The notes under the pieces were generated by a model. It saw nothing but the letters and a program-made list of their open reading frames with translations. It was not told where the DNA came from and made no database searches. A program made the position numbers and the translations under genes. From positions 682,001 to 746,000 of the forward strand of contig NZ_FMYH01000001.1 of the NCBI RefSeq assembly GCF_900096585.1: 64,000 bases of DNA. The letters run 5' to 3'. Source of the DNA: Sanguibacter gelidistatuariae (GTDB lineage: Bacteria > Actinomycetota > Actinomycetes > Actinomycetales > Cellulomonadaceae). Of this stretch, positions 1-64,000 are shown in pieces. Positions within the stretch are counted from its first letter, which is position 1, and each line of letters opens with the position of its first letter.

Positions 1-563
1 CCCGGCTCGAGCTTGTCAGCGGCGATGGAACGCCCCTCGGAGATGTTCGACGGACTCGTATTGAAGGCGCCCGTCGCGACGAAGACCACGAGGACTGCCG
101 CGGAGACGAGCGAGATCGCGCCCAGCACGATCCCGGTGATCGCCAGACCGCGACCTTTGGCTCCCGAACGACGGATCCTCGCCAGCGCCACGATTCCCAG
201 GATGAGCCCCACGGGCCCGACGACCAGCCCGCAGACCAGCGCGGCGATGGCCGTGCCGTCTGTGGGCGGCGGCATGCCGGGCGGGTAGTACGGCCCGCCG
301 TAGCCGGCTTGGGGAGCGGACGGGTAAGGGACGTTGCCCACCGGAGTTGCGTACGGATCCTGGGGTCCGCCGGCGTAGGGGTTTTGTGGTCCGCCGGAGT
401 ACGGCGGTTGCGGTGTGCCGGAGTGCGGCTGGGCGGGGTACGGCTGCGCCGGTGTCGACTGCCCCGGGAAGGGGTGGCCCGGAGCAGGCTGGCCAGACGG
501 CGGCTTGTCGAAGGATGGCTGACCGGGCGGGCCGGAAGGAGCATGTTCGGGAGGCTGGGTCAC
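1..563 (-). CDS. DUF4190-type membrane protein with Pro-rich N-terminus (partial)
   Basis: Reads leftward from a GTG at 563 and runs off the window, so the C-terminus is missing; 187 codons are visible. Residues 1-100 are low-complexity and rich in Pro, Gln, Gly and Tyr, with PQxPYxGGP-like repeats. Two hydrophobic helices follow (about 104-128 and 139-163), joined by ARIRRSGAKGRGLAITG, which is the typical DUF4190 pattern of two helices around a short basic loop with GRGLA. Residues after 165 look extracytoplasmic. DUF4190 proteins have no assigned reaction; a cell-envelope role is inference. The start is set by being the first in-frame start after an upstream stop. Confidence 0.75.
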   Translation of the reverse strand, partial: MTQPPEHAPSGPPGQPSFDKPPSGQPAPGHPFPGQSTPAQPYPAQPHSGTPQPPYSGGPQNPYAGGPQDPYATPVGNVPYPSAPQAGYGGPYYPPGMPPPTDGTAIAALVCGLVVGPVGLILGIVALARIRRSGAKGRGLAITGIVLGAISLVSAAVLVVFVATGAFNTSPSNISEGRSIAADKLEP

Positions 564-621
564 GGACCCACAGTAACGAATGCCTCTTCGCCCCTGCGGC
601 GGGGACCGCCACGCGGACCTC

Positions 622-1413
622 TCAGTCGGCGATGTCCAGGATCACCGGGACGTGGTCGGAGGCGCCCTTGCCCTTGCGCTCGTTGCGGTCGATCTCCACG
701 GCTGTGACGGCCGTGGTCAGCGCGGGTGACGTGTACGCGAAGTCGATGCGCATGCCCTCGTTCTTAGGGAAGCGCAGCTGCTGATAGTCCCAGTAGGTGT
801 ACTTGCGGTCCTCGGGGATGAACTGGCGGCTGATCTCCGTGAAGCCCGCGTTCTCGAAGGCGGCGAAAGCGTCCCGCTCGGGCTGGCTCACGTGGGTCTG
901 CCCCTCGAAGACGGCCATGTCCCACACGTCGGTGTCCCGCGGGGCGACGTTCCAGTCGCCGACCAGGGCGAGCTTGGCAGCCGGGTCCGCCTCGACCCAG
1001 CCGCGAGCGTTCTCCTCCAGCGTCCGGAGCCACTCGAGCTTGTAGGGGTAGTGCGGGTTGTCCAGCGTGCGCCCGTTCGGGATGTACAGGCTCCATACCC
1101 GCACCCCGCCGCAGGTCGCACCGATCGCGCGGGCCTCCAGAGCCGGCTCCTCTCCAAAGTGCGGCTGCCCCGGGAAGCCGAGCTCGACGTCGTCCAGGCC
1201 GACCCGGCTGATGATCGCGACGCCGTTCCACTGGGACAGGCCGAAGTGCGCCACCTGGTAGCCCGCGGCCTCGAAGGCCTCGGTGGGGAACTGGGCGTCC
1301 TTGCACTTGGTCTCCTGCAGGGCCAGCACGTCCGTGCCGCTGCGGTCGAGGAAGGCGACCGCGCGGTCGACGCGGGCACGGATCGAGTTGATGTTCCAGG
1401 TGGCAAGGCGCAT
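622..1413 (-). CDS. xth: Exodeoxyribonuclease III
   Basis: 263 residues, the usual length for this family. It is an exonuclease-endonuclease-phosphatase fold enzyme that removes 3'-blocked ends and cleaves at abasic sites in base excision repair, in the cytoplasm. Visible motifs in order: N-terminal TWNINSIRAR (metal-binding Asn), LQETK (metal-binding Glu), YIPNGR, VGDWNVAP (catalytic Asp/Asn), and C-terminal RIDFAY and SDHVPV (the Asp-His pair). Monocistronic on this strand, 58 bp upstream of the DUF4190 gene. Its upstream region is shared with a divergent dehydrogenase gene and contains a large palindrome. Confidence 0.95.
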   Translation of the reverse strand: MRLATWNINSIRARVDRAVAFLDRSGTDVLALQETKCKDAQFPTEAFEAAGYQVAHFGLSQWNGVAIISRVGLDDVELGFPGQPHFGEEPALEARAIGATCGGVRVWSLYIPNGRTLDNPHYPYKLEWLRTLEENARGWVEADPAAKLALVGDWNVAPRDTDVWDMAVFEGQTHVSQPERDAFAAFENAGFTEISRQFIPEDRKYTYWDYQQLRFPKNEGMRIDFAYTSPALTTAVTAVEIDRNERKGKGASDHVPVILDIAD

Positions 1414-1494
1414 GGGTACCAGGCTAGCGCCGGACCGTGTTCGGCGACGCCGTTCGCCCCTCTCCGCCCCACCACCCGACCGCTCCCTCCATTC

Positions 1495-1558
1495 GGGGCG
1501 TGCTCTTGACTACGGGGCGTGCGTTCAACCGCACGTCCCGTAGTCAAGAGCACGCCCC
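1495..1558. repeat. Dispersed palindromic element, copy 1
   Basis: Inverted repeat with 29-bp arms (1495-1523 and 1530-1558), one mismatch, and a 6-base loop TTCAAC. Each arm contains GGGGCGTGC twice, separated by TCTTGACTAC-type sequence. It lies between divergent genes (exonuclease III and a dehydrogenase), so it cannot be a terminator of either. Same family as 25330-25399, 39524-39600 and 55424-55494. Confidence 0.9.
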
Positions 1559-1615
1559 GTACATCCCCAGGCGCCGGTGACTGTGGCGGGACCGCCCCGT
1601 CGGTAGGCTGGCGGC

Positions 1616-2395
1616 ATGGCAACAGCACTCATCACCGGCGCGAGCGCCGGCCTCGGGCTCGAGTTCGCATGGCAGCTCGCCGCCGCCCAGCACGACCTCG
1701 TGATCGTCGCGCGCGACACCGAGCGGCTGGACCGGCTGGCCGACCACCTGCGCGCCGCGGCGGGGATCCAGGTCGAGGTGCTCCCGGCCGACCTGGCTGA
1801 CCGCGAGCAGACCGAACACGTCGCCGAGCGCCTGCGCGCCCTGGACAACCCGGTGAGCCTGCTGGTCAACAACGCCGGCTACGCCGTCGACGAGCCGTTC
1901 CTGGGCGGAGACCTGGCCAAGCAGGAAGCCTCCCTCGACGTCATGGTCCGCGCCGTCATGGTGCTCTCGCACGCCGCCGCCGGCCAGATGATCACGCGTG
2001 AGCGCGGCGCCATCCTCAACGTGTCCTCGATCGCCGCGCTGACGGCGTCGGGCACCTATTCCGCCAGCAAGGCCTGGGTCCGTGCGTTCACGGAAGGCCT
2101 CTCGGTCGAGCTCCGCGACACCGGGGTTACGGCGACGGCGCTGTGCCCAGGTCTGGTGCGCACGGAGTTCCACGAGCGCGCGGGTCTCGACTACGCCCAC
2201 CTGCCGGAGATTGTCTGGCTCAACGCGGCCGACGTGGTGAGCGCGGCGCTCGCGGACGTGCGCCGCGGCGTCGTGATCTCCACGCCGAGCCTGCGCTACC
2301 GGGCGGCCTCGGGGCTGCTCCGGATGCTCCCGCGGTCCGCCATCCGGGCGATCCAAGGGGCGGGCAGCGTGAGCGGTACGGCACGTCCCCGCTAG
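1616..2395 (+). CDS. Short-chain dehydrogenase/reductase (SDR)
   Basis: 259 residues of the classical SDR type. The Rossmann glycine motif TGASAGLGLE is at residues 7-16. NNAGYA follows at about 84-89, the catalytic Ser in VSSIAAL, and the YSASK catalytic Tyr/Lys pair at about 147-151. The CPGLVRTEF segment after the active site fits an NAD(P)-dependent oxidoreductase of the DltE/YqjQ-like group. Substrate cannot be told. The stop is 3 bases before the pyrE start, so the two are probably co-transcribed, although no functional link is obvious. Confidence 0.85.
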   Translation: MATALITGASAGLGLEFAWQLAAAQHDLVIVARDTERLDRLADHLRAAAGIQVEVLPADLADREQTEHVAERLRALDNPVSLLVNNAGYAVDEPFLGGDLAKQEASLDVMVRAVMVLSHAAAGQMITRERGAILNVSSIAALTASGTYSASKAWVRAFTEGLSVELRDTGVTATALCPGLVRTEFHERAGLDYAHLPEIVWLNAADVVSAALADVRRGVVISTPSLRYRAASGLLRMLPRSAIRAIQGAGSVSGTARPR

Positions 2396-2398
2396 CCT

Positions 2399-2998
2399 TT
2401 GATCGTGACCACGAACTCGAACGCCGACACCGTCCTGTCCCCGACGCCGCGCGAGCAGCTCCGCGACCTCATCGCCGAGCTCGCCATCGTGCACGGAAAG
2501 GTGACGCTGTCCTCGGGCAAAGAAGCCGACTACTACGTCGACCTGCGGCGCGTGACTCTGCACCACCGCGCGGCGCCGCTGATTGGGCACGTGCTGCTCG
2601 ACGCGCTCGAAGAAGCCGGCCTGGGCACAGCCGAGGTCGACGCCGTCGGCGGCCTGACGCTCGGAGCCGACCCGATCGCGACGGCGCTGCTGCACGCGGC
2701 GGCTTCGCGCGGGCAGGACCTCGACGCCTTCGTCGTGCGCAAGGCCGCCAAGGCGCACGGCATGCAGCGCCAGATCGAGGGGCCGGACATCGCGGGGCGC
2801 CGCGTCGTCGTCGTGGAGGACACCACGACGACCGGCGGGTCGCCGATCGCGGCCATCGAGGCCGCGCGCGCGGCCGGCGCGGAGGTCGTCGGCGTCGCCA
2901 CGATCGTGGACCGCGCGACCGGCGCGCAGGAGAAGATCGAGGCCCTCGGGGTTCCCTACCTCTCCCTCTTCGGTCTCGAGGACCTCGGCCTCGCCTGA
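2399..2998 (+). CDS. pyrE: Orotate phosphoribosyltransferase
   Basis: About 199 residues. It transfers phosphoribose from PRPP to orotate, giving OMP in pyrimidine synthesis. The diagnostic PRPP-binding motif VVVVEDTTTTGGS is at about residues 135-147. GKEADYYVDLRR near residue 40 and VVRKAAKAHG (catalytic Lys loop) also fit. The start is either TTG at 2399 or GTG at 2405; GTG gives MTTNSNAD and is equally plausible. A DUF3137-like gene begins 13 bp downstream. Confidence 0.93.
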   Translation: MIVTTNSNADTVLSPTPREQLRDLIAELAIVHGKVTLSSGKEADYYVDLRRVTLHHRAAPLIGHVLLDALEEAGLGTAEVDAVGGLTLGADPIATALLHAAASRGQDLDAFVVRKAAKAHGMQRQIEGPDIAGRRVVVVEDTTTTGGSPIAAIEAARAAGAEVVGVATIVDRATGAQEKIEALGVPYLSLFGLEDLGLA

Positions 2999-3011
2999 GG
3001 CGGAGCTCCCG

Positions 3012-3701
3012 ATGGACAACTTCCCTTGGATCTTTGTCGTCTTCCTCGTGGTGGCCGTGGTCATCATCGTCTTCGGCGTGATCGGCCAGCGACGACGCCG
3101 GGAGGCGAACGCCGCGTGGGCGGCGGCGCGGGGGTGGGCCGTCCTGGAAAACGACACCGCGCTCGCCCGCCGGTGGAGTGGCGCGCCGTTCGGGACCGGG
3201 AGCTCGCGCAAGGCGACGGAGATCCTCGCCGGACCGGCCGCGGGCCGGCAGGCGCTGTCCTTCCGGTACACGTACACCACGACGAGCGGGTCGGGGGAGA
3301 ACAAGTCGTCGACCGATCACGTCCACCACGTGGTCGTGGTCTTCCTGCCGGCGCCCCTTCCGGCCCTGACCATCGCTCCCGAGACGTTTGGCGCCAAGAT
3401 CGTCAAGGCCTTCGGGGGCCAGGACATCCAGTTCGAGTCGGAGCAGTTCAACTCGCGCTGGCGGGTGACCTCACCGGATCTGCGCTTCGCTCACGACGTG
3501 GTGCACCCCCGGACGATGGAGCGGCTGCTGCGCCCAGACGTGGCCGGGCGCACGTTCGGGTTCGTCGGCGACGCCGTCCTCACCTGGTCGGTCGGGGCGC
3601 CGCAGCTCGACGTGATCGACGCCAGGGTCGCCGTGCTCAACGAGATGATCGACGCGATCCCGGACTACGTGTGGCAGGACCGGGCCCACCCTCCGAGGTA
3701 G
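3012..3701 (+). CDS. DUF3137-like membrane-anchored protein
   Basis: 229 residues. One N-terminal transmembrane helix (about 4-24) is followed by a basic stop-transfer segment (QRRRREAN) and a soluble domain of about 190 residues containing a Ser/Gly/Thr-rich loop at about 93-103. The layout resembles the loosely defined DUF3137 family, which often lies beside LemA genes, and a LemA gene does follow here after 91 bp. Function unknown. The ATG is preceded by GGCGGAG at 2999-3005, a reasonable ribosome site. Confidence 0.6.
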   Translation: MDNFPWIFVVFLVVAVVIIVFGVIGQRRRREANAAWAAARGWAVLENDTALARRWSGAPFGTGSSRKATEILAGPAAGRQALSFRYTYTTTSGSGENKSSTDHVHHVVVVFLPAPLPALTIAPETFGAKIVKAFGGQDIQFESEQFNSRWRVTSPDLRFAHDVVHPRTMERLLRPDVAGRTFGFVGDAVLTWSVGAPQLDVIDARVAVLNEMIDAIPDYVWQDRAHPPR

Positions 3702-3792
3702 ACCCGCCGACCGGCGTCGTCCCCTCCGTGGTGAGGCCCCGGTAGGGTTCAGGTCGTATCACCCGATCATGGACCCATGGAGGAGACGGCAG

Positions 3793-4377
3793 ATGAACTT
3801 CGCCACCGTTGTTGCGCTCGTAGTTGTCGTCGTGGTGCTCGTGGTGCTGATCTGGGTGGTCAGCGCCTACAACACGTTCGTCCGCCTGCGGAACCTCATT
3901 CAAGAGGCGTGGCGCCAGATCGACGTCGAGCTGCACCGTCGCCATGACCTCATCCCCAACCTCATCGAGACGGTCAAGGGGTATGCCGCGCACGAGAGCG
4001 GTGTGTTCGAGGCAGTCTCGCAGGCGCGCGCCGCCGCGATTCAGCCCGGCTCCACGCCGGCGCAGCAGGCCGCTCAGGAGAACAACCTGACGCAGGCCCT
4101 CGGTCGGCTCTTCGCGGTCGCCGAGGCGTACCCGCAGCTGCGTGCGACGGAGAACTTCGTGGCGCTCCAGCACGAGCTCACCAACACCGAGGACCGGATC
4201 GCTGCAGGACGCCGGTTCTACAACGCCAACGTCCGTGAGCTCAACACCAAGGTCGAGACATTCCCGGCCAACATCGTCGCAGGGATGTTCCACTTCTCGC
4301 GCGCGGAGTATTTCGAGGTCACCGACCCTGCGGTGCGCGCGGCACCGGTGGTCGACTTCGGTCAGGGCAACGCCTGA
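3793..4377 (+). CDS. LemA family protein
   Basis: 194 residues. A very hydrophobic N-terminal helix (about 3-24, Val-rich) is followed by the LemA helical domain with the conserved YNTFVRLRNLIQEAW, RRHDLIPNLIETVKGY and FYNANVRELN segments. LemA proteins are membrane-anchored helical bundles of unsettled function. I prefer ATG 3793 over ATG 3769 because GGAGGAG at 3778-3784 is correctly spaced for it; the longer form would add MDPWRRRQ. Confidence 0.85.
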   Translation: MNFATVVALVVVVVVLVVLIWVVSAYNTFVRLRNLIQEAWRQIDVELHRRHDLIPNLIETVKGYAAHESGVFEAVSQARAAAIQPGSTPAQQAAQENNLTQALGRLFAVAEAYPQLRATENFVALQHELTNTEDRIAAGRRFYNANVRELNTKVETFPANIVAGMFHFSRAEYFEVTDPAVRAAPVVDFGQGNA

Positions 4378-4389
4378 GGGTTGTTTTTC

Positions 4390-4411
4390 CGATGGGGAGT
4401 TCTCCCCATCG
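4390..4411. promoter_or_regulatory. 22-bp perfect palindrome, possible operator
   Basis: CGATGGGGAG, two T, then its exact reverse complement. It ends 33 bp before the start of the small membrane protein gene and lies just after the LemA stop. There is no T-run after it, so an operator is more likely than a terminator. The core GGGGAGTNCTCCCCATC recurs at 61311-61327. Confidence 0.5.
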
Positions 4412-4444
4412 CCTTCCCCGAGGCGCGCTCGTAGTCTGCGGTGC

Positions 4445-4729
4445 ATGACCATCCACGCCGACCAGTCTTCGCGACGTTTGGCGCCCGCATCCTTCGGGGG
4501 ACCGGGGCGAGCCGTAGGCACCTCGCACTACACCCTGGCGGCGAACTTCTTCGAGTCAGTCCGTTCGGTCCAGGTCCAGGAAACCCCCGGCAACGACGCC
4601 GTGATCGGAGCTCCGAGGACCAGCCTGCAGCACGCGCTGCACACCCCCGTGTCGTACTCGATGGCGCTGGGGACCGTGGCGGCAATGGTCTGCGCGATCG
4701 CCGTGGCCGTCGCCACCTTCGGCGCCTGA
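4445..4729 (+). CDS. Small single-helix membrane protein
   Basis: 94 residues from ATG 4445. The first 65 residues are polar with no recognised domain. A C-terminal hydrophobic helix (about 72-93) ends the protein with FGA, a tail-anchor-like layout. I do not recognise a family. The start follows an upstream perfect palindrome, which favours a real, regulated gene. Codon use is like its neighbours. An in-frame open stretch extends upstream into LemA but overlaps it and is ignored. Confidence 0.5.
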   Translation: MTIHADQSSRRLAPASFGGPGRAVGTSHYTLAANFFESVRSVQVQETPGNDAVIGAPRTSLQHALHTPVSYSMALGTVAAMVCAIAVAVATFGA

Positions 4730-4897
4730 CCGTTCACGTCTCCCTCATCTAGCCCGACCTCCGCACTGGTCAGTGCGGACCTCTGGGCACCGGAGCCCAA
4801 GCGCATGTGATCTGCGCCACACGACGCGGCCCCTCATCCCCGACATCGCCCCGATCTGACGATCTTGAGCAGACTGTCACGTACCGAAGGCTGAGCC

Positions 4898-4911
4898 CTA
4901 GGTGGACCTAA
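4898..4911. promoter_or_regulatory. DtxR/IdeR-type iron box (upstream of pair)
   Basis: CTAGGTGGACCTAA has TAGGT/ACCTA inverted arms resembling the actinobacterial iron box TTAGGTnAnCCTAA. It lies 25 bp upstream (same position to same position) of a second box at 4923-4936, in front of the HtaA-type heme-binding gene. Confidence 0.55.
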
Positions 4912-4922
4912 TCTTGCTTTGG

Positions 4923-4936
4923 TAAGGCATGCCTTA
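4923..4936. promoter_or_regulatory. DtxR/IdeR-type iron box (downstream of pair)
   Basis: TAAGGCATGCCTTA is a perfect 14-bp palindrome matching the iron-box pattern of DtxR/IdeR repressors. It lies 87 bp before the start of the surface heme-binding gene, which would therefore be repressed by iron. Confidence 0.75.
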
Positions 4937-5023
4937 TAAGGTGCGGATCACGAGTGGGTTCTCTGTCGATGGTGAGCGCCCACAGCCCGCGCTGACCAGC
5001 GCCGACCTTCAGGAGTCCACCCG

Positions 5024-8000
5024 GTGTTCACATTCCTCGAGGAGCGCACTCGGCGCTTGCTCGCCACGCTCACGGCTGTAGCGCTGCTCGCCGGGCTGTC
5101 CGTGATCGGGATACTTGCGCCGGCGCAGGCGGCCGTCCCGACCAACACCGTTGCTGGCGGCAAGCTCACGTGGGGCGTCATCCAGGACTACCGCACTGTA
5201 TTCCCGGCGTCGGCGTTCATGCGCAGCGCCACGGACGGGGCGACGTTCGTCAACGACAACGCCGTGTTCCCGGCGTCGACCACCTCAACCTGGGACGGCG
5301 TCAGCGGCTCGCTCGCATTCACCGGCTCGGCTCGGATCGGCTACGTGTCCGACACCTCCGGCACCTCCGGCAACTACATCTCCATCGCCTCGCCGACGAT
5401 CGCGATCAACGGGACGAGCGGCACGCTGTCCGCGAACTCAGTGAGCAAGTCCCACGGGCAAGGCCCGGAGGCCCCCGCTGCGGTTCGCCAGCTGGCCACC
5501 CTCGACCTGAAGGACGCAGTCAAGACCGACACTGCGACCACCGTCTCCTGGACGGGCGTCAAGGTGGTCCTCGTCGAAGGCGCGATCGCGGTGTTCCCCA
5601 AGATCGTGCTGCCTGACAGCTACGACGCGCGTGAGGCTGGAGACCGCCTCGACGATCTGTCGATAACGCTGGAGAAGTCGACCACGACGACCACGGTCCG
5701 CGCGTCGGCGATCTCGAGCGCGGTTGGCTCGGACGTAACCTTCACCGCGACCGTCGAGCCCGCTGCAACGGGGACCGTGACCTTCTCCGGTGGCGGGATT
5801 TCCGCCACTGTGGTCACTGTCGTTGACGGATCTGCGAGCTTGAGCACCTCAGGCCTCGTCGAAGGGTCGGCCACCATCACTGCCACCTACAGCGGTAGCC
5901 CATCCGCAGCCCCCTCCGACGGATCCGTGACGCACACAGTCACTGCCACGCCCACCCCCGTGTCAGCGGCCTTCCCGACGATCTCCGCGCCCACCACGTC
6001 GCTCGGGTCTGTCACCTGGAAGGTGTCATCGCGCACCTGGACCTACTACAACGAGAAGAGCGTCACCGGAGGCGTGACCGTATCCGACGCGAGCGGCTTC
6101 ACGCTCCCCGTCACCGAGGTCGTCACCTCGGGCACCACCTCTGACCTGAAGCTCTCGGGTGCATTCCGCTTCACCTGGCACAACACCCACGTGACTGGCG
6201 ACCCGGTCTACTACTGGCTCCAGTTCGAAGACCTCTCGATGACCGTCGACGCTGCGGGCAACGGCACTCTCAAGGGCGCCGTCTCCTGGGACAGTCTCGC
6301 CGACGAGATCTCTTCCTCGTCGAAGCAGATCGTCTCGATCGCAACCTTCACCGTGGACCCCGCGACGCTCGTCGGTGACGGGATCGCAAGGACCTCGCTG
6401 ACTCAGGTATTCACGTCAGAGTTCACCACCTACCTCGTTGCGACCGGTCAGGAAGGACACTTCGTGGCGAGTGGCCCGACGGATGCCAAGGCCGAGGCGA
6501 AGAAGGCGGCCCCGCTCGCGCTGGTGCTGAACGGGACCGACGTGCCGGAAACCGGAACCCCCGGTACGGGTACGCCTGGCGCCGAGACCCCCGGTACGGG
6601 TACGCCTGGCACAGAGACGCCTGGTGCCGGCACTCCGGTCCCGAGCGCGAAAGGTCAGCTGATCTGGGGTGTCAAGGCATCCTTCACCACCTACATCACC
6701 AAGGGCGCAGCCGGTGCGATCACAGTCTCGGGTGGCGCGGCGACGTCCGGCGCGGTCTTCACCTTCAACCAGACCTCGAAGGACTTCAACGGTTCGACCG
6801 GCACGGTCGGCTACGCAGGCACGGTCCACTTCACCGGCCACGCCGGCGTGCTCGACCTGCAGCTCATCAACCCGCGGATCAAGATCACTGGGCCCACCAC
6901 GGCCATCCTCATCGTCGATGTCGTCGGCAAGGCACTTGACGGCGCTTCGGTCACCAACTCCGGCGTCGAGTTCGCCACGCTGACGCTGGACACCCCGACG
7001 ACCGACGGCGGTGTCACGACGTGGACCAACGCAGCGGCGACCATCACGGCTGCTGGTTCCGAGGCCTTCTCCGGATTCATCCAGGCCGGCACCGCGCTCG
7101 ACCCCGTCTCCTTCACCATCGGAGCGGACACCGTTGCGGGCGAGACCCCGGTCACACCCCCGGCCACCACCGTCGCCCCGCTCGCCGCCGGCACCTACCC
7201 GAACGCCACGGCCAACGTGCCCACCGCCCTCCCGGGTGGTGAGGTCACCGTCACAGGGACCGGTTTCGGCGCGAACACCACGGGCATCGAGCTCGCGGTC
7301 TACTCCGTCCGCCAGGTCCTCGCGACCGGCCTCACGGCCGACGCAAACGGCACGGTCACGGCCACGGTCACGCTCCCCAAGAACCTCGCGGCCGGCGTGC
7401 ACACGCTCTCCTTCGAGGCCAACGGCGTGAAGTCGCAGGTCACCATCACGGTCGAGGCGCCGGCCCCGGCAGCCAAGCAGTGCGTGGCGAACGCGGTCTC
7501 GGGCGCGACTCTGAGCTGGGGCGTCAAGAGCTCCTTCCGCAACTACATCACGAGCCCCACGGCCAACGGGTCGATCACCACAAGCGGCGTGAGCGACTCC
7601 GGCTCGGCCTTCCGCTGGACGGCTGGGACGGGCAAGTTCAACACCGAGGTGAACCAGGGTCGGGTAGCCTACGCGGGTTCCGTGCACTTCTCGGGGCACG
7701 GCGGCCTGCTCGACCTCACCATCTCCAACGTCCGCATCCAGGTGAACAGCGCATCGACCGCGTCGCTCATCGCCGACGTGTCGAGCACCAGCATCGACGG
7801 CGTCAAGTCCAACCAGTCCGGCATCGCGCTGGCCTCGCTGAGCCTGTCCGGCACGAAGTCGACGTCAGGCAGCACGGTCACCTGGACCAACGCCGCTGCG
7901 TCTCTCACGGCCGCGGGCGCCAAGGCGTTCTCCGGCTTCTACGAGGCCGGTGACGCGCTCGACCCCGTCACGTTCTCCTTCCCGCTGGGAGCGACGGTCG

Positions 8001-8146
8001 AGTGCGACGCAAGCTCGGGCGCCCTGGCAGCCACCGGGGCCGATGGCCTGGCCGACGCCGCGCTCCTCGCGCTGGCAGCCATGGCCTTCGGTCTGAGCCT
8101 CGTCATGGTGGCCCGTCGTCGTCGGCCCCGCGTGAAGATCGGCTGA
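5024..8146 (+). CDS. Cell-surface heme-binding protein with repeated HtaA domains
   Basis: 1040 residues. A signal peptide (about 10-38, cleavage near AQAAVP) is followed by HtaA domain 1 (about 45-215, starting GGKLTWGV), an Ig-like domain (about 225-305), a diverged HtaA-like domain (about 320-490), a TPGTGTPG repeat linker (about 510-540), HtaA domain 3 (about 545-705), an Ig/IPT-like domain (about 723-815) and HtaA domain 4 (about 820-990). It ends with the LPXTG-like signal LAATG, a hydrophobic helix and RRRRPRVK. Domains 3 and 4 keep WGVKxSFxxYI and a later HxGxLDL, the Tyr and His regions used for heme in corynebacterial HtaA; the second domain lacks the clear form. Known role of the family: capturing heme at the surface and passing it to a transporter. 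No heme transporter is in this window. The GTG start follows AGGAG at 5011-5015. Confidence 0.88.
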   Translation: MFTFLEERTRRLLATLTAVALLAGLSVIGILAPAQAAVPTNTVAGGKLTWGVIQDYRTVFPASAFMRSATDGATFVNDNAVFPASTTSTWDGVSGSLAFTGSARIGYVSDTSGTSGNYISIASPTIAINGTSGTLSANSVSKSHGQGPEAPAAVRQLATLDLKDAVKTDTATTVSWTGVKVVLVEGAIAVFPKIVLPDSYDAREAGDRLDDLSITLEKSTTTTTVRASAISSAVGSDVTFTATVEPAATGTVTFSGGGISATVVTVVDGSASLSTSGLVEGSATITATYSGSPSAAPSDGSVTHTVTATPTPVSAAFPTISAPTTSLGSVTWKVSSRTWTYYNEKSVTGGVTVSDASGFTLPVTEVVTSGTTSDLKLSGAFRFTWHNTHVTGDPVYYWLQFEDLSMTVDAAGNGTLKGAVSWDSLADEISSSSKQIVSIATFTVDPATLVGDGIARTSLTQVFTSEFTTYLVATGQEGHFVASGPTDAKAEAKKAAPLALVLNGTDVPETGTPGTGTPGAETPGTGTPGTETPGAGTPVPSAKGQLIWGVKASFTTYITKGAAGAITVSGGAATSGAVFTFNQTSKDFNGSTGTVGYAGTVHFTGHAGVLDLQLINPRIKITGPTTAILIVDVVGKALDGASVTNSGVEFATLTLDTPTTDGGVTTWTNAAATITAAGSEAFSGFIQAGTALDPVSFTIGADTVAGETPVTPPATTVAPLAAGTYPNATANVPTALPGGEVTVTGTGFGANTTGIELAVYSVRQVLATGLTADANGTVTATVTLPKNLAAGVHTLSFEANGVKSQVTITVEAPAPAAKQCVANAVSGATLSWGVKSSFRNYITSPTANGSITTSGVSDSGSAFRWTAGTGKFNTEVNQGRVAYAGSVHFSGHGGLLDLTISNVRIQVNSASTASLIADVSSTSIDGVKSNQSGIALASLSLSGTKSTSGSTVTWTNAAASLTAAGAKAFSGFYEAGDALDPVTFSFPLGATVECDASSGALAATGADGLADAALLALAAMAFGLSLVMVARRRRPRVKIG
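6551..6640 (+). repeat. In-frame TPG/TPGTG linker repeat
   Basis: Imperfect repeats of ACCCCCGGTACGGGTACGCC and shorter variants encode a Thr-Pro-Gly linker between the two halves of the heme-binding surface protein. One block of about 36 bp occurs twice nearly unchanged, so the linker length may vary between strains. Confidence 0.75.
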
Positions 8147-8163
8147 TCTACGCGTAGCTGAAC

Positions 8164-8208
8164 GACGAAGCGCTCCTGTCCGGATAACCCGGGCAGGAGC
8201 GCTTCGTC
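8164..8208 (+). terminator. Strong hairpin terminator
   Basis: A 20-bp stem (GACGAAGCGCTCCTG..., one G-T pair) with a 5-base loop, 17 bp after the stop of the surface heme-binding gene. There is no clear T-run, as is common in high-GC bacteria. Confidence 0.75.
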
Positions 8209-8361
8209 AATCCGCACCGCAGTTAGTTCAAGGAGAGCGACGGGATCCACCATTAACTGCCTTCTCGGGCACGAGGTGCATGCTTGACTTTCGCTACAAA
8301 GGGTGCCAAGATCGGCGTGCGCAAAGATGCGCAAGAAGTTCGACTCTGCATTGGAGGCAGA

Positions 8362-8925
8362 ATGGCCCGCAATAATACGCGAAGGACATTGCGGCTCTTT
8401 CTGATGCTCACCTGTGTGGGGATTGCGGTGTCTGGCTGCGCAGATAAGGTGACATTCTCTGATGGGGTTGCCAGCAGCCCGTATCACGAGATCTTCGAGC
8501 GGGAGCTCAGCGGTCCCCTCAGCGAGTTTCAGAAAGAAATTCTGGCCGACGGCGTGGTGACCGATAGCGAGGTGACGGAAGCTCAAGGCAGATTTAAGTC
8601 GTGCTTCGAGGATCTGGGGTATAGCGTCGGCATCGACCCGAACGACGGCAGCTACACCTGGAGCGGCAAGGTAGGAGATGACCAGGCCGTCGTCGAGGCG
8701 GCCTACGATGAATGCAAAGAGAAGTTCGTGAGCGCAGTCGGGCCGATGTACTACGATATGAAGAAGAATCCGAAGAACGAGGTCTTCGAAGATCTGATCG
8801 TCGAGTGCCTTAAGCGCAATGGCTATATCGATCCCGGCTTCGCAACGAAGATGACCGGAGAAACCATCATCACGCTGCTCACTGACGAAAACTCCGCGTG
8901 CTTCCAGAACCCCATGGAATCATGA
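8362..8925 (+). CDS. Putative lipoprotein, first gene of ABC operon
   Basis: 187 residues from ATG 8362, with GGAGG 6 bp upstream; an in-frame stretch further upstream lacks a ribosome site. N-terminal basic region RRTLR, hydrophobic segment and lipobox VSGC (Cys at about residue 26) mark a lipoprotein. The mature part is acidic with four Cys after the lipidated one and no family I recognise. Base composition is clearly more AT-rich than the neighbours, which may mean acquisition by transfer. Its stop overlaps the next start (ATGA), so it belongs with the peptidoglycan-binding/ABC genes that follow. Confidence 0.75.
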   Translation: MARNNTRRTLRLFLMLTCVGIAVSGCADKVTFSDGVASSPYHEIFERELSGPLSEFQKEILADGVVTDSEVTEAQGRFKSCFEDLGYSVGIDPNDGSYTWSGKVGDDQAVVEAAYDECKEKFVSAVGPMYYDMKKNPKNEVFEDLIVECLKRNGYIDPGFATKMTGETIITLLTDENSACFQNPMES

Positions 8926-10007
8926 ACCGTGCGGCAGCGATGAAGCGGTTGTCCGCAGGAGTGAAGACCCCGGGAATCATCGGCTCGGTCGCGCTGGGGG
9001 CACTGGTGCTTGCCGCCGCCGCTCTGGGCACAGGAATGGTGCTGGCCCCAGAACGCACGCCCGCCATCGCGGCCCAGGCCGCGCCGTTCTCGGCGATCCC
9101 CACAGCGAGCGAGACCTTCGACGACGCCCGCCAGGTGCAGGTTCGCGCCGAGATCGCCCCGGAACTGACGCTGACCCTCGCCGCCGCCGGGCGGATCACC
9201 CGCTCCACCTGCATCCCCGGGGCGACGATCGGCTCCGGATCGAGTCCGGTCACCGTGGACGACCGTCCCACCTTTGCCCTGGCGACGTCGGTCCCGCTCT
9301 GGCGTGACCTTTCTTCCGGGACCAAGGGCGAAGACGTCCGCTCGCTGCAGGAGGAGCTCACCCGGCTCGGCTACGAGGTCACGGCCGACGGGGTCTACGG
9401 CAAGGGCACCACGACGGCGATAGCTGCGCTCTCCAAGCAGCTTGGCGTCGCCAAGCCGGCCGGCGCCCTGGCGGTCGCGTCTGTGCTGTGGCTGCCTGCG
9501 CCGTCGGTCGCGATCAAGACGTGCCCGCTGGCTGTCGGGTCCGCCTCTCCGGGAGACGTCCCCTTCGCCACGACCGATGGGGGGCTCCTGTCCTTGCATC
9601 TCAAGGATGCCCCCACGGGCATCACCCCCGGTGAGCGCGTGGCCAGTTACGCGGGCGTCAGCGCTCCCATCGCGGAGGACGGCTCGATCACCGATCCTGC
9701 GCTCCTTGACGCGGTCCGCCGCTCACCCGCATTCATCATGTCGCAGATGCCAGACGCACCGGAGGGCGGTGGTGGGCTCCAGGTGTCCTTCGCCCTGGCC
9801 GAGCCGGTCACGGTGACCGTCGTGCCGCCCGGCGCGCTCTTTGCGCTGAGCGCGGGCCGCGGGTGTGTGCGGTCGGCTGGCGCCAAGCTCCCGGTGACCG
9901 TTGTGGCTTCTTCCTTGGGCAGGACGTTCGTCACCTTCGAGGAGGGCCAGACGCCGCCCCCCTCGGTCGACCCCGCCCCGGTCGACCCCGGAGCGACGTG
10001 CGGATGA
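8922..10007 (+). CDS. Peptidoglycan-binding domain protein, probable ABC efflux adaptor
   Basis: 361 residues from ATG 8922. One N-terminal transmembrane or signal segment (about 20-42) is followed by a periplasm-side region and a PG_binding_1 domain at about 125-165 (SSGTKGEDVRSLQEELTRLG, then ADGVYGKGTTTAI). The C-terminal part is beta-rich and ends in a Pro-rich tail. In Gram-positives this layout is seen in adaptor-like proteins partnered with MacB-type ABC systems, including HlyD-like ones. The overlaps with the lipoprotein before and the ATPase after (ATGA on both sides) support one complex. Confidence 0.8.
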   Translation: MNRAAAMKRLSAGVKTPGIIGSVALGALVLAAAALGTGMVLAPERTPAIAAQAAPFSAIPTASETFDDARQVQVRAEIAPELTLTLAAAGRITRSTCIPGATIGSGSSPVTVDDRPTFALATSVPLWRDLSSGTKGEDVRSLQEELTRLGYEVTADGVYGKGTTTAIAALSKQLGVAKPAGALAVASVLWLPAPSVAIKTCPLAVGSASPGDVPFATTDGGLLSLHLKDAPTGITPGERVASYAGVSAPIAEDGSITDPALLDAVRRSPAFIMSQMPDAPEGGGGLQVSFALAEPVTVTVVPPGALFALSAGRGCVRSAGAKLPVTVVASSLGRTFVTFEEGQTPPPSVDPAPVDPGATCG

Positions 10008-10636
10008 GAGCGGTGCTCGGTCACGATCTTGGGCATTCCTTCCCGGGCACGGGCGAGCTGTTCACCGGGCTCGACCTCGAGATCGTGCCGGGTGAGGTGG
10101 TGGCTCTGGTCGGTCCCTCGGGCAGTGGCAAGTCGACCTTGTTGAGCATCATCGCCGGCTGGGAGCAGCCGAGGGCGGGGCGCGTCGAACGGCGCGGCAT
10201 CGTCACGACCGGGTGGGTGTTCCAGAACCCGCACGGCGTTGCGCGGCGCACGGCGCTCGACCACGTGGTCCTGGCGTTGTTGGCGCAGGGAGGCAGACGT
10301 CGACTGAGCGAGGAACGCGCACGGCGCATCATGGCCAGCTTCAACCTCGAGAGCGTCGCGCAACGCCCCTTCCGGGCGTTGTCGGGCGGTGAGGCACAGC
10401 GCCTCATGCTCGCCCGGGCCGTGGCTCTCGCTCCCGACCTGCTGCTAGTCGACGAGCCGACGGCGCAGCTCGACATGCACACGGCGGCGACCGTCAACGA
10501 GGTGCTGGCCAAGATTGCACAGGACAACTCGATCGTGGTGGTCGCCACCCACGATCCGCACACCCGCGACGCGTGCTCACGGGTGATCGACCTGGCCAGC
10601 TATCAGGCCACGGGTGTGGAAGGTGCGCTCGCATGA
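10004..10636 (+). CDS. ABC transporter ATP-binding protein (LolD/MacB type)
   Basis: 210 residues, a single nucleotide-binding domain. Walker A is GPSGSGKST at about 38-46, the Q-loop is WVFQN, the signature is LSGGEAQ at about 128-134, Walker B is LLLVDEP with D-loop TAQLD, and the switch His is in ATHD. It starts at ATG 10004, overlapping the stop of the adaptor gene, and its stop overlaps the permease start. It energises export or envelope remodelling; the substrate is unknown. Confidence 0.88.
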   Translation: MRAVLGHDLGHSFPGTGELFTGLDLEIVPGEVVALVGPSGSGKSTLLSIIAGWEQPRAGRVERRGIVTTGWVFQNPHGVARRTALDHVVLALLAQGGRRRLSEERARRIMASFNLESVAQRPFRALSGGEAQRLMLARAVALAPDLLLVDEPTAQLDMHTAATVNEVLAKIAQDNSIVVVATHDPHTRDACSRVIDLASYQATGVEGALA

Positions 10637-11709
10637 CCGGGATGCGGCTGCGTTCGGTCGTCTCCGAGGCGTGGCGCAACACCCGCTCCGGGACCGCGCG
10701 CCCGTTGCTGTTCACGGTGCTGTTCCTCATCTCGGTCGGAGCGCTGGCGGGCGTGGACCAGCGCGCCGTGGTCGGGGTCATCCGCGGCGCGCAGGACTTT
10801 CGGGACGCGGGAGCGAGCACGCAGATCGTCGAGATGGTCGGGGGCGTCGACGGCGCGCACTGCGCCGCCCTGGCCGAGGTCGAGGGCGTGAATGCGGCGG
10901 GTGCGCTGCGCAACGGCGAGCCGGTGCGCGCTCTCTCCCTGCCTTCGACCGACCTGCCGGTCTACGAGGTCACCCCCGGATTCCTGAGCGTGCTGGGCCA
11001 GCCCGCACTGCGGGAAGCCACCGGGTTGATGCTGTCCATGGACACGGCCGAGATCTTCGGTGCGCAGGTGCGTTCGACGTTCGCGACCCGGACAGGCTCG
11101 GCGACGGTCGCGGCCGTCTTCCCCTACCCCGACGATGGCCGGGGCGGGGGTCTGTCCTACGCCGGCTTGGCCACGGTGCCGGCGACGGGGATGTTTGACC
11201 AGTGCTGGGTCGAGGTGTGGCCGCTCACGGACGAGATCGGTCCGCTGCTGCGGCTGGTCGTGTCAACCGCGCCCGACGCCGGCCAGGTCGTCCAGAAGCA
11301 GCTCAACTCCCGCCTCGGGACGGACTACGACGCACGTGCGCTGCTCGGTGAACGGCCCACCAGGTTCGCGACCGTCGGTGGGGTGGCCGTCGGTCTGGCG
11401 CTGGGTTTCGCCGCAATCCGGCTGCGCCGCCTCGAGCTGGCCGCGGCCTTGCACACCCGGGTCAGCCGCACCGCGCTCACCTGGCAGGTTGTGCTCGAGA
11501 CCCTCGTGTGGGTCGTCTCGGCCTCGATCATCGCGGTACCGGTCCTGGCGCATCTCGCGGCCTGGGGCAATCCCGAGCCCGCCGGGCCGGTCTGGGTCAT
11601 CGGGATGCGCGTCGTCCTCGCCGCGGGCGCGGCCGCGGTGGTCGGCGCGGTGACCGCAACCATGGCCACCCGCGAGAGACACCTGTTCCGGTACTTCAAG
11701 GACCGATAG
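10633..11709 (+). CDS. ABC transporter permease (MacB/FtsX-like)
   Basis: 358 residues. One transmembrane helix at about 22-42, a large extracytoplasmic domain (about 45-250), then three helices (about 254-275, 290-320 and 325-350), which is the MacB/FtsX plan of one helix, a periplasmic domain and three helices. It forms the membrane part of the four-gene unit. MacB-type systems move lipoproteins, peptides or toxins or transmit force to wall enzymes; which applies here cannot be told. Confidence 0.78.
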   Translation: MTGMRLRSVVSEAWRNTRSGTARPLLFTVLFLISVGALAGVDQRAVVGVIRGAQDFRDAGASTQIVEMVGGVDGAHCAALAEVEGVNAAGALRNGEPVRALSLPSTDLPVYEVTPGFLSVLGQPALREATGLMLSMDTAEIFGAQVRSTFATRTGSATVAAVFPYPDDGRGGGLSYAGLATVPATGMFDQCWVEVWPLTDEIGPLLRLVVSTAPDAGQVVQKQLNSRLGTDYDARALLGERPTRFATVGGVAVGLALGFAAIRLRRLELAAALHTRVSRTALTWQVVLETLVWVVSASIIAVPVLAHLAAWGNPEPAGPVWVIGMRVVLAAGAAAVVGAVTATMATRERHLFRYFKDR

Positions 11710-11725
11710 TCCTTGCTGGCGACGC

Positions 11726-12499
11726 TCAGACGCGCTCGATGAGGTTCGCGATCGAGTCGACGACCGTGCTCGGGCGGAAGGGGTACTTGTCCACGTCCTT
11801 GAGCTTGGTCGAGCCGGTGAGCACGAGGAAGGTGTGCAGACCGGCCTCGATGCCTGCGACGACGTCGGTGTCCATCCGGTCGCCGATCATCGCGGTCGAC
11901 TCCGAGTGCGCGTCGATCCGGTTGAGCGCCGACCGGAACATCATCGGGTTCGGCTTGCCGACGAAGTAGGGCTCGCGCCCGGTCGCCCGCGTGATCATCG
12001 CGGCCACGGCGCCCGTGGCGGGTAGTGGCCCCTCGGCGGACGGTCCGGTCGCGTCGGGGTTGGTGCAGATGAACCGCGCGCCACCGAGGATCAGGCGAAC
12101 CGCCTTGGTGATCGCCTCGAAGGAGTATGTGCGCGTCTCGCCGAGCACCACGTAGTCCGGGTCGGACTCGGTGAGGGTGTAGCCCGCCTCGTAGAGCGCC
12201 GTCGTCAGGCCGGCCTCACCGATCGCGTAGGCGCTTCCGTTGGGGATCTGGTCGGACAGGAACTGCGAGGTGGCCAGCGCGGACGTCCAGATGGACTCCT
12301 CGGGCACGTCGATGCCGGAGGAGTAGAGACGGGCCCGCAGGTCCCGCGCGGTGAAGATCGAGTTGTTCGTGAGGATGAGGAAGGGACGTTCCTTGTCGCG
12401 CAGCGTCTTGATGAACTCGGGGGCCCCTGGGATCGCGTTGCCCTCGTGCACGAGGACGCCGTCCATGTCCGTGAGCCAGGACTCGATGATGCGGGTCAT
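11726..12499 (-). CDS. HAD-IIA family phosphatase (NagD-like)
   Basis: 257 residues. HAD motif [12 protein letters not shown] at about 6-16, motif II LTNNS at about 41-45, cap domain with [14 protein letters not shown], motif III near VGKPNP and motif [11 protein letters not shown]. The C2a cap places it with NagD, a phosphosugar/nucleotide phosphatase of broad range. Start is ATG 12499, overlapping by one base the stop of the upstream DedA gene, so the two form an operon. An upstream in-frame extension lies inside DedA and is rejected. Confidence 0.88.
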
Positions 12500-13212
12500 C
12501 AGGGGATCTCCTTCGGGTCGGTCGATGCCGGGGCTGCAGGAGCCTTGCCGGCCTTGCGCTTGGCGAGCCATCCGCGGCCCACCTCGATGATGATCGGCAG
12601 CACCGAGACGAACACGATGAGGACGAGGATGGCCTCGATGTTGTCGTGCACAAAGGTGATCTGACCGAGGAAGTACCCGAGCACCGTGATCCCCACGCCC
12701 CACAGGAACGCCCCGATGACGTTGTACGTCACGAAGTGGCGGTAGGGCATCTTCCCGACGCCGGCCGCGACCGGCGCGTAGGTACGCACGAAGGGCGCGA
12801 AGCGCGCCAGGATGATCGACCGGCCGCCGTACTTGTCGAAGAACGCGTTCGTCTGGTCGATGTAGGACTGCTTGAAGAACCGCGAGTCCGGCTTGTTGAA
12901 GATCTTCGGTCCGGCCTTGCGGCCGAAGAAGTACGCCACCTGGTCACCGGCGAAGGCTGCGAAGAACAGCAGCAGGCAGAGCAGCCACAGAGGGAAGTTG
13001 AGCTGATCCTGGGCGACGAGCATCCCGGCCGTGAACAGCAACGAGTCCCCAGGCAGGAAAGGGAACAGCAGCCCGGTCTCGATGAACACCACGAGCACGA
13101 TCCCGATCAGCGCGTACGTGCCGAAGGACTCGATCAGGGAGTCGGCATTGAGCCAGCTGGGGCCGAGGGCGACGATCTGGTCGCTTGCGGAGAGGAGGGC
13201 TGTGGTGATCAC
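12499..13212 (-). CDS. DedA family membrane protein
   Basis: 237 residues with about five hydrophobic segments. It has the DedA/SNARE-associated signature: an FLPGDSLLF segment near residue 55, the [21 protein letters not shown] region at about 140-160 (conserved Arg, Pro and Gly), and a [13 protein letters not shown] loop. DedA proteins are proton-dependent membrane proteins, some of which flip undecaprenyl phosphate or phosphatidylethanolamine. The C-terminal tail is basic. Followed with a one-base overlap by the HAD phosphatase gene. Confidence 0.88.
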
Positions 13213-13320
13213 GGGCTCAGCCTACGGGGTCACGACCGCGCTCCCCGGTCTGTCAGCGCGGCGTCGGGCAGCCGACACACGATGCCCACACCGCGCCCGC
13301 GGTCGCGCCACAATAGAGGC

Positions 13321-14595
13321 ATGACCAGCCCCGCCCCTCGCCTCCCGTTCTCGCGCCCGCCCGCCTTCGTCGCCCCCGGCCGCGACGGCGCGCCGCGCGT
13401 CCTGCTGCTCGGCTCCGGCGAGCTGGGCAAGGAGGTCGCGATCGAGCTGGCGCGCCTCGGCGTCGAGGTGGTGGCCGCCGACCGCTACGCCGGCGCCCCC
13501 GCGATGCAGGTCGCCCACGCCTCCCGCGTCCTCGACATGGGTGACCCCGTCGCGCTGCGCGCGCTCATCGACGAGGTAGCCCCCGACGTCGTGGTCCCCG
13601 AGATCGAGGCGATCGCCACGCAGGTGCTGGTCGACGTCGAGGCGACCGGTCGGGTGATAGTCGTCCCGACGGCACGCGCGACGGCGCTGACCATGGACCG
13701 CGAGGGCATCCGGCGCCTCGCCGCGGAGACCCTCGGGCTGGCGACCTCGCCCTATCGCTTCGTGGACACCCTCGCCGGTCTGCGCGCCGCGACGGCCGCC
13801 GTCGGCCTGCCCTGCGTGATCAAGCCCGTCATGAGCTCCTCCGGCAAGGGCCAGTCCGTCATCCGTACGCCCGACGACGTCGCGGCGGCCTGGGAGTACG
13901 CCCAGACCGGCGGCCGGGTCGCCGCGAGCTGCCCGGGCGGTTCGGGTGGCCCGGACGAGACCGGTGTGCGCGTCATCGTCGAGGGTTTCATCAGCTTCGA
14001 CTACGAGCTCACCCTGCTCACAGTGCGTCACACGGGCGGCACGACCTTCCTCGACCCGATCGGCCACACCCAGGTGGACGGCGACTACCGCGAGTCCTGG
14101 CAGGGCCAGGACGTGCCCGACGTCGTCGTGCGCCGCGCGCAGGAGATCGCGACGGCGGTCACCGATGACCTGGGCGGCTACGGGGTGTTCGGCGTCGAGG
14201 TGTTCGTCGTGGGTGAGGAGGTCATCTTCTCCGAGGTGTCCCCGCGCCCGCACGACACCGGGCTGGTGACGCTCGTGTCCCAGGACCTCAGCGAGTTCGC
14301 GCTGCACGCGCGGGCGATCCTCGGCCTGCCCGCCGGGGACGTGACGCGGATCGGCGGCCCGGGCCAGGAGGCCGCGGCGTCGTGCGCGGTCCTCGCCGAG
14401 GGGGAGGGGGTGCCGGTCGTGACCGGCGTCGAGCTCGCCCTCGCGGTCCCGACCGCGCAGGTGCGGATCTTCGGTAAGCCCTCCGTCTCCGGACGCCGCC
14501 GGGTCGCGGTCGCGCTCGCCCGCGGGGCGGACGTCGCCGAGGCCCGCGCGCGGGCCCGCGCCGCAGCCGCCGCCCTGCGGATCGAGCTGGTCTAG
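13321..14595 (+). CDS. purT: Formate-dependent phosphoribosylglycinamide formyltransferase
   Basis: 424 residues, ATP-grasp fold. It formylates GAR with formate and ATP, the third step of purine synthesis. Motifs match PurT rather than Pur[63 protein letters not shown] and [16 protein letters not shown] short insertion ([12 protein letters not shown], about residues 204-215) lies beside the B-domain. The start is ATG 13321; longer open sequence upstream overlaps the divergent DedA gene. The stop abuts the next gene with no gap. Confidence 0.93.
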
Positions 14596-15291
14596 ATGGC
14601 CGCCGAGGGCGCTGCCCCCGTCCCCGTCCCCGTCCCCGTCTCCGCTGACGACGCCGAGCCCCAGCTCGAGGTGGGCGTCGGGCCGTGGCCTGGCGGCGAG
14701 GCGGCCTGGCCGCGCACCCAGACGGGGGATCTGGACCCGCGATACGACGCGGAGCTGCTCGCGGCGGGGGACCGGCGCAACGTCGTCGACCAGTTCCGCT
14801 ACCTGTCGATGGAGGCGATCGTCGCCGAGCTCGACACCCGGCGCCACCCGCTGCACGTCGCGATCGAGAACTGGGGGCACGACCTCAACATCGGGTCGGT
14901 CGTGCGCACCGCGAACGCCTTCGCCGCGAGCGAGATCCACATCGTCGGTCGGCGCCGGTGGAACCGTCGGGGTGCGATGGTCACCGACCGCTACCAGCAC
15001 GTGCGCTACCACGCCGACGTCGCCGCGTTCCTGGACTGGGCGCACGAGGCGGGCGTTCCGGTGATCGGGATCGACAACGTCCCCGGGTCCATCCCGATCG
15101 AAGGCTATGCGTTTCCCCGCGAGTGCGCGCTGCTCTTCGGTCAGGAGAGCACCGGGCTGACCGAGGAGGCGCGACTGGCCAGCCGGGACATCCTGCACAT
15201 CACCCAGTTCGGCTCGACCCGGTCGATCAACGCGGGGGCCGCCGCCGCGATCGCCATGCACGCCTGGGTGGTCCAGCACGCCCAGAACTGA
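14596..15291 (+). CDS. TrmH/SpoU family RNA 2'-O-methyltransferase
   Basis: 231 residues. The N-terminus (1-45) is Ala/Pro/Val-rich and includes a PVPVPVPV run made by CCCCGT repeats. The SpoU domain (about 75-225) has the knotted-fold motifs NIGSVVRTANAF, LLFGQESTGLT (SAM binding) and RSINAGAAAAIAMH. It methylates ribose in tRNA or rRNA; the exact site is not shown. It starts immediately after the purT stop, so it is co-transcribed. Confidence 0.85.
   Translation: MAAEGAAPVPVPVPVSADDAEPQLEVGVGPWPGGEAAWPRTQTGDLDPRYDAELLAAGDRRNVVDQFRYLSMEAIVAELDTRRHPLHVAIENWGHDLNIGSVVRTANAFAASEIHIVGRRRWNRRGAMVTDRYQHVRYHADVAAFLDWAHEAGVPVIGIDNVPGSIPIEGYAFPRECALLFGQESTGLTEEARLASRDILHITQFGSTRSINAGAAAAIAMHAWVVQHAQN
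14616..14639 (+). repeat. CCCCGT hexamer x4 in coding sequence
   Basis: Four perfect tandem CCCCGT units encode Pro-Val repeats near the N-terminus of the SpoU methylase. Changes by whole units would keep the frame. Confidence 0.85.
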
Positions 15292-15293
15292 GG

Positions 15294-15321
15294 GGCCGTT
15301 CTGCCCACGGGCCGAACGGCC
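15294..15321 (+). terminator. Possible weak terminator hairpin
   Basis: GGCCGTTC pairs with GAACGGCC across a 12-base loop directly after the methylase stop and before the fbaA promoter region. No T-run follows. Confidence 0.4.
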
Positions 15322-15395
15322 TAGGCCGGCCGCCCCGGTTTCATGACAAACTTGGTGGGAAAACGTTCAGGTCCCTCTTTCACAGGAGTCTTTCG

Positions 15396-16418
15396 ATGGC
15401 TATCGCAACCCCAGAGGTCTACGTCGAGATGATCGACCGCGCGAAGGCAGGCAAGTTTGCCTACCCGGCCGTGAACATCACCTCCTCCTCTTCCATCACC
15501 GCAGCCCTCCAGGGCTTCGCCGAGGCGGAGAGCGACGGCATCATCCAGGTGTCGGTCGGTGGCGCGGAGTACGCCTCCGGCGCAACCATCAAGGACCGTG
15601 TCACCGGCTCGCTCGCGCTCGCCGCGTACGCGACCGAGGTCGCCAAGAACTACGGCATCACCGTCGCGATCCACACGGACCACTGCGCCAAGCAGAACCT
15701 CGACTCCTGGGTCCGCCCGCTGCTCGCCCTCGAGGCCGAGCAGGTCAAGGCCGGCAAGCTCCCCACGTTCCAGTCGCACATGTGGGACGGGTCGACCGTG
15801 CCGCTCGAGGAGAACCTCATCATCGCCGAGGAGCTCCTTGAGCTCTCGGTCGCCGCTCGCACCATCCTCGAGATCGAGGTTGGCGTCGTCGGTGGCGAGG
15901 AAGACGGCCACGAGGCCGAGATCAACGAGAAGCTCTACACGACCATCGCTGACGGCCTCGCGACCATCAAGGCGCTCGGCACCGGCGAGAAGGGTCGCTA
16001 CCTCACGGCGCTGACCTTCGGCAACGTGCACGGCGTCTACAAGCCCGGTGCGGTCAAGCTGCGCCCGGCCCTCCTCAAGGAGATCCAGGAGGGTGTTGGC
16101 TCGGTCATCGGCAAGGAGAACCCCTTCGACCTCGTCTTCCACGGTGGGTCCGGCTCCACGGCCGCGGAGATCTCCGAGGCCGTCGACAACGGTGTCATCA
16201 AGATGAACGTCGACACCGACACTCAGTACGCCTACTCGCGTCCGGTGGCTGACCACTTCTTCCGCAACTACGACGGCGTCCTCAAGGTCGACGGCGAAGT
16301 TGGCAACAAGAAGGCCTACGACCCGCGCGCCTGGGGCAAGGCTGCCGAGGCTGGCATGGCTGCCCGCATCGTCGAGGCTGCTCAGCAGCTGCGTTCAGCC
16401 GGCCAGAAGCTCGGCTGA
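15396..16418 (+). CDS. fbaA: Class II fructose-bisphosphate aldolase
   Basis: 340 residues, the standard class IIA length. It cleaves fructose-1,6-bisphosphate to the triose phosphates in glycolysis and works in reverse in gluconeogenesis. Seen: IHTDHCAKQN (catalytic Asp and zinc His near residue 98-99), EIEVGVVGGEEDG (zinc Glu region), FGNVHGVY (zinc His), VFHGGSGS (zinc His and phosphate loop) and KMNVDTDTQYAY. The ATG follows ACAGGAG at 15382-15388. A long perfect terminator follows. Confidence 0.96.
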   Translation: MAIATPEVYVEMIDRAKAGKFAYPAVNITSSSSITAALQGFAEAESDGIIQVSVGGAEYASGATIKDRVTGSLALAAYATEVAKNYGITVAIHTDHCAKQNLDSWVRPLLALEAEQVKAGKLPTFQSHMWDGSTVPLEENLIIAEELLELSVAARTILEIEVGVVGGEEDGHEAEINEKLYTTIADGLATIKALGTGEKGRYLTALTFGNVHGVYKPGAVKLRPALLKEIQEGVGSVIGKENPFDLVFHGGSGSTAAEISEAVDNGVIKMNVDTDTQYAYSRPVADHFFRNYDGVLKVDGEVGNKKAYDPRAWGKAAEAGMAARIVEAAQQLRSAGQKLG

Positions 16419-16444
16419 ACCTGATCACTCCTGATCACGCATGA

Positions 16445-16487
16445 ACGTAGGAAGGCCCCGGTGGAATCCACCGGGGCCTTCCTACGT
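16445..16487. terminator. Perfect bidirectional terminator hairpin
   Basis: A perfect 20-bp stem with an AAT loop lies between the fbaA stop and the convergent STAS gene stop. It can serve both transcripts. Confidence 0.88.
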
Positions 16488-16498
16488 CGCGGGTGTGG

Positions 16499-16975
16499 TC
16501 AGTCGGTGAGGCGCACGTCCCCGACGGGCTCCCGGAGAGAAGCTGCCTGCGGAGCGGAGAAGTTGTCATCGGTGGGACTGCCTTCGACGATCTCGAGCAT
16601 GCTCCCGATGCTTGTCACCTCGAGCAGGAACCGCACGGTCGGTGGCGTGTTGAAGATCCGCACCGGCCCCGAGGTCACGGCGGTCAGCCGAGCCAGGAAG
16701 GCCACCCCGGTCGAGTCCATGAACGTCACGTGGTGAGCGTCGATCTCGACGGCGAGCATGGACTTCTGGACGTCACGGGTGGCCTGGTTGAGGTCCGCGG
16801 CGAGATCCGCGTCGATCTCGCCCGACAGCACGACCCTGGCGTGCGTGGTCCCGACGATCACATGCACGCTTCCTGGCTCGACATCGCTGCTGTTCGCCGC
16901 GCCGGTCGTCGCGCGTGACGGTGGACGCGCGGACTGGAGAGGCTGACCAGTGTCAGGGGTGTTAACGTCGCCCAC
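16499..16975 (-). CDS. STAS-domain anti-sigma factor antagonist
   Basis: 158 residues. A disordered N-terminal extension (1-34) precedes a STAS domain (about 36-130) with VVLSGEIDADLAADL and the phosphorylation loop TFMDSTGVAFL (Ser88 by my count). A 25-residue tail follows. In partner switching the unphosphorylated antagonist binds an anti-sigma kinase and frees a sigma factor; dephosphorylation is by a PP2C enzyme. Such an enzyme, fused to a kinase-like domain, is encoded divergently next door. The extension and tail are longer than in a minimal SpoIIAA. Confidence 0.85.
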   Translation of the reverse strand: MGDVNTPDTGQPLQSARPPSRATTGAANSSDVEPGSVHVIVGTTHARVVLSGEIDADLAADLNQATRDVQKSMLAVEIDAHHVTFMDSTGVAFLARLTAVTSGPVRIFNTPPTVRFLLEVTSIGSMLEIVEGSPTDDNFSAPQAASLREPVGDVRLTD

Positions 16976-17055
16976 AAATGCTCCCTTCGGCAGATGACCA
17001 TTGTGTCCGGTGGGAGGGTTATTGGCTAGTACCCAGACGGACGGAAGGAGGCGGG

Positions 17056-19305
17056 GTGGAATCTCCGACGTGGAGCGCCCAGGCGCCGACCGCCCACGGT
17101 CACGGCTCGCGCGACGGTGCGTTCGACCTCGCTGGTGTACGCGACCGAGCCCTCCAGGCCGCCGGGATCGCGACGCTCATCCTCGACCCTGGCCCTGACG
17201 TCCCCACGATCGTCTGGGCGAACGAGTCGTTCGCCCAGCTGACCGGGTATCCAGCCGGTGACGTCGTCGGGCTGCCGCTGACCCTCTTGGAGGCGCCCGG
17301 ACGTGCCGGGTTCGACTTCACGTCCATCCGCGACGAACTGATCCGCGACGACGAGGCACCGCTCACCTGGCGGATGCTCAACGCGCGTGCCGACGGCGGG
17401 CTGGCCTGGTGCGAATACTGCGTGGCCCAGGTCCGCGATGACGACGACGTTGCGCGGCATTGGGTAGCCATGGTCACGGACGTGTCCCAGCAGGTGGTCG
17501 AGCACGACGAACAGGAGCGGTCGATCGAGGTCGAGCGCGCCGCCCGCACCACCCTCGACCTCGTCTCCCTCGTCTCGGACCTGCTCACGGACCTGGACTA
17601 CCCCTATGTGCTGCGTGAGGTGGCCCAGCACCTGCAGCACGGCGTGGTCGGGTGGGCCGGCTTCTACCTCAACGACAACGGGCTCGTCTTCTCCGAGGGG
17701 ATCAACGTCTCGGTGACCTCCTCGGTCGCCTCGAACCGGCTGGCCCGCGAGGCCGGTGTGAGCGTGGACGCGCTCGGCGACTCCCGTACGCCCGGCGACA
17801 GCACCGGCCTCACGCAGGTGATCGCCCCCGTCGTCGATCCCCTGCAGGACCTCCTCGAAGGGCTGGTCTCCGGCCCGATCGGCTTTGCCTTGCGCACCGA
17901 CTACCCGGAGGCGACGGCAGCCCGGGTGCTCGCCACCGAGCTCCGGGTGCGGATGGGTGTCTCCCGCGCCGGCGGTGAGGACGGGTGGCCGGTCGTGGTC
18001 GTCCACGCGGTCCCCGGCCGACGCCGCGTGCTCGGGCTGCTCGTGACGACCCCGAACGACCCAGTGTTCGACGGGATCGCCGACGTCGACGCGACGACCA
18101 TGACTCTGCTGCACGTGGTCGCGCGGCGGGTGGGCATGGCGATCGACAACGTGCGCCTGTATGCGCGCGAGCACCAGCTCGCCGAGACGCTGCAGCGCGC
18201 CATGCTCCCCGAGCAGGTCGACATCGCCGGCCTGGACGTGTGGACCTACTACGCGCCGACCTCCGACCACGCCCAGGTGGGCGGCGACTGGTACGACGTG
18301 CTGCAGATCGACGACGAGGTCGCCGGGCTGGTCATCGGGGACGTCGTCGGCCACGACATCGAGGCTGCCGCGACCATGGGCCAGCTGCGCTCGGTCGTGC
18401 GGTCCTACGCCTTCGAGCTGACGACGCCCGGCCTGGTCCTGGAGCGGGTCGACCAGCTTGTGGTGGGGATGCGGATTCCCCGCTCGGCGAGCCTGGTCTA
18501 CGGCACGCTGCGGCGGGTAGTGCCCGTTGATCCGGGAGTGCCCGAAGAGTCCGGACGGTGGCGGCTGGAGTACTCCCGCGCCGGTCACCTGCCTCCGCTG
18601 CTGGTCCGGGCAGGGAAGGCGTCCCAGCTGAGCGGTGCCGGGGGAGCGCTGATCGGTTTCGGCACCCGCGCCCGAGGGACCGCTGCGGAGATCCTCGAGC
18701 CCGGTGACGCGCTGATCTTCTACACGGACGGTCTGATCGAGCGTCGCGACCGGGCGCTGCGAGCCGGCCTCGCAGCGCTGATCGACGCCGCCGAGCACTC
18801 GACCGCGACCGACGCAGCCGGGATCGGGGAGGAGCTCCTCGCTCGCCTGGCCGACGCGCCCGAGGACGACGTCGCCGTCGTCGTCGTACGCGTGCCGAAT
18901 CCGGTGGCCGACGGCGCGCCGCCAGCCATGAGCCCCCGGTCGCGGCGGTGGCTGCTGCCGAGCGAGCCGGCGTCCATCGGGCGGGCCCGGCACGCTGTCC
19001 TGCGCACCTGCCAGGCCTGGGATCTAGCCGACGTCGCGAACGCCGAGCTGGTGGTGTCCGAGCTCGTGGCTAACGCGGTCCTGCACGGATGGGGTCACAT
19101 CGCGCTGCGGCTCTTCGACACCGGGGACGGGCTGCGCATCGAGGTCGAGGACTCCAACCCGGCCCCGCCCGTCACAACCGACGGGCACGCCAACCGGCTG
19201 GGTGGCTACGGGATGCAGATCGTCGAGCGGCTCGCCGACTGGGGCTGGCGCCCGAGCGGCACGGGCAAGCTCGTCTGGGCGAAGATCCGCACCTCGCAGG
19301 GGTAG
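17056..19305 (+). CDS. PAS-GAF-PP2C(SpoIIE)-HATPase regulatory protein
   Basis: 749 residues from GTG 17056 (AAGGAGG at 17045-17051); the longer open frame to 16978 would enter the divergent promoter. Domains: PAS (about 35-155, VWANESFAQLTGY), GAF (about 165-365), SpoIIE-type PP2C phosphatase (about 375-615; VGGDWYDV, GDVVGHDIEAAATMGQLRSVV, YTDGLIERRD, EDDVAVVVVRV), then an RsbW-like HATPase_c (about 625-748; N-box ELVANAVLHG, GGYGMQIVERL). It probably senses a signal through PAS/GAF, dephosphorylates a STAS antagonist and may also phosphorylate it or bind a sigma factor. It lies between two STAS genes, its likely substrates. Confidence 0.9.
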   Translation: MESPTWSAQAPTAHGHGSRDGAFDLAGVRDRALQAAGIATLILDPGPDVPTIVWANESFAQLTGYPAGDVVGLPLTLLEAPGRAGFDFTSIRDELIRDDEAPLTWRMLNARADGGLAWCEYCVAQVRDDDDVARHWVAMVTDVSQQVVEHDEQERSIEVERAARTTLDLVSLVSDLLTDLDYPYVLREVAQHLQHGVVGWAGFYLNDNGLVFSEGINVSVTSSVASNRLAREAGVSVDALGDSRTPGDSTGLTQVIAPVVDPLQDLLEGLVSGPIGFALRTDYPEATAARVLATELRVRMGVSRAGGEDGWPVVVVHAVPGRRRVLGLLVTTPNDPVFDGIADVDATTMTLLHVVARRVGMAIDNVRLYAREHQLAETLQRAMLPEQVDIAGLDVWTYYAPTSDHAQVGGDWYDVLQIDDEVAGLVIGDVVGHDIEAAATMGQLRSVVRSYAFELTTPGLVLERVDQLVVGMRIPRSASLVYGTLRRVVPVDPGVPEESGRWRLEYSRAGHLPPLLVRAGKASQLSGAGGALIGFGTRARGTAAEILEPGDALIFYTDGLIERRDRALRAGLAALIDAAEHSTATDAAGIGEELLARLADAPEDDVAVVVVRVPNPVADGAPPAMSPRSRRWLLPSEPASIGRARHAVLRTCQAWDLADVANAELVVSELVANAVLHGWGHIALRLFDTGDGLRIEVEDSNPAPPVTTDGHANRLGGYGMQIVERLADWGWRPSGTGKLVWAKIRTSQG

Positions 19306-19371
19306 CGGACCCACGGCCTCAGGGAGCGGACGGGGGCCGCAACCGCGGCGACCGGGGGGGGAGCGTGCGGG

Positions 19372-19743
19372 CTACGCGCGGCGCTCGGGCCCGGAGACCG
19401 CCGGGACGCCCGACGCCGGGGTCAACGGGGTGCAGCTGTGGTCGGGGTCGATCCGGAACAGCTCGAGCGCCCCGCACACCTCGAGCACAAACATGTCGCG
19501 GTCGTCACAGCCGCGCAGCACGGTCGCGCCGCCACGCTTGCGGCCGGAGTCGGCCAGGGAGATCAGGAAGGCGGCACCGGTCGAGTCCATGAAGGTGACC
19601 CGGCACATGTCGATCACCAGCAGCTGGCGACGCAGCCCGACGACGCGGGCGGCGAGCTCGGGGAACTGGTCCCGCTGGGCGAGGTCGAGATCGCCTGTGA
19701 TCACCAGTGTGGTGGTTGCCGGGGAGGTTGCGATCTGGATCAT
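19372..19743 (-). CDS. STAS-domain anti-sigma factor antagonist
   Basis: 123 residues. A compact STAS domain from residue 1 to about 95, with TLVITGDLDLAQRDQF and the phospho-acceptor loop TFMDSTGAAFL (Ser54 by my count), then a short Pro-rich tail. The loop is almost identical to that of the STAS protein at 16499-16975, although the rest is quite different, so both could be substrates of the intervening phosphatase/kinase. It converges on that gene with a 66-bp gap. Confidence 0.85.
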   Translation of the reverse strand: MIQIATSPATTTLVITGDLDLAQRDQFPELAARVVGLRRQLLVIDMCRVTFMDSTGAAFLISLADSGRKRGGATVLRGCDDRDMFVLEVCGALELFRIDPDHSCTPLTPASGVPAVSGPERRA

Positions 19744-19846
19744 GCCTACAGACTCTAGTCACGGCGATGGGCCCATGCACCTCAGATGACAACGTCTTCA
19801 CGCGCGACCGCGCGCCCAGCGCGACGCACCAGGCACAATGGCACCC

Positions 19847-20341
19847 ATGAGCCACGCCCCGCACTCCTCCGCTCCCGTCCCCACGAATCCGCCGGTCGGC
19901 GGCGCCAATCTGCCCGGCGGTAGTGCCAACTTGCTCGGTGGCATCGCCCCGACCCGCCTGGGCGCCGACCACCCCGACGTCGCCGCGCGCGCCGACGTCG
20001 CCGGCGGCCGGGCCGTGGCCGACGTCGCGCGCGACTACCCGTCGTCGTCGTACGTGTGGGCGGTGCTCGCCGAGGGCGCCCTGGACCGCGGCGACGAGGT
20101 AACGGCCTACGCCTTCGCCCGGACCGGCTACCACCGCGGTCTCGACTCCCTGCGCAAGGCCGGATGGCGTGGCCAGGGGCCGATCCCCGTCGATCACGAG
20201 GCAAACCAGGGCTTCCTGCGGGCCCTGCTCGCGCTCGCCGAGGCCGCCGAGATCATCGGCGAGGAAGACGAGGCAGCCCGCTGCCAGACCTTCTTGCGGG
20301 ACTCCGGCGTAGCCCCCGACGACGTCGCAGCGCTGCGATAG
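19847..20341 (+). CDS. DUF3151 family protein
   Basis: 164 residues from ATG 19847 (an ATG 9 bp upstream is also possible). After a flexible Pro/Gly-rich N-terminus (1-30), the DUF3151 core shows SSYVWAVLAEGALDRGD, AYAFARTGYHRGLDSLRKAGWRG, NQGFLRALLALAEAAEIIGE and RCQTFLRDSG. The family is actinobacterial, alpha-helical and TPR-like, with no known function. Stops converge with the SUKH gene, 24 bp apart. Confidence 0.82.
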   Translation: MSHAPHSSAPVPTNPPVGGANLPGGSANLLGGIAPTRLGADHPDVAARADVAGGRAVADVARDYPSSSYVWAVLAEGALDRGDEVTAYAFARTGYHRGLDSLRKAGWRGQGPIPVDHEANQGFLRALLALAEAAEIIGEEDEAARCQTFLRDSGVAPDDVAALR

Positions 20342-20365
20342 GGATAGATGGACGGTCGTCGCGAG

Positions 20366-20953
20366 CTAGCCGATCGCTTCCCTGAGCTCAGGTTCGCACT
20401 CGCGTGGGAAGCGGCCGATGTCGACCGTCCACTCTCCCTGGTCGGTGATCGACCAGTACCCGTGATCGAGCGCCCAGGTCCACCCCTCCACCCGACGCGC
20501 GAGTGAGATCGGGGTGGACTCGCTGATGCCCGAGAAGGATGTGTATACCGCCGTGGGAGCTCTCTCACCCTCCAGGGCGCTGCAGTCCATGACCACGGGT
20601 AGCTGATGCGCGAGGATGAGCAACCACCGGGGCTGCCGGATGTATGGGGCGTCGTAGTCTTCCCCCGGCATGGGAGCAGTAGCAGACTGCCATTCGCGAG
20701 TCAGCCTGAGCGCTGTCCGAAGGTCCGGGAACAGCATGAACGGAACGATCCCCTTGCCCACGGCACCGCCGTCTCCGTCGTGCCACGTCCAGAGCGTGCG
20801 CGCGTCCTCGGGGAAGGGGAAGCCGAGTTCCGCGGCGATCTCGTCGATCTCAGGGTCCGAGAGGCCTCGGGGGAGGCTCGATGTGACTGTTGCCCTCATG
20901 CTTCTCAGCCTGGCTTCATACTCAGCGAGGGCGGACGCCAAGGGTGTTTTCAT
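20366..20953 (-). CDS. SMI1/KNR4 (SUKH) family protein
   Basis: 195 residues. The SUKH core includes GLSDPEIDEIAAELGFPFPEDARTLW, an HDGDGG segment and VPFMLFPDL, the typical order of a SMI1/KNR4 domain. SUKH proteins often act as immunity proteins against polymorphic or contact-dependent toxins, but many are orphans. No toxin gene is adjacent. It is less GC-rich than its neighbours and borders an IS30 remnant and a short repeat array, so this is a small accessory spot. Orphan immunity is an inference. Confidence 0.8.
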   Translation of the reverse strand: MKTPLASALAEYEARLRSMRATVTSSLPRGLSDPEIDEIAAELGFPFPEDARTLWTWHDGDGGAVGKGIVPFMLFPDLRTALRLTREWQSATAPMPGEDYDAPYIRQPRWLLILAHQLPVVMDCSALEGERAPTAVYTSFSGISESTPISLARRVEGWTWALDHGYWSITDQGEWTVDIGRFPRECEPELREAIG

Positions 20954-21057
20954 CTGGAAAGCCCCTTGTGTCGGTGGGCCTCTGGATCGAGTGGGTTGCG
21001 ATGAACGCTAGCGGAGGTGCGGTATAGATGCCGCAGTTCATACAAATTTCACCCGTC

Positions 21058-21392
21058 CTGGCGGACCTGGCACGCTCGAGGACGCCTCGTCAGATCGCGG
21101 GTTGTTTGCATTGTGAGGCGACGGGCACCAGCGTTGACCAGATGAAACGGTCCCCGCCTGCCAGTGGTGGTGCGGCCAGCCCCGAAGCGTTCTACCGGTT
21201 CATCTACTCCACCAGCCACCAGCCACCAGCCACCAGCCACCAGCCACCAGCCACCAGCCACCAGCCACCAGCCCTACCTCGGGCGCCATCGCCGAAGAGC
21301 TCAACGAACGCCCCCGAGCAGCCCTCGACTTCTGCACACCACGCGAAGCCTTCGAACAACTCCTCAACGACGACGTTGCTTCCACGCCTTGA
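21058..21392 (+). pseudogene. IS30-family transposase remnant, interrupted by repeat array
   Basis: Two pieces of an IS30-type transposase survive. The 5' piece (about 21058-21210) reads SRTPRQIAG and, after a degraded stretch, PEAFYRFIYS, matching the WSPEQIAG and HETIYRFIY segments of IS30 transposases. The 3' piece (21282-21392, another frame) reads ELNERPRAALDFCTPREAF and then a TGA, matching the C-terminal LNxRPRKTLGxxTPxEVF. The DDE catalytic domain of about 200 residues is gone, and a heptamer array sits in its place. No inverted terminal repeats are evident. This accounts for most of the 604-bp stretch 20954-21557, which has no intact gene. Confidence 0.7.
21209..21271. repeat. Heptanucleotide array CCACCAG x9
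   Basis: Nine perfect units of CCACCAG (opposite strand CTGGTGG) plus two bases. It sits exactly at the junction between the two IS30 transposase fragments. The unit is one base different, allowing for rotation, from the array at 55498-55543. Confidence 0.95.
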
Positions 21393-21512
21393 CACCAAGG
21401 AGGATGCAGGCGAAGTGGAAGCACCGGCGCTGCACCAAGGGCAAACGAACGGTAAACTCATCGGGGAAATCGGGTCACTGCCGCCCGGCCCGGTGCACCA
21501 GCGCGATGTTGA

Positions 21513-22844
<1,332 letters not shown>

Positions 22845-22865
22845 CCCCCCTCACGCCCCTCCCTC

Positions 22866-22963
22866 GCGAACTCGTGAGGGACTCTGCGAGCTCGTGAGCC
22901 AGGACCCTTCCCCGCCCGGGAACCGTCCTGGCTCACGAGTTCGCGGGCGGGTTCACGAGTTGG
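22866..22963. repeat. Nested intergenic palindrome (CGAACTCGTGAG type)
   Basis: Core arms of 20 bp (22886-22905 and 22925-22944, one mismatch) enclose a 19-base loop. A further copy of the arm motif lies outside on each side: GCGAACTCGTGAG at 22866-22878 and its complement-like TTCACGAGTTGGCG at 22951-22964. The layout is motif, spacer, motif, loop, and the reverse. It lies between purA and purD, both on the + strand. Confidence 0.8.
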
Positions 22964-23046
22964 CGGGACGCGGCTTTGGGGCTCGAGTTGGGCGCCTGGG
23001 TGGACGTTCGGGGGGCGTCTAGACGTTCGCCGCTAGACTCGGCGGC

Positions 23047-24351
23047 GTGAAGATTCTTGTCATCGGTTCCGGTGCCCGCGAGCACGCCATCGTTCATTCC
23101 CTCGCGCAGGAGGCGCCCGCATCGGGCCCGCACGAGCTGCACGCGGCTCCCGGGAACCCAGGCATCGCCGAGCTCGCCACCCTGCACGCGGTGGACACGC
23201 TCGACGGCGCCGCGGTGACCGCGCTGGCCCGGTCCCTCGGTGCCAAGCTTGTGATCGTCGGACCCGAGGCGCCGCTCGTCGCGGGCGTTGCCGACGCGGT
23301 CAAGCAGGCCGGGATCGCGGTCTTCGGGCCGAGCGCCGACGCCGCCCGCCTGGAAGGTTCCAAGGCCTTCGCCAAGGAGGTCATGGCTGCGGCCGAGGTT
23401 CCGACCGCGATGGCGCACGTCTGCTCGACCGTCGACCAGGTCGCCGACGCGCTCGACGCCTTCGGCCCGCCCTACGTCGTCAAGGACGACGGGCTCGCGG
23501 CCGGCAAGGGGGTCGTCGTGACGAACGACCGCCTTGAGGCGCTCGACCACGCCCGTGCCTGCTTCGCGAACCCTGACCGCGGCGGCGACCCGCGCGTGGT
23601 CATCGAGGAGTTCCTCGACGGCCCCGAGGTGTCGCTGTTCTGCATCAGCGACGGTGAGACCGTCGTCCCGCTCGCCCCCGCCCAGGACTTCAAGCGCGCC
23701 TTCGACGCCGACGCCGGCCCCAACACCGGCGGGATGGGCGCCTACAGCCCCCTGCCCTGGGCGCCCGCCGGCCTCGTCGACCAGGTCGTCGCACGGGTCG
23801 CGCAGCCGACCATCGACGAGATGAAGGCCCGCGGCATCCCCTTCGCCGGGGTGCTCTACGTCGGCCTCGCGCTGACCAGCCGCGGCACCCGGGTCATCGA
23901 GTTCAATGCGCGCTTCGGCGACCCGGAGACGCAGGTCGTGCTGTCCCGGCTGCAGACCCCGTTGTCGGCGCTGCTGCTCGCCGCGGCCACCGGTGTGCTG
24001 GCCGATCTCCCCAAGCTGCGCTGGGCCGACTCGGCCGCCGTGACGGTCGTGGTCGCCGCGAACGGCTACCCGGCGAACGTGAAGTACGGCGACCCGGTCA
24101 CCGGGATCACCGAGGCCGACCGGGTTGACGGCGCGCACGTGCTGCACGCGGGCACCGCGATCAACGACGACGGTGAGCTGGTGAGCGCGGGCGGCCGGGT
24201 GCTCTCGGTCGTGGGTGTGGGGGAGGACCTAGCCGAGGCGCGGCGTCGGGCATATGCCGGGGTCGACCTGATCGTGCTTCCCGGATCGCACCACCGCACG
24301 GACATCGCTCGGGCGGCCGCCGCGAGCCAGTCCGCGGGACCTGTGCGATGA
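23047..24351 (+). CDS. purD: Phosphoribosylamine-glycine ligase
   Basis: 434 residues, ATP-grasp fold, GTG start. It makes GAR from phosphoribosylamine, glycine and ATP, the second step of purine synthesis. Motifs: VIGSGAREHAI (N-terminus), VGPEAPLVAGV, GPSADAARLEGSKAFAKEVM, VVKDDGLAAGKGVVV, EEFLDGPEVSLFCISDG, NTGGMGAYSPLPW and EFNARFGDPETQVVL. The stop overlaps the purC start (ATGA), so purD-purC is a two-gene operon. Confidence 0.97.
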   Translation: MKILVIGSGAREHAIVHSLAQEAPASGPHELHAAPGNPGIAELATLHAVDTLDGAAVTALARSLGAKLVIVGPEAPLVAGVADAVKQAGIAVFGPSADAARLEGSKAFAKEVMAAAEVPTAMAHVCSTVDQVADALDAFGPPYVVKDDGLAAGKGVVVTNDRLEALDHARACFANPDRGGDPRVVIEEFLDGPEVSLFCISDGETVVPLAPAQDFKRAFDADAGPNTGGMGAYSPLPWAPAGLVDQVVARVAQPTIDEMKARGIPFAGVLYVGLALTSRGTRVIEFNARFGDPETQVVLSRLQTPLSALLLAAATGVLADLPKLRWADSAAVTVVVAANGYPANVKYGDPVTGITEADRVDGAHVLHAGTAINDDGELVSAGGRVLSVVGVGEDLAEARRRAYAGVDLIVLPGSHHRTDIARAAAASQSAGPVR

Positions 24352-25295
24352 GCGCGGGCTTCGACTCCGACACCCCCGAGCTTGAGGGCTGGCGGCACAC
24401 CTACTCCGGCAAGGTCCGTGACCTCTACGAGCCGGACCTCGCCCACTACGGCGGCGTGCACCCGCTCGGCGACGTCGTGCTCGTCGTCGCCTCGGACCGC
24501 GTGAGCGCCTTCGACCACGTGCTCTCGCCCGGGATCCCCGACAAGGGCACGATCCTCACCCAGCTGAGCCTGTGGTGGTTCGACCAGTTCTCCGACATCG
24601 TCGACAACCACGTCGTGAGCACCGAGATCTCGACCATGGTCGGCGACGGGCTGGTGCCGGTCGAGGTCGCGGGCCGCTCGATGATCTGTCGCCGCCTCGA
24701 GATGTTCCCGGTCGAGTGCGTGGCGCGCGGGTATCTCACCGGCTCCGGGCTCCTGGAGTACCGCGAGAGCCAGTCGGTGTGCGGCGTGCCGCTGCCCGCC
24801 GGACTCGTCGACGGGTCCCGGCTGCCCGAGCCGATCTTCACCCCGGCCACCAAGGCCGAGGTCGGCGAGCACGACGAGAACGTCAGCTTCGAGGTGGTCG
24901 CCGCCAAGATCGGCGAGGCCGCCGCCACGCGTCTGCGTTCGCTGACGCTGTCGGTCTACGCCCGGGCCGAGGAGATCGCTCGCTCGCGTGGGGTCATCCT
25001 CGCGGACACGAAGTTCGAGTTCGGGACCGACCCTGTGACTGGCGAGATCGTGCTGGGCGACGAGGTGCTGACCCCCGACTCCTCCCGCTTCTGGGCGCTC
25101 GACGGCTGGGCCCCGGGGCGGTCGCAGCCGAGCTTCGACAAGCAGCCGATCCGCGACTGGCTCGCCTCGCCCGCCTCGGGCTGGGACCGCACGGGCAACG
25201 ACGCGCCGCCGGAGCTGTCCGACGCCGTCGTGCAGGCGACCCGGGCCCGGTACCTGGACGCCTACGAGCGACTGACGGGCGAGTCTCTGTTCTGA
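24348..25295 (+). CDS. purC: SAICAR synthetase
   Basis: 315 residues. It condenses CAIR with aspartate in purine synthesis. Seen: YSGKVRDLYEP near the N-terminus, DRVSAFDHVLSPGIPDKGTILTQLSLWWF, EVAGRSMICRRLEMFPVECVARGYLTGSG, and DTKFEFGTDP. At 315 residues it is of the longer type, with a C-terminal extension common in actinobacteria and yeast. Overlaps purD by 4 bp. A dispersed palindrome lies 34 bp after its stop. Confidence 0.96.
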   Translation: MSAGFDSDTPELEGWRHTYSGKVRDLYEPDLAHYGGVHPLGDVVLVVASDRVSAFDHVLSPGIPDKGTILTQLSLWWFDQFSDIVDNHVVSTEISTMVGDGLVPVEVAGRSMICRRLEMFPVECVARGYLTGSGLLEYRESQSVCGVPLPAGLVDGSRLPEPIFTPATKAEVGEHDENVSFEVVAAKIGEAAATRLRSLTLSVYARAEEIARSRGVILADTKFEFGTDPVTGEIVLGDEVLTPDSSRFWALDGWAPGRSQPSFDKQPIRDWLASPASGWDRTGNDAPPELSDAVVQATRARYLDAYERLTGESLF

Positions 25296-25329
25296 GCGGG
25301 CTGGTACGGGCCTGACCCGACGTCCTCCA

Positions 25330-25399
25330 TACGGGGCGTGCTCTTGACTACAGGGCGTGCGTTTGAATGCACGTTCCGTAGTCAAGAGCACGCCCCGTA
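25330..25399. repeat. Dispersed palindromic element, copy 2
   Basis: 31-bp arms (25330-25360 and 25369-25399) around an 8-base loop, with three mismatches clustered near the loop. It is downstream of purC and 124 bp before the padR start. The outer half of each arm is identical in sequence to copy 1, including the TGCTCTTGACTAC core. Confidence 0.9.
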
Positions 25400-25508
25400 C
25401 TTGGTTGTGGGCGGGGTAGGCAGCGTCGGCCGGATGGGCAGGGCCTGCCGGGCGGGCAGGGCGGCGGCGACGTACGGGGGCAAGGGGTTGCGCTATGGGT
25501 CGGTGGGC

Positions 25509-25518
25509 GATATATATC
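25509..25518. promoter_or_regulatory. AT-rich palindrome in the padR promoter
   Basis: GATATATATC is a perfect 10-bp palindrome ending 4 bp before the padR ATG in otherwise GC-rich DNA. It may combine the -10 region with an autoregulatory PadR site; PadR operators are usually AT-rich dyads. Confidence 0.45.
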
Positions 25519-25522
25519 TACT

Positions 25523-25885
25523 ATGACAAATCCATTCCGGATGACTCGCCAGGGTTATCTCATCCTGCTCTCGCTCGTGGGGGAGCGGCGGCATGGCTAC
25601 GCCGTGATCCAGTCCGTCGTCGAGCTGTCCGCGGGTGAGGTCACGCTCGCGGCGGGGACCCTCTACGGCAATCTTGATCGACTGCTTGCGGCCGGTCTCG
25701 TCGAGAGCGCCGGCGACGAGGTGGTCGACGGTCGTCAGCGCCGCTACTACCGGGCGACCGACGCCGGAGCGCAGGCCGCGCAGGCCGAGACGCTGCGTCT
25801 CGCACAGCTCGCCGCCCGCGCCCAGCAGGTGCTCGACGCCGGGGCGCGCGGGCTCGGCCGGCGCCCGGCCCTGGGCGGTGCGTGA
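25523..25885 (+). CDS. PadR family transcriptional regulator
   Basis: 120 residues. A PadR winged helix occupies most of it: LILLSLVGERRHGYAVIQSV, AAGTLYGNLDRLLAAGLVES, and the wing RQRRYYRATDAG. The C-terminal helix (about 90-110) is the dimer part of a short subfamily-2 type PadR. It likely represses its own operon with the membrane protein gene that overlaps its stop. Confidence 0.88.
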   Translation: MTNPFRMTRQGYLILLSLVGERRHGYAVIQSVVELSAGEVTLAAGTLYGNLDRLLAAGLVESAGDEVVDGRQRRYYRATDAGAQAAQAETLRLAQLAARAQQVLDAGARGLGRRPALGGA

Positions 25886-26472
25886 GGATGGCGACGTCTT
25901 CCGCGGGCCGTCTGGATCTCTTCGATCTGTCGGCGCGCCTCTGGATGCGCGCCTACCCGCGCCGGTGGCGCGCCACCTACGGCACGGACCTGCTCGGCAT
26001 GCTGGCCGACGTCGCGCCCGAGCGGGCGCGGACGGTTCCGGTCCGTGAGGGGCTCGCCGTCCTGCGGGCCGGCTGGGCGCTGCGTTGGCGTGAGCACCCA
26101 CGGTTCTGGCTGTGGCTGGGCTACCGGTTGCTCAACCGACGCCTGCCGGGTCGCTACCGATACTGGGTGATCGACGATCTGCTCGGGCCGCTCTATGACG
26201 CGCGGACCTTTCTGGCCGCCTTCCCGATCTTTTTCGTCCCGATGTTCATGCCCGACTGGTTCCCCGGGGAGTCGAGCGTGCCGCCGGACGGGGTTCTGGG
26301 GTTCGTCGTCGTCTGGTGCATCTTCGTGGTGCTCGTGTCCATGGCGTTCAAGTTCTACGCGCGCCAGGTGTGGAACAAGCACATCGGCGGCCCCTACCCA
26401 ACGGCACTCCTCCCGCTCTGGCACCGCGTCGCAGTGCGCCGGACGGCTCGTGCGGCGTCCCGACAGGTGTGA
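25882..26472 (+). CDS. Membrane protein co-transcribed with PadR
   Basis: 196 residues, GTG start overlapping the padR stop (GTGA). The N-terminal half is soluble and Arg/Trp-rich with LWMRAYPRRWRATYGTDLLGML, a segment typical of actinobacterial proteins paired with PadR regulators. Two hydrophobic helices follow (about 112-130 and 145-165), with a basic C-terminus. No enzyme family is visible. The gene pair suggests a membrane function controlled by a small ligand. Confidence 0.7.
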   Translation: MRMATSSAGRLDLFDLSARLWMRAYPRRWRATYGTDLLGMLADVAPERARTVPVREGLAVLRAGWALRWREHPRFWLWLGYRLLNRRLPGRYRYWVIDDLLGPLYDARTFLAAFPIFFVPMFMPDWFPGESSVPPDGVLGFVVVWCIFVVLVSMAFKFYARQVWNKHIGGPYPTALLPLWHRVAVRRTARAASRQV

Positions 26473-26492
26473 CGCAGCACGCATTTGCCAGG

Positions 26493-26506
26493 TTAGGGGT
26501 CCCATA
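26493..26506. promoter_or_regulatory. Iron-box-like site (upstream of pair)
   Basis: TTAGGGGTCCCATA, set in GGTTAGG...CCATACC, shares its ends with the stronger box at 26518-26531. The two start 25 bp apart. The centre is less canonical, so it may be an auxiliary DtxR site. Confidence 0.5.
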
Positions 26507-26517
26507 CCAAAGGAAGG

Positions 26518-26531
26518 TTAGGCATGCCATA
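26518..26531. promoter_or_regulatory. DtxR/IdeR-type iron box (downstream of pair)
   Basis: TTAGGCATGCCATA matches the iron-box pattern closely. It ends 8 bp before the ATG at 26540, so iron-bound repressor would block the siderophore-interacting protein gene. Confidence 0.75.
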
Positions 26532-26539
26532 CTCGAGGC

Positions 26540-27544
26540 ATGTCGTCGACCGCGCAGACCCAGACCATGGAACGCACCGAGCCGGCCTACCGCGTCTTCG
26601 CGGTGAGGGTGGCGCGGGTGCAGCGTCTCTCACCGTCCTTCGTCAGGATCACGTTCACCGGACCTGACCTGCACGTCTTCGGGACGGACGGGCTCGACCA
26701 GCGGATCAAGGTGGTCCTGCCCACGTCGGCCGGACGCGCTCCGCTGCCCGCCGACTTCGCCGGCGACTCCTGGTACCAGGCCTGGCGAGACCTCCCCGAG
26801 GACGAACGGTGCCCCCTGCGCACCTACACCGTGCGGGCCGTGCGCCCCGACGCGGGACTCGGTGAGGTCGACATCGACTTCGTGCTGCACGGCGACGGCG
26901 ACGGTGAGCACGACGGGCCTGCCTCCCGCTGGGTCGCAGCCGTCCGCCCCGGCGCCGAGAGCGTCCTGATCGGCCCGAACGGCCGCTATGACGGCCCGCC
27001 GTCGGGCATCGAATGGGCGCCCCCCGCCGAGGCGACCAGGCTCGTCCTCGCGGGCGACGAGGCCGCCGCGCCGGCCATCACCGCGATCCTCGAGTCGCTC
27101 GCCCCCGGCACCCGCGCGCACGCCTTCATCGAGGTCCCCCACGAGGACGACGCCCTCCCCGTCTCTCTGCCCGACGGCGTCCGGCTCACCTGGCTGCCCC
27201 GGCACGGCCAGAGCGTGGGGTCCTTCGCCCACGAGCACGGCGTGCTGCTGGACCGCGCGGTCCGCGAGCACATGCGCGGCTGCGCCGAGCCGTCTGCCGC
27301 GCCTGCTGTCGAGCTGGAAGACGTCGACATCGACACCGGGATCCTCTGGGAGGTACCAGTCGCCGGCGCGGTCGACGCCGCGGCGAGTGCCACCGAGCTC
27401 GCGCTCCGGGGCTGCTACGCCTGGATCGCGGGGGAGGCCGGTGTCATCAAGGACCTGCGCCGCCACCTCGTGCGCGACCTCGGCATCGATCGCCGGTCGG
27501 TCGCCTTCATGGGCTACTGGCGTCTGGGCAAGGCCGAGTGCTGA
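26540..27544 (+). CDS. Siderophore-interacting protein (ferric-siderophore reductase)
   Basis: 334 residues, FAD/NAD(P)H-dependent reductase of the SIP group. It probably releases iron in the cytoplasm by reducing ferric siderophores. The FAD-binding domain (about 14-135) has FVRITFTGPDL and the flavin motif CPLRTYTVR near residue 95. The SIP domain (about 155-330) has LVLAGDEAAAPAI and YAWIAGEAGVIKDLRRHL, ending with FMGYWRLG. Two iron boxes lie directly upstream. ATG 26567 (MERTEPAY) is an alternative start that would leave more room after the box. Confidence 0.92.
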   Translation: MSSTAQTQTMERTEPAYRVFAVRVARVQRLSPSFVRITFTGPDLHVFGTDGLDQRIKVVLPTSAGRAPLPADFAGDSWYQAWRDLPEDERCPLRTYTVRAVRPDAGLGEVDIDFVLHGDGDGEHDGPASRWVAAVRPGAESVLIGPNGRYDGPPSGIEWAPPAEATRLVLAGDEAAAPAITAILESLAPGTRAHAFIEVPHEDDALPVSLPDGVRLTWLPRHGQSVGSFAHEHGVLLDRAVREHMRGCAEPSAAPAVELEDVDIDTGILWEVPVAGAVDAAASATELALRGCYAWIAGEAGVIKDLRRHLVRDLGIDRRSVAFMGYWRLGKAEC

Positions 27545-27719
27545 CGCTCCCACCTGCGCTGGGACCTGGGGACGTCTCAGGGGCGGGACGAGTCCACCCC
27601 CGCGGACGCGGGGACGATAAACTAACCCGCAGCGCCTCATCTGTGCCATGCGATCCACTGCGGACGCTGGTCGGCGCCCTCGCCCGTCACGTGATCAGAA
27701 CCAAGCACTAGGAGCCCCC

Positions 27720-27992
27720 GTGGGACGCGTAGTCGTCGACGTCATGCCCAAGCCTGAGATCCTCGACCCCCAGGGGAAGGCCGTTGCCGGCGCGTTGCCG
27801 CGCCTCGGCTTCACCGGCTTCCTCAGCGTCCGCCAGGGGAAGCGCTTCGAGCTCGAGGTGGACGGCGACGTCACCCCCGAGGTCCTCGCCGCTGCTCGTG
27901 AGGCCGCAGAGCGAGTCCTGTCCAACCCGATCATCGAGGACGTCGTGAGCGTCGTCGACGCCGCCTCGCTCGACACGGTCGCCTCGGCATGA
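27720..27992 (+). CDS. purS: FGAM synthase subunit PurS
   Basis: 90 residues from GTG 27720 (AGGAG at 27710-27714). PurS is the small dimeric subunit that couples PurQ and PurL in FGAM synthase. Seen: [29 protein letters not shown] and a C-terminal helix with [10 protein letters not shown]. The stop overlaps the purQ start (ATGA). The PurL subunit is encoded separately 30 kb away at 58137-60461. Confidence 0.93.
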
Positions 27993-28705
27993 GCGAGGTC
28001 CTCGGCGGTGCCCGGATCGGCGTCATCACCTTCCCCGGCACCCTGGACGACCGCGACGCAGCGCGCGCGGTGCGCCTCGCCGGCGGCCAGGCCGTGTCTT
28101 TGTGGCACGGCGATGCCGACCTGAAGAACGTCGACGCGGTCGTCCTGCCGGGTGGGTTCTCCTACGGCGACTACCTGCGGGCCGGGGCCATCTCCCGTTT
28201 CGCGCCGGTCATGGACGTCCTCATCGACGCCGCCAACGGGGGGCTGCCGGTGCTGGGAATCTGCAACGGTTTCCAGGTTCTCACTGAGTCCCACCTGCTG
28301 CCGGGCTCGATGATCAAGAACGAGGGCCTCGCGTTCCTCTGCAAGGAGCAGGCGCTCATCGTGGAGAACGCGGACACCGCGTGGACCCGCAACTTCACGG
28401 CCGGCCAGCAGATCACCATCCCGTTGAAGAACCAGGACGGGCAGTTCGTCGCCGATGAGAAGACCCTCGACATGCTCGAGGCCGAAGGTCGCGTCGTGTT
28501 CCGCTACGCAGGCGAGAACCCCAACGGTTCACGCCGCGGGATCGCTGGCATCTCCAACGCGGCCGGGAACGTCGTCGGGCTGATGCCGCACCCTGAGCAC
28601 GCCGTCGAGGCGGGCTTCGGAACGGCCGCTGCTGCCGGACCGCGCGCGGGCACTGACGGCCTGGCATTCTTCACGTCCGTCCTCGGAGCACTCGTCAACG
28701 CCTGA
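27989..28705 (+). CDS. purQ: FGAM synthase glutaminase subunit PurQ
   Basis: 238 residues, class I glutamine amidotransferase. It releases ammonia from glutamine for FGAM synthesis. Seen: [38 protein letters not shown], nucleophile Cys in [13 protein letters not shown], and His/Glu in [11 protein letters not shown]. Overlaps purS by 4 bp; a hairpin terminator follows. Confidence 0.96.
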
Positions 28706-28726
28706 TCACGCAGCTTGTGCAGGACC

Positions 28727-28762
28727 TGTACCCCTGGTGGACCTCGGTCGACCAGGGGTACA
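28727..28762. terminator. Hairpin terminator after purQ
   Basis: TGTACCCCTGGT and its exact complement flank a 12-base loop between the purQ stop and the convergent DUF1345 gene. Confidence 0.65.
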
Positions 28763-28807
28763 TCTGTCTGCGGGCCACCACGAGCGCCGGATCGTCGGCC
28801 CGGACGG

Positions 28808-29488
28808 CTAGAGCCCAGCGATGAGGTTGATGGTCGCGGCCAGGATGACCGACCCGAACAGATACGACAACAACGCGTGGCCAAGCACCGTCTTGCGGAT
28901 ATCTGAGCTCTGGACGTCTGTGTCTGAGATCGCGAAGCTCATGCCGACGGTGAACGCGATGTAGGCGAAGTCGACGTACCTGGGTGGCTCTTCCTGGTGG
29001 AAGTCGAAGCCGCCATCTGTCCCGGTGTAGTACCTGCGGGCGTATCCCAGCGCGAAGAGGCTGTGCAGCGCCATCCAGGACACCGCGACGCTGAACAGTG
29101 CGATGGATGCGGTGAGCACCTTGTCGCTGTGGCTGCCACCAGAGGCAAAGAGCATGAACCCCACTCCGACGAGGCTGGCGATGGCCGCCCCGAGCATGAG
29201 GAGGTGCGCAACCGCGCGGCTGGGTTCTTCGCGGGTGGCGTGCGCTGCCGTCTGTGTAGCGTCCATGTTGCCGACGCTGAACCAGGTCCATGCGGTGAAG
29301 GTGAGGGCGGCCGCCGCCCAGCCGAGGAGTATCGCGAAGCGGTGGTACCCCAGTGTGGCAGCCAGGACGGCGACGGCGACCCCGACGACGGCGGCCACGG
29401 AGAGCCGGATGCCAGCGACTGCTGTGTCCGGGGCGGGGGTCTGGCCTGGGGGGAGGTCCTGATCTGCGTGGGTCACGAGGTCAGTCAA
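28808..29488 (-). CDS. DUF1345 membrane protein
   Basis: 226 residues with about six hydrophobic segments. The DUF1345 signatures are the AWTWFSVGNMDA region, ALFSVAVSWMALHSLFALGYARRYY, PPRYVDFAYIAFTVGMSFAISDTDV and the C-terminal KTVLGHALLSYLFGSVILA. Function unknown. The start is near the GntR operator region, whose dyads lie only 37 bp away, so control by the same regulator is conceivable. Confidence 0.85.
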   Translation of the reverse strand: MTDLVTHADQDLPPGQTPAPDTAVAGIRLSVAAVVGVAVAVLAATLGYHRFAILLGWAAAALTFTAWTWFSVGNMDATQTAAHATREEPSRAVAHLLMLGAAIASLVGVGFMLFASGGSHSDKVLTASIALFSVAVSWMALHSLFALGYARRYYTGTDGGFDFHQEEPPRYVDFAYIAFTVGMSFAISDTDVQSSDIRKTVLGHALLSYLFGSVILAATINLIAGL

Positions 29489-29525
29489 TCACTGGGCCGC
29501 CGGCTGTGCCTGAGACTACCCGGAA

Positions 29526-29537
29526 TGGTCCGGACCA
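29526..29537. promoter_or_regulatory. DasR/NagR-like operator 1
   Basis: TGGTCCGGACCA is a perfect 12-bp palindrome, differing only in the centre from the TGGTCTAGACCA site of GntR/HutC regulators of amino sugars. A second identical copy lies 66 bp downstream; the two bracket the promoter of the GntR-ROK-DUF4127-nanE operon. Confidence 0.8.
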
Positions 29538-29543
29538 ATAATA

Positions 29544-29573
29544 TTGACTCTCTTGCATCACGCGCGCTTTACT
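29544..29573 (+). promoter_or_regulatory. Candidate promoter between the two operators
   Basis: TTGACT (29544-29549) and TTTACT (29568-29573) with an 18-base spacer lie between the two TGGTCCGGACCA operators. Bound repressor could loop or exclude polymerase. Confidence 0.45.
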
Positions 29574-29591
29574 CACTACAGTGAACGCCAA

Positions 29592-29603
29592 TGGTCCGGA
29601 CCA
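29592..29603. promoter_or_regulatory. DasR/NagR-like operator 2
   Basis: Second perfect TGGTCCGGACCA, with AA before it as in operator 1. It lies 43 bp before the GntR start. Confidence 0.8.
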
Positions 29604-29646
29604 CTTTCGATGATCATGCACAGTTGATAGGAGCTGCAGGCGACCC

Positions 29647-30369
29647 GTGGATGGCAACTACGAGCTCAAGTACGAGGCGATGCGCGCCCAGATAGCCGCC
29701 GACATCAGCTCCGGCCTCAAGCCGCACGAACCGCTCCCGTCCGAGCGCAAGCTCATGGCTACCTATGGCGTCTCGCGCATGACCGTGCGCCGAGCTCTCG
29801 CGCTCCTGGTCGACGACGGACTGGTCTACAGTCGGCGCGGTTCGGGGACCTACGTCGCCGACCCCGCGATGATCAGCAAGTCCCTCTCGCTGACATCCTT
29901 CAGCGAGGACGTGCGCGAGCGCGGCATGACGCCGGGAGCCCGGTCCCAGCAGGTCCGGCGCCTTCCGGCCGAGGCGGATGTGGCGGCGGACCTCGCACTC
30001 TCGCCCGGCGCCCCCGTCGTCCACCTCGAACGGGTGCGCACCGCGGACGGGCTCCCGCTCTGCATCGAGGAGGTGTGGCTCCCAGCGGACCTCGTGCCGG
30101 CGAACTTCGCCGAGGGGGCCGTCACGTCCCTCTACGACACTCTGAGCGACCTCGGCATCGAGCCGGAGATGGCCTCCCAGACCATCCGGGCCACCGTCGT
30201 CAACGTCGAGCAGGCGACCCAGCTCGACGTCGCACCGCACTCCGCGGCGTTCAGCGTCTCGCGGACCACCTACGCCGCGAACGCCCGGCCGATCGAACGC
30301 GCCCACAGCCTCTACCGGGCAGACCGCTACGACTTCACGTTCTCGATCCACCGCGGGGCGCGCTCATGA
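29647..30369 (+). CDS. GntR/HutC family regulator (UTRA domain)
   Basis: 240 residues, GTG start after GGAGCTGCAGGCGACCC. The N-terminal wHTH (about 10-75) shows EPLPSERKLMATYGVSRMTVRRAL and the wing SRRGSGTYVADP. The C-terminal UTRA domain (about 95-235) shows LERVRTADGLPLCIEEVWLP and ERAHSLYRADRYDFTFSIHR. This is the DasR/NagR/NanR-like type whose ligands are phosphorylated amino sugars. Two likely operators precede it, so it is autoregulated. The stop overlaps the ROK gene start. Confidence 0.92.
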   Translation: MDGNYELKYEAMRAQIAADISSGLKPHEPLPSERKLMATYGVSRMTVRRALALLVDDGLVYSRRGSGTYVADPAMISKSLSLTSFSEDVRERGMTPGARSQQVRRLPAEADVAADLALSPGAPVVHLERVRTADGLPLCIEEVWLPADLVPANFAEGAVTSLYDTLSDLGIEPEMASQTIRATVVNVEQATQLDVAPHSAAFSVSRTTYAANARPIERAHSLYRADRYDFTFSIHRGARS

Positions 30370-31361
30370 CCGCCGTGCGCCGCATCGGCCTCGACATCGG
30401 CGGGACCAAGATGCTCGCCCTCCTCGCCGACGAGACCGGCCAGATCCTCGCCAGGAGCGAGACGGCGACGCCGTCCCGCAGCGGACCCCGGGCGATCCTG
30501 GATGCCGCCGCACGCATCGTCCGGGAGGTCGCCGGCCCGGGCCTGATCGCCCGCGTCGGAGTTGGGACGGCCGGCATCGTCGATCACCGCACCGGGACCA
30601 TCCTCTCCGCGACCGATGCCCTGCCCGGATGGGCCGGGACGGAGGTCGCGCTCGAGCTTTCCGCGCTGCTCGATGGGGCACTGGTGAGCGTCGTCAACGA
30701 CGTCGTCGCATTCTCGATCGGTGAAGGCCGCTTCGGCGCGGCTGCCGGGTACGACAGCTTCGTCGCGGTCACCGTGGGCACGGGGGTGGGCGGTGCGGTC
30801 GTCGTCGACGGGACCCCTCTCGTGGGCGCGCACCACCTCGCCGGTCACGTGGGCCACATGGCCGTGCCGCAGGCCGGCGACCGCGCCTGTCCGTGCGGGC
30901 GGAAGGGGCACGTCGAGTCCATCGCCTCGGGCACCGCGATGGTCGAGACCTACCGGCTCGCCGGCGGCCACGCGGACACCCTCGTAGACGTCGCGGCGGC
31001 CCTGCGCGCGGGCGACGAGCGCGCGGCCGACGCCGTCCGGCTCGCCGGTCAGGGGCTCGGTACGGCGCTGGCCTCGCTGGCCAACGCCGTCGACCCGCGG
31101 GTGATCGTCGTGGGCGGTGGTGCGCTCAACGTGGGGGAGCTGCTCCTCGCCCAGACCCGGACCGCCTTCGCCCAGACCGCCCTGGAACCGCTGGTCGGCG
31201 TCGAGATCCGCCCGGCGCTGCTCCCTGGCCACGCGGTGGCGCTCGGCGCAACGCTGCTCGGCGAGGCGCGCGCGCCGGGTATTCCCGCGCTCCCGCGGCG
31301 CCCGTCCCGCACCGACCGCCTCACCCCCGACCCGAACCACAGCTCACGAGGAGACTCATGA
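30366..31361 (+). CDS. ROK family sugar kinase (possible N-acetylmannosamine kinase)
   Basis: 331 residues from ATG 30366. ATP-binding GLDIGGTKMLALL near residue 8, VVNDVVAFSIGEG (catalytic Asp), VTVGTGVGGAVVVDG, then the zinc-loop HxxGHVGHM followed by CPCGRKGHVES. In most ROK proteins the last motif is CxCGxxGCxE; here the third Cys is His, which could still bind zinc. With nanE two genes downstream, a kinase making ManNAc-6-phosphate is the most likely role. The C-terminal 30 residues are Pro/Arg-rich and probably flexible. Confidence 0.85.
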   Translation: MTAVRRIGLDIGGTKMLALLADETGQILARSETATPSRSGPRAILDAAARIVREVAGPGLIARVGVGTAGIVDHRTGTILSATDALPGWAGTEVALELSALLDGALVSVVNDVVAFSIGEGRFGAAAGYDSFVAVTVGTGVGGAVVVDGTPLVGAHHLAGHVGHMAVPQAGDRACPCGRKGHVESIASGTAMVETYRLAGGHADTLVDVAAALRAGDERAADAVRLAGQGLGTALASLANAVDPRVIVVGGGALNVGELLLAQTRTAFAQTALEPLVGVEIRPALLPGHAVALGATLLGEARAPGIPALPRRPSRTDRLTPDPNHSSRGDS

Positions 31362-32938
31362 TCACGCTCACCTTCATCCCGCTCGACGACCGGCCCGCCA
31401 CCCGGGCGATCCCGCAGGAGGTCGCCGCGATTGCGGGGGTGAGGGTCGAGACTCCGCCCGTCGAGCTCCGTCCGAACTGCCGGGTGGCACCGGATGCCGA
31501 GGCCGTCTCGGCCTGGTTCCGCGCCTCTCGAGCCCGCACGGACGCGGCCGTGGTCAGCCTCGACGCCCTCGGCTTCGGCGGTCTCATCGGCTCTCGGATC
31601 GGCCACGAGGACCTCGACGAGGTGCTCGCGAACTGGCGTCCGCTCAAGGAAGCCGGCGGACCGGTGCACGCCGCGATCGTCGTGCCCCGTACCCCGAACA
31701 GCCTGGACGCGATGGAAGAGCCCGAGTACTGGAGCATCCACGGTCCGGCCCTGCACGCGCTGTCCGCCCAGCTCGCCTCGACCGAGGACGACCTCGCTGC
31801 GGCCCGCCTAGCAGTCGCCCCCGCCGTGCCCGACGACGTCGTGACGGACTGGACGGGCCGTCGCCTGCGCCAGCACACGCTCGCCCTCGCGGCGCTGGGC
31901 CTGGCCCAGCGCGGCACCCTCGCCTCGCTCGTGATCGGCGTGGACGACGCCGCGCACCGCTCGCTCTCCGCCCGCGCCCAAGGGGACCTGGCGCGCTGGT
32001 CGCAGATCGTGGGGACGACCGACCGGGTGATCGTGCACCCCGGCGCCGACGAGACCGGCGCGGTGCTCGTCGCCCGGGCGATCGGTCAGCACATGGGCAC
32101 GGGCGGCCCGAAGGTCGCCCTCCGGTGCGCTGACGCCGACGGCCTCGACCGCCCGGCCCCCTATGAGACCGGACCGGTGCGCCTCACCGTCGTGCGCCAG
32201 CTCGAGGCGGCCGGCGCCCGCGTGGTCGAGGACGTGGCCGACGCCGACGTCGTCCTCGTCGTACACCCGCCGTACTGCCCCGAGTGCGGGCCGAGCGCCG
32301 GCTGCGCCGTCGACCATGCGAGCTGGGCCGGTACAGACCCCACGACCTGGGACTGGGACGGTGCAGCACGCACCGCGGCCGAGATCGACACGCTGCTCGC
32401 CGCCGGCCACCGGGTGGCCTTGGCCGACGTCGCTCAGCCCAACGGCGCCGACCCGGCTCTGGTCGAGACGCTGCTGCCCGTCCTGGACTGGTCCCGGCTC
32501 GACGGCTACGGCGCCTGGAACACCGCCGGGAACACGCTGGGCAGCGTCGCGGCCCAGCTGGTCGTGACCTACCTCGGCCGGATCGGCGGGACCTTCGACG
32601 CCTCTGCACACCGTGTCTCGATCGCCCGTCGAGTGGTCGAGGACTACGGCTGGATGAGCCTCGTGCGGCACAAGGCCCGCATCGAGCTCGGCTCCGACCC
32701 CGCCCGCCACGACGCGGTGAGCGGCGAGCACCCGGCCGCTCCCGCGTGGGAGCGGGAGCTCGGCGCGGTCCTGACCGGCAGCGCCGGCCTGGAGGGCCTG
32801 GTCGTGGTCCCGGGGAGCCTGAGCTTCCCCTGGGACCGCACCTTCGAGATCGACCTTGTCATCGTCGACCGGACCCAGACCCAGACCCAGACCCAGACCC
32901 AGACCCAGACCCAGACCCAGACCGGAGCTGGCCGATGA
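31358..32938 (+). CDS. DUF4127 family protein
   Basis: 526 residues from ATG 31358 (GAGGAG 5 bp before), overlapping the ROK stop. The DUF4127 N-terminus is clear: LTFIPLDDRPATRAIPQ, then VETPPVELRP. Later segments typical of the family include VVSLDALGFGGLIGSRIG, VPRTPNSLDAMEEPEYW, IGVDDAAHRSL, HPGADETGAVLVAR and LDGYGAWNTAGNTLGSVAAQL. A CPECGPSAGC cysteine patch lies in the middle. No signal peptide. The reaction is unknown; its place between a sugar kinase and ManNAc-6-P epimerase under a GntR/HutC regulator suggests amino-sugar or glycan catabolism. The C-terminus carries an eight-unit Thr-Gln repeat. Confidence 0.85.
   Translation: MITLTFIPLDDRPATRAIPQEVAAIAGVRVETPPVELRPNCRVAPDAEAVSAWFRASRARTDAAVVSLDALGFGGLIGSRIGHEDLDEVLANWRPLKEAGGPVHAAIVVPRTPNSLDAMEEPEYWSIHGPALHALSAQLASTEDDLAAARLAVAPAVPDDVVTDWTGRRLRQHTLALAALGLAQRGTLASLVIGVDDAAHRSLSARAQGDLARWSQIVGTTDRVIVHPGADETGAVLVARAIGQHMGTGGPKVALRCADADGLDRPAPYETGPVRLTVVRQLEAAGARVVEDVADADVVLVVHPPYCPECGPSAGCAVDHASWAGTDPTTWDWDGAARTAAEIDTLLAAGHRVALADVAQPNGADPALVETLLPVLDWSRLDGYGAWNTAGNTLGSVAAQLVVTYLGRIGGTFDASAHRVSIARRVVEDYGWMSLVRHKARIELGSDPARHDAVSGEHPAAPAWERELGAVLTGSAGLEGLVVVPGSLSFPWDRTFEIDLVIVDRTQTQTQTQTQTQTQTQTGAGR
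32873..32920 (+). repeat. ACCCAG hexamer x8 at the DUF4127 C-terminus
   Basis: Eight perfect tandem ACCCAG units encode (Thr-Gln)8 just before the stop codon. Unit gain or loss would keep the frame and only change tail length. Confidence 0.95.
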
Positions 32939-33606
32939 GCGACGACGCGCTCGACGCGGTGCGCGGGCAGCTCATCGTCTCGTGCCAGGCTGCCGAGGGG
33001 GAGCCGCTGCGCGGTCCCGTACACATGTCCGCGATGGCGCTCACCGTCCTTGCCGGTGGGGCGAGCGGGCTGCGCCTGGAAGGTCCCGACGACGTCGCGG
33101 CCGTCCGCGCGCTGACCACCGCACCGATCATCGGGCTGTGGAAGATCACCGGGGCGCCGGTCTACATCACCCCGACGCTCGCGGCGGTGCGCGCGGTCGC
33201 CGAGGCCGGCGCGGACATCGTCGCGGTCGACGGCACCGGGCGGGAGCGGCCCGACGGCAGCACCTTCGCCGACGTGGTCGACGTCGTGCACCGCGAGTAT
33301 GGACGCTTGGTCATGGCCGACGTCGCGACCCTCGAAGAGGGCGTGGCGGCCGCCGCAGCCGGGGCCGACGTCATCAGCACGACCCTGTCGGGGTACACCG
33401 GCGGGCCGGTGCCCGCCGGACCCGACCTCGACCTCGTCTCGCAGCTCGCGGCCGCGCTTGAGGTTCCGGTCGTCGCCGAGGGGCGGATCGGCTCGCCCGA
33501 GGAGGTCGCCGAGGCGTTGCGCCGTGGGGCCTGGGCGGTCGTCGTCGGCGGGGCGATCACCCGACCGGCGCAGATCACCGCGTCATTCGTGGCGGGCACG
33601 CGGTAG
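32935..33606 (+). CDS. nanE: N-acetylmannosamine-6-phosphate 2-epimerase
   Basis: 223 residues, TIM-barrel. It converts ManNAc-6-P to GlcNAc-6-P in sialic acid and ManNAc use. Seen: IVSCQAAEGEPLRGPVHMSAMA (N-terminal phosphate/substrate strand), PIIGLWKITGAPVYITPTL, GADIVAVDGTGRERPDG, VMADVATLEEG, GADVISTTLSGYT, VVAEGRIGSPEEV and VVVGGAITRP. Starts at ATG 32935, overlapping the DUF4127 stop. Last gene of the operon. No sialic-acid lyase, nagA, nagB or transporter is in the window. Confidence 0.94.
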   Translation: MSDDALDAVRGQLIVSCQAAEGEPLRGPVHMSAMALTVLAGGASGLRLEGPDDVAAVRALTTAPIIGLWKITGAPVYITPTLAAVRAVAEAGADIVAVDGTGRERPDGSTFADVVDVVHREYGRLVMADVATLEEGVAAAAAGADVISTTLSGYTGGPVPAGPDLDLVSQLAAALEVPVVAEGRIGSPEEVAEALRRGAWAVVVGGAITRPAQITASFVAGTR

Positions 33607-33613
33607 CTCATCG

Positions 33614-33653
33614 CGACGACGCGTGCCCGGCCGAGGCCGGGCACGCGTCGTCG
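33614..33653. terminator. Perfect bidirectional terminator hairpin
   Basis: A 19-bp perfect stem with a 2-base loop between the convergent nanE and metZ stops. Confidence 0.85.
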
Positions 33654-33684
33654 GGCATCCGTGCGAGGGCTCAGTCGCGCGGAC

Positions 33685-34941
33685 TCAGGCGCGGAGCGCG
33701 ATCTCCACGTCCTCGATGAGGTCGAGCGGGTCTTCGAGGCCGATGCTCAGGCGCACGGTCGTCTCCGCGATGCCGACGGCGGCGCGGCCCTCGGGGCCGA
33801 GCTTGCGGTGCGTCGTCGTCGCCGGGTGCGTGATGAGCGACTTCGCGTCACCGAGGTTGTTGGAGATGTCGATGACCTCGAGCGCGTCGAGGAAGGCGAA
33901 GGTGCGCTTCTTGGCGGTCTCGGGATCCGTGCCCTCGGGGACCGCCAGGTCGAAGGTGACCACGGTCCCGCCGCCGGTCTGCTGCTTGCGGGCGAGATCG
34001 TACTGGGGGTGCGAGGGCAGGAAGGGGTAGCGCACCCGGGAGATCCCGGGCAGCGTCTCCAGGTGCTCGGCGACCCTGAGCGCGGCTGCGGTCTGGGCGT
34101 GCACCCGCAGCGGGAGCGTCTCCAGGCCCTTGAGCAGCACCCACGCGTTGAAGGGGCTCAGCGACGGCCCGGTGTTGCGGATGAATTTCTGGACGGGTCC
34201 GTCGATGTACTCCTTCGACCCGAGGATCGCCCCGCCGAGCACCCGGCCCTGGCCGTCGATGTGCTTGGTCGCGGAGTAGACGACGACGTCCGCGCCGAGG
34301 GAGAAGGGCTGCTGCAAGATCGGGGTGGCAAAGACGTTGTCGAGCACGACGACGGCGCCGGCCGCGTGCGCGAGCTCGCAGACCGCCACGACGTCGACGA
34401 TGTCTTGCATGGGGTTGGACGGCGTCTCGAAGAACACGACGTCGGCCGGGGTGGCCAGGGCGGCCTCCCACTGGTCCAGCTCGTGGCCGTCGACGTAGTC
34501 GACCGTGATGCCCCAGTCGGCGAAGATCTCGTCGAAGATCACCACGGTCGAGCCGAAGAGCGCGCGGGCGGAGACGATCCGGCTGCCCGACTTCACGAGG
34601 GCGGCGAGGGAGGTGAAGACCGCGGACATGCCGGTCGCGGTCGCGTAGCAGGCCTCCGCGCCGTCGAGCAGGCGCAGGCGCTCCTCGAACATGTGCACGG
34701 TGGGGTTGCCGTAGCGGGAGTAGATGAAGCGGTCGACCTCGCCCTTGAAGGCGGACTCCGCTTCGCCGGCGCTCGAGTAGACGTACCCCTGGGTGAGGTA
34801 GATCGGCTCGGAGGTCTCCTGGAAGTTCGAGCGGACCTGACCGCCGCGGACCGAGACGGTCGCGGGGCGCAGCGCGCGGGCCGTGGTGGTCTCGTCGGTG
34901 GGACAGTCGGCGCCGGGCTCGGGCGTGGTCACGGTCGTCAC
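33685..34941 (-). CDS. metZ: O-succinylhomoserine sulfhydrylase
   Basis: 418 residues, Cys/Met metabolism PLP enzyme. Start is GTG 34941, overlapping the rhodanese stop (GTGA). Seen: SRYGNPTVHMFEERL, ATATGMSAVFTSLAAL, SPSNP-like ETPSNPMQDIVDV, the PLP-lysine motif VVYSATKHIDGQGR and SLITHPATTTHRKL. The last motif and ITHPAT context fit MetZ, which makes homocysteine from O-succinylhomoserine and sulfide; O-acetylhomoserine as substrate cannot be excluded. It is controlled with rhodanese by a SAM-I riboswitch. Confidence 0.9.
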   Translation of the reverse strand: MTTVTTPEPGADCPTDETTTARALRPATVSVRGGQVRSNFQETSEPIYLTQGYVYSSAGEAESAFKGEVDRFIYSRYGNPTVHMFEERLRLLDGAEACYATATGMSAVFTSLAALVKSGSRIVSARALFGSTVVIFDEIFADWGITVDYVDGHELDQWEAALATPADVVFFETPSNPMQDIVDVVAVCELAHAAGAVVVLDNVFATPILQQPFSLGADVVVYSATKHIDGQGRVLGGAILGSKEYIDGPVQKFIRNTGPSLSPFNAWVLLKGLETLPLRVHAQTAAALRVAEHLETLPGISRVRYPFLPSHPQYDLARKQQTGGGTVVTFDLAVPEGTDPETAKKRTFAFLDALEVIDISNNLGDAKSLITHPATTTHRKLGPEGRAAVGIAETTVRLSIGLEDPLDLIEDVEIALRA

Positions 34942-35381
34942 TCCCCGGCGGTGTAGGTCGTGGCAGGCAGGCCGCGCAGGCGCCAGCCGTTGACCGTGCG
35001 GCGACCGGCGGCGTCGGTGTCTCCCTCGAAGCCCTCGAGGATGTTGTAGGCCGGGCCGAAACCGGCTGCGGTCGCGTCGGTCGCGGCGCCGATCGACCGG
35101 TTGCCGGAGCGGCACAGGAAGACGATGGGGCGCTCGTCGCCGGGGGTGAGGCCAGCGGCCGCGAGCTCGGCGATGAAGTTCTCGTTCGGGCCGAAGGGCG
35201 TGGCCCACTCGATGAAGGCTTCGCGATTGCCGCCGGCGTCGGTGGAACCGAGCGCAGAGGTGTCCGGGACGCCGATCTGGCGCCATTCGCCCTCGGTGCG
35301 CACGTCCACGAGGATCGCGCCCGGGTTGGTCTCGAGCAGGTCCCAGGCCTGCTGGGGGGTGAGGTCGCCTGCGTAGCTCAT
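34938..35381 (-). CDS. Rhodanese-domain protein
   Basis: 147 residues from ATG 35381 with GGAGGC 6 bases before it. A single rhodanese domain: TPQQAWDLLETNPGAILVDVRTEGEW and the active-site loop IVFLCRSGNRS with the catalytic Cys. It likely handles sulfane sulfur. Translational coupling to metZ and a shared SAM-I riboswitch tie it to methionine-linked sulfur assimilation. A longer in-frame start at 35489 lies inside the riboswitch and is rejected. Confidence 0.9.
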   Translation of the reverse strand: MSYAGDLTPQQAWDLLETNPGAILVDVRTEGEWRQIGVPDTSALGSTDAGGNREAFIEWATPFGPNENFIAELAAAGLTPGDERPIVFLCRSGNRSIGAATDATAAGFGPAYNILEGFEGDTDAAGRRTVNGWRLRGLPATTYTAGE

Positions 35382-35398
35382 GTGTTGCCTCCGTGTCG

Positions 35399-35508
35399 TC
35401 CATCGGTTCCGGCGGTAGCACCCTCGCCCTGCGTCAGCCACATTCGGGCTGCTCAGGGGGGTTGCTGCGGCGTCGTCGTGCCAGATCACTCAGCCGCTCT
35501 GGATGGTG
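35399..35508 (-). promoter_or_regulatory. SAM-I (S-box) riboswitch
   Basis: Reading the minus strand: P1 CCATC (35506-35502) pairs with GATGG (35404-35400). The core runs CAGAGCGGCTGAGTGA, GGCACGACGACGCC, then GCAGCAACCC, a P3 arm (CTGAGCAGCC...GGCTGACGCAG), and GGGTGCTACCGCCGGAACC. These correspond in order to the S-box AGAG, GGC...CGATGAxGCC, GCAACC and GGTGCTA motifs. It ends 18 bases before the rhodanese ATG and just before the Shine-Dalgarno, so control is probably translational: SAM binding would switch off rhodanese and metZ. Confidence 0.82.
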
Positions 35509-35584
35509 TGTCCCACTGAGCATCACCCCGGACGCCGAATCTGAGACGGTCGGTCCATCATGCGAGACGGTGGGTGGTCGCGGA

Positions 35585-35613
35585 TTGACACCCCTTGAAT
35601 CGTCGCGAATGCT
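35585..35613 (+). promoter_or_regulatory. Promoter for the SAM-IV transcript
   Basis: A perfect -35 TTGACA (35585-35590), a 17-base spacer and -10-like AATGCT (35608-35613). The predicted start (about 35619-35621) falls exactly at the first base of the SAM-IV aptamer. Confidence 0.6.
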
Positions 35614-35619
35614 GAACAC

Positions 35620-35699
35620 AGGTCATGAGTGCCAGCGCAAAACCCCGGTTTGCTGGCCGGCAACCCTCCACCGCGGTGGGGTGCCCCGGGTGAAGACCT
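35620..35699 (+). promoter_or_regulatory. SAM-IV riboswitch
   Basis: P1 AGGTC (35620-35624) pairs with GACCT (35695-35699). Between them come CATGAGTGCCAGCG, CCCCGGTTTGCTGG, CCGGCAACCCTCC, a CACCGCGGTG-like arm, and GGGTGCCCCGGGTGA, matching the actinobacterial SAM-IV consensus almost throughout. It sits 93 bases before the start of the cysteine-desulfurase-like gene. Small hairpins and a GATCC/GGATC pairing that overlaps the GGAGG ribosome site (35782-35786) could be the expression platform. Confidence 0.92.
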
Positions 35700-35792
35700 G
35701 GCCGGAGCCGAGAATGGCGTCCGGCAAGCGCGGGGTCGGCTGCTCCTTGTCGGAGCGGCATGGCGATCCCCACAACTGCACGGAGGATCCTC

Positions 35793-37187
35793 ATGTCTGT
35801 CCTGACCCCCATCGAAGCCCGTTCCTGCCTGCCCGTCGTCGGCTCCGACACCCTCGTCCCGCTCGTCGACGGACGCACCGTCCCCTACGCCAACCTCGAC
35901 TGCGCGGCCAGCGCCCCGGCCCTGCTCGCCGTGGCCGAGCGCGTCACCGCGACCCTGCCGCTCTACGCGAGCGTGCACCGCGGCGCCGGCTACCTCTCCC
36001 AGGTCTCCACCGCCCTCTACGAGGCCAGCCGGCAGACCATCGGCGCCTTCGTCGGAGCGCGCACCGACGACGTCACGGTCGTCACCCGCAACACGACCGA
36101 CGCGCTCAACCTCCTTGCCGGCTGCGTGCCGGCCGACGCCGACGGCCGCGCAGGCCGCGTGCTCGTGCTCGACGTCGAGCACCACGCGAACCTGCTGCCC
36201 TGGCAGCGCAGCGCGGGCGGGGCCACCGTCCTGATCGGCGCGGACTCCGTCGCGCACACCCTCGACGCGCTGCGCGCCGAGCTCGCTCGCGCGCCCTACG
36301 CGCTCCTCGCGCTGACCGGCGCGTCCAACGTCACGGGGGAGTACCTCCCGGTGGCCGACGTCGTCGCGCTCGCCCACGAGGCCGGCGCGCGGGTCGTGCT
36401 CGACGGCGCCCAGCTCGTCCCGCACCGCCGCTTCTCCCTCGCCGCGACCGGCGTCGACTACATCGCCTACTCCGGTCACAAGACCTACGCGCCCTTCGGC
36501 GCCGGCGCGCTCGTGGGACGCCGCGACTGGCTCGACGCGGGCACCCCGTACCTGGCCGGCGGCGGCGCCGTGCGCCAGGTCGACCTCGACTCCGTCTCCT
36601 GGGGGACCGCCCCGGCGCGCCACGAGGCCGGCTCGCCGAACGTGATCGGCGCGGTCGCGCTCGCCGCGGCCTGCGACGCGCTCGCGGCCCTGCCTGCCGG
36701 CACCCTCGAGGCGCACGAAGCATTCCTGCGCGAACGCCTGGTCTCCGGCCTGGAGTCGATCGACGGTATCGAGGTCGTCCGGGCTTGGGCCGACGCCGTC
36801 GACCCGGTCGGCGTGGTGACCTTCTCCGTCGTCGGGCACGACCCCGGCCTCGTCGCGGCCTACCTGTCGGCCGAGCACGGCATCGGCGTGCGCGACGGGC
36901 GCTTCTGCGCCCACCCGCTGCTCGCGCGCCTGGGCTACTCCGCGGGAGCCGTCCGGGCCAGCGTCGGCGTGGGTACCACGCACGACGAGGTCGACCGGCT
37001 GATCAGCGCCCTCGAGATCTACCTGAGCGAGGGCCCGAGCGCCGCGTACGAGATCGTCGACGTGTGCTGGACCGTGACCGGCGACCCGCGCCCGCTCCCC
37101 GAAGGCAGCGGCCTGTCCGGTCTGATCGCCACAGCCGCAGCCGGCTTCATCGCCGCCGCCGCAGGCTGCGGCCCGGCCGAGCAGTAA
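35793..37187 (+). CDS. Aminotransferase class V, cysteine-desulfurase-like
   Basis: 464 residues from ATG 35793 (GGAGG 6 bp before). PLP fold type I: YANLDCAASAPAL at the N-terminus, RNTTDALNLLAG, EHHANLLPW, VLDGAQLVPH (PLP Asp), SGHKTYAPFGAGALVG (PLP Lys), and a SufS-like Cys in RDGRFCAHPLL. A C-terminal extension of about 45 residues after the fold is not usual. A SAM-IV riboswitch links it to methionine/SAM supply, so sulfur transfer for methionine synthesis is more likely than Fe-S assembly. Its true substrate is open. Confidence 0.82.
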   Translation: MSVLTPIEARSCLPVVGSDTLVPLVDGRTVPYANLDCAASAPALLAVAERVTATLPLYASVHRGAGYLSQVSTALYEASRQTIGAFVGARTDDVTVVTRNTTDALNLLAGCVPADADGRAGRVLVLDVEHHANLLPWQRSAGGATVLIGADSVAHTLDALRAELARAPYALLALTGASNVTGEYLPVADVVALAHEAGARVVLDGAQLVPHRRFSLAATGVDYIAYSGHKTYAPFGAGALVGRRDWLDAGTPYLAGGGAVRQVDLDSVSWGTAPARHEAGSPNVIGAVALAAACDALAALPAGTLEAHEAFLRERLVSGLESIDGIEVVRAWADAVDPVGVVTFSVVGHDPGLVAAYLSAEHGIGVRDGRFCAHPLLARLGYSAGAVRASVGVGTTHDEVDRLISALEIYLSEGPSAAYEIVDVCWTVTGDPRPLPEGSGLSGLIATAAAGFIAAAAGCGPAEQ

Positions 37188-37200
37188 CCGGGCAGCCTAA

Positions 37201-37242
37201 GCCGGCCCGTTCAGGCCGGCCCGTTCAAGCCGGCCCGCTCAG
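37201..37242. repeat. 14-bp repeat GCCGGCCCGTTCAG x3
   Basis: Three tandem units with one to two changes, followed by decayed copies to about 37265, in the gap after the desulfurase-like gene. Confidence 0.8.
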
Positions 37243-37302
37243 GCAGGCCGGGCAGGCTGGCCGGGCCGCCTCGAGCCGTCGTCGGATCGAGGCCCCGCCT
37301 CC

Positions 37303-37366
37303 CGCTGAGTGCGGCCAAATGGCTGGCTCGTGTCCGGTATGTGCAGCCATTTGGCTGCACTCAGCG
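37303..37366. repeat. Intergenic palindrome (CCAAATGGCTG type)
   Basis: 23-bp arms (37303-37325 and 37344-37366, one mismatch) around an 18-base loop. The right arm is itself a perfect palindrome (GTGCAGCCA, TT, TGGCTGCAC), so alternative hairpins are possible. It sits between convergent genes and could act as a terminator, but the nested design resembles the other large palindromes in the window. Confidence 0.8.
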
Positions 37367-37385
37367 GTGGGGTCAGGCGGTGGGG

Positions 37386-38006
37386 TCAGTCGCGGATCAA
37401 GATGCCCAGGTGGGCGGCGAGCGCGGGCGCGAGGTCCTGGAACTGGTCGGAGCTGATCGTGGCGCCCTTGAGGCCGGTGAGCCCGGTGAGGTGTCCGAGC
37501 TCGGCCCCGCGCAGGTCGACGTTCTTGAGCTGAGACCGGCTCAGTGTCAGGTGCGCGACCCGGGTCGAGGTGAAGGTCACCGCGGTCGCTTTAACCCCAG
37601 ACAGGTCGAGTTCGCCGATCACGCAGTCGGTGAAGGTCAGCCCGGCGATGCGGGTGTCGCGCATGTTGAGGTAGTCGATCTTGGTCCCGTGGAAGGCCAC
37701 GCGCGACCAGTTCGACCCGAAGGCCTGAACCCCGCCGAGGCGGCTCGCCTTCACTGTCACGTCCTGCCAGTCGCCGTCGGAGGCATCGAGGGTGTCCGCG
37801 TTGACCGCGGTGAAGGTCGTCTCCATGATCCGGGCGGACTGCAGGTCGGCCCCGGAGAGCTGGGTGCCCTCGAAGGTGCACTCGATCAGGCGCGATCCGG
37901 AGGCGTCGACGCCGCTGAGGTCTTCACTCCCGAAGGTGACCCTCTCGATGTAGGCCTCGGGTTCGAGGCGGTCTGAGTCGGGGTCATAGGGGCTGGGAGG
38001 AACCAT
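37386..38006 (-). CDS. Pentapeptide-repeat protein
   Basis: 206 residues. From about residue 20 to 175 it follows the A(D/N)LxX-type five-residue rhythm (for example LSGVDASGSRLIECTFEGTQ, then LSGADLQSARIMETTF), which builds a right-handed beta-helix. Some such proteins mimic DNA and protect gyrase (Qnr/MfpA), but length and sequence do not show that. Isolated gene with no partner. Confidence 0.85.
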   Translation of the reverse strand: MVPPSPYDPDSDRLEPEAYIERVTFGSEDLSGVDASGSRLIECTFEGTQLSGADLQSARIMETTFTAVNADTLDASDGDWQDVTVKASRLGGVQAFGSNWSRVAFHGTKIDYLNMRDTRIAGLTFTDCVIGELDLSGVKATAVTFTSTRVAHLTLSRSQLKNVDLRGAELGHLTGLTGLKGATISSDQFQDLAPALAAHLGILIRD

Positions 38007-38115
38007 GGGACGACTCTACCCACGGTCCTCCGGCAGAAGTTCATGGCGTCGTCGCCGACTGTTCTCCACAGCGTCACCGATGCTCTTGTCCCGTCTCCGT
38101 CCGCTGTGATCTCCT

Positions 38116-38736
38116 GTGGCTGTGGAGCACAACGTCGCCCTGGAAGGCTACGGATTCCGGCTGGAACCGTTGGCCTTGGCGCATGTCGGAGCGCTGGCTG
38201 CTGCCGTCGACGAGGAGATGTGGTCGGGCATGTCCACGCCCACCCCGCACGGCGAGGTCGGCATGATGAACTACATCGAGGACACGCTTGCGCTGACCGA
38301 CTGCCTGGCCTTCACCGTGATCGACCAGGTCAGCGGTGAGGTCCGGGGGAGCACCGCGTTCTGCGGGCTCTCCCACGAGCAGGGGCGGACCGAGATCGGG
38401 CGGACCTTCTACGACCGGCAGGTCTGGGGACGGGTCATCAACCCGGCGTGCAAGTTCCTGCTGCTCGAGCACGCCTTCACCACCTGGGGCCTGTTCCGGG
38501 TGGCGCTGCGCGCCGACTCCCGCAACGCGCGGTCGATCGCCGCGATCACCCGGCTCGGCGCGACATACGAGGGGACCCTGCGCGGCTTCCGGCTGGCCCC
38601 CGACGGCTCCCGGGCCGACAGCCTGTCCTTCTCGATCCTCGAGCCCGAGTGGCACGGGGTGCGCGCGGGTCTGCTCTCCCGGATCGATCCGTTGCGCCAG
38701 ATCGTCGGGGCTGAGGACGGACGCGCCGCTGGGTGA
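38116..38736 (+). CDS. GNAT N-acetyltransferase (tandem copy 1)
   Basis: 206 residues, GTG start. RimJ/RimL-like: N-terminal LEGYGFRLEPLALAH, then TEIGRTFYDRQVWGRVINPACKFLLLEHAF and RVALRADSRNARSIAAITRLGATYEGTLRGFR. It acetylates an amino group with acetyl-CoA; the substrate is unknown. A paralogue follows 166 bp later with the same motif order, evidently a local duplication. Confidence 0.85.
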   Translation: MAVEHNVALEGYGFRLEPLALAHVGALAAAVDEEMWSGMSTPTPHGEVGMMNYIEDTLALTDCLAFTVIDQVSGEVRGSTAFCGLSHEQGRTEIGRTFYDRQVWGRVINPACKFLLLEHAFTTWGLFRVALRADSRNARSIAAITRLGATYEGTLRGFRLAPDGSRADSLSFSILEPEWHGVRAGLLSRIDPLRQIVGAEDGRAAG

Positions 38737-38778
38737 GCGTGCGGGCGACCTGTCGTCGCCCAGATTGTTGCACCCGCG

Positions 38779-38814
38779 CGCCGTCCGTCCACGCGTCCGT
38801 CCGCGCGTCCGTCC
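38779..38814. repeat. 12-bp repeat x3 between acetyltransferases
   Basis: Three units of CGCGTCCGTCCG type (each with the CCGTCCGTCC or CGTCCGTCC core) in the gap between the two tandem acetyltransferase genes. Confidence 0.75.
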
Positions 38815-38902
38815 GCACACCCGGTCACGCTGCTCGAGATCGTCGCCAGCTCCACTGAGATCCACTCGACCCGCGCGGACGGCGCTCTGGCACAGTTGGC
38901 CC

Positions 38903-39481
38903 ATGGACCACACGATCACCCTCGAAGGCTTCGGCGTCCGCCTCGTCCCGCTCGCAGCCGCGCACGCCCCAAACCTGGCGGCGATGGTCGACGCCGAGCT
39001 GTGGTCCGGCATGTCGGTCGCCGTCCCCGACACCACCGAGGCCATGACCGCGTACACCGCCTCGGCGATCGCGACTCCGGGCCGGGCCGCCTTCGTCGTC
39101 CTGGGAGCCGACGACGGCGTCGTCCGCGGTTCGACGTCGCTCTACGACTGGGTGCCGGCACAGGAACGGGTCGAGCTCGGGTCCACGTTCTACGCCCGCC
39201 AGTTCTGGGGCGGGGCGACCAACCCGGCCTGCAAGCTCCTGCTCATGCGCTACGCCTTCGAGGAGGCGGGGATCAACCGCCTCGCGTTGCGGGCCGACGC
39301 CCGCAACGCCCGGTCGCTCGCGGCGATCACCCGCCTGGGCGCGGTCCACGAGGGCGTGCTCCGCGAGCACCGGATCGCCCCCGACGGGTCGCGGGGAGAC
39401 ACCGTCTACTTCTCGATCCTCGCCCGCGAGTGGCCCGACGTCCGAGACCGCCTCCTCGCCCGGCTGGCGGAGGAGGCCTGA
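38903..39481 (+). CDS. GNAT N-acetyltransferase (tandem copy 2)
   Basis: 192 residues from ATG 38903. LEGFGVRLVPLAAAHAPN, LWSGMSVAVPD, VELGSTFYARQFWGGATNPACKLLLMRYAF and LALRADARNARSLAAITRLGAVHEGVLREHRIAPDG run parallel to the upstream copy. It appears more compact than copy 1, lacking its C-terminal 15 residues. Dispersed palindrome copy 3 follows 42 bp after the stop. Confidence 0.85.
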   Translation: MDHTITLEGFGVRLVPLAAAHAPNLAAMVDAELWSGMSVAVPDTTEAMTAYTASAIATPGRAAFVVLGADDGVVRGSTSLYDWVPAQERVELGSTFYARQFWGGATNPACKLLLMRYAFEEAGINRLALRADARNARSLAAITRLGAVHEGVLREHRIAPDGSRGDTVYFSILAREWPDVRDRLLARLAEEA

Positions 39482-39523
39482 GCTCGCCCGACACCCTCCC
39501 CGGCGGACGCCCGACCGTCCAGC

Positions 39524-39600
39524 GCGTACGGGGCGTGCTCTTGACGACAGGGCGTGCTTTCAAACGCACGTTTCGTAGTCAAGAGCACGCCCGTACGCGC
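39524..39600. repeat. Dispersed palindromic element, copy 3
   Basis: Arms GCGCGTACGGGGCGTGCTCTTGAC... and its complement meet at a TTTCAAA-type loop. This copy is the most diverged: the right outer arm has one C fewer (a bulge), and the inner half has mismatches. The outer ends extend the pairing by GCGCG/CGCGC. It lies between two + strand genes. Confidence 0.85.
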
Positions 39601-39713
39601 AAGGGCAGGCGCGAGCTCGGACTTGGCTCTGGTTGGGCGGAACCGGGGAATAGGGCTGTGGTGGTGGAGGTTGGGCACTAGTAGTTGAACTGTCAATAAA
39701 AACGGGGTGGGTC

Positions 39714-40907
39714 GTGCTCGACGTCGTCGTGATCGGAGCGGGGCAGGCTGGGCTGTCTGCTGCCTACCACCTGCGTCGGCGGGGGCTCGTGCCCGGTACG
39801 GACTTCGTCGTGCTGGATTCCAACGACGGCCCCGGGGGAGCCTGGCGCCATCGCTGGCCCTCCCTCACCCTCGGCGCAGCCCATGGCATCCACGACCTTC
39901 CCGGCCTGGCGCTGGGCACCCCGGACCCCACCGAGCCGGCCTCGTCCGTGGTGGCCCGCTACTACGGCACCTACGAAGACACCTTCGATCTGCAGGTCCG
40001 CCGCCCCGTGACCGTGCGCGAGGTCCGCGACGCGCGGCCCGAGGAGTACGACGGCCTCGCCGATGTGGCCGAGCCAGGGCCGCGCGGCACCCCAGGGGTC
40101 GGCGCCCCGGCACTTCCGGACGCCGCCGAGCAGCCTCCGCTCGTCGTCGTGGGCGACGACGAGGTGTGGGTGACCCGGACCATCATCAATGCGACCGGCA
40201 CCTGGACCCGCCCCTACTGGCCGCACTACCCCGGCCGCGAGCTGTTCCGCGGCCGCCAGCTGCACACCCACGACTTCTGGTCGGTCGAGGAGTTCCGCGG
40301 CCAGCACGTCGTCGTGGTCGGCGGGGGAGCCTCCGCCGTGCAGTTCCTCCTGCCGCTCGCCGAGGTCGCCACGACCACGTGGGCCACCCGGCGCCCGCCC
40401 GTCTTCGGCGAGCGCGACTTCGACCGTGAGTGGGGAATCGACGTCGAACGCCGGGTCAAGGAGCGTACGAGCGCCGGGCTGCCGACGCTCAGCGTCGTCG
40501 AGGCGACCGGGCTACCCCTCACCCCCGAATACCAGCGCGGGATCGACGACGGCGTGCTTGTCTCGCGCGGCATGTTCACCGGCATCACCGCCGACGGCGT
40601 CGTCTTCCCGGCTGCAGGGACACCCGGGACCGCAGGCGAGCCAGCCCAGGAGACCGAGATCAAGGCCGACGCCATCCTCTGGGCCACCGGCTTCCGTCCC
40701 GCGGTCGACCACCTCTCGCCGCTGCGCCTGCGCGAGCACGGAGGCGCGATCGCGACCGACGGCGTACACGTCCCGCGCGACCCACGGGTCTACCTCGCCG
40801 GCTACGGCTCGGGTGCCTCCACGATCGGAGCCACACGATCCGGCCGAGCAGCAGCAGTCGCGGCCGCCCGAGCGGTCGGCGACCGGACTGCTGCCCCGAC
40901 GTCCTGA
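39714..40907 (+). CDS. Flavin-containing monooxygenase-type oxidoreductase
   Basis: 397 residues, GTG start. The N-terminal FAD site is VVVIGAGQAGLSAAYHLRRRG. HDFWSVEEFRGQHVVVVGGGASAVQ at about 185-208 holds the NADPH GxGxxA/S site with an FMO-like FxGxxxHxxxW analogue before it. ILWATGFRP and YLAGYGSGASTIGATRSGR follow. It fits putative flavoprotein monooxygenases of the CzcO/TrkA-associated group. Substrate unknown. Confidence 0.82.
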   Translation: MLDVVVIGAGQAGLSAAYHLRRRGLVPGTDFVVLDSNDGPGGAWRHRWPSLTLGAAHGIHDLPGLALGTPDPTEPASSVVARYYGTYEDTFDLQVRRPVTVREVRDARPEEYDGLADVAEPGPRGTPGVGAPALPDAAEQPPLVVVGDDEVWVTRTIINATGTWTRPYWPHYPGRELFRGRQLHTHDFWSVEEFRGQHVVVVGGGASAVQFLLPLAEVATTTWATRRPPVFGERDFDREWGIDVERRVKERTSAGLPTLSVVEATGLPLTPEYQRGIDDGVLVSRGMFTGITADGVVFPAAGTPGTAGEPAQETEIKADAILWATGFRPAVDHLSPLRLREHGGAIATDGVHVPRDPRVYLAGYGSGASTIGATRSGRAAAVAAARAVGDRTAAPTS

Positions 40908-41004
40908 CCTCGAGGATCCGACTGGCGCGCAGCTGGCCGCCCACGCCGGCCGCGGTCGGGCTCCCGCGAGTACGTGGACGAACCTGGAGCCCACTGCGCA
41001 TGCG

Positions 41005-41994
41005 TCAGGTCGGTGTGACCGTCCCGCTGAAGTGCTCCTTGCCGCTGCGCGCGTTCCAGCCGGAGTACACGAACCCGCCCGCGTCGTCTCCCGTGATCGA
41101 GACGGCGACCGTGCCCGGCAGCAGCACCGGCTTCGCGAAGACGACCGTCCATTCGAATGCGCCGCCGCGTCCCGCGCCGCTCTCGGCGAGGGCTCGTGCG
41201 GCGGTGTACATCCCGTGTGCGATCGCGCGGGGGAAGCCGAAGGCCTTGGCCGTGAGGGCCGACAGGTGGATCGGGTTGCGGTCGCCGGAGACGGCCGCAT
41301 AGCGCCGACCGGTCCCGGCGTCGAGGGTCCATCGGGCCGTGGGCATCGGCGGCGTGAAGACCGCCGGGGCGTCGGCCACCGGCGCACCGACAGCCACGGG
41401 GTCAGCGTCCACGGGGTCAGCGTCCACAGGGTCGGCGGTCACCCCGCTTCGCTCAACCCCCTTCGCGAGATAGGTCGACACCCCGCGCCACACAACCTCC
41501 ATGGCGTCCCCGGCCCCGTACCGCGCGGACACCTCTGTCACGAGCTCGACCTGCGTCCCGCGGGGATGCAGTGCCAGACGGCGCGCCCAGGCGTGCACCT
41601 CGAGCCGCTCGTCCGCGCGGATCACCCGCGACATGGTCACCGCGTTGGCCAGGTGCACCATCCCGGCGAGTGGCAGCGGGAAGTCGGGGTGAATCATCAG
41701 TGCCATGGCCACCGGGAAGGCGAGGACGTGCACAAAGCCGGCGGGCAGCGCGTCGTCGGCCGGTTCGCCGAGCAGACGCTGGTAGCGCAGCAGCTGCTCG
41801 GGGTCGGCGACGACGTCGGCCACCCGGTACGTCACGTCCGGCAGGGAAGCGTGGTCCGGCGAGGCGCCCGAGCTCCGCCCGGGCAGCCGCGGCCAGCCGG
41901 GCAGCACGGCGCGGGCGTAGAGCCCGCCGAGCTCTGGTACCCCGGGCAGGGTCTTGACCGCCGACGGCCGGCCCACCATGTCCGGGCCCATCAC
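41005..41994 (-). CDS. MaoC-type enoyl-CoA hydratase
   Basis: 329 residues with a double hot-dog layout. The N-terminal half has FVHVLAFPVAMALM; the C-terminal half has the hydratase motif RYAAVSGDRNPIHLSALTAKAFGFPRAIAHGMY (catalytic Asp and His). It would hydrate enoyl-CoA in beta-oxidation, or act in fatty-acid elongation. The linker contains the repeat DPVDADPVDADPVAV. GTG start 41994 overlaps the stop of the upstream reductase gene; ATG 41991 is an alternative. Confidence 0.85.
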   Translation of the reverse strand: MMGPDMVGRPSAVKTLPGVPELGGLYARAVLPGWPRLPGRSSGASPDHASLPDVTYRVADVVADPEQLLRYQRLLGEPADDALPAGFVHVLAFPVAMALMIHPDFPLPLAGMVHLANAVTMSRVIRADERLEVHAWARRLALHPRGTQVELVTEVSARYGAGDAMEVVWRGVSTYLAKGVERSGVTADPVDADPVDADPVAVGAPVADAPAVFTPPMPTARWTLDAGTGRRYAAVSGDRNPIHLSALTAKAFGFPRAIAHGMYTAARALAESGAGRGGAFEWTVVFAKPVLLPGTVAVSITGDDAGGFVYSGWNARSGKEHFSGTVTPT

Positions 41995-43352
41995 GCCCCC
42001 ACGAGGTTCTGACCGCAGACCCGCAGCACCTCGCCGTTGATCCCACCGGCCGCCGGCCCGGCCAGGAACGCGACGGCCTCGGCGACGTCGACCGGCAGAC
42101 CGGCCTGCTGGAGAGAGTTGAGGCGGCGGGCCACCTCGCGGGTCGCGAAGGGGATCCGCGAGGTCATCTCGGTCTCGATGAACCCGGGGGCGACGGCGTT
42201 GGCCGTGCCGCCGACGCCGGCGAGCAGCGGCCCGGTGGCCCGGACCATGCCGATCACGCCGCCCTTGGACGCGGCGTAGTTGGTCTGCCCGCGGTTGCCG
42301 GCGATCCCGGAGGTCGAGGCGAGCGAGACGATCCGCGGTGACCGGGTGAAGGCGGGCGAGGCGAGCAGCGCCTCATTGATCGTGAGCTGGGCGCCGATGT
42401 TCACTGCCAGGACGGAGTCCCACTGCTCGGGGGACATGTTCGCGAGCAGCTTGTCCCGGGTGATCCCGGCGTTGTGCACCACGATGTCCAGCCCGCCGTG
42501 GCGCGAGACCGCGTGGTCGATGATCCGTTCCCCGGCGTCCGGGGCGGTGATGTCGAGCTGCAGCGCGGTCCCGCGGACCTCGTTCGCGAGCGCCGCGAGG
42601 GCCTCCCCGGCCGCGGGCACGTCGACCACGACGACACGGGCGCCGTCGCGCGCCAGGACCCGGGCGATGGCCGCGCCGATGCCGCGGGCGGCTCCGGTCA
42701 CGACGGCGACCCGACCCTCGAGCGGGCGGTCCCAGCTGCCCGGGGCCTCACCTGCGACCGAGGACACCGTGAGGAGCTGACCGTCGACGAAGGCCGACCG
42801 AGGGGACAGGAAGAAGCGCAGCGCGGCGCCTACGGACGCGGCCGTGAGGTCCACGCCGCCCGCAAGCACGATGCCGTTGCCGGTCGCGCCCGCGCGCAGC
42901 TCCTTCGCGAGCGACCGCAGCGCGCCGTCCACCCCCTGGCGGGCGGCGGCTACGGAAGGGGTGTCCGACGACGTCGCCTCGCGTGAGATGGTCACCACGC
43001 GCCCGCCCGGGGCGAGCGCGCGCAGCGCCCCGGACAGATCGAGCATGGGCGCGGCGAGGTCGCGCGGGTGCTCGACGTCGCTGAGCACGACGACGACGGC
43101 GCCCCACCGGGCGCTCGCCCCGGCAGCCGCCCGGCGGATGTCGAGGTCAGCCCCGCCGTCGCTGGTCAGGATCAGCTGGGCGACAGCGTCGGCGTCGGCG
43201 CTCGCAGGGGAGCCGAGCACGAGGACCGGGCCGGGTGCGAACGGTGCGTCCGGGGTCTGACGGCGCAGGACGCCCGGGCGGGGGAGCCCAAGCTTCTTGG
43301 CGACGGTCCCGCCGAGGCCGCCGTTGACCAGGGAGACGTAGGAGTCGCTCAC
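41991..43352 (-). CDS. High-molecular-weight 3-ketoacyl reductase (FabG4-like)
   Basis: 453 residues, about 200 longer than a normal FabG. The C-terminal SDR domain (about 208-450) has VTGAARGIGAAIARVL, HNAGITRDKLLANM, SLASTSGIAGNRGQTNYAASKGG (Ser-Tyr-Lys) and APGFIETEMTSRI. The N-terminal half (1-200) is a Rossmann-like domain that lacks the catalytic motifs, as in mycobacterial FabG4. It acts on 3-ketoacyl- or 3-hydroxyacyl-CoA. GTG start overlaps the thiolase stop. Confidence 0.9.
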   Translation of the reverse strand: MSDSYVSLVNGGLGGTVAKKLGLPRPGVLRRQTPDAPFAPGPVLVLGSPASADADAVAQLILTSDGGADLDIRRAAAGASARWGAVVVVLSDVEHPRDLAAPMLDLSGALRALAPGGRVVTISREATSSDTPSVAAARQGVDGALRSLAKELRAGATGNGIVLAGGVDLTAASVGAALRFFLSPRSAFVDGQLLTVSSVAGEAPGSWDRPLEGRVAVVTGAARGIGAAIARVLARDGARVVVVDVPAAGEALAALANEVRGTALQLDITAPDAGERIIDHAVSRHGGLDIVVHNAGITRDKLLANMSPEQWDSVLAVNIGAQLTINEALLASPAFTRSPRIVSLASTSGIAGNRGQTNYAASKGGVIGMVRATGPLLAGVGGTANAVAPGFIETEMTSRIPFATREVARRLNSLQQAGLPVDVAEAVAFLAGPAAGGINGEVLRVCGQNLVGA

Positions 43353-44755
43353 AGGGCACCGCCCGTCGTGGCGGCGTCGGCCCCGGGAACGGATGCAGCC
43401 GACTCGATGATCGCGGCGACGCCCAGCCCTCCGGCTGCGCAGATCGACACGAGCGCCCGAGAGACCTTCCCTGTCTCGGCGGCGCGGTTGGCCACGAGCT
43501 TGGCCGCGGTAGCCACGATCCGGGCGCCGGTCGCGGCGAAGGGGTGGCCGGCGGCGAGCGAGGAGCCGGTGACGTTGAGACGGGACCGGTCGATCGAGCC
43601 GAAGGGCCCGTCCAGGCCGAGCTCCGTGCGGCAGTAGTCGGCGTCCTCCCACGCGGCGAGCGTGGTCAGGACGGTCGAGGCGAAGGCCTCGTGGATCTCG
43701 AAGAAGTCGAAGTCGTCCAAGGTCAGGGCATTGCGGGCGAGCAGCCGGGGGACAGCGTGAGCGGGGGCCATGAGCAACCCGTCGTGGCCGTGCACGTAGT
43801 CCACGGCGGCGGACTCGCCGTCGACCACCCGGGCCAGGACAGGCAGGTCGTGGTCGCGGGCCCAGGCGCGCGAGGCGACCAGGACGACCGACGCGCCGTC
43901 GGACAGCGGGGTCGAGTTCCCGGCGGTCATCGTGGCCGGGACCGCAAGGGAGGTGCCGAAGACCGGTGAGAGCTTCGCGAGCTTCTCGACTGAGCTGTCG
44001 GGGCGCAGGTTCGCGTCTCGCACGAGGCCCTTGTACGGCGTGACAAGGTCGTCGAAGAACCCGGCGTCGTAGGCGGCGGCGAGGTTCTGGTGGCTCGCGG
44101 CGGCGAGGGCGTCCTGCTCCTCGCGGCCGATGCTCCAGGTCGCGGTCGTGATGGCCTGGTGCTCGCCCATCGACAGGCCGGTCCGCGGTTCGTCGGTGCG
44201 CGGGGTGGCGGGGGCGAGGTCGGCAGGACGGACGGAGGCGAAGGCCTTGATCCGGGCGCTCAGGCTCTTGGCGTGGGAGGCCTTGAGCAGGGCGCGACGC
44301 AGCCCCTCGCTGACCGCGATCGGGGCATCGGAGATGGTGTCGGCGCCACCGGCGATCGCGGACTCGATCTGGCCGAGGCGGATCTTGTTGCTCACCCCGA
44401 TGACGGCCTCGAGCCCCGTGGCGCAGGCCTGCTGCAGGTCGTAGGCGGGGGTCTGGGGGGAGAGTGAGGAGCCCAGCACGCACTCGCGGGCGAGGTTGAA
44501 GTCGCGCGAGTGCTTGAGCACCGAGCCGGCGACGACCTCGCCGATCCGCTCGCCCTGCAGTCCGAAGCGCGCGACGAGCCCGTCGAGCGCCGCGGTGAGC
44601 ATGTCCTGGTTGCTTGCGTTCGCGTAGGCACCGCCTGCCCGGGCGAAGGGGATGCGGTTGCCGCCGACGATCACGGCCTCGCGGCCGGCGTCGTGCGCGG
44701 GCGTGCCGGCGGGAGTGGTGGGTATGGTCGTCGGTGTCTGCGGCCTGCGCGGCAC
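43349..44755 (-). CDS. Acetyl-CoA C-acetyltransferase (thiolase)
   Basis: 468 residues from GTG 44755 (GAGGAG at 44766-44761). It cleaves 3-ketoacyl-CoA or condenses acetyl-CoA. Nucleophile Cys is in DLQQACATGLEAVIG at about residue 100. The GEHQAITTA region, NVTGSSLAAGHPFAATGAR (catalytic His) and VSICAAGGLGVAAII (second Cys) follow. The N-terminal 30 residues are Pro/Thr-rich. First of three overlapping genes (thiolase, reductase, hydratase). Confidence 0.9.
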   Translation of the reverse strand: MPRRPQTPTTIPTTPAGTPAHDAGREAVIVGGNRIPFARAGGAYANASNQDMLTAALDGLVARFGLQGERIGEVVAGSVLKHSRDFNLARECVLGSSLSPQTPAYDLQQACATGLEAVIGVSNKIRLGQIESAIAGGADTISDAPIAVSEGLRRALLKASHAKSLSARIKAFASVRPADLAPATPRTDEPRTGLSMGEHQAITTATWSIGREEQDALAAASHQNLAAAYDAGFFDDLVTPYKGLVRDANLRPDSSVEKLAKLSPVFGTSLAVPATMTAGNSTPLSDGASVVLVASRAWARDHDLPVLARVVDGESAAVDYVHGHDGLLMAPAHAVPRLLARNALTLDDFDFFEIHEAFASTVLTTLAAWEDADYCRTELGLDGPFGSIDRSRLNVTGSSLAAGHPFAATGARIVATAAKLVANRAAETGKVSRALVSICAAGGLGVAAIIESAASVPGADAATTGGAL

Positions 44756-44861
44756 GGTGTCTCCTCGCGTCGTTGCTCGGGTGGTGGTGCGGGTGCGCCA
44801 GCTGCTGGGCTCGCGCGACATCTGCGCGGTGTGGCAACGTCGCCGGTGCACCACAACCACG

Positions 44862-44884
44862 GTACCTGATACTCAGAGTTTCGT
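44862..44884. promoter_or_regulatory. 23-bp motif shared with the tetR/acyl-CoA oxidase promoter
   Basis: The sequence starting GTACCTGATACTC and ending GAGTTTCGT differs at only two of 23 positions from 51559-51581. It lies between the divergent thiolase operon and cutC. It holds a CTGA-TAC-TCAG dyad. Binding by the TetR protein at 51580 is inferred. Confidence 0.55.
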
Positions 44885-44963
44885 ATGACGTGCGTATGAC
44901 GTGCGCGCCGTGCGCACGCCAGCGACGACCTACGCTGGCTCCTGCCCGATCCAAGGAGAGATC

Positions 44964-45731
44964 ATGACCCGTAGCCCCGTCTTGGAGCTTGCCGTGCAGA
45001 GCCTCGCGGGCGTACGCGTCGCCGCCGAGGTCGGTGCCGCGCGCGTCGAGCTCTGCGTCGCGCTGGGTGCCACCGGCGGGCTCACCCCGAGCATCGGCCT
45101 GCTGGGAGCGGTGGTCGAGACGGCCGCCGCCGTGGCGCGCGAGAGCGGCGCGGCGCACGCCGTCGAGGTCCATCCCCTCATCCGGCCGCGCGCCGGCGGG
45201 TTCGTCTACGACGCCGCCGAGATCGACATCCAGGTGCGCGACGTGCGGGCTGCCGTCGAGGCCGGGGCCCGCGGGGTAGTCGTGGGGGCGCTCACCGCCA
45301 GCGGTACGGTTGACGCGTCCGCGATCGAGGCCCTGGTAGCCGCCGCCGACGGGCGCGAGGTGACGTTTCACCGAGCGATCGATGCCGTGGCGGACCCCTT
45401 GCTGGCCTTGGACGTCCTCTGCGAGCTGGGGGTCACGCGCGTGCTGACCTCGGGCGGCGCGCAGCGCAGCATCGACGGGATCGATCGACTGCGGGCGATG
45501 GTCGCGCGCGTCGACGGGCGCCTGCAGGTGATGGCAGGCGGAGGGGTGCGCCCGGTCGACGTCGCCGCCCTCCTGGGTGCAGGGATCGATGCCGTGCATC
45601 TTTCTGCGAAGAGGTTTGTCACCGACGCCGCTGGCGTGGGCGGCGGCTCGGACGCCGGTTACGAGGTCACGGACCCCTCGGTCGCCCGGGAGGCCTCTGA
45701 CGCCCTGTCAGCCGCAGGATCATGCGGCTGA
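44964..45731 (+). CDS. cutC: CutC family protein
   Basis: 255 residues from ATG 44964 (AAGGAGAG before it). TIM-barrel CutC: LELAVQSLAGVRVAAEVGAARVELCVALGATGGLTPS, VHPLIRPRAGGFVY, VTFHRAIDAVADP, VLTSGGAQRSIDG and VMAGGGVRP. CutC has been linked to copper tolerance, but the activity is unclear and metal roles in other species are disputed. The terminator overlaps its last codons. Confidence 0.9.
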   Translation: MTRSPVLELAVQSLAGVRVAAEVGAARVELCVALGATGGLTPSIGLLGAVVETAAAVARESGAAHAVEVHPLIRPRAGGFVYDAAEIDIQVRDVRAAVEAGARGVVVGALTASGTVDASAIEALVAAADGREVTFHRAIDAVADPLLALDVLCELGVTRVLTSGGAQRSIDGIDRLRAMVARVDGRLQVMAGGGVRPVDVAALLGAGIDAVHLSAKRFVTDAAGVGGGSDAGYEVTDPSVAREASDALSAAGSCG

Positions 45732-45738
45732 CAGGGCG
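45701..45738 (+). terminator. Hairpin terminator overlapping the cutC end
   Basis: CGCCCTGTCAGCCGCA and its exact complement flank a 6-base loop. The stop codon of cutC is inside the right arm. Confidence 0.8.
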
Positions 45739-45898
45739 CCAGGCCGTTTGAGGCAGGGCAACGTTCAGATACCAATTCGGTAACGGAGCCCAAGAATTAT
45801 TTGGATTCGGCACTTCGTTCGTTAGGTTGCCGTACTAAAGCCACATCGAATCAGTGGCTGAAGCGGCGTCGCGGCGTCGCTCGACGAAAGGACCAACG

Positions 45899-47584
45899 AT
45901 GATCCGAACTGTGGGCCTCAGGCGAATGCTCCCAGCAGTCGCAGTTGCCTCGTCCATCGCCCTCCTGGCTGCTGGTTGCTCCAGCAGCGACGAGGGCTCA
46001 GCCACCGGCGGGGGCGGCGACGAAGGCCGCGTGCTCAACGTCTGGGCTGGAAGCCAGACCCCGATCGTGGCGAACTTCAACCCGTTCATGCCGAACGCCC
46101 TTCTGCACGCGACCCAGGGTCCGATCCTCGAGCCGCTGTTCTACTTCAACAAGGTTGCCGACGCTGCCCCCACGCCGCTCCTGGGTAAGTCCTTCGAGTG
46201 GAACGCCGACGGCACCGAGCTGACCATCAAGGTGCGCGAGGGCGTCAAGTGGAACGATGGTGAGGCCTTCACGGCCAAGGACGTCGCGTTCACCCTCAAC
46301 TACCCGATCGCGAAGCCCACGTACGTCGACAACGCCGAGGCGACCGACGACACGACGGTCAAGGTCACGTTCAACGCCCCGTCGTTCACCAACGAGGCCT
46401 CGCTGCTGTCGATGTTCATCGTCCCGGAGCACATCTGGAAGGACGTCGCCGACCCCGCCACCGAGACGAACGCGAAGCCAGTCGGCACCGGTCCCTACAC
46501 GGTCGAGTCGGTCTCTGACGCTGCGTACACGATCGTCGCGAACCCGAACTACTGGCAGGAGGGGAAGCCGGCCGTCAAGAAGGTCCGGTACCTCGCCCTC
46601 AACTCCAACCAGACCTCGAGCGACCTGCTCACGACCGGCAAGCTCGACTGGGCCGGCATGTTCTCGCCCGACCCGAGCAAGGTCACCGCGAGCGGAGCGC
46701 TGTCGGTCATCAACACCCCGGTCGACCCGACCGTGCTCTACACCTGCTCCAACGCCGAGCTCGGCTGTGAAGGCCCGCAGACCGACGTGGCCGTGCGTCA
46801 GGCGATCAACCTCGCCATCGACCGCACCGTGCTCAACGACAAGGCGTGGGCCGGCCAGGCCAAGACGATCTCCCCGACCTTCGCGCTCCTCGGACGCGAC
46901 GACAAGTGGATCGCCCCCGGCATCGAGCCGGAGAGCCCGCAGACCGCCGACGCCACCGCGGCAGCGGCAGTTCTCGAGGCAGCCGGCTACGCCAAGGGCG
47001 CGGACGGCGTCTACGCCAAGGACGGCAAGGCGGTCGAGATGACGCTCTCCTCGGTCGACGGCTGGACCGACTACAACGACGCAGCCAAGCTCATCGCCGA
47101 GCAGGCAGCGGCGGCCGGCATCAAGATCACCCCGATGCAGGTGACCTGGGACGAGTTCGCCGACGGACGTTCCTCCGGCAACTACCAGTTGATCATGGGT
47201 GGCCTCATCGGAACCGCAACCGCGGACCCATACTCCCTGTACCACGACTGGCTCACGACCGACACGACCACCCCGGTGGGCACGCCGATCGAGTCGGGCG
47301 ACTGGAACTTCGCCCGGTACTCCAACCCGGACGTCGACGCGGCCATCCTCACCGCTGCCGGCACCCTGGACGTCGACGCCAAGATGGCCGCGTACGCGAC
47401 CGTCCAGGAGAACATCGTCCGCGACCTTCCGTACATCCCGATCGTGGTCAACGCGACGCAGACCTTCATGAACACGAAGGACTACACCGGGTGGCCCTCC
47501 GAGGGCGACCTCTACGCCTTCCCGCCGTCATGGGCTTCTGGGGCAGCCGGTATCGTTCTGGCAAACCTGAAGCCGGCCAACTGA
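45899..47584 (+). CDS. Peptide ABC transporter substrate-binding lipoprotein
   Basis: 561 residues from ATG 45899 (AAAGGA 8 bp before). Lipobox LLAAGC at about residues 22-27. It is a family 5 solute-binding protein: FEWNADGTELTIKVREGVKWNDGEAFTAKDV, GTGPYTVESV, NPNYWQEGKPAVKKV and VRQAINLAIDR. It captures oligopeptides or similar ligands for the four transporter genes that follow; the order SBP, two permeases, two ATPases is the standard Dpp/Opp order. Confidence 0.92.
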   Translation: MIRTVGLRRMLPAVAVASSIALLAAGCSSSDEGSATGGGGDEGRVLNVWAGSQTPIVANFNPFMPNALLHATQGPILEPLFYFNKVADAAPTPLLGKSFEWNADGTELTIKVREGVKWNDGEAFTAKDVAFTLNYPIAKPTYVDNAEATDDTTVKVTFNAPSFTNEASLLSMFIVPEHIWKDVADPATETNAKPVGTGPYTVESVSDAAYTIVANPNYWQEGKPAVKKVRYLALNSNQTSSDLLTTGKLDWAGMFSPDPSKVTASGALSVINTPVDPTVLYTCSNAELGCEGPQTDVAVRQAINLAIDRTVLNDKAWAGQAKTISPTFALLGRDDKWIAPGIEPESPQTADATAAAAVLEAAGYAKGADGVYAKDGKAVEMTLSSVDGWTDYNDAAKLIAEQAAAAGIKITPMQVTWDEFADGRSSGNYQLIMGGLIGTATADPYSLYHDWLTTDTTTPVGTPIESGDWNFARYSNPDVDAAILTAAGTLDVDAKMAAYATVQENIVRDLPYIPIVVNATQTFMNTKDYTGWPSEGDLYAFPPSWASGAAGIVLANLKPAN

Positions 47585-47629
47585 CGTGACTCCGTGGAGG
47601 AGATTGACGATGAAGGGACATGTTGAACA

Positions 47630-48625
47630 GTGAAGTACTACGTTCGACGGATCACGTTCTACCTGATCACAGTCTGGGCCGCGATCACGCTCAACTTCGT
47701 GCTGCCACGCCTGACTCCCGGCGATCCCGCGGAGATCATGCTGGCGAAGCTCGCACGCAGCGGAGTGCAGATCACGGACCAGCTCGTCAGGAGCGTCAAT
47801 CTCCTCCTTGGAGGTGCCACCGAGGGGTCTCTGTGGGACCAGTACGTCAACTACCTCGGCAAGATCTTCACCGGTGACCTGGGTGTCTCGATCACGAGCT
47901 ACCCGGCCCCGGTCGTGGATCTCATCGCGAAGGCCCTGCCGTGGACCATCGGCCTGGTGGGCATCGCAACGATCATCGCGTTCATCCTCGGCGTCGGTCT
48001 CGGCGCCTGGGCCGGCTGGAAGCGTGGCACCTGGGCCGACAACCTCGTCCCGGCGACCACCCTCATCCAGTCCATCCCGTACTTCTGGATCGCGCTGCTC
48101 CTGCTCTACATCTTCTCGGTGAAGCTGCAGTGGCTGCCGATCTTCGGCGGCTACGACGTGTATTCCTTCGCCAATCCTGAGCTCAGCTGGGCGTTCATCT
48201 CCAGCGTGGTGTACTACGGCTTCCTCCCGGCGTTGACGATCGTGCTCAGCTCGGTCGGCGGCTGGCTGCTCGGCATGCGCAACATGATGGTCACCACCCT
48301 GGCGGAGGACTACATCACGACCGCCGAGGCCAAGGGGCTGCGCCCGCGTCGGATCTTCACCGCCTACGCGGCACGCAACGCCGGGCTGCCGTCCATCGCT
48401 GGTTTCGCGATCTCCCTGGCCTTCGTGGTCTCCGGCTCGATCGTGATGGAGCAGGTGTTCAGCTACCCCGGCATCGGGATGCTCCTGATCCGCGCGGTCC
48501 AGGGCAAGGACTACGCGCTCATGCAGGGAATCTTCCTCGTGATCACCCTGACGGTGCTCGCTGCGAACTTCCTCATGGACATCTTCTATGGATTCATCGA
48601 CCCGAGGGCGCGGCAGAATGGCTGA
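47630..48625 (+). CDS. Peptide ABC transporter permease (DppB type)
   Basis: 331 residues, GTG start. About six transmembrane helices. It opens with YYVRRITFYLITVWAAITLNFVLPRLTPGDP, typical for DppB. The EAA loop is DYITTAEAKGLRPRRIFTAYAARNAGLPS. Eight bases overlap the next permease gene. Confidence 0.93.
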   Translation: MKYYVRRITFYLITVWAAITLNFVLPRLTPGDPAEIMLAKLARSGVQITDQLVRSVNLLLGGATEGSLWDQYVNYLGKIFTGDLGVSITSYPAPVVDLIAKALPWTIGLVGIATIIAFILGVGLGAWAGWKRGTWADNLVPATTLIQSIPYFWIALLLLYIFSVKLQWLPIFGGYDVYSFANPELSWAFISSVVYYGFLPALTIVLSSVGGWLLGMRNMMVTTLAEDYITTAEAKGLRPRRIFTAYAARNAGLPSIAGFAISLAFVVSGSIVMEQVFSYPGIGMLLIRAVQGKDYALMQGIFLVITLTVLAANFLMDIFYGFIDPRARQNG

Positions 48626-49667
48626 CGAGGACATCCGTGAATCGCTGATCGCAGTTCAAGCGACCGGCGCCGGCACGGCAGACGCAGTAGCAATCGACGA
48701 GAGCACCGCGGTGACGGCCCCCGACCGCGCCAGCCGGTTCATCCGCGCCGTACGGTTCGTCCGTCGCTCCCCGAAGTTCGCGCTCGGGGCCGGCATCGTC
48801 CTGGCGATCGTCCTGTTCGCGATCTTCGGGCCGATGCTCACCCAGAACCCAAAGTTCTCGGGCAACGAGGCGCTCCAGCCTCCCTCGACCGATCACTGGC
48901 TGGGCACGACGGGCCTCGGCTACGACATGCTCGCCCAGCTCGCCTACGGTGCCCGCGGCTCGCTGATCATCGGTGTGGTCGTCGCGGCGATCGCTGTCTC
49001 GCTCTCGGTGCTCTTCGGCGTCGTCGGCGGGTACCTGGGTGGCTGGACCGATGAGATCCTCTCGCTCATCACCAACATCATGCTCGTCATCCCGGGTCTG
49101 CCGCTGATTATCGTGATCTCTGGGTACATGGACGGACGTACCGTCTGGTTCGTCGCCTTCGTGCTCGGGCTCACCGCCTGGGCGGGATCCGCGGTCGTGC
49201 TGCGGCTTCAGGCTCGCTCGCTGCGAAACCGTGACTACGTGGCCGCAGCCCGGGTCTCGGGGGAGAAGGCCTTCCGGATCGTCTTCGTCGAGATCATGCC
49301 GAACCTGCTGCCGCTGTTCGCGGCGCAGTTCCTCTTCGCCATGGTCTTCGCGATCCTCGGCGAGGCTGGCCTGTCCTACCTCGGCCTCGGCGCGACCGGA
49401 TCGATCACCTGGGGCACGATCCTCAACGACGCTCAGGTCGGCATGGCGCTGACCCGCGACGCCTGGTGGTGGTTCGTTCCGCCCGGCGTGCTGATCGCGC
49501 TGGTCGGTGGTGGGCTCTCGCTCATCAACTTCAGCATCGACGAGATCATCAACCCCAAGCTGCGCGCCGCCCCGGCTGCGGTCAAGAGCGTGCGCAAGGC
49601 GCGCAAGACGGTGCTCAAGGACGACCACGCCGGCACCGCCGGCACGACCGTGAAGGTGGACGCATGA
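48618..49667 (+). CDS. Peptide ABC transporter permease (DppC type)
   Basis: 349 residues from ATG 48618. An N-terminal cytosolic tail is followed by the OppC_N segment RSPKFALGAGIVLAIVLFAIFGP, HWLGTTGLGYDMLAQLAYGARGSL, and the EAA loop DYVAAARVSGEKAFRIVFVEIMPN. Six helices are predicted. A basic C-terminal tail (RKARKTVLKDDH) is longer than usual. Confidence 0.93.
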   Translation: MADEDIRESLIAVQATGAGTADAVAIDESTAVTAPDRASRFIRAVRFVRRSPKFALGAGIVLAIVLFAIFGPMLTQNPKFSGNEALQPPSTDHWLGTTGLGYDMLAQLAYGARGSLIIGVVVAAIAVSLSVLFGVVGGYLGGWTDEILSLITNIMLVIPGLPLIIVISGYMDGRTVWFVAFVLGLTAWAGSAVVLRLQARSLRNRDYVAAARVSGEKAFRIVFVEIMPNLLPLFAAQFLFAMVFAILGEAGLSYLGLGATGSITWGTILNDAQVGMALTRDAWWWFVPPGVLIALVGGGLSLINFSIDEIINPKLRAAPAAVKSVRKARKTVLKDDHAGTAGTTVKVDA

Positions 49668-50566
49668 ACGCCCCGCTCGACCTGGCGACCACGCCGGGCA
49701 TCGCCGGCAACTTCGGCGTCGTGGCCGGACAGGAGCCGGTCCTCACCGCTCGCAACGTGTCGATCACCTACGAGGTCGAGCCTCCCGTGCACGCGGTGCG
49801 GAACGTCTCGTTGACCTTGCACCGCGGTGAGATCCTCGGGCTCGCCGGGGAGAGCGGCTGTGGAAAGTCGACGCTCGCATACGGCGTCAACCAGCTGCTC
49901 AAGCCGCCGGCGCTGATGCGCTCGGGAGACGTGATCTTCCACGACCAGAGCGGCAAGGACATCGACGTCGTCGGCCTCAAGGGGGACGCGCTGCGTGCCT
50001 TCCGCTGGGACAAGATCTCCATGGTGTTCCAGGGAGCGATGAACTCGCTCAACCCGGTCATCACCGTCCGGTCCCAGCTCTTCGACGTGTTCACCACGCA
50101 CCGGCCGGGCATGTCCAAGAAGGAGAAGGAGGAGCGCAGCTCGGAGCTGCTCCGTCAGGTGGGCGTCGACCCGTCCCGGCTGGACAGCTTCGCCCACCAG
50201 CTCTCCGGCGGCATGCGTCAGCGCGTCATGATCGCCATGGCCCTCGCGCTCAACCCGCAGGTCATGATCATGGATGAGCCGACGACTGCGCTCGACGTCG
50301 TCGTCCAGCGCGGGATCCTGCGCGAGCTCATGCGCCTGCGAGAGACCTTCGGCTTCGCGGTCATCTTCATCACCCACGACCTCCCGCTGCTGCTGGAGAT
50401 CAGCGACCGCATCGCGGTCATGCTCCGCGGCGAGATCGTCGAGCTCAACACGGCCGCGAACATCTACGCGAACCCGCAGCACGAGTACACGCAACGGTTG
50501 CTCGGTTCCTTCCCGAGCCTGACCGGTGACCGCGGGGCATTCATCCGCACAGGCGAGGCGATCTGA
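49664..50566 (+). CDS. Peptide ABC transporter ATPase (DppD type)
   Basis: 300 residues from ATG 49664, overlapping the permease stop. Walker A is GESGCGKST, Q-loop MVFQGAMNSLNP, signature LSGGMRQR, Walker B VMIMDEPTTALD, switch His ITHD. The C-terminal NPQHEYTQRLLGSFPSL is of the Opp/Dpp type, though it lacks the long Fe-S cysteine cluster seen in some DppD proteins. Confidence 0.93.
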   Translation: MNAPLDLATTPGIAGNFGVVAGQEPVLTARNVSITYEVEPPVHAVRNVSLTLHRGEILGLAGESGCGKSTLAYGVNQLLKPPALMRSGDVIFHDQSGKDIDVVGLKGDALRAFRWDKISMVFQGAMNSLNPVITVRSQLFDVFTTHRPGMSKKEKEERSSELLRQVGVDPSRLDSFAHQLSGGMRQRVMIAMALALNPQVMIMDEPTTALDVVVQRGILRELMRLRETFGFAVIFITHDLPLLLEISDRIAVMLRGEIVELNTAANIYANPQHEYTQRLLGSFPSLTGDRGAFIRTGEAI

Positions 50567-50567
50567 C

Positions 50568-51437
50568 ATGAAGAACCTTGAAGTCAAGCACGTGGTCAAG
50601 GACTTCCGCCTCGCCGGAGGTCGCGGAAAGAAGTTCCGCGCCGTCGACGACGTCTCCTTCACCCTCGAGCCGGGCAAGACCATCGCCCTGGTCGGGGAGA
50701 GCGGCTCGGGCAAGTCGACCGTCGCCCGCATGATCGCCAAGCTGGAGGTCCCCACGTCGGGTGACATCATGCTCGACGGCAAGGCGAGCGCGACCCGCGG
50801 GCGGGCCTTGGACAGCTACCGGCACGACGTACAGATGGTGTTCCAGGACCCCTTCGCCTCGCTCAACCCCTTCCACACGATCCGCCACCACCTCGAGCGT
50901 CCGCTCCGCCTGCACGGCAAGGCCAAGACGACTGCGGAGGTCGACGAGCAGGTCGCCCACCTGCTCGAGCGTGTGAACCTCACGCCGGCGTCTACGGTCG
51001 CACTGCGTCGCCCGCACGAGTTGTCCGGTGGCCAGCGTCAGCGCGTGGCGATCGCCCGCGCCCTGGCGCCGGGTGCCCGCTTCCTCATCGCTGACGAGCC
51101 GGTCTCGATGCTCGACGTGTCGATCCGGCTCAGCGTGCTCAACCTGCTGGCCCGCCTGCAGCGCGAGGACAACCTCGGTGTCCTCTACATCACGCATGAC
51201 CTCGCGACCGCGCGTCACTTCTCGGACGAGATCATGGTGATGTTCAAGGGCAAGGTCGTCGAGCGCGGCCCGTCCGACGAGGTCATCATGAACCCGCAGC
51301 ACGAGTACACCAAGCTCCTGCTCTCGGCCGCACCGAACCCCGAGAACCAGGGGAAGCTGCGCGCCGAGGTGCTTGCCGAGATGAACCTCGGTGAGCAGGC
51401 CTCCGACCGCGACCGCTTCGGCACCCGCGGGATGTAG
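50568..51437 (+). CDS. Peptide ABC transporter ATPase (DppF type)
   Basis: 289 residues from ATG 50568, one base after the previous stop. Walker A GESGSGKST, Q-loop MVFQDPFASLNP, signature LSGGQRQR, Walker B FLIADEPVSMLD, switch His ITHD, and the C-terminal NPQHEYTKLLLSAAPNP. It completes the transporter. A terminator lies 45 bp further on. Confidence 0.93.
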   Translation: MKNLEVKHVVKDFRLAGGRGKKFRAVDDVSFTLEPGKTIALVGESGSGKSTVARMIAKLEVPTSGDIMLDGKASATRGRALDSYRHDVQMVFQDPFASLNPFHTIRHHLERPLRLHGKAKTTAEVDEQVAHLLERVNLTPASTVALRRPHELSGGQRQRVAIARALAPGARFLIADEPVSMLDVSIRLSVLNLLARLQREDNLGVLYITHDLATARHFSDEIMVMFKGKVVERGPSDEVIMNPQHEYTKLLLSAAPNPENQGKLRAEVLAEMNLGEQASDRDRFGTRGM

Positions 51438-51481
51438 TCCCGGCCGGAGCCGAGGCTCCGACCAGACGCAGGACCGGTAGG

Positions 51482-51515
51482 ACTCAGGCGCGACGGGCAA
51501 CCGTCGCGCCTGAGT
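51482..51515 (+). terminator. Hairpin terminator after the peptide transporter
   Basis: ACTCAGGCGCGACGG pairs perfectly with its complement around a GCAA tetraloop, followed by TTGCTTG. Confidence 0.85.
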
Positions 51516-51558
51516 TGCTTGTGGCTCGACGCTCCGCTCAGCATGTCCGAGACCGGCA

Positions 51559-51581
51559 GTACCTGATACCCTGAGTTTCGT
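51559..51581. promoter_or_regulatory. 23-bp motif at the tetR start
   Basis: GTACCTGATACCC...GAGTTTCGT, with 21 of 23 bases equal to 44862-44884. It includes a possible -10 (TACCCT, 51567-51572) seven bases before the tetR GTG, so transcription may be leaderless and the motif would overlap polymerase. Likely autoregulatory operator (inference). Confidence 0.5.
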
Positions 51582-52293
51582 GAGCCCAGCCGCGTCTGGT
51601 CCGGCAGCGAAGCCGACCATCAAGCCATCCCCCTCCCCGTCCCCGCACCCCGCCGCGCCAGGGCGGCAGGCTGCCGCGGCAGACCCCGCCCCCGACGGGC
51701 GCTCGACCCGATGGGACGACCACCGCGCCGCCCGCCGGGTGGCCCTCGTGCACGCCGCCCGCAAGGCTGTGCACCGCGGTGGCCCGGAGATCTCGATGGA
51801 CGAGATCGCGACGCAGGCGAAGACGTCCAAGTCCATCATCTACCGCTACTTCACCGACAAGCCGGGCCTCCAGCTCGCGGTCGGCGAGGCCGTCGTCGGG
51901 CAGATGCGCGACGCCCTGCGCGAGGCCGCGCACACGGCCACCACCCCGCGTGACTCCCTGCGCTCGATGGTCGCCGTCTACCTCGAGATGATCGAGCACT
52001 CGCCCAACGTCTACTACTTCGTCACCCGCACCGCCCCCGGGCTGCCCTTCCTCGACTCGATGAACGAGATCGTCGCGGTCCCCTTCGCCCAGGAGATGAA
52101 CGCCTCACCGGCCGACGCCGCAGCCTGGGGAGCAGGCGCCGTGGGCTTCGTCCGTGGCTCGGGGGAGTGGTGGCTGGAGAGCCGCAACACCCCCGGCGGA
52201 CCCACCCGGGAAGAGCTCACCGCGCGCGTCACCGCGTGGCTGTGGGCAGGCCCCGTGGGCGTCCTGGCCAAGGAGGGCCGCAGCCCCAAATGA
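51580..52293 (+). CDS. TetR family regulator of the fatty-acid genes
   Basis: 237 residues, GTG start inside the shared motif. The first 45 residues are Pro/Ala-rich and disordered. The TetR HTH (about 50-100) reads GPEISMDEIATQAKTSKSIIYRYFTDKPGLQLAVGEAV. The ligand domain follows, with NVYYFVTRTAPGLPF. An acyl-CoA oxidase gene follows 61 bp later on the same strand, and the thiolase operon carries the same upstream motif. Ligand perhaps an acyl-CoA (inference). Confidence 0.85.
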   Translation: MSPAASGPAAKPTIKPSPSPSPHPAAPGRQAAAADPAPDGRSTRWDDHRAARRVALVHAARKAVHRGGPEISMDEIATQAKTSKSIIYRYFTDKPGLQLAVGEAVVGQMRDALREAAHTATTPRDSLRSMVAVYLEMIEHSPNVYYFVTRTAPGLPFLDSMNEIVAVPFAQEMNASPADAAAWGAGAVGFVRGSGEWWLESRNTPGGPTREELTARVTAWLWAGPVGVLAKEGRSPK

Positions 52294-52354
52294 CCTGAAC
52301 GTTGACCGCCCCCGTGACCCAACAGTCGTCCTTGCCTGCACAAAGGAGTTCAGC

Positions 52355-54463
52355 ATGACCACCGTCTCGGACCGCCCCACCTCAGTCCCCACTGCAGCCC
52401 CCGCCGCCGGAGTGTCCGCCCTGGCCTCCGAGGCGGATGCGGAGGTCGACGTCGCCTACCTCACCGACCACCTGCTGGGCCGATGGTCCGAGCTGCGCCA
52501 GGTCGCCCGCGGGATCGCAGGCGATCCGCGCTTCGCCAAGATCGAGGGCCAGACCATGGCCGAGAGCCGGGCCCGGGTGCTCAACCAGCTCAAGCTCCTC
52601 GTCGAGGAGGCGCAGGTGCTGCGAGCCTTCCCCGAACGACTCGGCGGAAAGAACGACGCCGGCGGGAACATCGCCGGCTTCGAGGAGCTTCTCGCCGCGG
52701 ACCCGTCGCTGCAGATCAAGGCGGGCGTGCAGTGGGGTTTGTTTGGTGCGGCGATCCTGCACCTGGGCACCCCCGACCAGCACGACCGTCTGCTGCCAGG
52801 CGCGATGAGCGTCGCGGTCCCGGGCGCCTTCGCGATGACCGAGACCGGCCACGGCTCCGACGTCGCGAGCATCGCCACGACCGCAACCTACGACGAGCAG
52901 GCCGGTGAGTTCGTCATCCACACGCCTTTCCGCGCGGCCTGGAAGGACTATCTCGGCAACGCCGGGGAGCACGGCACGGCCGCCGTCGTCTTCGCCCAGC
53001 TCATCACGGGCGGGGTGAACCACGGCGTGCACGCCTTCTACGTCACGATCCGCGAGACCCTGCCCGACGGCGCCGCGGGCGCCTTTGTGCCCGGCGTTGG
53101 TGGGGAGGACGACGGGCTCAAGGGCGGGCTGAACGGGATCGACAACGGCCGCCTGTACTTCGACCAGGTCCGCGTCCCCCGCGAGGACCTGCTCGCCCGC
53201 TACGGGCAGGTCGCCGCGGACGGCACGTACACCTCGCCGATCGGGAGCCCGGGGCGGCGGTTCTTCACCATGCTCGGCTCCCTCGTCCAGGGACGGGTGT
53301 CCCTCGATGGGGCCGCGGGGGTCGCGAGCAAGATCGCGCTGGCCACGGCCATCCGCTACGGCAACGAGCGGCGTCAGTTCACCGGGGCCTCTGAGACAGA
53401 GGAGACGGTCCTGCTCGACTACGCCGAGCACCAGCGCCGCCTCATCCCGCTGATCGCCGAGGCGTACGCCGGGCACTTCGCCCACGACCGACTGCTCGAC
53501 CTCTTCCACGCGGTGTTCTCCGGGGAGATGGACACCCCCGAGTCCCGCGAGGACCTGGAGACGATGGCTGCCGCGCTCAAGCCGATCTCCACCTGGCGGG
53601 CGCTGGAGACCCTGCAGACGGCCCGCGAGGCCTGCGGCGGGGCGGGGTTCCTCACCGAGAACAGGCTTGTCTCTCTCCGCGCGGACTTCGACGTCTACGC
53701 GACCTTCGAGGGTGACAACACCGTCCTGCTGCAGCTCGTGGGTAAGCGGCTGCTCGCGGACTACGCGGCCGACTTCAAGGCGATCGACGGCATCGGGATG
53801 GCGCGGTTCGTCGTCGAGCGTGCGGCGGACACGGTGCTCTACAAGACGCCGCTCGTGCGGGCCACCCAGACGATCGTGGACACCGGCTCGGTCCGCCGCG
53901 CCGCGGGGCACCTGCGCGGGGAGACCGCACAGCGAGAGCTGCTCACCGACCGGGTCGAGGCGATGGTCGCGGACCTGGCCACCGCGCTGCGCCCGGCATC
54001 CAAGCTCGACCGGGGCAAGGCCGCCGCGCTGTTCAACGCCCACCAGCACGAGCTCATCGAGGCCGCGCGTGCGCACTCCGACCTGCTGCAGTGGGAGGCG
54101 TTCACCAAGGCTCTGGCCGACGTGCGCGACCCCGGCACGGTGCAGGTCCTCACCTGGGTGCGTGACCTCTACGGGCTCACGGTGATCGAGAAGAACCTCG
54201 CCTGGTACCTGATCAACGGCCGGCTCTCCGGTCAGCGGGCTCGGACCGTCACGTCGTACATCGACCGCTTGGTGGCCCGCCTGCGACCGCACGCGCAGTC
54301 CCTCGTGGACTCCTTCGGCTACGGACCCGAGCACATCCGCGCGGCGATCGCCACGGGGGCCGAGCAGGTGCGCCAGGACGAGGCGCGCGAGTACTACCGC
54401 CAGCAGCGGGCGTCGGGCGATGCGCCCACGCACGAGAAGACGATCAAGAAGGCGGCGCGCTGA
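52355..54463 (+). CDS. Acyl-CoA oxidase/dehydrogenase
   Basis: 702 residues from ATG 52355 (AAAGGAG 6 bp before). ACOX-like architecture: an N-terminal helical part, FAD-contacting segment PGAFAMTETGHGSDVASIATTATYD, middle beta-domain, helices with GRVSLDGAAGVASKIALATAIRYGNERRQF, and ACGGAGFLTENRLVSLRADFDVYATFEGDN. It then has a C-terminal ACOX domain. Length and order fit acyl-CoA oxidases rather than 380-residue dehydrogenases. It makes 2-enoyl-CoA, the first step of beta-oxidation. Confidence 0.9.
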   Translation: MTTVSDRPTSVPTAAPAAGVSALASEADAEVDVAYLTDHLLGRWSELRQVARGIAGDPRFAKIEGQTMAESRARVLNQLKLLVEEAQVLRAFPERLGGKNDAGGNIAGFEELLAADPSLQIKAGVQWGLFGAAILHLGTPDQHDRLLPGAMSVAVPGAFAMTETGHGSDVASIATTATYDEQAGEFVIHTPFRAAWKDYLGNAGEHGTAAVVFAQLITGGVNHGVHAFYVTIRETLPDGAAGAFVPGVGGEDDGLKGGLNGIDNGRLYFDQVRVPREDLLARYGQVAADGTYTSPIGSPGRRFFTMLGSLVQGRVSLDGAAGVASKIALATAIRYGNERRQFTGASETEETVLLDYAEHQRRLIPLIAEAYAGHFAHDRLLDLFHAVFSGEMDTPESREDLETMAAALKPISTWRALETLQTAREACGGAGFLTENRLVSLRADFDVYATFEGDNTVLLQLVGKRLLADYAADFKAIDGIGMARFVVERAADTVLYKTPLVRATQTIVDTGSVRRAAGHLRGETAQRELLTDRVEAMVADLATALRPASKLDRGKAAALFNAHQHELIEAARAHSDLLQWEAFTKALADVRDPGTVQVLTWVRDLYGLTVIEKNLAWYLINGRLSGQRARTVTSYIDRLVARLRPHAQSLVDSFGYGPEHIRAAIATGAEQVRQDEAREYYRQQRASGDAPTHEKTIKKAAR

Positions 54464-54503
54464 CGCGAGCTGCGCTCCAACGGGGTGGGCCTAGGGTGAC
54501 GAC

Positions 54504-55376
54504 GTGCGTCGTATCCCAGCCCCGGTCCTGTTCGTCGTCTCAGGGGTGACCCAGTACGTCGGGGCGGGCTTCGCGGTCGGTCTCTTCGACGTCGCGCCGG
54601 CGACGTCTGTGGCCTGGGCGCGGATCTTCGTGGCCGCGCTCGTCCTGGTCGCCTGGGCGCGGCCCTGGCGGGTGCGCTGGGACCGTCGCCGGCTGCTCGC
54701 GGCGATCACCTTCGGCACCGTGCTCGCGGCCATGAACGTGACGTTCTACGCCTCGCTCGAACACCTCCCGCTGGGCACCGCGGTCGCGATCGAGTTCATC
54801 GGCCCGGTGCTCGTCGCCGCGCTCACCGGGCGCGGCGCGCGCGAGCGGACGGCCATCGCCCTGGCGCTCGTCGGCGTCGTGCTGCTGGCGGGGGTCACCC
54901 TCACCTCCAAGTCGCCCGACGCCGCGCTCGGCCTGGTCCTCATCCTCGCCGCGGCCGCGTGCTGGGCCGGGTACATCCTGCTCGGGCGGCGGGTCTCGGC
55001 CCAGGGCACCGGGCTCGCGCCGCTGGCCGTCGGGATGGCGGCCGGTGCGATCGTCTTCGCCCCGTTCACGGCCGCCGCGGCGGCGCCGCTGGTCACCGAC
55101 TGGGCGTTCCTGGGGGCGCTCGTCGCGATCGCGCTCGCCTCGTCCGTGGTGCCCTACGCGATCGACCAGGTGGTGCTGCGGCGGTTGACCGCCTCGCAGT
55201 TCGCGATCCTGCTCGCCATCTGGCCGGCGACCGCGGTCGGGGTCGGGGCGGTCGTGCTTCGGCAGGTGCCGAGCGGGTGGGAGATCGTTGGCCTGGTCTT
55301 CGTCTCGGTCGCGATCGCACTCACGAGCAGGCCTGCGTCGACGGTTGAGGTCGCCCGTTCCGCCGACCCGACGTGA
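54504..55376 (+). CDS. EamA/DMT family transporter
   Basis: 290 residues, GTG start. About ten short transmembrane helices in two EamA repeats, with TFYASLEHLPLGTAVAIEFIGPVLVAAL in the first half and VPYAIDQVVLRRLTASQFAILLAIWPATAVGVGAVVL in the second. The RhtA/YdcZ-like group exports amino acids or metabolites; the substrate is unknown. Separate from the acyl-CoA oxidase by 40 bp. Confidence 0.88.
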   Translation: MRRIPAPVLFVVSGVTQYVGAGFAVGLFDVAPATSVAWARIFVAALVLVAWARPWRVRWDRRRLLAAITFGTVLAAMNVTFYASLEHLPLGTAVAIEFIGPVLVAALTGRGARERTAIALALVGVVLLAGVTLTSKSPDAALGLVLILAAAACWAGYILLGRRVSAQGTGLAPLAVGMAAGAIVFAPFTAAAAAPLVTDWAFLGALVAIALASSVVPYAIDQVVLRRLTASQFAILLAIWPATAVGVGAVVLRQVPSGWEIVGLVFVSVAIALTSRPASTVEVARSADPT

Positions 55377-55423
55377 TGGCCCCATCCAGCGTCCGGTCCC
55401 CACCTCGGGTTGAGGCCCGAGCG

Positions 55424-55494
55424 TACGGTGCGTGCTCTTGACTACGGGGCGTGCGTTCAAATCGCACGCCCCGTAGTCAAGAGCACGCACCGTA
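55424..55494. repeat. Dispersed palindromic element, copy 4 (perfect)
   Basis: Perfect 32-bp arms (55424-55455 and 55463-55494) around TTCAAAT. Here the outer motif reads TACGGTGCGTGC instead of TACGGGGCGTGC, and the opposite arm has the matching change, so pairing is kept. It lies between convergent genes, three bases from a heptamer array. Confidence 0.95.
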
Positions 55495-55497
55495 GTC

Positions 55498-55543
55498 GTG
55501 GCGGGTGGCGGGTGGCGGGTGGCGGGTGGCGGGTGGCGGGTGG
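55498..55543. repeat. Heptanucleotide array GTGGCGG x6.5
   Basis: Six perfect GTGGCGG units plus GTGG. It ends one base before the stop triplet of the DUF2599 gene and begins three bases after palindrome copy 4. The unit differs by one base from the rotated unit of the 21209-21271 array. Confidence 0.95.
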
Positions 55544-55544
55544 G

Positions 55545-56651
55545 TCAGGTCGGGTTGCAGCGGGCGACGAGGTAGTCGAGGTAGCTGACGTCGGGGCGCC
55601 AGGGTTCGAGGTTCCACGTGGCCTTGTCCGGGGCGCCGAGCTGGTGGCAGCGGAACTGCATCTCCATGACGGACGTGTCCGCGGCGGGCTCGCGGCCCAC
55701 GACGTCGGCCCATCCGAAGGTCTCACCGGTCTGCCCGGACACGCGCCCCCACGCGGACGGGGTCACGACGAGGGACTCGCCGCCCTCGCGGTTCCCCCAT
55801 TCCGCCCCGGCGACGACCGTGGTCCCCAGGTGGACGGTCACGGTGAGCGGGTAGGCGGCGGCAGGTGGGTCGGTGACGAGGTCGACGGCGAGGCCAAGTT
55901 GGTCGCCGTCGTCGTCGGACGTGCCCGTGTCGGGGACTCGCCAGGATGCGGGCAACGTGGTTCCGGCGGCGTCAGCCACGACCGGAGCGGTGAACCCCAC
56001 CGTGAGGTCGCCGGAGGGGGAGGCGACCGCGCCGGTGCCGTCGGCGGCGAGGGCCACGGAGCTCCCGGCCTCCACGTCGAAGGCCAGTTGCAGGAGGGGA
56101 GCCTCCGCGTCGGCGGGCGCGGCGGCCAGGGTCGTCTCCGCGATCAGCCCGGTGTCGCCGTCCGAGGAGGTCGTCGTGCCAGCCGCGGAACCCGCCGTGG
56201 CCTCGGTGGTGGGGTCGCTCCCGGGAGGAGCCTGACCTCCGGCTGCCGGGGTCGAGGTAACCGTGAGGACCGAGTCCTCGCTTGTAGAGGCCCCGTCCGT
56301 GCCGGCCGCGACGGAGATCTGGACGGTCGTCGGGGCGCTCGCGGGCGTCTGGGGACCGGTCGTCGAGTCTGCCCCCGCGGTCGCCGACACGCCCGGGCCG
56401 ACGCTCGGGGTCTGGACAGCGGGTGAAGTTGTGGGTGAACATGCACCTAGAGACAACGCGGCGACGAGCGACACGGCGGCCCATCGACGGGCGGCATGGT
56501 GGCCGTCACCACCGCCGTCAGAGTGGCCGTCGGGGAGGTCACCTCGACGGGCGCGTTGGGCCCACGTCAAGCCATCGAGCCGCGTGTGCGATCGAGTCAA
56601 CCGGGTTCTCCTCGCCGCGTGAGTCGTCGAAAGGTGATGTCGAGTGATCAC
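55545..56651 (-). CDS. DUF2599 lipoprotein
   Basis: Up to 368 residues. The lipobox SLGAC lies at about residue 70 in the longest form. The GTG at 56651 overlaps the divergent gene by 8 bp, so a nearer start such as TTG (giving LTWAQRAR, about 45 residues before the Cys) is likely. The mature region begins with a Thr/Pro/Ser/Gly-rich linker. The C-terminal DUF2599 domain shows SAWGRVSGQTGETFGWADVV, MEMQFRCHQLG and WNLEPWRPDVSYLDYLVARCNPT with two Cys likely bonded. Function unknown; secreted and lipid-anchored. Confidence 0.8.
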   Translation of the reverse strand: MITRHHLSTTHAARRTRLTRSHTRLDGLTWAQRARRGDLPDGHSDGGGDGHHAARRWAAVSLVAALSLGACSPTTSPAVQTPSVGPGVSATAGADSTTGPQTPASAPTTVQISVAAGTDGASTSEDSVLTVTSTPAAGGQAPPGSDPTTEATAGSAAGTTTSSDGDTGLIAETTLAAAPADAEAPLLQLAFDVEAGSSVALAADGTGAVASPSGDLTVGFTAPVVADAAGTTLPASWRVPDTGTSDDDGDQLGLAVDLVTDPPAAAYPLTVTVHLGTTVVAGAEWGNREGGESLVVTPSAWGRVSGQTGETFGWADVVGREPAADTSVMEMQFRCHQLGAPDKATWNLEPWRPDVSYLDYLVARCNPT

Positions 56652-57300
56652 GGAGACCGATGTGAGCGTGTCTTGGGGCGTGGCGCTCGACGGACCTGAA
56701 CTCTATGCCGCCGCACGGCTGCTCGACGAGGGGGAACGGCGTCGGGCAGCGGCGCTGCGCGACGACCAGGCGCAACGGCGGTTCGTCTCGGCCCACGCGA
56801 TGCTACGGATCCTCGTCGGTCAGCGGCTGGACCTCGACCCCCACCTGCTGGCCTTCGCCCCTCGGGGGGCCTACGGCAAGCCCGAGCTTGTCCACCACGC
56901 GTTCCGGCTGCACGTGAACATCGCCTCCGCCGGGGACAGGGTGGTCTGTGGGGTCACGGAGTCGGGACCGATCGGGGTGGATGTGGAGTCGCACTCGGTC
57001 ATCGCCGACGCCAACCGCTTCGGCGAGCTCGATCGGATCCTGCTCACCCCGGCCGAGCGCCGGGTGCTCGGCGAGCTCGAGGACCGGGTGGGTGCACTGA
57101 CCCGGTGGTGGGTCCGCAAGGAGGCGGTCCTCAAGGCCAGCGGCGAAGGCCTGACCATCGAGCCGACCACGCTGCAGATGAGCGCGCCGGACGAGGCGCC
57201 CCAGCTGCTCGGTTGGCAGGGGCGCCCCGTCCCGGCTCTGTGGATGTCCGACCTCGACGTCGGGGACGGCTATGAGGCCGCGGTCGTCGTCGTGACCTGA
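56644..57300 (+). CDS. 4'-phosphopantetheinyl transferase (Sfp type)
   Basis: 218 residues, GTG start. It attaches the CoA arm to carrier-protein Ser. Seen: RFVSAHAMLRILVG near residue 40, GAYGKPEL, VCGVTESGPIGVDVES (metal Asp/Glu) and RWWVRKEAVLKASGEGL (WxxKEA). No carrier-protein or polyketide gene is in the window. The 3' end overlaps the convergent acetyltransferase by 31 bp. Confidence 0.9.
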   Translation: MITETDVSVSWGVALDGPELYAAARLLDEGERRRAAALRDDQAQRRFVSAHAMLRILVGQRLDLDPHLLAFAPRGAYGKPELVHHAFRLHVNIASAGDRVVCGVTESGPIGVDVESHSVIADANRFGELDRILLTPAERRVLGELEDRVGALTRWWVRKEAVLKASGEGLTIEPTTLQMSAPDEAPQLLGWQGRPVPALWMSDLDVGDGYEAAVVVVT

Positions 57301-57986
57301 GGAGCGAGCCCGAGGAACGTGCGAACGCTCTCGACCCCGTGGAGGGTGACCTCGGGGCGCAGCGACTCCGCGCGCCGGTCCCACGCGGTCCGATCGAGCA
57401 CGTACCGCTGGGAGACGGCGGGGGACCCCTCGCGCGCGACGGCGTCGCGTCCGTTCGGCAGGTAGCCGATCTTGCGGGTCACCCCGTTCGAGCCGGGGTT
57501 GTCCTCGAAGGCCGACGTGGTCGCGACCTGCGCCCCCAGTCCCTCGAAGGCGAGGTGCAGGATCATCAGCCGCATGCGGGTGCCGACGCCGGCACCCTGG
57601 TGACGCAGGCCCAGCCACGACCCCGTCTCGAGGGCGCCCGCCACAGTGAAGTCCTTCGCCATGACGCTCTGGACACCGAGCACCCGCCCGTCGCGGACGA
57701 CCGCCAGCTCGAGGGTCCAGTCCTGTGGGGACAGGCGCGACCGAACGCCCCACTGGTAGGCCAGCACGCTGCGCGCGACCTCCTGCGGGGTGCCTCGCGT
57801 CCACGGGAAGGTAAAGGGCATGGCATCGGGGGAGTGGACCCCCGCAGCGGCAAGCTCGGCGAGCTCGAAGAGCAGCGCATCGTCGAGATAGCGCAGCTCC
57901 AAGTCACCGGAGATGACCCGCACGTCGGTCAGCGGCCACAGGGCGTGCGGCGCTGGCGTGGGGTCTGGGTCTGTCGTGGACGTCAT
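57270..57986 (-). CDS. GNAT N-acetyltransferase
   Basis: 238 residues. RimJ/RimL-like: an N-terminal TDVRVISGDLELRYLDD, PFTFPWTRGTPQEVARSVL, RVLGVQSVMAKDF, and the acetyl-CoA region GLRHQGAGVGTRMRLMILHLAFEGLGAQVATTSAFEDN. Typical of actinobacterial acetyltransferases that modify small molecules or protein N-termini. Target unknown. Confidence 0.85.
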   Translation of the reverse strand: MTSTTDPDPTPAPHALWPLTDVRVISGDLELRYLDDALLFELAELAAAGVHSPDAMPFTFPWTRGTPQEVARSVLAYQWGVRSRLSPQDWTLELAVVRDGRVLGVQSVMAKDFTVAGALETGSWLGLRHQGAGVGTRMRLMILHLAFEGLGAQVATTSAFEDNPGSNGVTRKIGYLPNGRDAVAREGSPAVSQRYVLDRTAWDRRAESLRPEVTLHGVESVRTFLGLAPQVTTTTAAS

Positions 57987-58136
57987 GCTCGAACCTATCC
58001 AGGCGCGATTGTCCTGGTCAATCGATATTCGCTGCGGTGGTGAGACGTAGGTCCGGTGCCCGGCACCCCCCGGCTAAACTGGGCTCGTCTCGGCCAGCCG
58101 TGCTCCGCCCACGGGCACATACCGATGAGGGATCTG

Positions 58137-60461
58137 ATGACCGCCCCCAGCAAGCCCACTCTTGACACCGTCGAGCACGCATCCGCGACCCCGGACGAGA
58201 GCCAGCCGTTCGCCGCGCTCGGCCTCAAGCCCGAGGAGTACCAGCGCATCCGCGACATCCTCGGCCGCCGCCCCACGGCCGCCGAGCTCGCCATGTACTC
58301 GGTCATGTGGTCGGAGCACTGCTCCTACAAGTCCTCCAAGGTGCACCTGTCGAAGTTCGGCGCCAAGACGACCGAGGAGATGAAGAAGCACCTGCTCGTC
58401 GGGATCGGCGAGAACGCCGGCGTGGTCGACATCGGCGACGGCTGGGCGGTCACCTTCAAGGTCGAGTCCCACAACCACCCCAGCTACGTCGAGCCCTACC
58501 AGGGTGCGGCGACCGGCGTCGGCGGCATCGTCCGCGACATCATCTCGATGGGCGCGCGCCCCGTCGCGATCATGGACCAGCTGCGCTTCGGCGCGGTGGA
58601 CCACCCCGACACCGCCCGCGTGGTGCACGGCGTCGTGGCCGGCGTCGGCGGCTACGGCAACTCCCTCGGCCTGCCCAACATCGGTGGTGAGCTCGTCTTC
58701 GACAGCTCCTACCAGGGCAACCCGCTCGTCAACGCGCTGTGCGTGGGCGTGCTGCGCCACGAGGACATCCACCTCGCCAACGCCTCGGGCGTGGGCAACA
58801 AGGTGGTCCTCTTCGGCGCGCGCACCGGCGGTGACGGCATCGGCGGGGCCTCGATCCTGGCGTCGGAGACCTTCGAGGACGGCGTGCCGGCCAAGCGCCC
58901 CAGCGTCCAGGTGGGCGACCCGTTCATGGAGAAGGTGCTCATCGAGTGCTGCCTCGAGCTCTACGCAGCCAAGGTCGTCGAGGGCATCCAGGACCTCGGC
59001 GCGGCCGGGATCTCCTGCGCCACCTCCGAGCTCGCCTCCAACGGCGAGGGCGGCATGCACGTCTGGCTCGACGACGTGCTGCTGCGCGACCCGTCGCTCA
59101 ACGCCGGCGAGATCCTCATGTCGGAGTCGCAGGAACGCATGATGGCCGTGGTCACCCCGGCCAAGCTCGACGCCTTCTTGGCGATCACCGGTAAGTGGGA
59201 CGTCGAGACCGCCGTCGTCGGCGAGGTCAACAGCTCCGGCCGCCTGACCATCGACCACCACGGCCAGCGGATCGTCGACGTCGACCCGCGGACCGTCGCG
59301 CACGAGGGCCCGGTCTACAACCGGCCCTACGCCCGCCCGGCCTGGCAGGACGCCCTCAACGCGGACACCGTCGTGGCCGCGGCGCTGGCTCGCCCGGAGA
59401 CCGCCGAGGAGCTGCGCGCGACCGCGCTGCGCCTGCTCGGCTCCCCGAACCTTGCCTCCAAGGCCTGGGTCACCAACCAGTACGACCGCTTCGTCCAGGG
59501 CAACACCGCCCTCGCCCAGCCCGACGACGGCGGCGTGATCCGCGTCGACGAGACGACCGGCCTCGGGGTGGCCCTGGCCACCGACGCCAACGGCCGCTAC
59601 GCCAAGCTCGACCCGCGCACCGGCGCCCAGCTCGCCCTCGCCGAGGCGTACCGCAACGTCGCCACGACCGGCGCGCGCCCGCTCGCGATCACCGACTGCC
59701 TGAACTTCGGCTCGCCCGAGGACCCCGACTCCATGTGGCAGCTCGTCGAGGCCATCGAGGGTCTGGCCGACGGGTGCCAGATCCTCGGCGTGCCGGTGAC
59801 CGGCGGAAACGTCTCCCTGTACAACGGCACCGGTGAGCCCGGGCAGATCAACTCCTCGATCCACCCGACCCCCGTCGTCGGCGTCCTCGGCGTGCTCGAC
59901 GACGTCTCCCGCGCGACCGGCTCCGGCTGGCGGACCGCGGGGGAGACGCTCTTCCTGCTCGGCACCACGCGCGCCGAGCTCGATGGCTCGGCGTGGGCCG
60001 ACGTCGTGCACAGCCACCTGGGCGGGCTGCCGCCCAAGCTGGACCTGGCCGCGGAGCGCTCGCTCGCCGAGGTGCTCATCAACGCGACCCGCGACGAGCT
60101 CGTCGACGCCGCGCACGACCTCTCCGAGGGCGGGCTCGTACAGGGCCTCATCGAGGCGTGCCTGCGCTTCGGGGTCGGCGCCCGCGTGTCGATCGACGCC
60201 CTGGTCGCCCGCGACGGCGTGACGCCCTTCGAGGCGCTGTTCTCGGAGTCCGCCGCCCGCGCGCTGGTCTCCGTGCCGCGTGGGGAAGAGGTGCGCTTCG
60301 TCGATGCCTGCGTCGCCCGCGGTGTTCCCTACCTCAAGCTTGGCGAGGCCGGGCACGACATCGACGGCGTCGAGGCGCTCGAGATCACCGGCCTGTTCAC
60401 GCTTCCGCTCGACGAGGCGCGCGAGGTCCACACGGCCACGCTGCCGGGGATCTTCGGCTGA
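58137..60461 (+). CDS. purL: FGAM synthase subunit PurL (small type)
   Basis: 774 residues from ATG 58137 (GAGG at 58127-58130). ATP-dependent formylglycinamidine ribonucleotide synthesis with PurS and PurQ. Seen: [14 protein letters not shown] (catalytic His region), [98 protein letters not shown] and [13 protein letters not shown]. Size fits the PurS-dependent type. An upstream in-frame start at 58056 lacks a ribosome site. Confidence 0.97.
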
Positions 60462-60500
60462 GCTTGATTTTCTGAAAGCGCGCCAGTTGCGCGTGTCTGC

Positions 60501-60533
60501 CGAACGGCGGGTCCTCACCGGGCCCGCCGTTCG
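60501..60533 (+). terminator. Hairpin terminator after purL
   Basis: CGAACGGCGGG pairs with its complement across an 11-base loop, 40 bp after the purL stop. It ends at the start of the orphan toxin frame, so that frame may lack its own promoter. Confidence 0.6.
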
Positions 60534-60793
60534 TGTGTGCCGAGGCGGGACGCAGGCTCAGCCACGCGCTTGTGACGGACAGTCGGCTCGGGCGGTTGCG
60601 CGATCTCCTCAGGGACATCGCGCGAGGGGCCGGGCAGGACACCCCGCACGAGGGGATCGGTAAGCCGGAAGCGCTCAAGCAGGGTCTGCACGGATATTGG
60701 TCCCGGCGAATCACGGACGAACACCGGCTGATCTACAAGGTCGTCGGAGAGGAAATCCGCATCGCAGCATGCCGGTTCCACTACAGCGGATGA
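60533..60793 (+). CDS. Orphan, N-terminally degraded YoeB-like toxin
   Basis: 86 codons. The last 45 are clearly Txe/YoeB: GIGKPEALKQGLHGYWSRRITDEHR, IYKVVGEEI and CRFHYSG, including the Arg, Glu and His of the ribosome-dependent RNase site. The N-terminal half does not match YoeB, which normally opens with a Trp-rich DYLYWQ segment. No YefM antitoxin gene precedes it; purL and a terminator do. Most likely a decayed toxin or one under outside control. Start uncertain. Confidence 0.55.
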   Translation: MCAEAGRRLSHALVTDSRLGRLRDLLRDIARGAGQDTPHEGIGKPEALKQGLHGYWSRRITDEHRLIYKVVGEEIRIAACRFHYSG

Positions 60794-60831
60794 GCTGAGG
60801 CGTCGCCCGTACCTCGACCCGCCGTCGGGCG

Positions 60832-61245
60832 CTAGCGCTGCCCGGTGGCGGCCGCCACGACCGCGCCGACCAGCCCCAGGGCGACGACGATCGCCATCAG
60901 GCCCAGGAACAGCACGGTGACGACCTGCCCGGGAACTCCACGGGTGCGGGTCGTGCCCAGGGGGCCCATCTCGCCCTTGCACCCGCCGAAGGCGGGGGCG
61001 GAGTACTCCACGGCGCGCTGGTGCCCCGGTGGGATGGACCGGGCGACCTTCCCGATCGTCGTGACGAACGAGCGGGGGTTGGTGTCCGGCACGTAGACCT
61101 CGATCTCGACCGGGGCGTCGTCGGGGATGGGCAGGTAGGTGTCGCCCCAGGGGAGCCGCTGGGTGTACCCGTTGATGGTCACGACCGGGCGCAGGCCCGC
61201 GCCCACGAGGAACGACCAGGGGTGCTTGCGCAGCCTCACGAACAT
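60832..61245 (-). CDS. Small tail-anchored membrane protein
   Basis: 137 residues. A soluble part with INGYTQRLPWGDTYLPIPDD and a Cys-containing FGGCKGEMG patch is followed by a C-terminal hydrophobic helix (about 110-133). I do not recognise a family, though it resembles short beta-domain proteins with a VxIxG-type N-terminus. An upstream palindrome at 61311 shares its core with one at 4390. Confidence 0.55.
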   Translation of the reverse strand: MFVRLRKHPWSFLVGAGLRPVVTINGYTQRLPWGDTYLPIPDDAPVEIEVYVPDTNPRSFVTTIGKVARSIPPGHQRAVEYSAPAFGGCKGEMGPLGTTRTRGVPGQVVTVLFLGLMAIVVALGLVGAVVAAATGQR

Positions 61246-61310
61246 GATGCCTCCCAGAGATGGCCGTGAATTATCACCCTAGGTGGCCGGGAGACCGGGC
61301 CGAGCCAATC

Positions 61311-61324
61311 GGGGAGTGCTCCCC
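61311..61324. promoter_or_regulatory. 14-bp palindrome GGGGAG/CTCCCC
   Basis: GGGGAGTGCTCCCC followed by ATC, matching 4395-4410 except for one base. It lies 66 bp upstream of the minus-strand small membrane protein gene and just after the alpha-galactosidase stop. Confidence 0.45.
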
Positions 61325-61346
61325 ATCCGGCGACGAGCACCGGCCG

Positions 61347-62507
61347 TCACGGGGCGAAGCGCACCAGGACCATCTCGTGCGGGGCGAGCTCCCAGGAATG
61401 GTCCCCGCCGCCGCGCAGCTCGCGTCCGGTCCAGACGTCGACGACGCAGCCTGAGCCGGGGACCTGCTCGACCGCAGCGTCCGTGCCGAGGCTGAGCGCG
61501 GCGTCGTGCAGGCGGAGGGTGGTGGGGCAGGAGCCGCGGTTGAGGACGCCGACGACCCAGCCGTCGACGAGGTCGCGGCGCCACACGTCGACCTTTCCGT
61601 GGCGGGTCGTGCGGGCGCCCTGGCGGCCGAGCGGGTCCTGGGAGACGGCGAGCAGGCCCGGGTGGGTGAGCAGCGCGCGGGTCTCCTCGGTCATGGTGCG
61701 CACGTCGTTGCCGGCCATGAGCGGCGCGGCGAGCATCGCCCAGAGCATGAGGTGGCTGCGGGCCTCGAGGTCGGACAGGCCCGGATTGCCGACCTCGAGC
61801 ATGTCGGGGTCGTTCCAGCCGCCCGGACCGGCGTACGCGGCGAGGCCGTGCTGCTTGTCGGCCAGGCGCATGACCGACCGCCAGGTCGGCGCGATGTCCG
61901 ACGTCGTGCGCCACAGGTGCCCGAGCTCCCCGGCCCACTCCCACGGCCGGGAGCGGCCGTATTCGGAGATGGAGTAGACGATCGGCCGGCCGGTCGCCGC
62001 GATCGCGTGGGCCATCCGCTCGAAGGCGCCGGCGTAGGTGAGGCCGGTGCCGCCTTTGTTGGCCCGGCACCAGTCGTACTTGAGGTAGTCCACGCCCCAC
62101 TCCGCGAGCGTCGCGGCGTCGAGCTCCTCGTGGCCGAAGGACCCGATCTCGCGCGCGGGGTAGCGGTCGTAGATCATCGCGCACGTCTTGCGGCCGGGCG
62201 CCAGGTACAGCCCGAACCGCAGGCCCCTGGCGTGGATCTCCTCGCCGAGGGCGGCCATGCCGGACGGAAAGCGGCGCGGGTGGGAGCACAGGCGACCAGC
62301 AGGGTCCCGGGCGACGTCCTGCCAGCAGTCGTCGATGACCAGGGTGGTGTAGCCGGCGTTGCGCATGCCGGAGGTGACCAGCGCGTCGGCGACGCCGAGG
62401 ACGACGGTCTCGGTGAGGTCGTAGCAGCGGAACGTGTTCCAGCTGTTCCAGCCCATCGGGGGAGTGGGCACGAGCGTGGCGTCCTTGACGAACGTCGTCT
62501 CATCCAT
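61347..62507 (-). CDS. Alpha-galactosidase (GH27)
   Basis: 386 residues from ATG 62507, no signal peptide, so intracellular. It removes terminal alpha-galactose. N-terminal PTPPMGWNSWNTFRC, DDCWQ, nucleophile Asp145 in VDYLKYDWC, acid/base Asp204 in WRTTSDI, and GGWNDPDMLEVGN. A short beta-domain ends the chain. Divergent from a beta-glucosidase gene, with 175 bp between starts, suggesting shared plant-oligosaccharide use. Confidence 0.92.
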   Translation of the reverse strand: MDETTFVKDATLVPTPPMGWNSWNTFRCYDLTETVVLGVADALVTSGMRNAGYTTLVIDDCWQDVARDPAGRLCSHPRRFPSGMAALGEEIHARGLRFGLYLAPGRKTCAMIYDRYPAREIGSFGHEELDAATLAEWGVDYLKYDWCRANKGGTGLTYAGAFERMAHAIAATGRPIVYSISEYGRSRPWEWAGELGHLWRTTSDIAPTWRSVMRLADKQHGLAAYAGPGGWNDPDMLEVGNPGLSDLEARSHLMLWAMLAAPLMAGNDVRTMTEETRALLTHPGLLAVSQDPLGRQGARTTRHGKVDVWRRDLVDGWVVGVLNRGSCPTTLRLHDAALSLGTDAAVEQVPGSGCVVDVWTGRELRGGGDHSWELAPHEMVLVRFAP

Positions 62508-62599
62508 GGGGCCTCGTCGTTGAGAGATGGACTCTGACCTCACATGATGGCAGGCAGGCCGGCGCGGGTGGGTTGGCGGGTGAGAGCGCGCGGCGGCCC

Positions 62600-62628
62600 T
62601 TGACGAGCCCAGGGTCCTTCGCCACGAT
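62600..62628 (+). promoter_or_regulatory. Candidate promoter of the beta-glucosidase gene
   Basis: TTGACG (62600-62605), a 17-base spacer and CACGAT (62623-62628), 54 bp before the ATG. No clear LacI-type dyad was found between the two glycosidase genes. Confidence 0.4.
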
Positions 62629-62682
62629 GAGCGGAAGGGGCCCCGCCCCGCCGACTCTCGCAACGACGCGTGAAAGGTCACC

Positions 62683-64000
62683 ATGGCGCACCCCGCATTC
62701 CCCTCGATCCCCTCCGACTTCCTCTGGGGCGTCTCGACCGCCGCCTATCAGATCGAGGGCGCCGTCACCGCCGGCGGGCGCGGCCCGACCAGCTGGGACG
62801 CCTTCACCGCGCAGCCGGGTCGGATCGTCGACGCCAGCACAGGGGACGTGGCCTGCGACCACTACCACCGCTACCCGCAGGACGTGGCGCTCATGGCGGA
62901 CCTCGGGGTGGACGCCTACCGCTTCTCCTTCGCGTGGTCGCGGATCCAGCCGACCGGGACCGGGCCGGTCAACCCGGAGGGCCTGGCCTTCTACGACCGG
63001 CTCGTCGACTCGCTGCTCGAGGCGGGGATCACGCCCGCTCCCACGCTCTTCCACTGGGACACCCCGCTCGCCCTCGAGGAGCAGGGCGGATGGCTCAACC
63101 GCGACATCACCGAGAAGTTCGCCGACTACGCCCACCTCATGGGCACGCACTTCGCGGACCGCATCCCACGATGGATCACCATCAACGAGCCGGTTGTGCT
63201 GACGATGCTCGGCTACGGCGCAGGGATCCAGGCGCCGGGCCTGCAGCTCGGTTTCGGGGCGCTGCCCGCGGCTCACCACCAGCTGCTCGCGCACGGGCGG
63301 GCTGTGACGGCGCTGCGCGCGGCGGGTGCGACGAACATCGGGATCGCCAACAACCACGCGCCGACCTGGCCGGCGTCGGACGCGGTCGAGGACCAGCAGG
63401 CTGCCGGCCTCTACGACGCGATCGCGAACTGGGTCTTCGCCGACCCGGTCCTCGCCGGGCGCTACCCGGACGAGCTCGCGCCGATGCTCCCCGAGGGGGC
63501 GCAGGACGATCTCGCGGAGATCTCCGTCCCGCTCGACTGGTACGGCATCAACTACTACAACCCCACCCGGGTCTCCGCCCCGGATCCCACCGGCGCGGGC
63601 GCTCTCATCGACGGGCACGAGCTCGACGCCGACCTGCCCTTCGCGCTGCGGGACATCGAGGGATACCCGCTGACCGACTTCGGCTGGCCCGTGGTCCCGG
63701 CGGCCTTCACCGACCTGCTCGTCTCCTTCAAGGACAGGTACGGCTCGGCCCTGCCGCCGGTCTACATCACCGAGAACGGCTGCGCGATCAACGACGGCCC
63801 GGACGAGGACGGCGCCGTCCACGACTCCCGGCGGATCGACTACACGCGGGCGCACCTGGGCGCGATCTCCGACGCGATCGACGCCGGCGTCGACGTCCGC
63901 GGGTACTTCCACTGGTCGCTGCTGGACAACTTCGAGTGGGCGGTCGGGTACACCCAACGGTTCGGGCTCGTCTACACCGACTACGCGACGCAGGAGCGGA
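62683..64000 (+). CDS. Beta-glucosidase (GH1), 3' end beyond window
   Basis: 439 of perhaps 460-480 residues are visible from ATG 62683 (GAAAGG before it). FLWGVSTAAYQIEGAV at the N-terminus, FHWDTPLALEEQGGWLNRD, acid/base Glu169 in TINEP, NYYNP, nucleophile Glu364 in YITENGCA, and YFHWSLLDNFEWAVGYTQRFGLVYTD near the edge. No signal peptide. It cleaves cellobiose or other beta-glucosides in the cytoplasm. The reading frame is open at position 64000. Confidence 0.93.
   Translation, partial: MAHPAFPSIPSDFLWGVSTAAYQIEGAVTAGGRGPTSWDAFTAQPGRIVDASTGDVACDHYHRYPQDVALMADLGVDAYRFSFAWSRIQPTGTGPVNPEGLAFYDRLVDSLLEAGITPAPTLFHWDTPLALEEQGGWLNRDITEKFADYAHLMGTHFADRIPRWITINEPVVLTMLGYGAGIQAPGLQLGFGALPAAHHQLLAHGRAVTALRAAGATNIGIANNHAPTWPASDAVEDQQAAGLYDAIANWVFADPVLAGRYPDELAPMLPEGAQDDLAEISVPLDWYGINYYNPTRVSAPDPTGAGALIDGHELDADLPFALRDIEGYPLTDFGWPVVPAAFTDLLVSFKDRYGSALPPVYITENGCAINDGPDEDGAVHDSRRIDYTRAHLGAISDAIDAGVDVRGYFHWSLLDNFEWAVGYTQRFGLVYTDYATQER

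Follow-up and report, generated by a model that had tools for sequence, protein, structure and literature searches.

Divergent SAM-I-type and SAM-IV riboswitches form a conserved pair at a sulfur locus of Sanguibacter and its family

Several RNA classes can serve one ligand in bacteria, and the reason for keeping more than one is an open question. Three SAM-binding classes, SAM-I, SAM-IV and SAM-I/IV, have been compared in a cryo-EM paper and are built on a common binding core; relative to SAM-I, SAM-IV is described there as having no P4 but an additional PK-2 and P5, whereas SAM-I/IV has P4 and no PK-1 (PMC6890682). Two riboswitches may also stand together at one sulfur gene or locus. A SAM-I and an AdoCbl riboswitch precede metE of Bacillus clausii (PMC2258182), and two SAM classes, SAM-II and SAM-V, occur at one locus in Pelagibacter (PMC11508383). 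The locus described here lies in a window of 64,000 nt of Sanguibacter DNA, the whole stretch that was analysed, and offers a natural side-by-side comparison: two riboswitch classes of one clan, both for one ligand, are separated by a spacer of about 110 bp and have orthologues in at least 20 genera.

Gene content and coordinates of the locus

At gathering thresholds, the whole window contains two Rfam matches, RF00162 (SAM) on the minus strand and RF00634 (SAM-IV) on the plus strand (Table 1), and a permissive scan of positions 35300-35850 (E up to 1) returned no further match. Both identities had been proposed in a sequence-only reading of the window, together with a back-to-back layout on opposite strands and a distance of about 110 bp between the aptamers. 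Neither Infernal score falls under the gathering threshold of its model, the measured gap is 111 bp, and the same divergent pair recurs in 102 of 120 family loci. The phrase 'two folds', used in that reading for the pair, is too strong, since Rfam places the two aptamers in a single clan and the structural comparison gives them a common binding core (PMC6890682).

The genes assigned to the two leaders, rhodanese-metZ and a cysteine-desulfurase-like gene, are likewise borne out by profile scores (PF00581 and NF005870 for the former, TIGR01979 and Aminotran_5 for the latter). The start codon of metZ is uncertain by eye, being a GTG at about 34941 or at 34932, and the part of the gene that was scanned spans 33685-34911. 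The SufS-like protein is a class V aminotransferase of the cysteine-desulfurase type whose TIGR01979 score lies under the cut-off of 475.1. It contains the motifs SGHKTYAP and RDGRFCAHPL, and we take the lysine of the first (PLP) and the mobile cysteine of the second to be the catalytic residues of cysteine desulfurases. Both motifs align with PDB entries 9ddd, 8odq and 6wci. Cysteine desulfurase, rhodanese and MetZ could together pass sulfur from cysteine to homocysteine. MetZ is not the sole route of the host, because cystathionine gamma-synthase and O-acetylhomoserine sulfhydrylase are also encoded in its genome.

Three SAM-IV and two SAM-I matches are found in the host genome. The SAM-I leaders lie upstream of rhodanese-metZ and of methylenetetrahydrofolate reductase, and the SAM-IV leaders precede the SufS-like gene, an SsuE-like FMN reductase (89 bits, under the cut-off of 164) and an NtaA/DmoA-like monooxygenase (108.5 bits, under the cut-off of 279.7). 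Elsewhere in the window, a DUF4127 gene carries near its end eight Thr-Gln repeats (32873-32920, plus strand), a short tandem coding repeat, and the SufS-like gene adjoins a pentapeptide-repeat protein gene (37386-38006, minus strand) for which Qnr-type models score far under their cut-offs.

Table 1. Coordinates of genes, aptamers and candidate regulatory elements in the window
Feature	Position	Strand	Basis
metZ, O-succinylhomoserine sulfhydrylase	33685..34941	-	NF005870 736.8 bits, cut-off 618
Rhodanese-domain gene, first of the SAM-I leader	34938..35381	-	PF00581 33 bits
Shine-Dalgarno GGAGG of the rhodanese gene, 7 nt past P1	35388..35392	-	sequence
SAM-I-type (S-box) aptamer without P4	35397..35509	-	RF00162 49.6 bits, gathering 44.4, E 2.2e-08
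SAM-I P1	35502-35506/35400-35404	-	alignment coordinates
SAM-I PK-1	35481-35484 with 35409-35412	-	alignment coordinates
SAM-I P3 strands	35460-35465 and 35418-35422	-	alignment coordinates
Inter-aptamer spacer, 111 bp, expected site of both promoters	35510..35620	.	aptamer boundaries, family spacers
GATGCT, weak -10 candidate of the SAM-I leader	35519..35524	-	by eye
Upstream GAGAC copy, 37 nt before TTGACA	35543..35547	+	sequence
Downstream GAGAC copy, 16 nt before TTGACA	35564..35568	+	sequence
TTGACA, -35 candidate of the SAM-IV leader	35585..35590	+	conserved position in the family
AATGCT, -10 candidate of the SAM-IV leader	35608-35613	+	by eye
SAM-IV aptamer	35621..35736	+	RF00634 114.2 bits, gathering 38, E 2.3e-20; no non-standard pair marked
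SAM-IV PK-1 5' strand	35644-35648	+	alignment coordinates
SAM-IV PK-2 5' strand	35671-35676	+	alignment coordinates
GCGCGGGG, PK-2 3' strand and tail, proposed switch strand 1	35728..35735	+	alignment, platform analysis
C-rich middle segment GCGATCCCCAC, proposed switch strand 2	35763..35773	+	best pairing stretch with both neighbours
Shine-Dalgarno GGAGGA of the SufS-like gene, proposed switch strand 3	35782..35787	+	sequence, platform analysis
SufS-like cysteine desulfurase gene, 464 aa	35793..37187	+	TIGR01979 286.4 bits; Aminotran_5 270.5 bits

Conservation of the divergent pair and the genes behind each class

The divergent SAM-I/SAM-IV pair is a conserved arrangement rather than an accident, because the layout recurs in most sampled genomes of the family, the Cellulomonadaceae. 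SAM-I and SAM-IV each have matches (E up to 0.001) in 134 of 150 family genomes, and among the best 150 matches of each class there are at least 39 pairs whose members lie no more than 3 kb apart; they come from 11 genera, and every one of the 39 is divergent. The SufS-like protein is present at E up to 1e-90 in 121 of the 150 genomes; one gene that begins at a contig end was left out, which gave a census of 120 loci, 90 of them with 1.9 kb of upstream sequence and 30 with 1.5 kb flanks. SAM-IV lies upstream of the SufS-like gene at all 120 loci (30 by Rfam, 90 by model R2, with Rfam agreeing in 18 of 18 loci checked). On the rhodanese-metZ side, model R1 detects SAM-I in 72 of the 90 and all 30, or 102 of 120 loci, with a lowest match of 73.5 bits; the model was built from 21 family members that lie partly inside the census, and Rfam by itself backs at least 39 pairs and 14 more loci, seven at or above gathering and seven under it. 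Some SAM-I orthologues score below the RF00162 gathering threshold, down to 37 bits. Every one of the 102 pairs is divergent, and every one has SAM-IV on the SufS-like side and SAM-I on the rhodanese-metZ side. The spacer measures 80-170 bp in 72 of them (full range 86-1354 bp), and spacers of this short kind are found in 20 of the 23 genera that have a pair.

Rhodanese or metZ is missing from the fetched sequence in 16 of the 18 loci without SAM-I. At two loci of genus 25 (L112 and L118), rhodanese-metZ is kept beside the SAM-IV leader and no SAM-I was detected. The SufS-like genes of three genomes of genus 5, whose loci are without SAM-I, are merely 60-62% identical. At an Oerskovia locus with a long gap (L248, 1184-2026), a gene for an APH-family phosphotransferase lies between the leaders, both of which are kept. 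A different layout is seen at L293 and L294 (G014), where two SAM-I leaders about 1 kb apart stand on the same strand, upstream of MetE-like and MetF-like genes.

Within the family, the sampled SAM-I leaders are mostly found ahead of metF or metE, and SAM-IV leaders ahead of sulfur-scavenging genes. The samples are non-random and consist of the best-scoring listed sites outside the pairs. The 38 other SAM-I sites (24 + 14) precede genes for MTHFR (32), MetE (3), an NlpA lipoprotein (1) and acyl-CoA dehydrogenase-like proteins (2). The SAM-IV sample comprises 36 sites, 33 of which have a reading frame, at least four of these without a listed family and probably representing wrong frames; luciferase-like monooxygenase (10), FMN reductase (9), flavin reductase (1) and several importers are found behind the 33.

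This division does not hold as a rule of the whole order, where SAM-I also precedes dimethylsulfone monooxygenase SfnG, a sulfonate/nitrate-type ABC ATPase and a flavin reductase outside the family. The SfnG gene (591.8 bits, cut-off 383) lies behind SAM-I at locus L240 (2549-2896), and the SAM-IV leader facing it is upstream of a MetN-like ATPase. In the order sample of 119 genomes, nine of them from the family, all 13 SAM riboswitch pairs less than 400 bp apart among the matches listed are divergent, and four of the 13 belong to the family; seven SAM-I/SAM-IV pairs among the matches listed come from two other families. In two other families (f14 and f13), the SufS-like gene carries SAM-IV in four of four loci read. 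It adjoins a SAM-I leader in the three f14 loci read, with methylenetetrahydrofolate reductase behind SAM-I in two of the three, and in the f13 locus it lies 1.6 kb from a SAM-I leader with rhodanese-metZ. The partner genes thus differ between these loci, which suggests that a leader stays with its gene while its partner can change. Divergent pairs of a single class also occur in other families: at L242 (1983-2278), two SAM-I leaders are 119 bp apart, one of them upstream of a flavin reductase, and at L243 (2025-2340), two SAM-IV leaders are 97 bp apart between genes for an amino acid permease and a solute-binding protein.

The existence of same-class pairs implies that the mixing of classes is not required for divergent pairs, and it bears on two explanations of the mixture. 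The affinities published for individual SAM-I and SAM-IV RNAs are not the same, and the two classes could form a sensor with two thresholds, each responding at a different SAM level such that methionine synthesis and sulfur mobilisation are shut off in a set order. The split of sites by function in the family sample and the constant assignment of class to side in 102 of 102 pairs would suit such a device; however, same-class divergent pairs exist and the split fails outside the family, so that inheritance of a leader with its gene explains the data equally well. We regard the two-threshold explanation as unlikely, and the two leaders might, hypothetically, differ in their sensitivity to SAM, as the sequence-only reading had suggested. 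A second explanation, that different classes avoid the long inverted repeat that two identical aptamers would create, agrees with the local alignment of the two window aptamers, which share just 7-bp exact matches, but the SAM-I/SAM-I pair (119 bp) and the SAM-IV/SAM-IV pair (97 bp) of other families speak against it and make it highly improbable.

Structure of the two leaders and their proposed mode of control

The alignment of the minus-strand element to RF00162 includes the internal loop of P2 and PK-1 (L2 to J3/4). The distance from P3 to the 3' strand of P1 is 12-14 nt in all 102 census loci, which leaves no room for P4. Among other SAM-I sites, 21 of 24 give 13-14 nt by script and the remaining three by eye, an earlier GGTGC having misled the count; by eye, P4 also seems to be missing from six SAM-I sites of two other families, whereas the hairpin is present at one site of a further family. 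SAM-I/IV (RF01725) was considered as the identity of the element and rejected, because its model matches nothing in the host genome even at E up to 10. Since there is no room for P4 in 102 of 102 loci and RF01725 is unmatched, the element is, as judged by sequence comparison, a P4-less variant of the SAM-I type and not a canonical SAM-I. PK-1 could be parsed in 101 of the 102 loci, where it pairs GTGG with CCAC (49), CTGG with CCAG (32) or other combinations (20, among them 14 whose outer pair is non-standard and one with a mismatched inner pair).

In 77 loci the 3' strand of P1 is GATGGAGG, and in another 17 it is GATGGGAGGA. By a motif rule, the Shine-Dalgarno sequence overlaps P1 by one or two bases in 94 of 102 loci, and the first ATG follows P1 within 15 nt in 94 of 102. 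A ribosome site within the 3' strand of P1 is a described mode of SAM-I control, and a rule of 15 nt for direct control is given in the same source (PMC2258182). P1 of the window ends 7 nt before the Shine-Dalgarno sequence and 18 nt before the ATG, and the latter exceeds this rule. The eight loci whose Shine-Dalgarno sequence lies off P1 include the window and three other Sanguibacter, and the displacement affects four of the six Sanguibacter.

Constrained folding with RNAfold gave no clear change of accessibility in either group of SAM-I leaders. Shine-Dalgarno accessibility was 0.31 with P1 and 0.37 without it in 82 overlapping leaders, and 0.47 and 0.48, respectively, in 19 displaced ones; the script, which takes the Shine-Dalgarno sequence nearest the start codon, failed on one leader, and its 82 and 19 differ from the 94 and 8 of the motif rule mostly because of genus 8, with its repeated GGAGG. 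With so little change, RNAfold accessibility was rejected as proof of SAM-I switching. Translational control by SAM-I, considered likely in the sequence-only reading, thus agrees with the general mode in the family, where the Shine-Dalgarno sequence touches P1 in 94 of 102 loci; for the window itself it is weakened by a Shine-Dalgarno sequence outside P1 and by folding without a clear change.

The plus-strand aptamer contains, as RF00634 does, PK-1, P5 after P1, and PK-2 with its 3' tail (pseudoknot pairing by eye). A platform of 93 bases had been ascribed to it; the aptamer reaches 35736 and leaves 56 nt to the ATG, the larger figure having counted P5 and the PK-2 strand. The platforms of the family were compared at 111 loci, after seven of the 120 without a start site and two with too short a middle were set aside. 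In 102 of the 111, the stretch of the C-rich segment that pairs best with the PK-2 tail and the one that pairs best with the Shine-Dalgarno sequence overlap by at least 4 nt. Against shuffled middles the effect is modest, with median z of -0.93 and -0.85 over the 111 platforms and both values below -1 in 26 of them. The window platform itself (z +0.30 and -0.31) does no better than shuffles, so that support for the platform comes from the comparison between species. A swap test, done after the shuffle control, exchanged segments between species in 104 short platforms (85 distinct, 20 genera); long SAM-IV platforms are found in genera 14, 16 and 18. Native pairing of tail and middle came to -14.89 kcal/mol against -12.48 when swapped, and native pairing of middle and Shine-Dalgarno sequence -10.07 against -9.37, with 0 of 300 swaps reaching the native value in either case. 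With one sequence per genus, in six draws, tail and middle again gave 0 of 300 in six of six, and middle and Shine-Dalgarno sequence 1-34 of 300.

On this comparative evidence, the PK-2 tail, the C-rich segment and the Shine-Dalgarno sequence covary between species. Because the swap test favours both native pairings, SAM-IV is probably translational too, acting as an OFF switch via its platform. The contrast drawn in the sequence-only reading, between a translational SAM-I and a SAM-IV with a long platform, does not survive, as SAM-IV platforms also show covarying sequestration of the Shine-Dalgarno sequence.

Alternatively, SAM-IV, and SAM-I where the Shine-Dalgarno sequence is displaced, could act through termination of transcription, either intrinsic or by Rho. 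The predicted fold has a hairpin after the window SAM-IV aptamer, and the window SAM-I has its Shine-Dalgarno sequence outside P1, as this alternative would have it. Against it, the hairpin is without a U-run, no terminator-like site is present in 35350-35850 on either strand, and the shorter platforms of the family set a complementary segment against the Shine-Dalgarno sequence. An intrinsic terminator was accordingly rejected for this region, and transcriptional control as a whole appears doubtful.

The spacer between the aptamers has conserved features of its own, which were counted in 77 family spacers under 200 bp and compared with shuffles. TTGAC occurs 36-40 nt upstream of SAM-IV in 74 of the 77 (shuffles 1.7), in accord with the earlier view that the SAM-IV aptamer starts at its predicted transcription start, and 69 have a minus-strand TANNNT no more than 18 nt from the start of SAM-I (shuffles 1.4). 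In the window spacer, this interval contains no TANNNT. A strict sigma-70 consensus scan of 35350-35850 found no promoter, and the promoter reading therefore rests on conservation. GAGAC or its complement GTCTC is present in 69 of the 77 short spacers (shuffles 26), and GAGAC precedes TTGAC by 14-17 nt 49 times, by 36-38 nt 12 times and by other distances seven times. These two preferred distances differ by about two turns of the helix, a phasing that a bound protein would be expected to give, and the phased GAGAC is possibly the site of an activator of sulfur genes. Genome-wide, GAGAC followed by TTGAC occurs at 23 sites against eight in a reversed control, with no clear regulon; some other SAM leaders have GAGAC ahead of them and others do not, and it is absent from the three f14 SufS-like leaders.

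Initiation via GAGAC in a shared promoter region could be the main control, with riboswitches that are minor or partly decayed. The frequency of GAGAC or GTCTC in the spacers (69 of 77) and its fixed spacing to the -35 box fit this possibility, and decay might be suggested by the displaced Shine-Dalgarno sequence in four of six Sanguibacter and by the absence of SAM-I beside rhodanese-metZ in two loci. It is opposed by the strong conservation of the aptamer cores and by PK-1, which changes on both sides together (GTGG/CCAC or CTGG/CCAG), and we consider it quite unlikely.

The explanation that we favour, and hold to be reasonably probable, is that of a conserved divergent SAM-responsive sulfur locus, in which two independent riboswitches turn their genes down at translation when SAM is bound and the classes are mixed by gene set. 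One riboswitch would lie in each leader of back-to-back promoters. In most relatives, P1 of SAM-I includes part of the Shine-Dalgarno sequence, which would be hidden once SAM stabilises P1; in the window, where this sequence lies 7 nt downstream, hindrance beside P1 is likely, and this is the weakest step. In the SAM-IV leader, SAM would stabilise PK-2, and the C-rich segment thus released would pair with the Shine-Dalgarno sequence; without SAM the PK-2 tail would pair with the C-rich segment and leave the Shine-Dalgarno sequence free. The classes would be mixed because each has its own genes in the family, methionine synthesis for SAM-I and sulfur scavenging for SAM-IV, and this locus is where the two sets come together. 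A fall in SAM would then lead to more sulfur release from cysteine and to its capture as homocysteine by MetZ. An extended version, a family-wide dual SAM sensor with one set point for rhodanese-MetZ capture, another for SufS-like release, and an activator input through GAGAC, would amount to a cysteine-to-homocysteine shunt tuned by RNA and DNA; we put it forward as speculation of low probability.

Comparison with known SAM riboswitches and riboswitch pairs

Taken singly, the two riboswitches belong to known classes and are ordinary save for the missing P4; what is unusual is their conserved head-to-head arrangement. A search of open-licence literature turned up no earlier description of divergent SAM-I/SAM-IV pairs and none of a SAM-I without P4. 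The minus-strand element resembles SAM-I (RF00162) in P1, P2 with its internal loop, P3, PK-1 and a score above gathering, and differs from it in P4, which is part of SAM-I in the structural comparison (PMC6890682). It is related to SAM-I/IV (RF01725) as well, whose absence of PK-1 and presence of P4 are the reverse of what is seen here (PMC6890682). A conserved P4-less aptamer of the SAM-I type with a co-changing PK-1 makes the role of P4 testable on natural sequences. The plus-strand aptamer is a full-length match to SAM-IV (RF00634) with the strands of PK-1, P5 and PK-2, and no difference from that class was seen in the aptamer. The three-strand platform is proposed here, although Weinberg 2008, reportedly the founding paper of SAM-IV, may already discuss platforms.

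Among loci with two riboswitches, metE of Bacillus clausii is alike in having two at one sulfur gene and unlike in that the SAM-I and AdoCbl riboswitches bind different ligands and share one leader (PMC2258182). Pelagibacter comes close in bringing two SAM classes to one locus, where SAM-II and SAM-V are described as one tandem riboswitch (PMC11508383), whereas SAM-I and SAM-IV of the present locus lie on opposite strands and belong to two transcripts.
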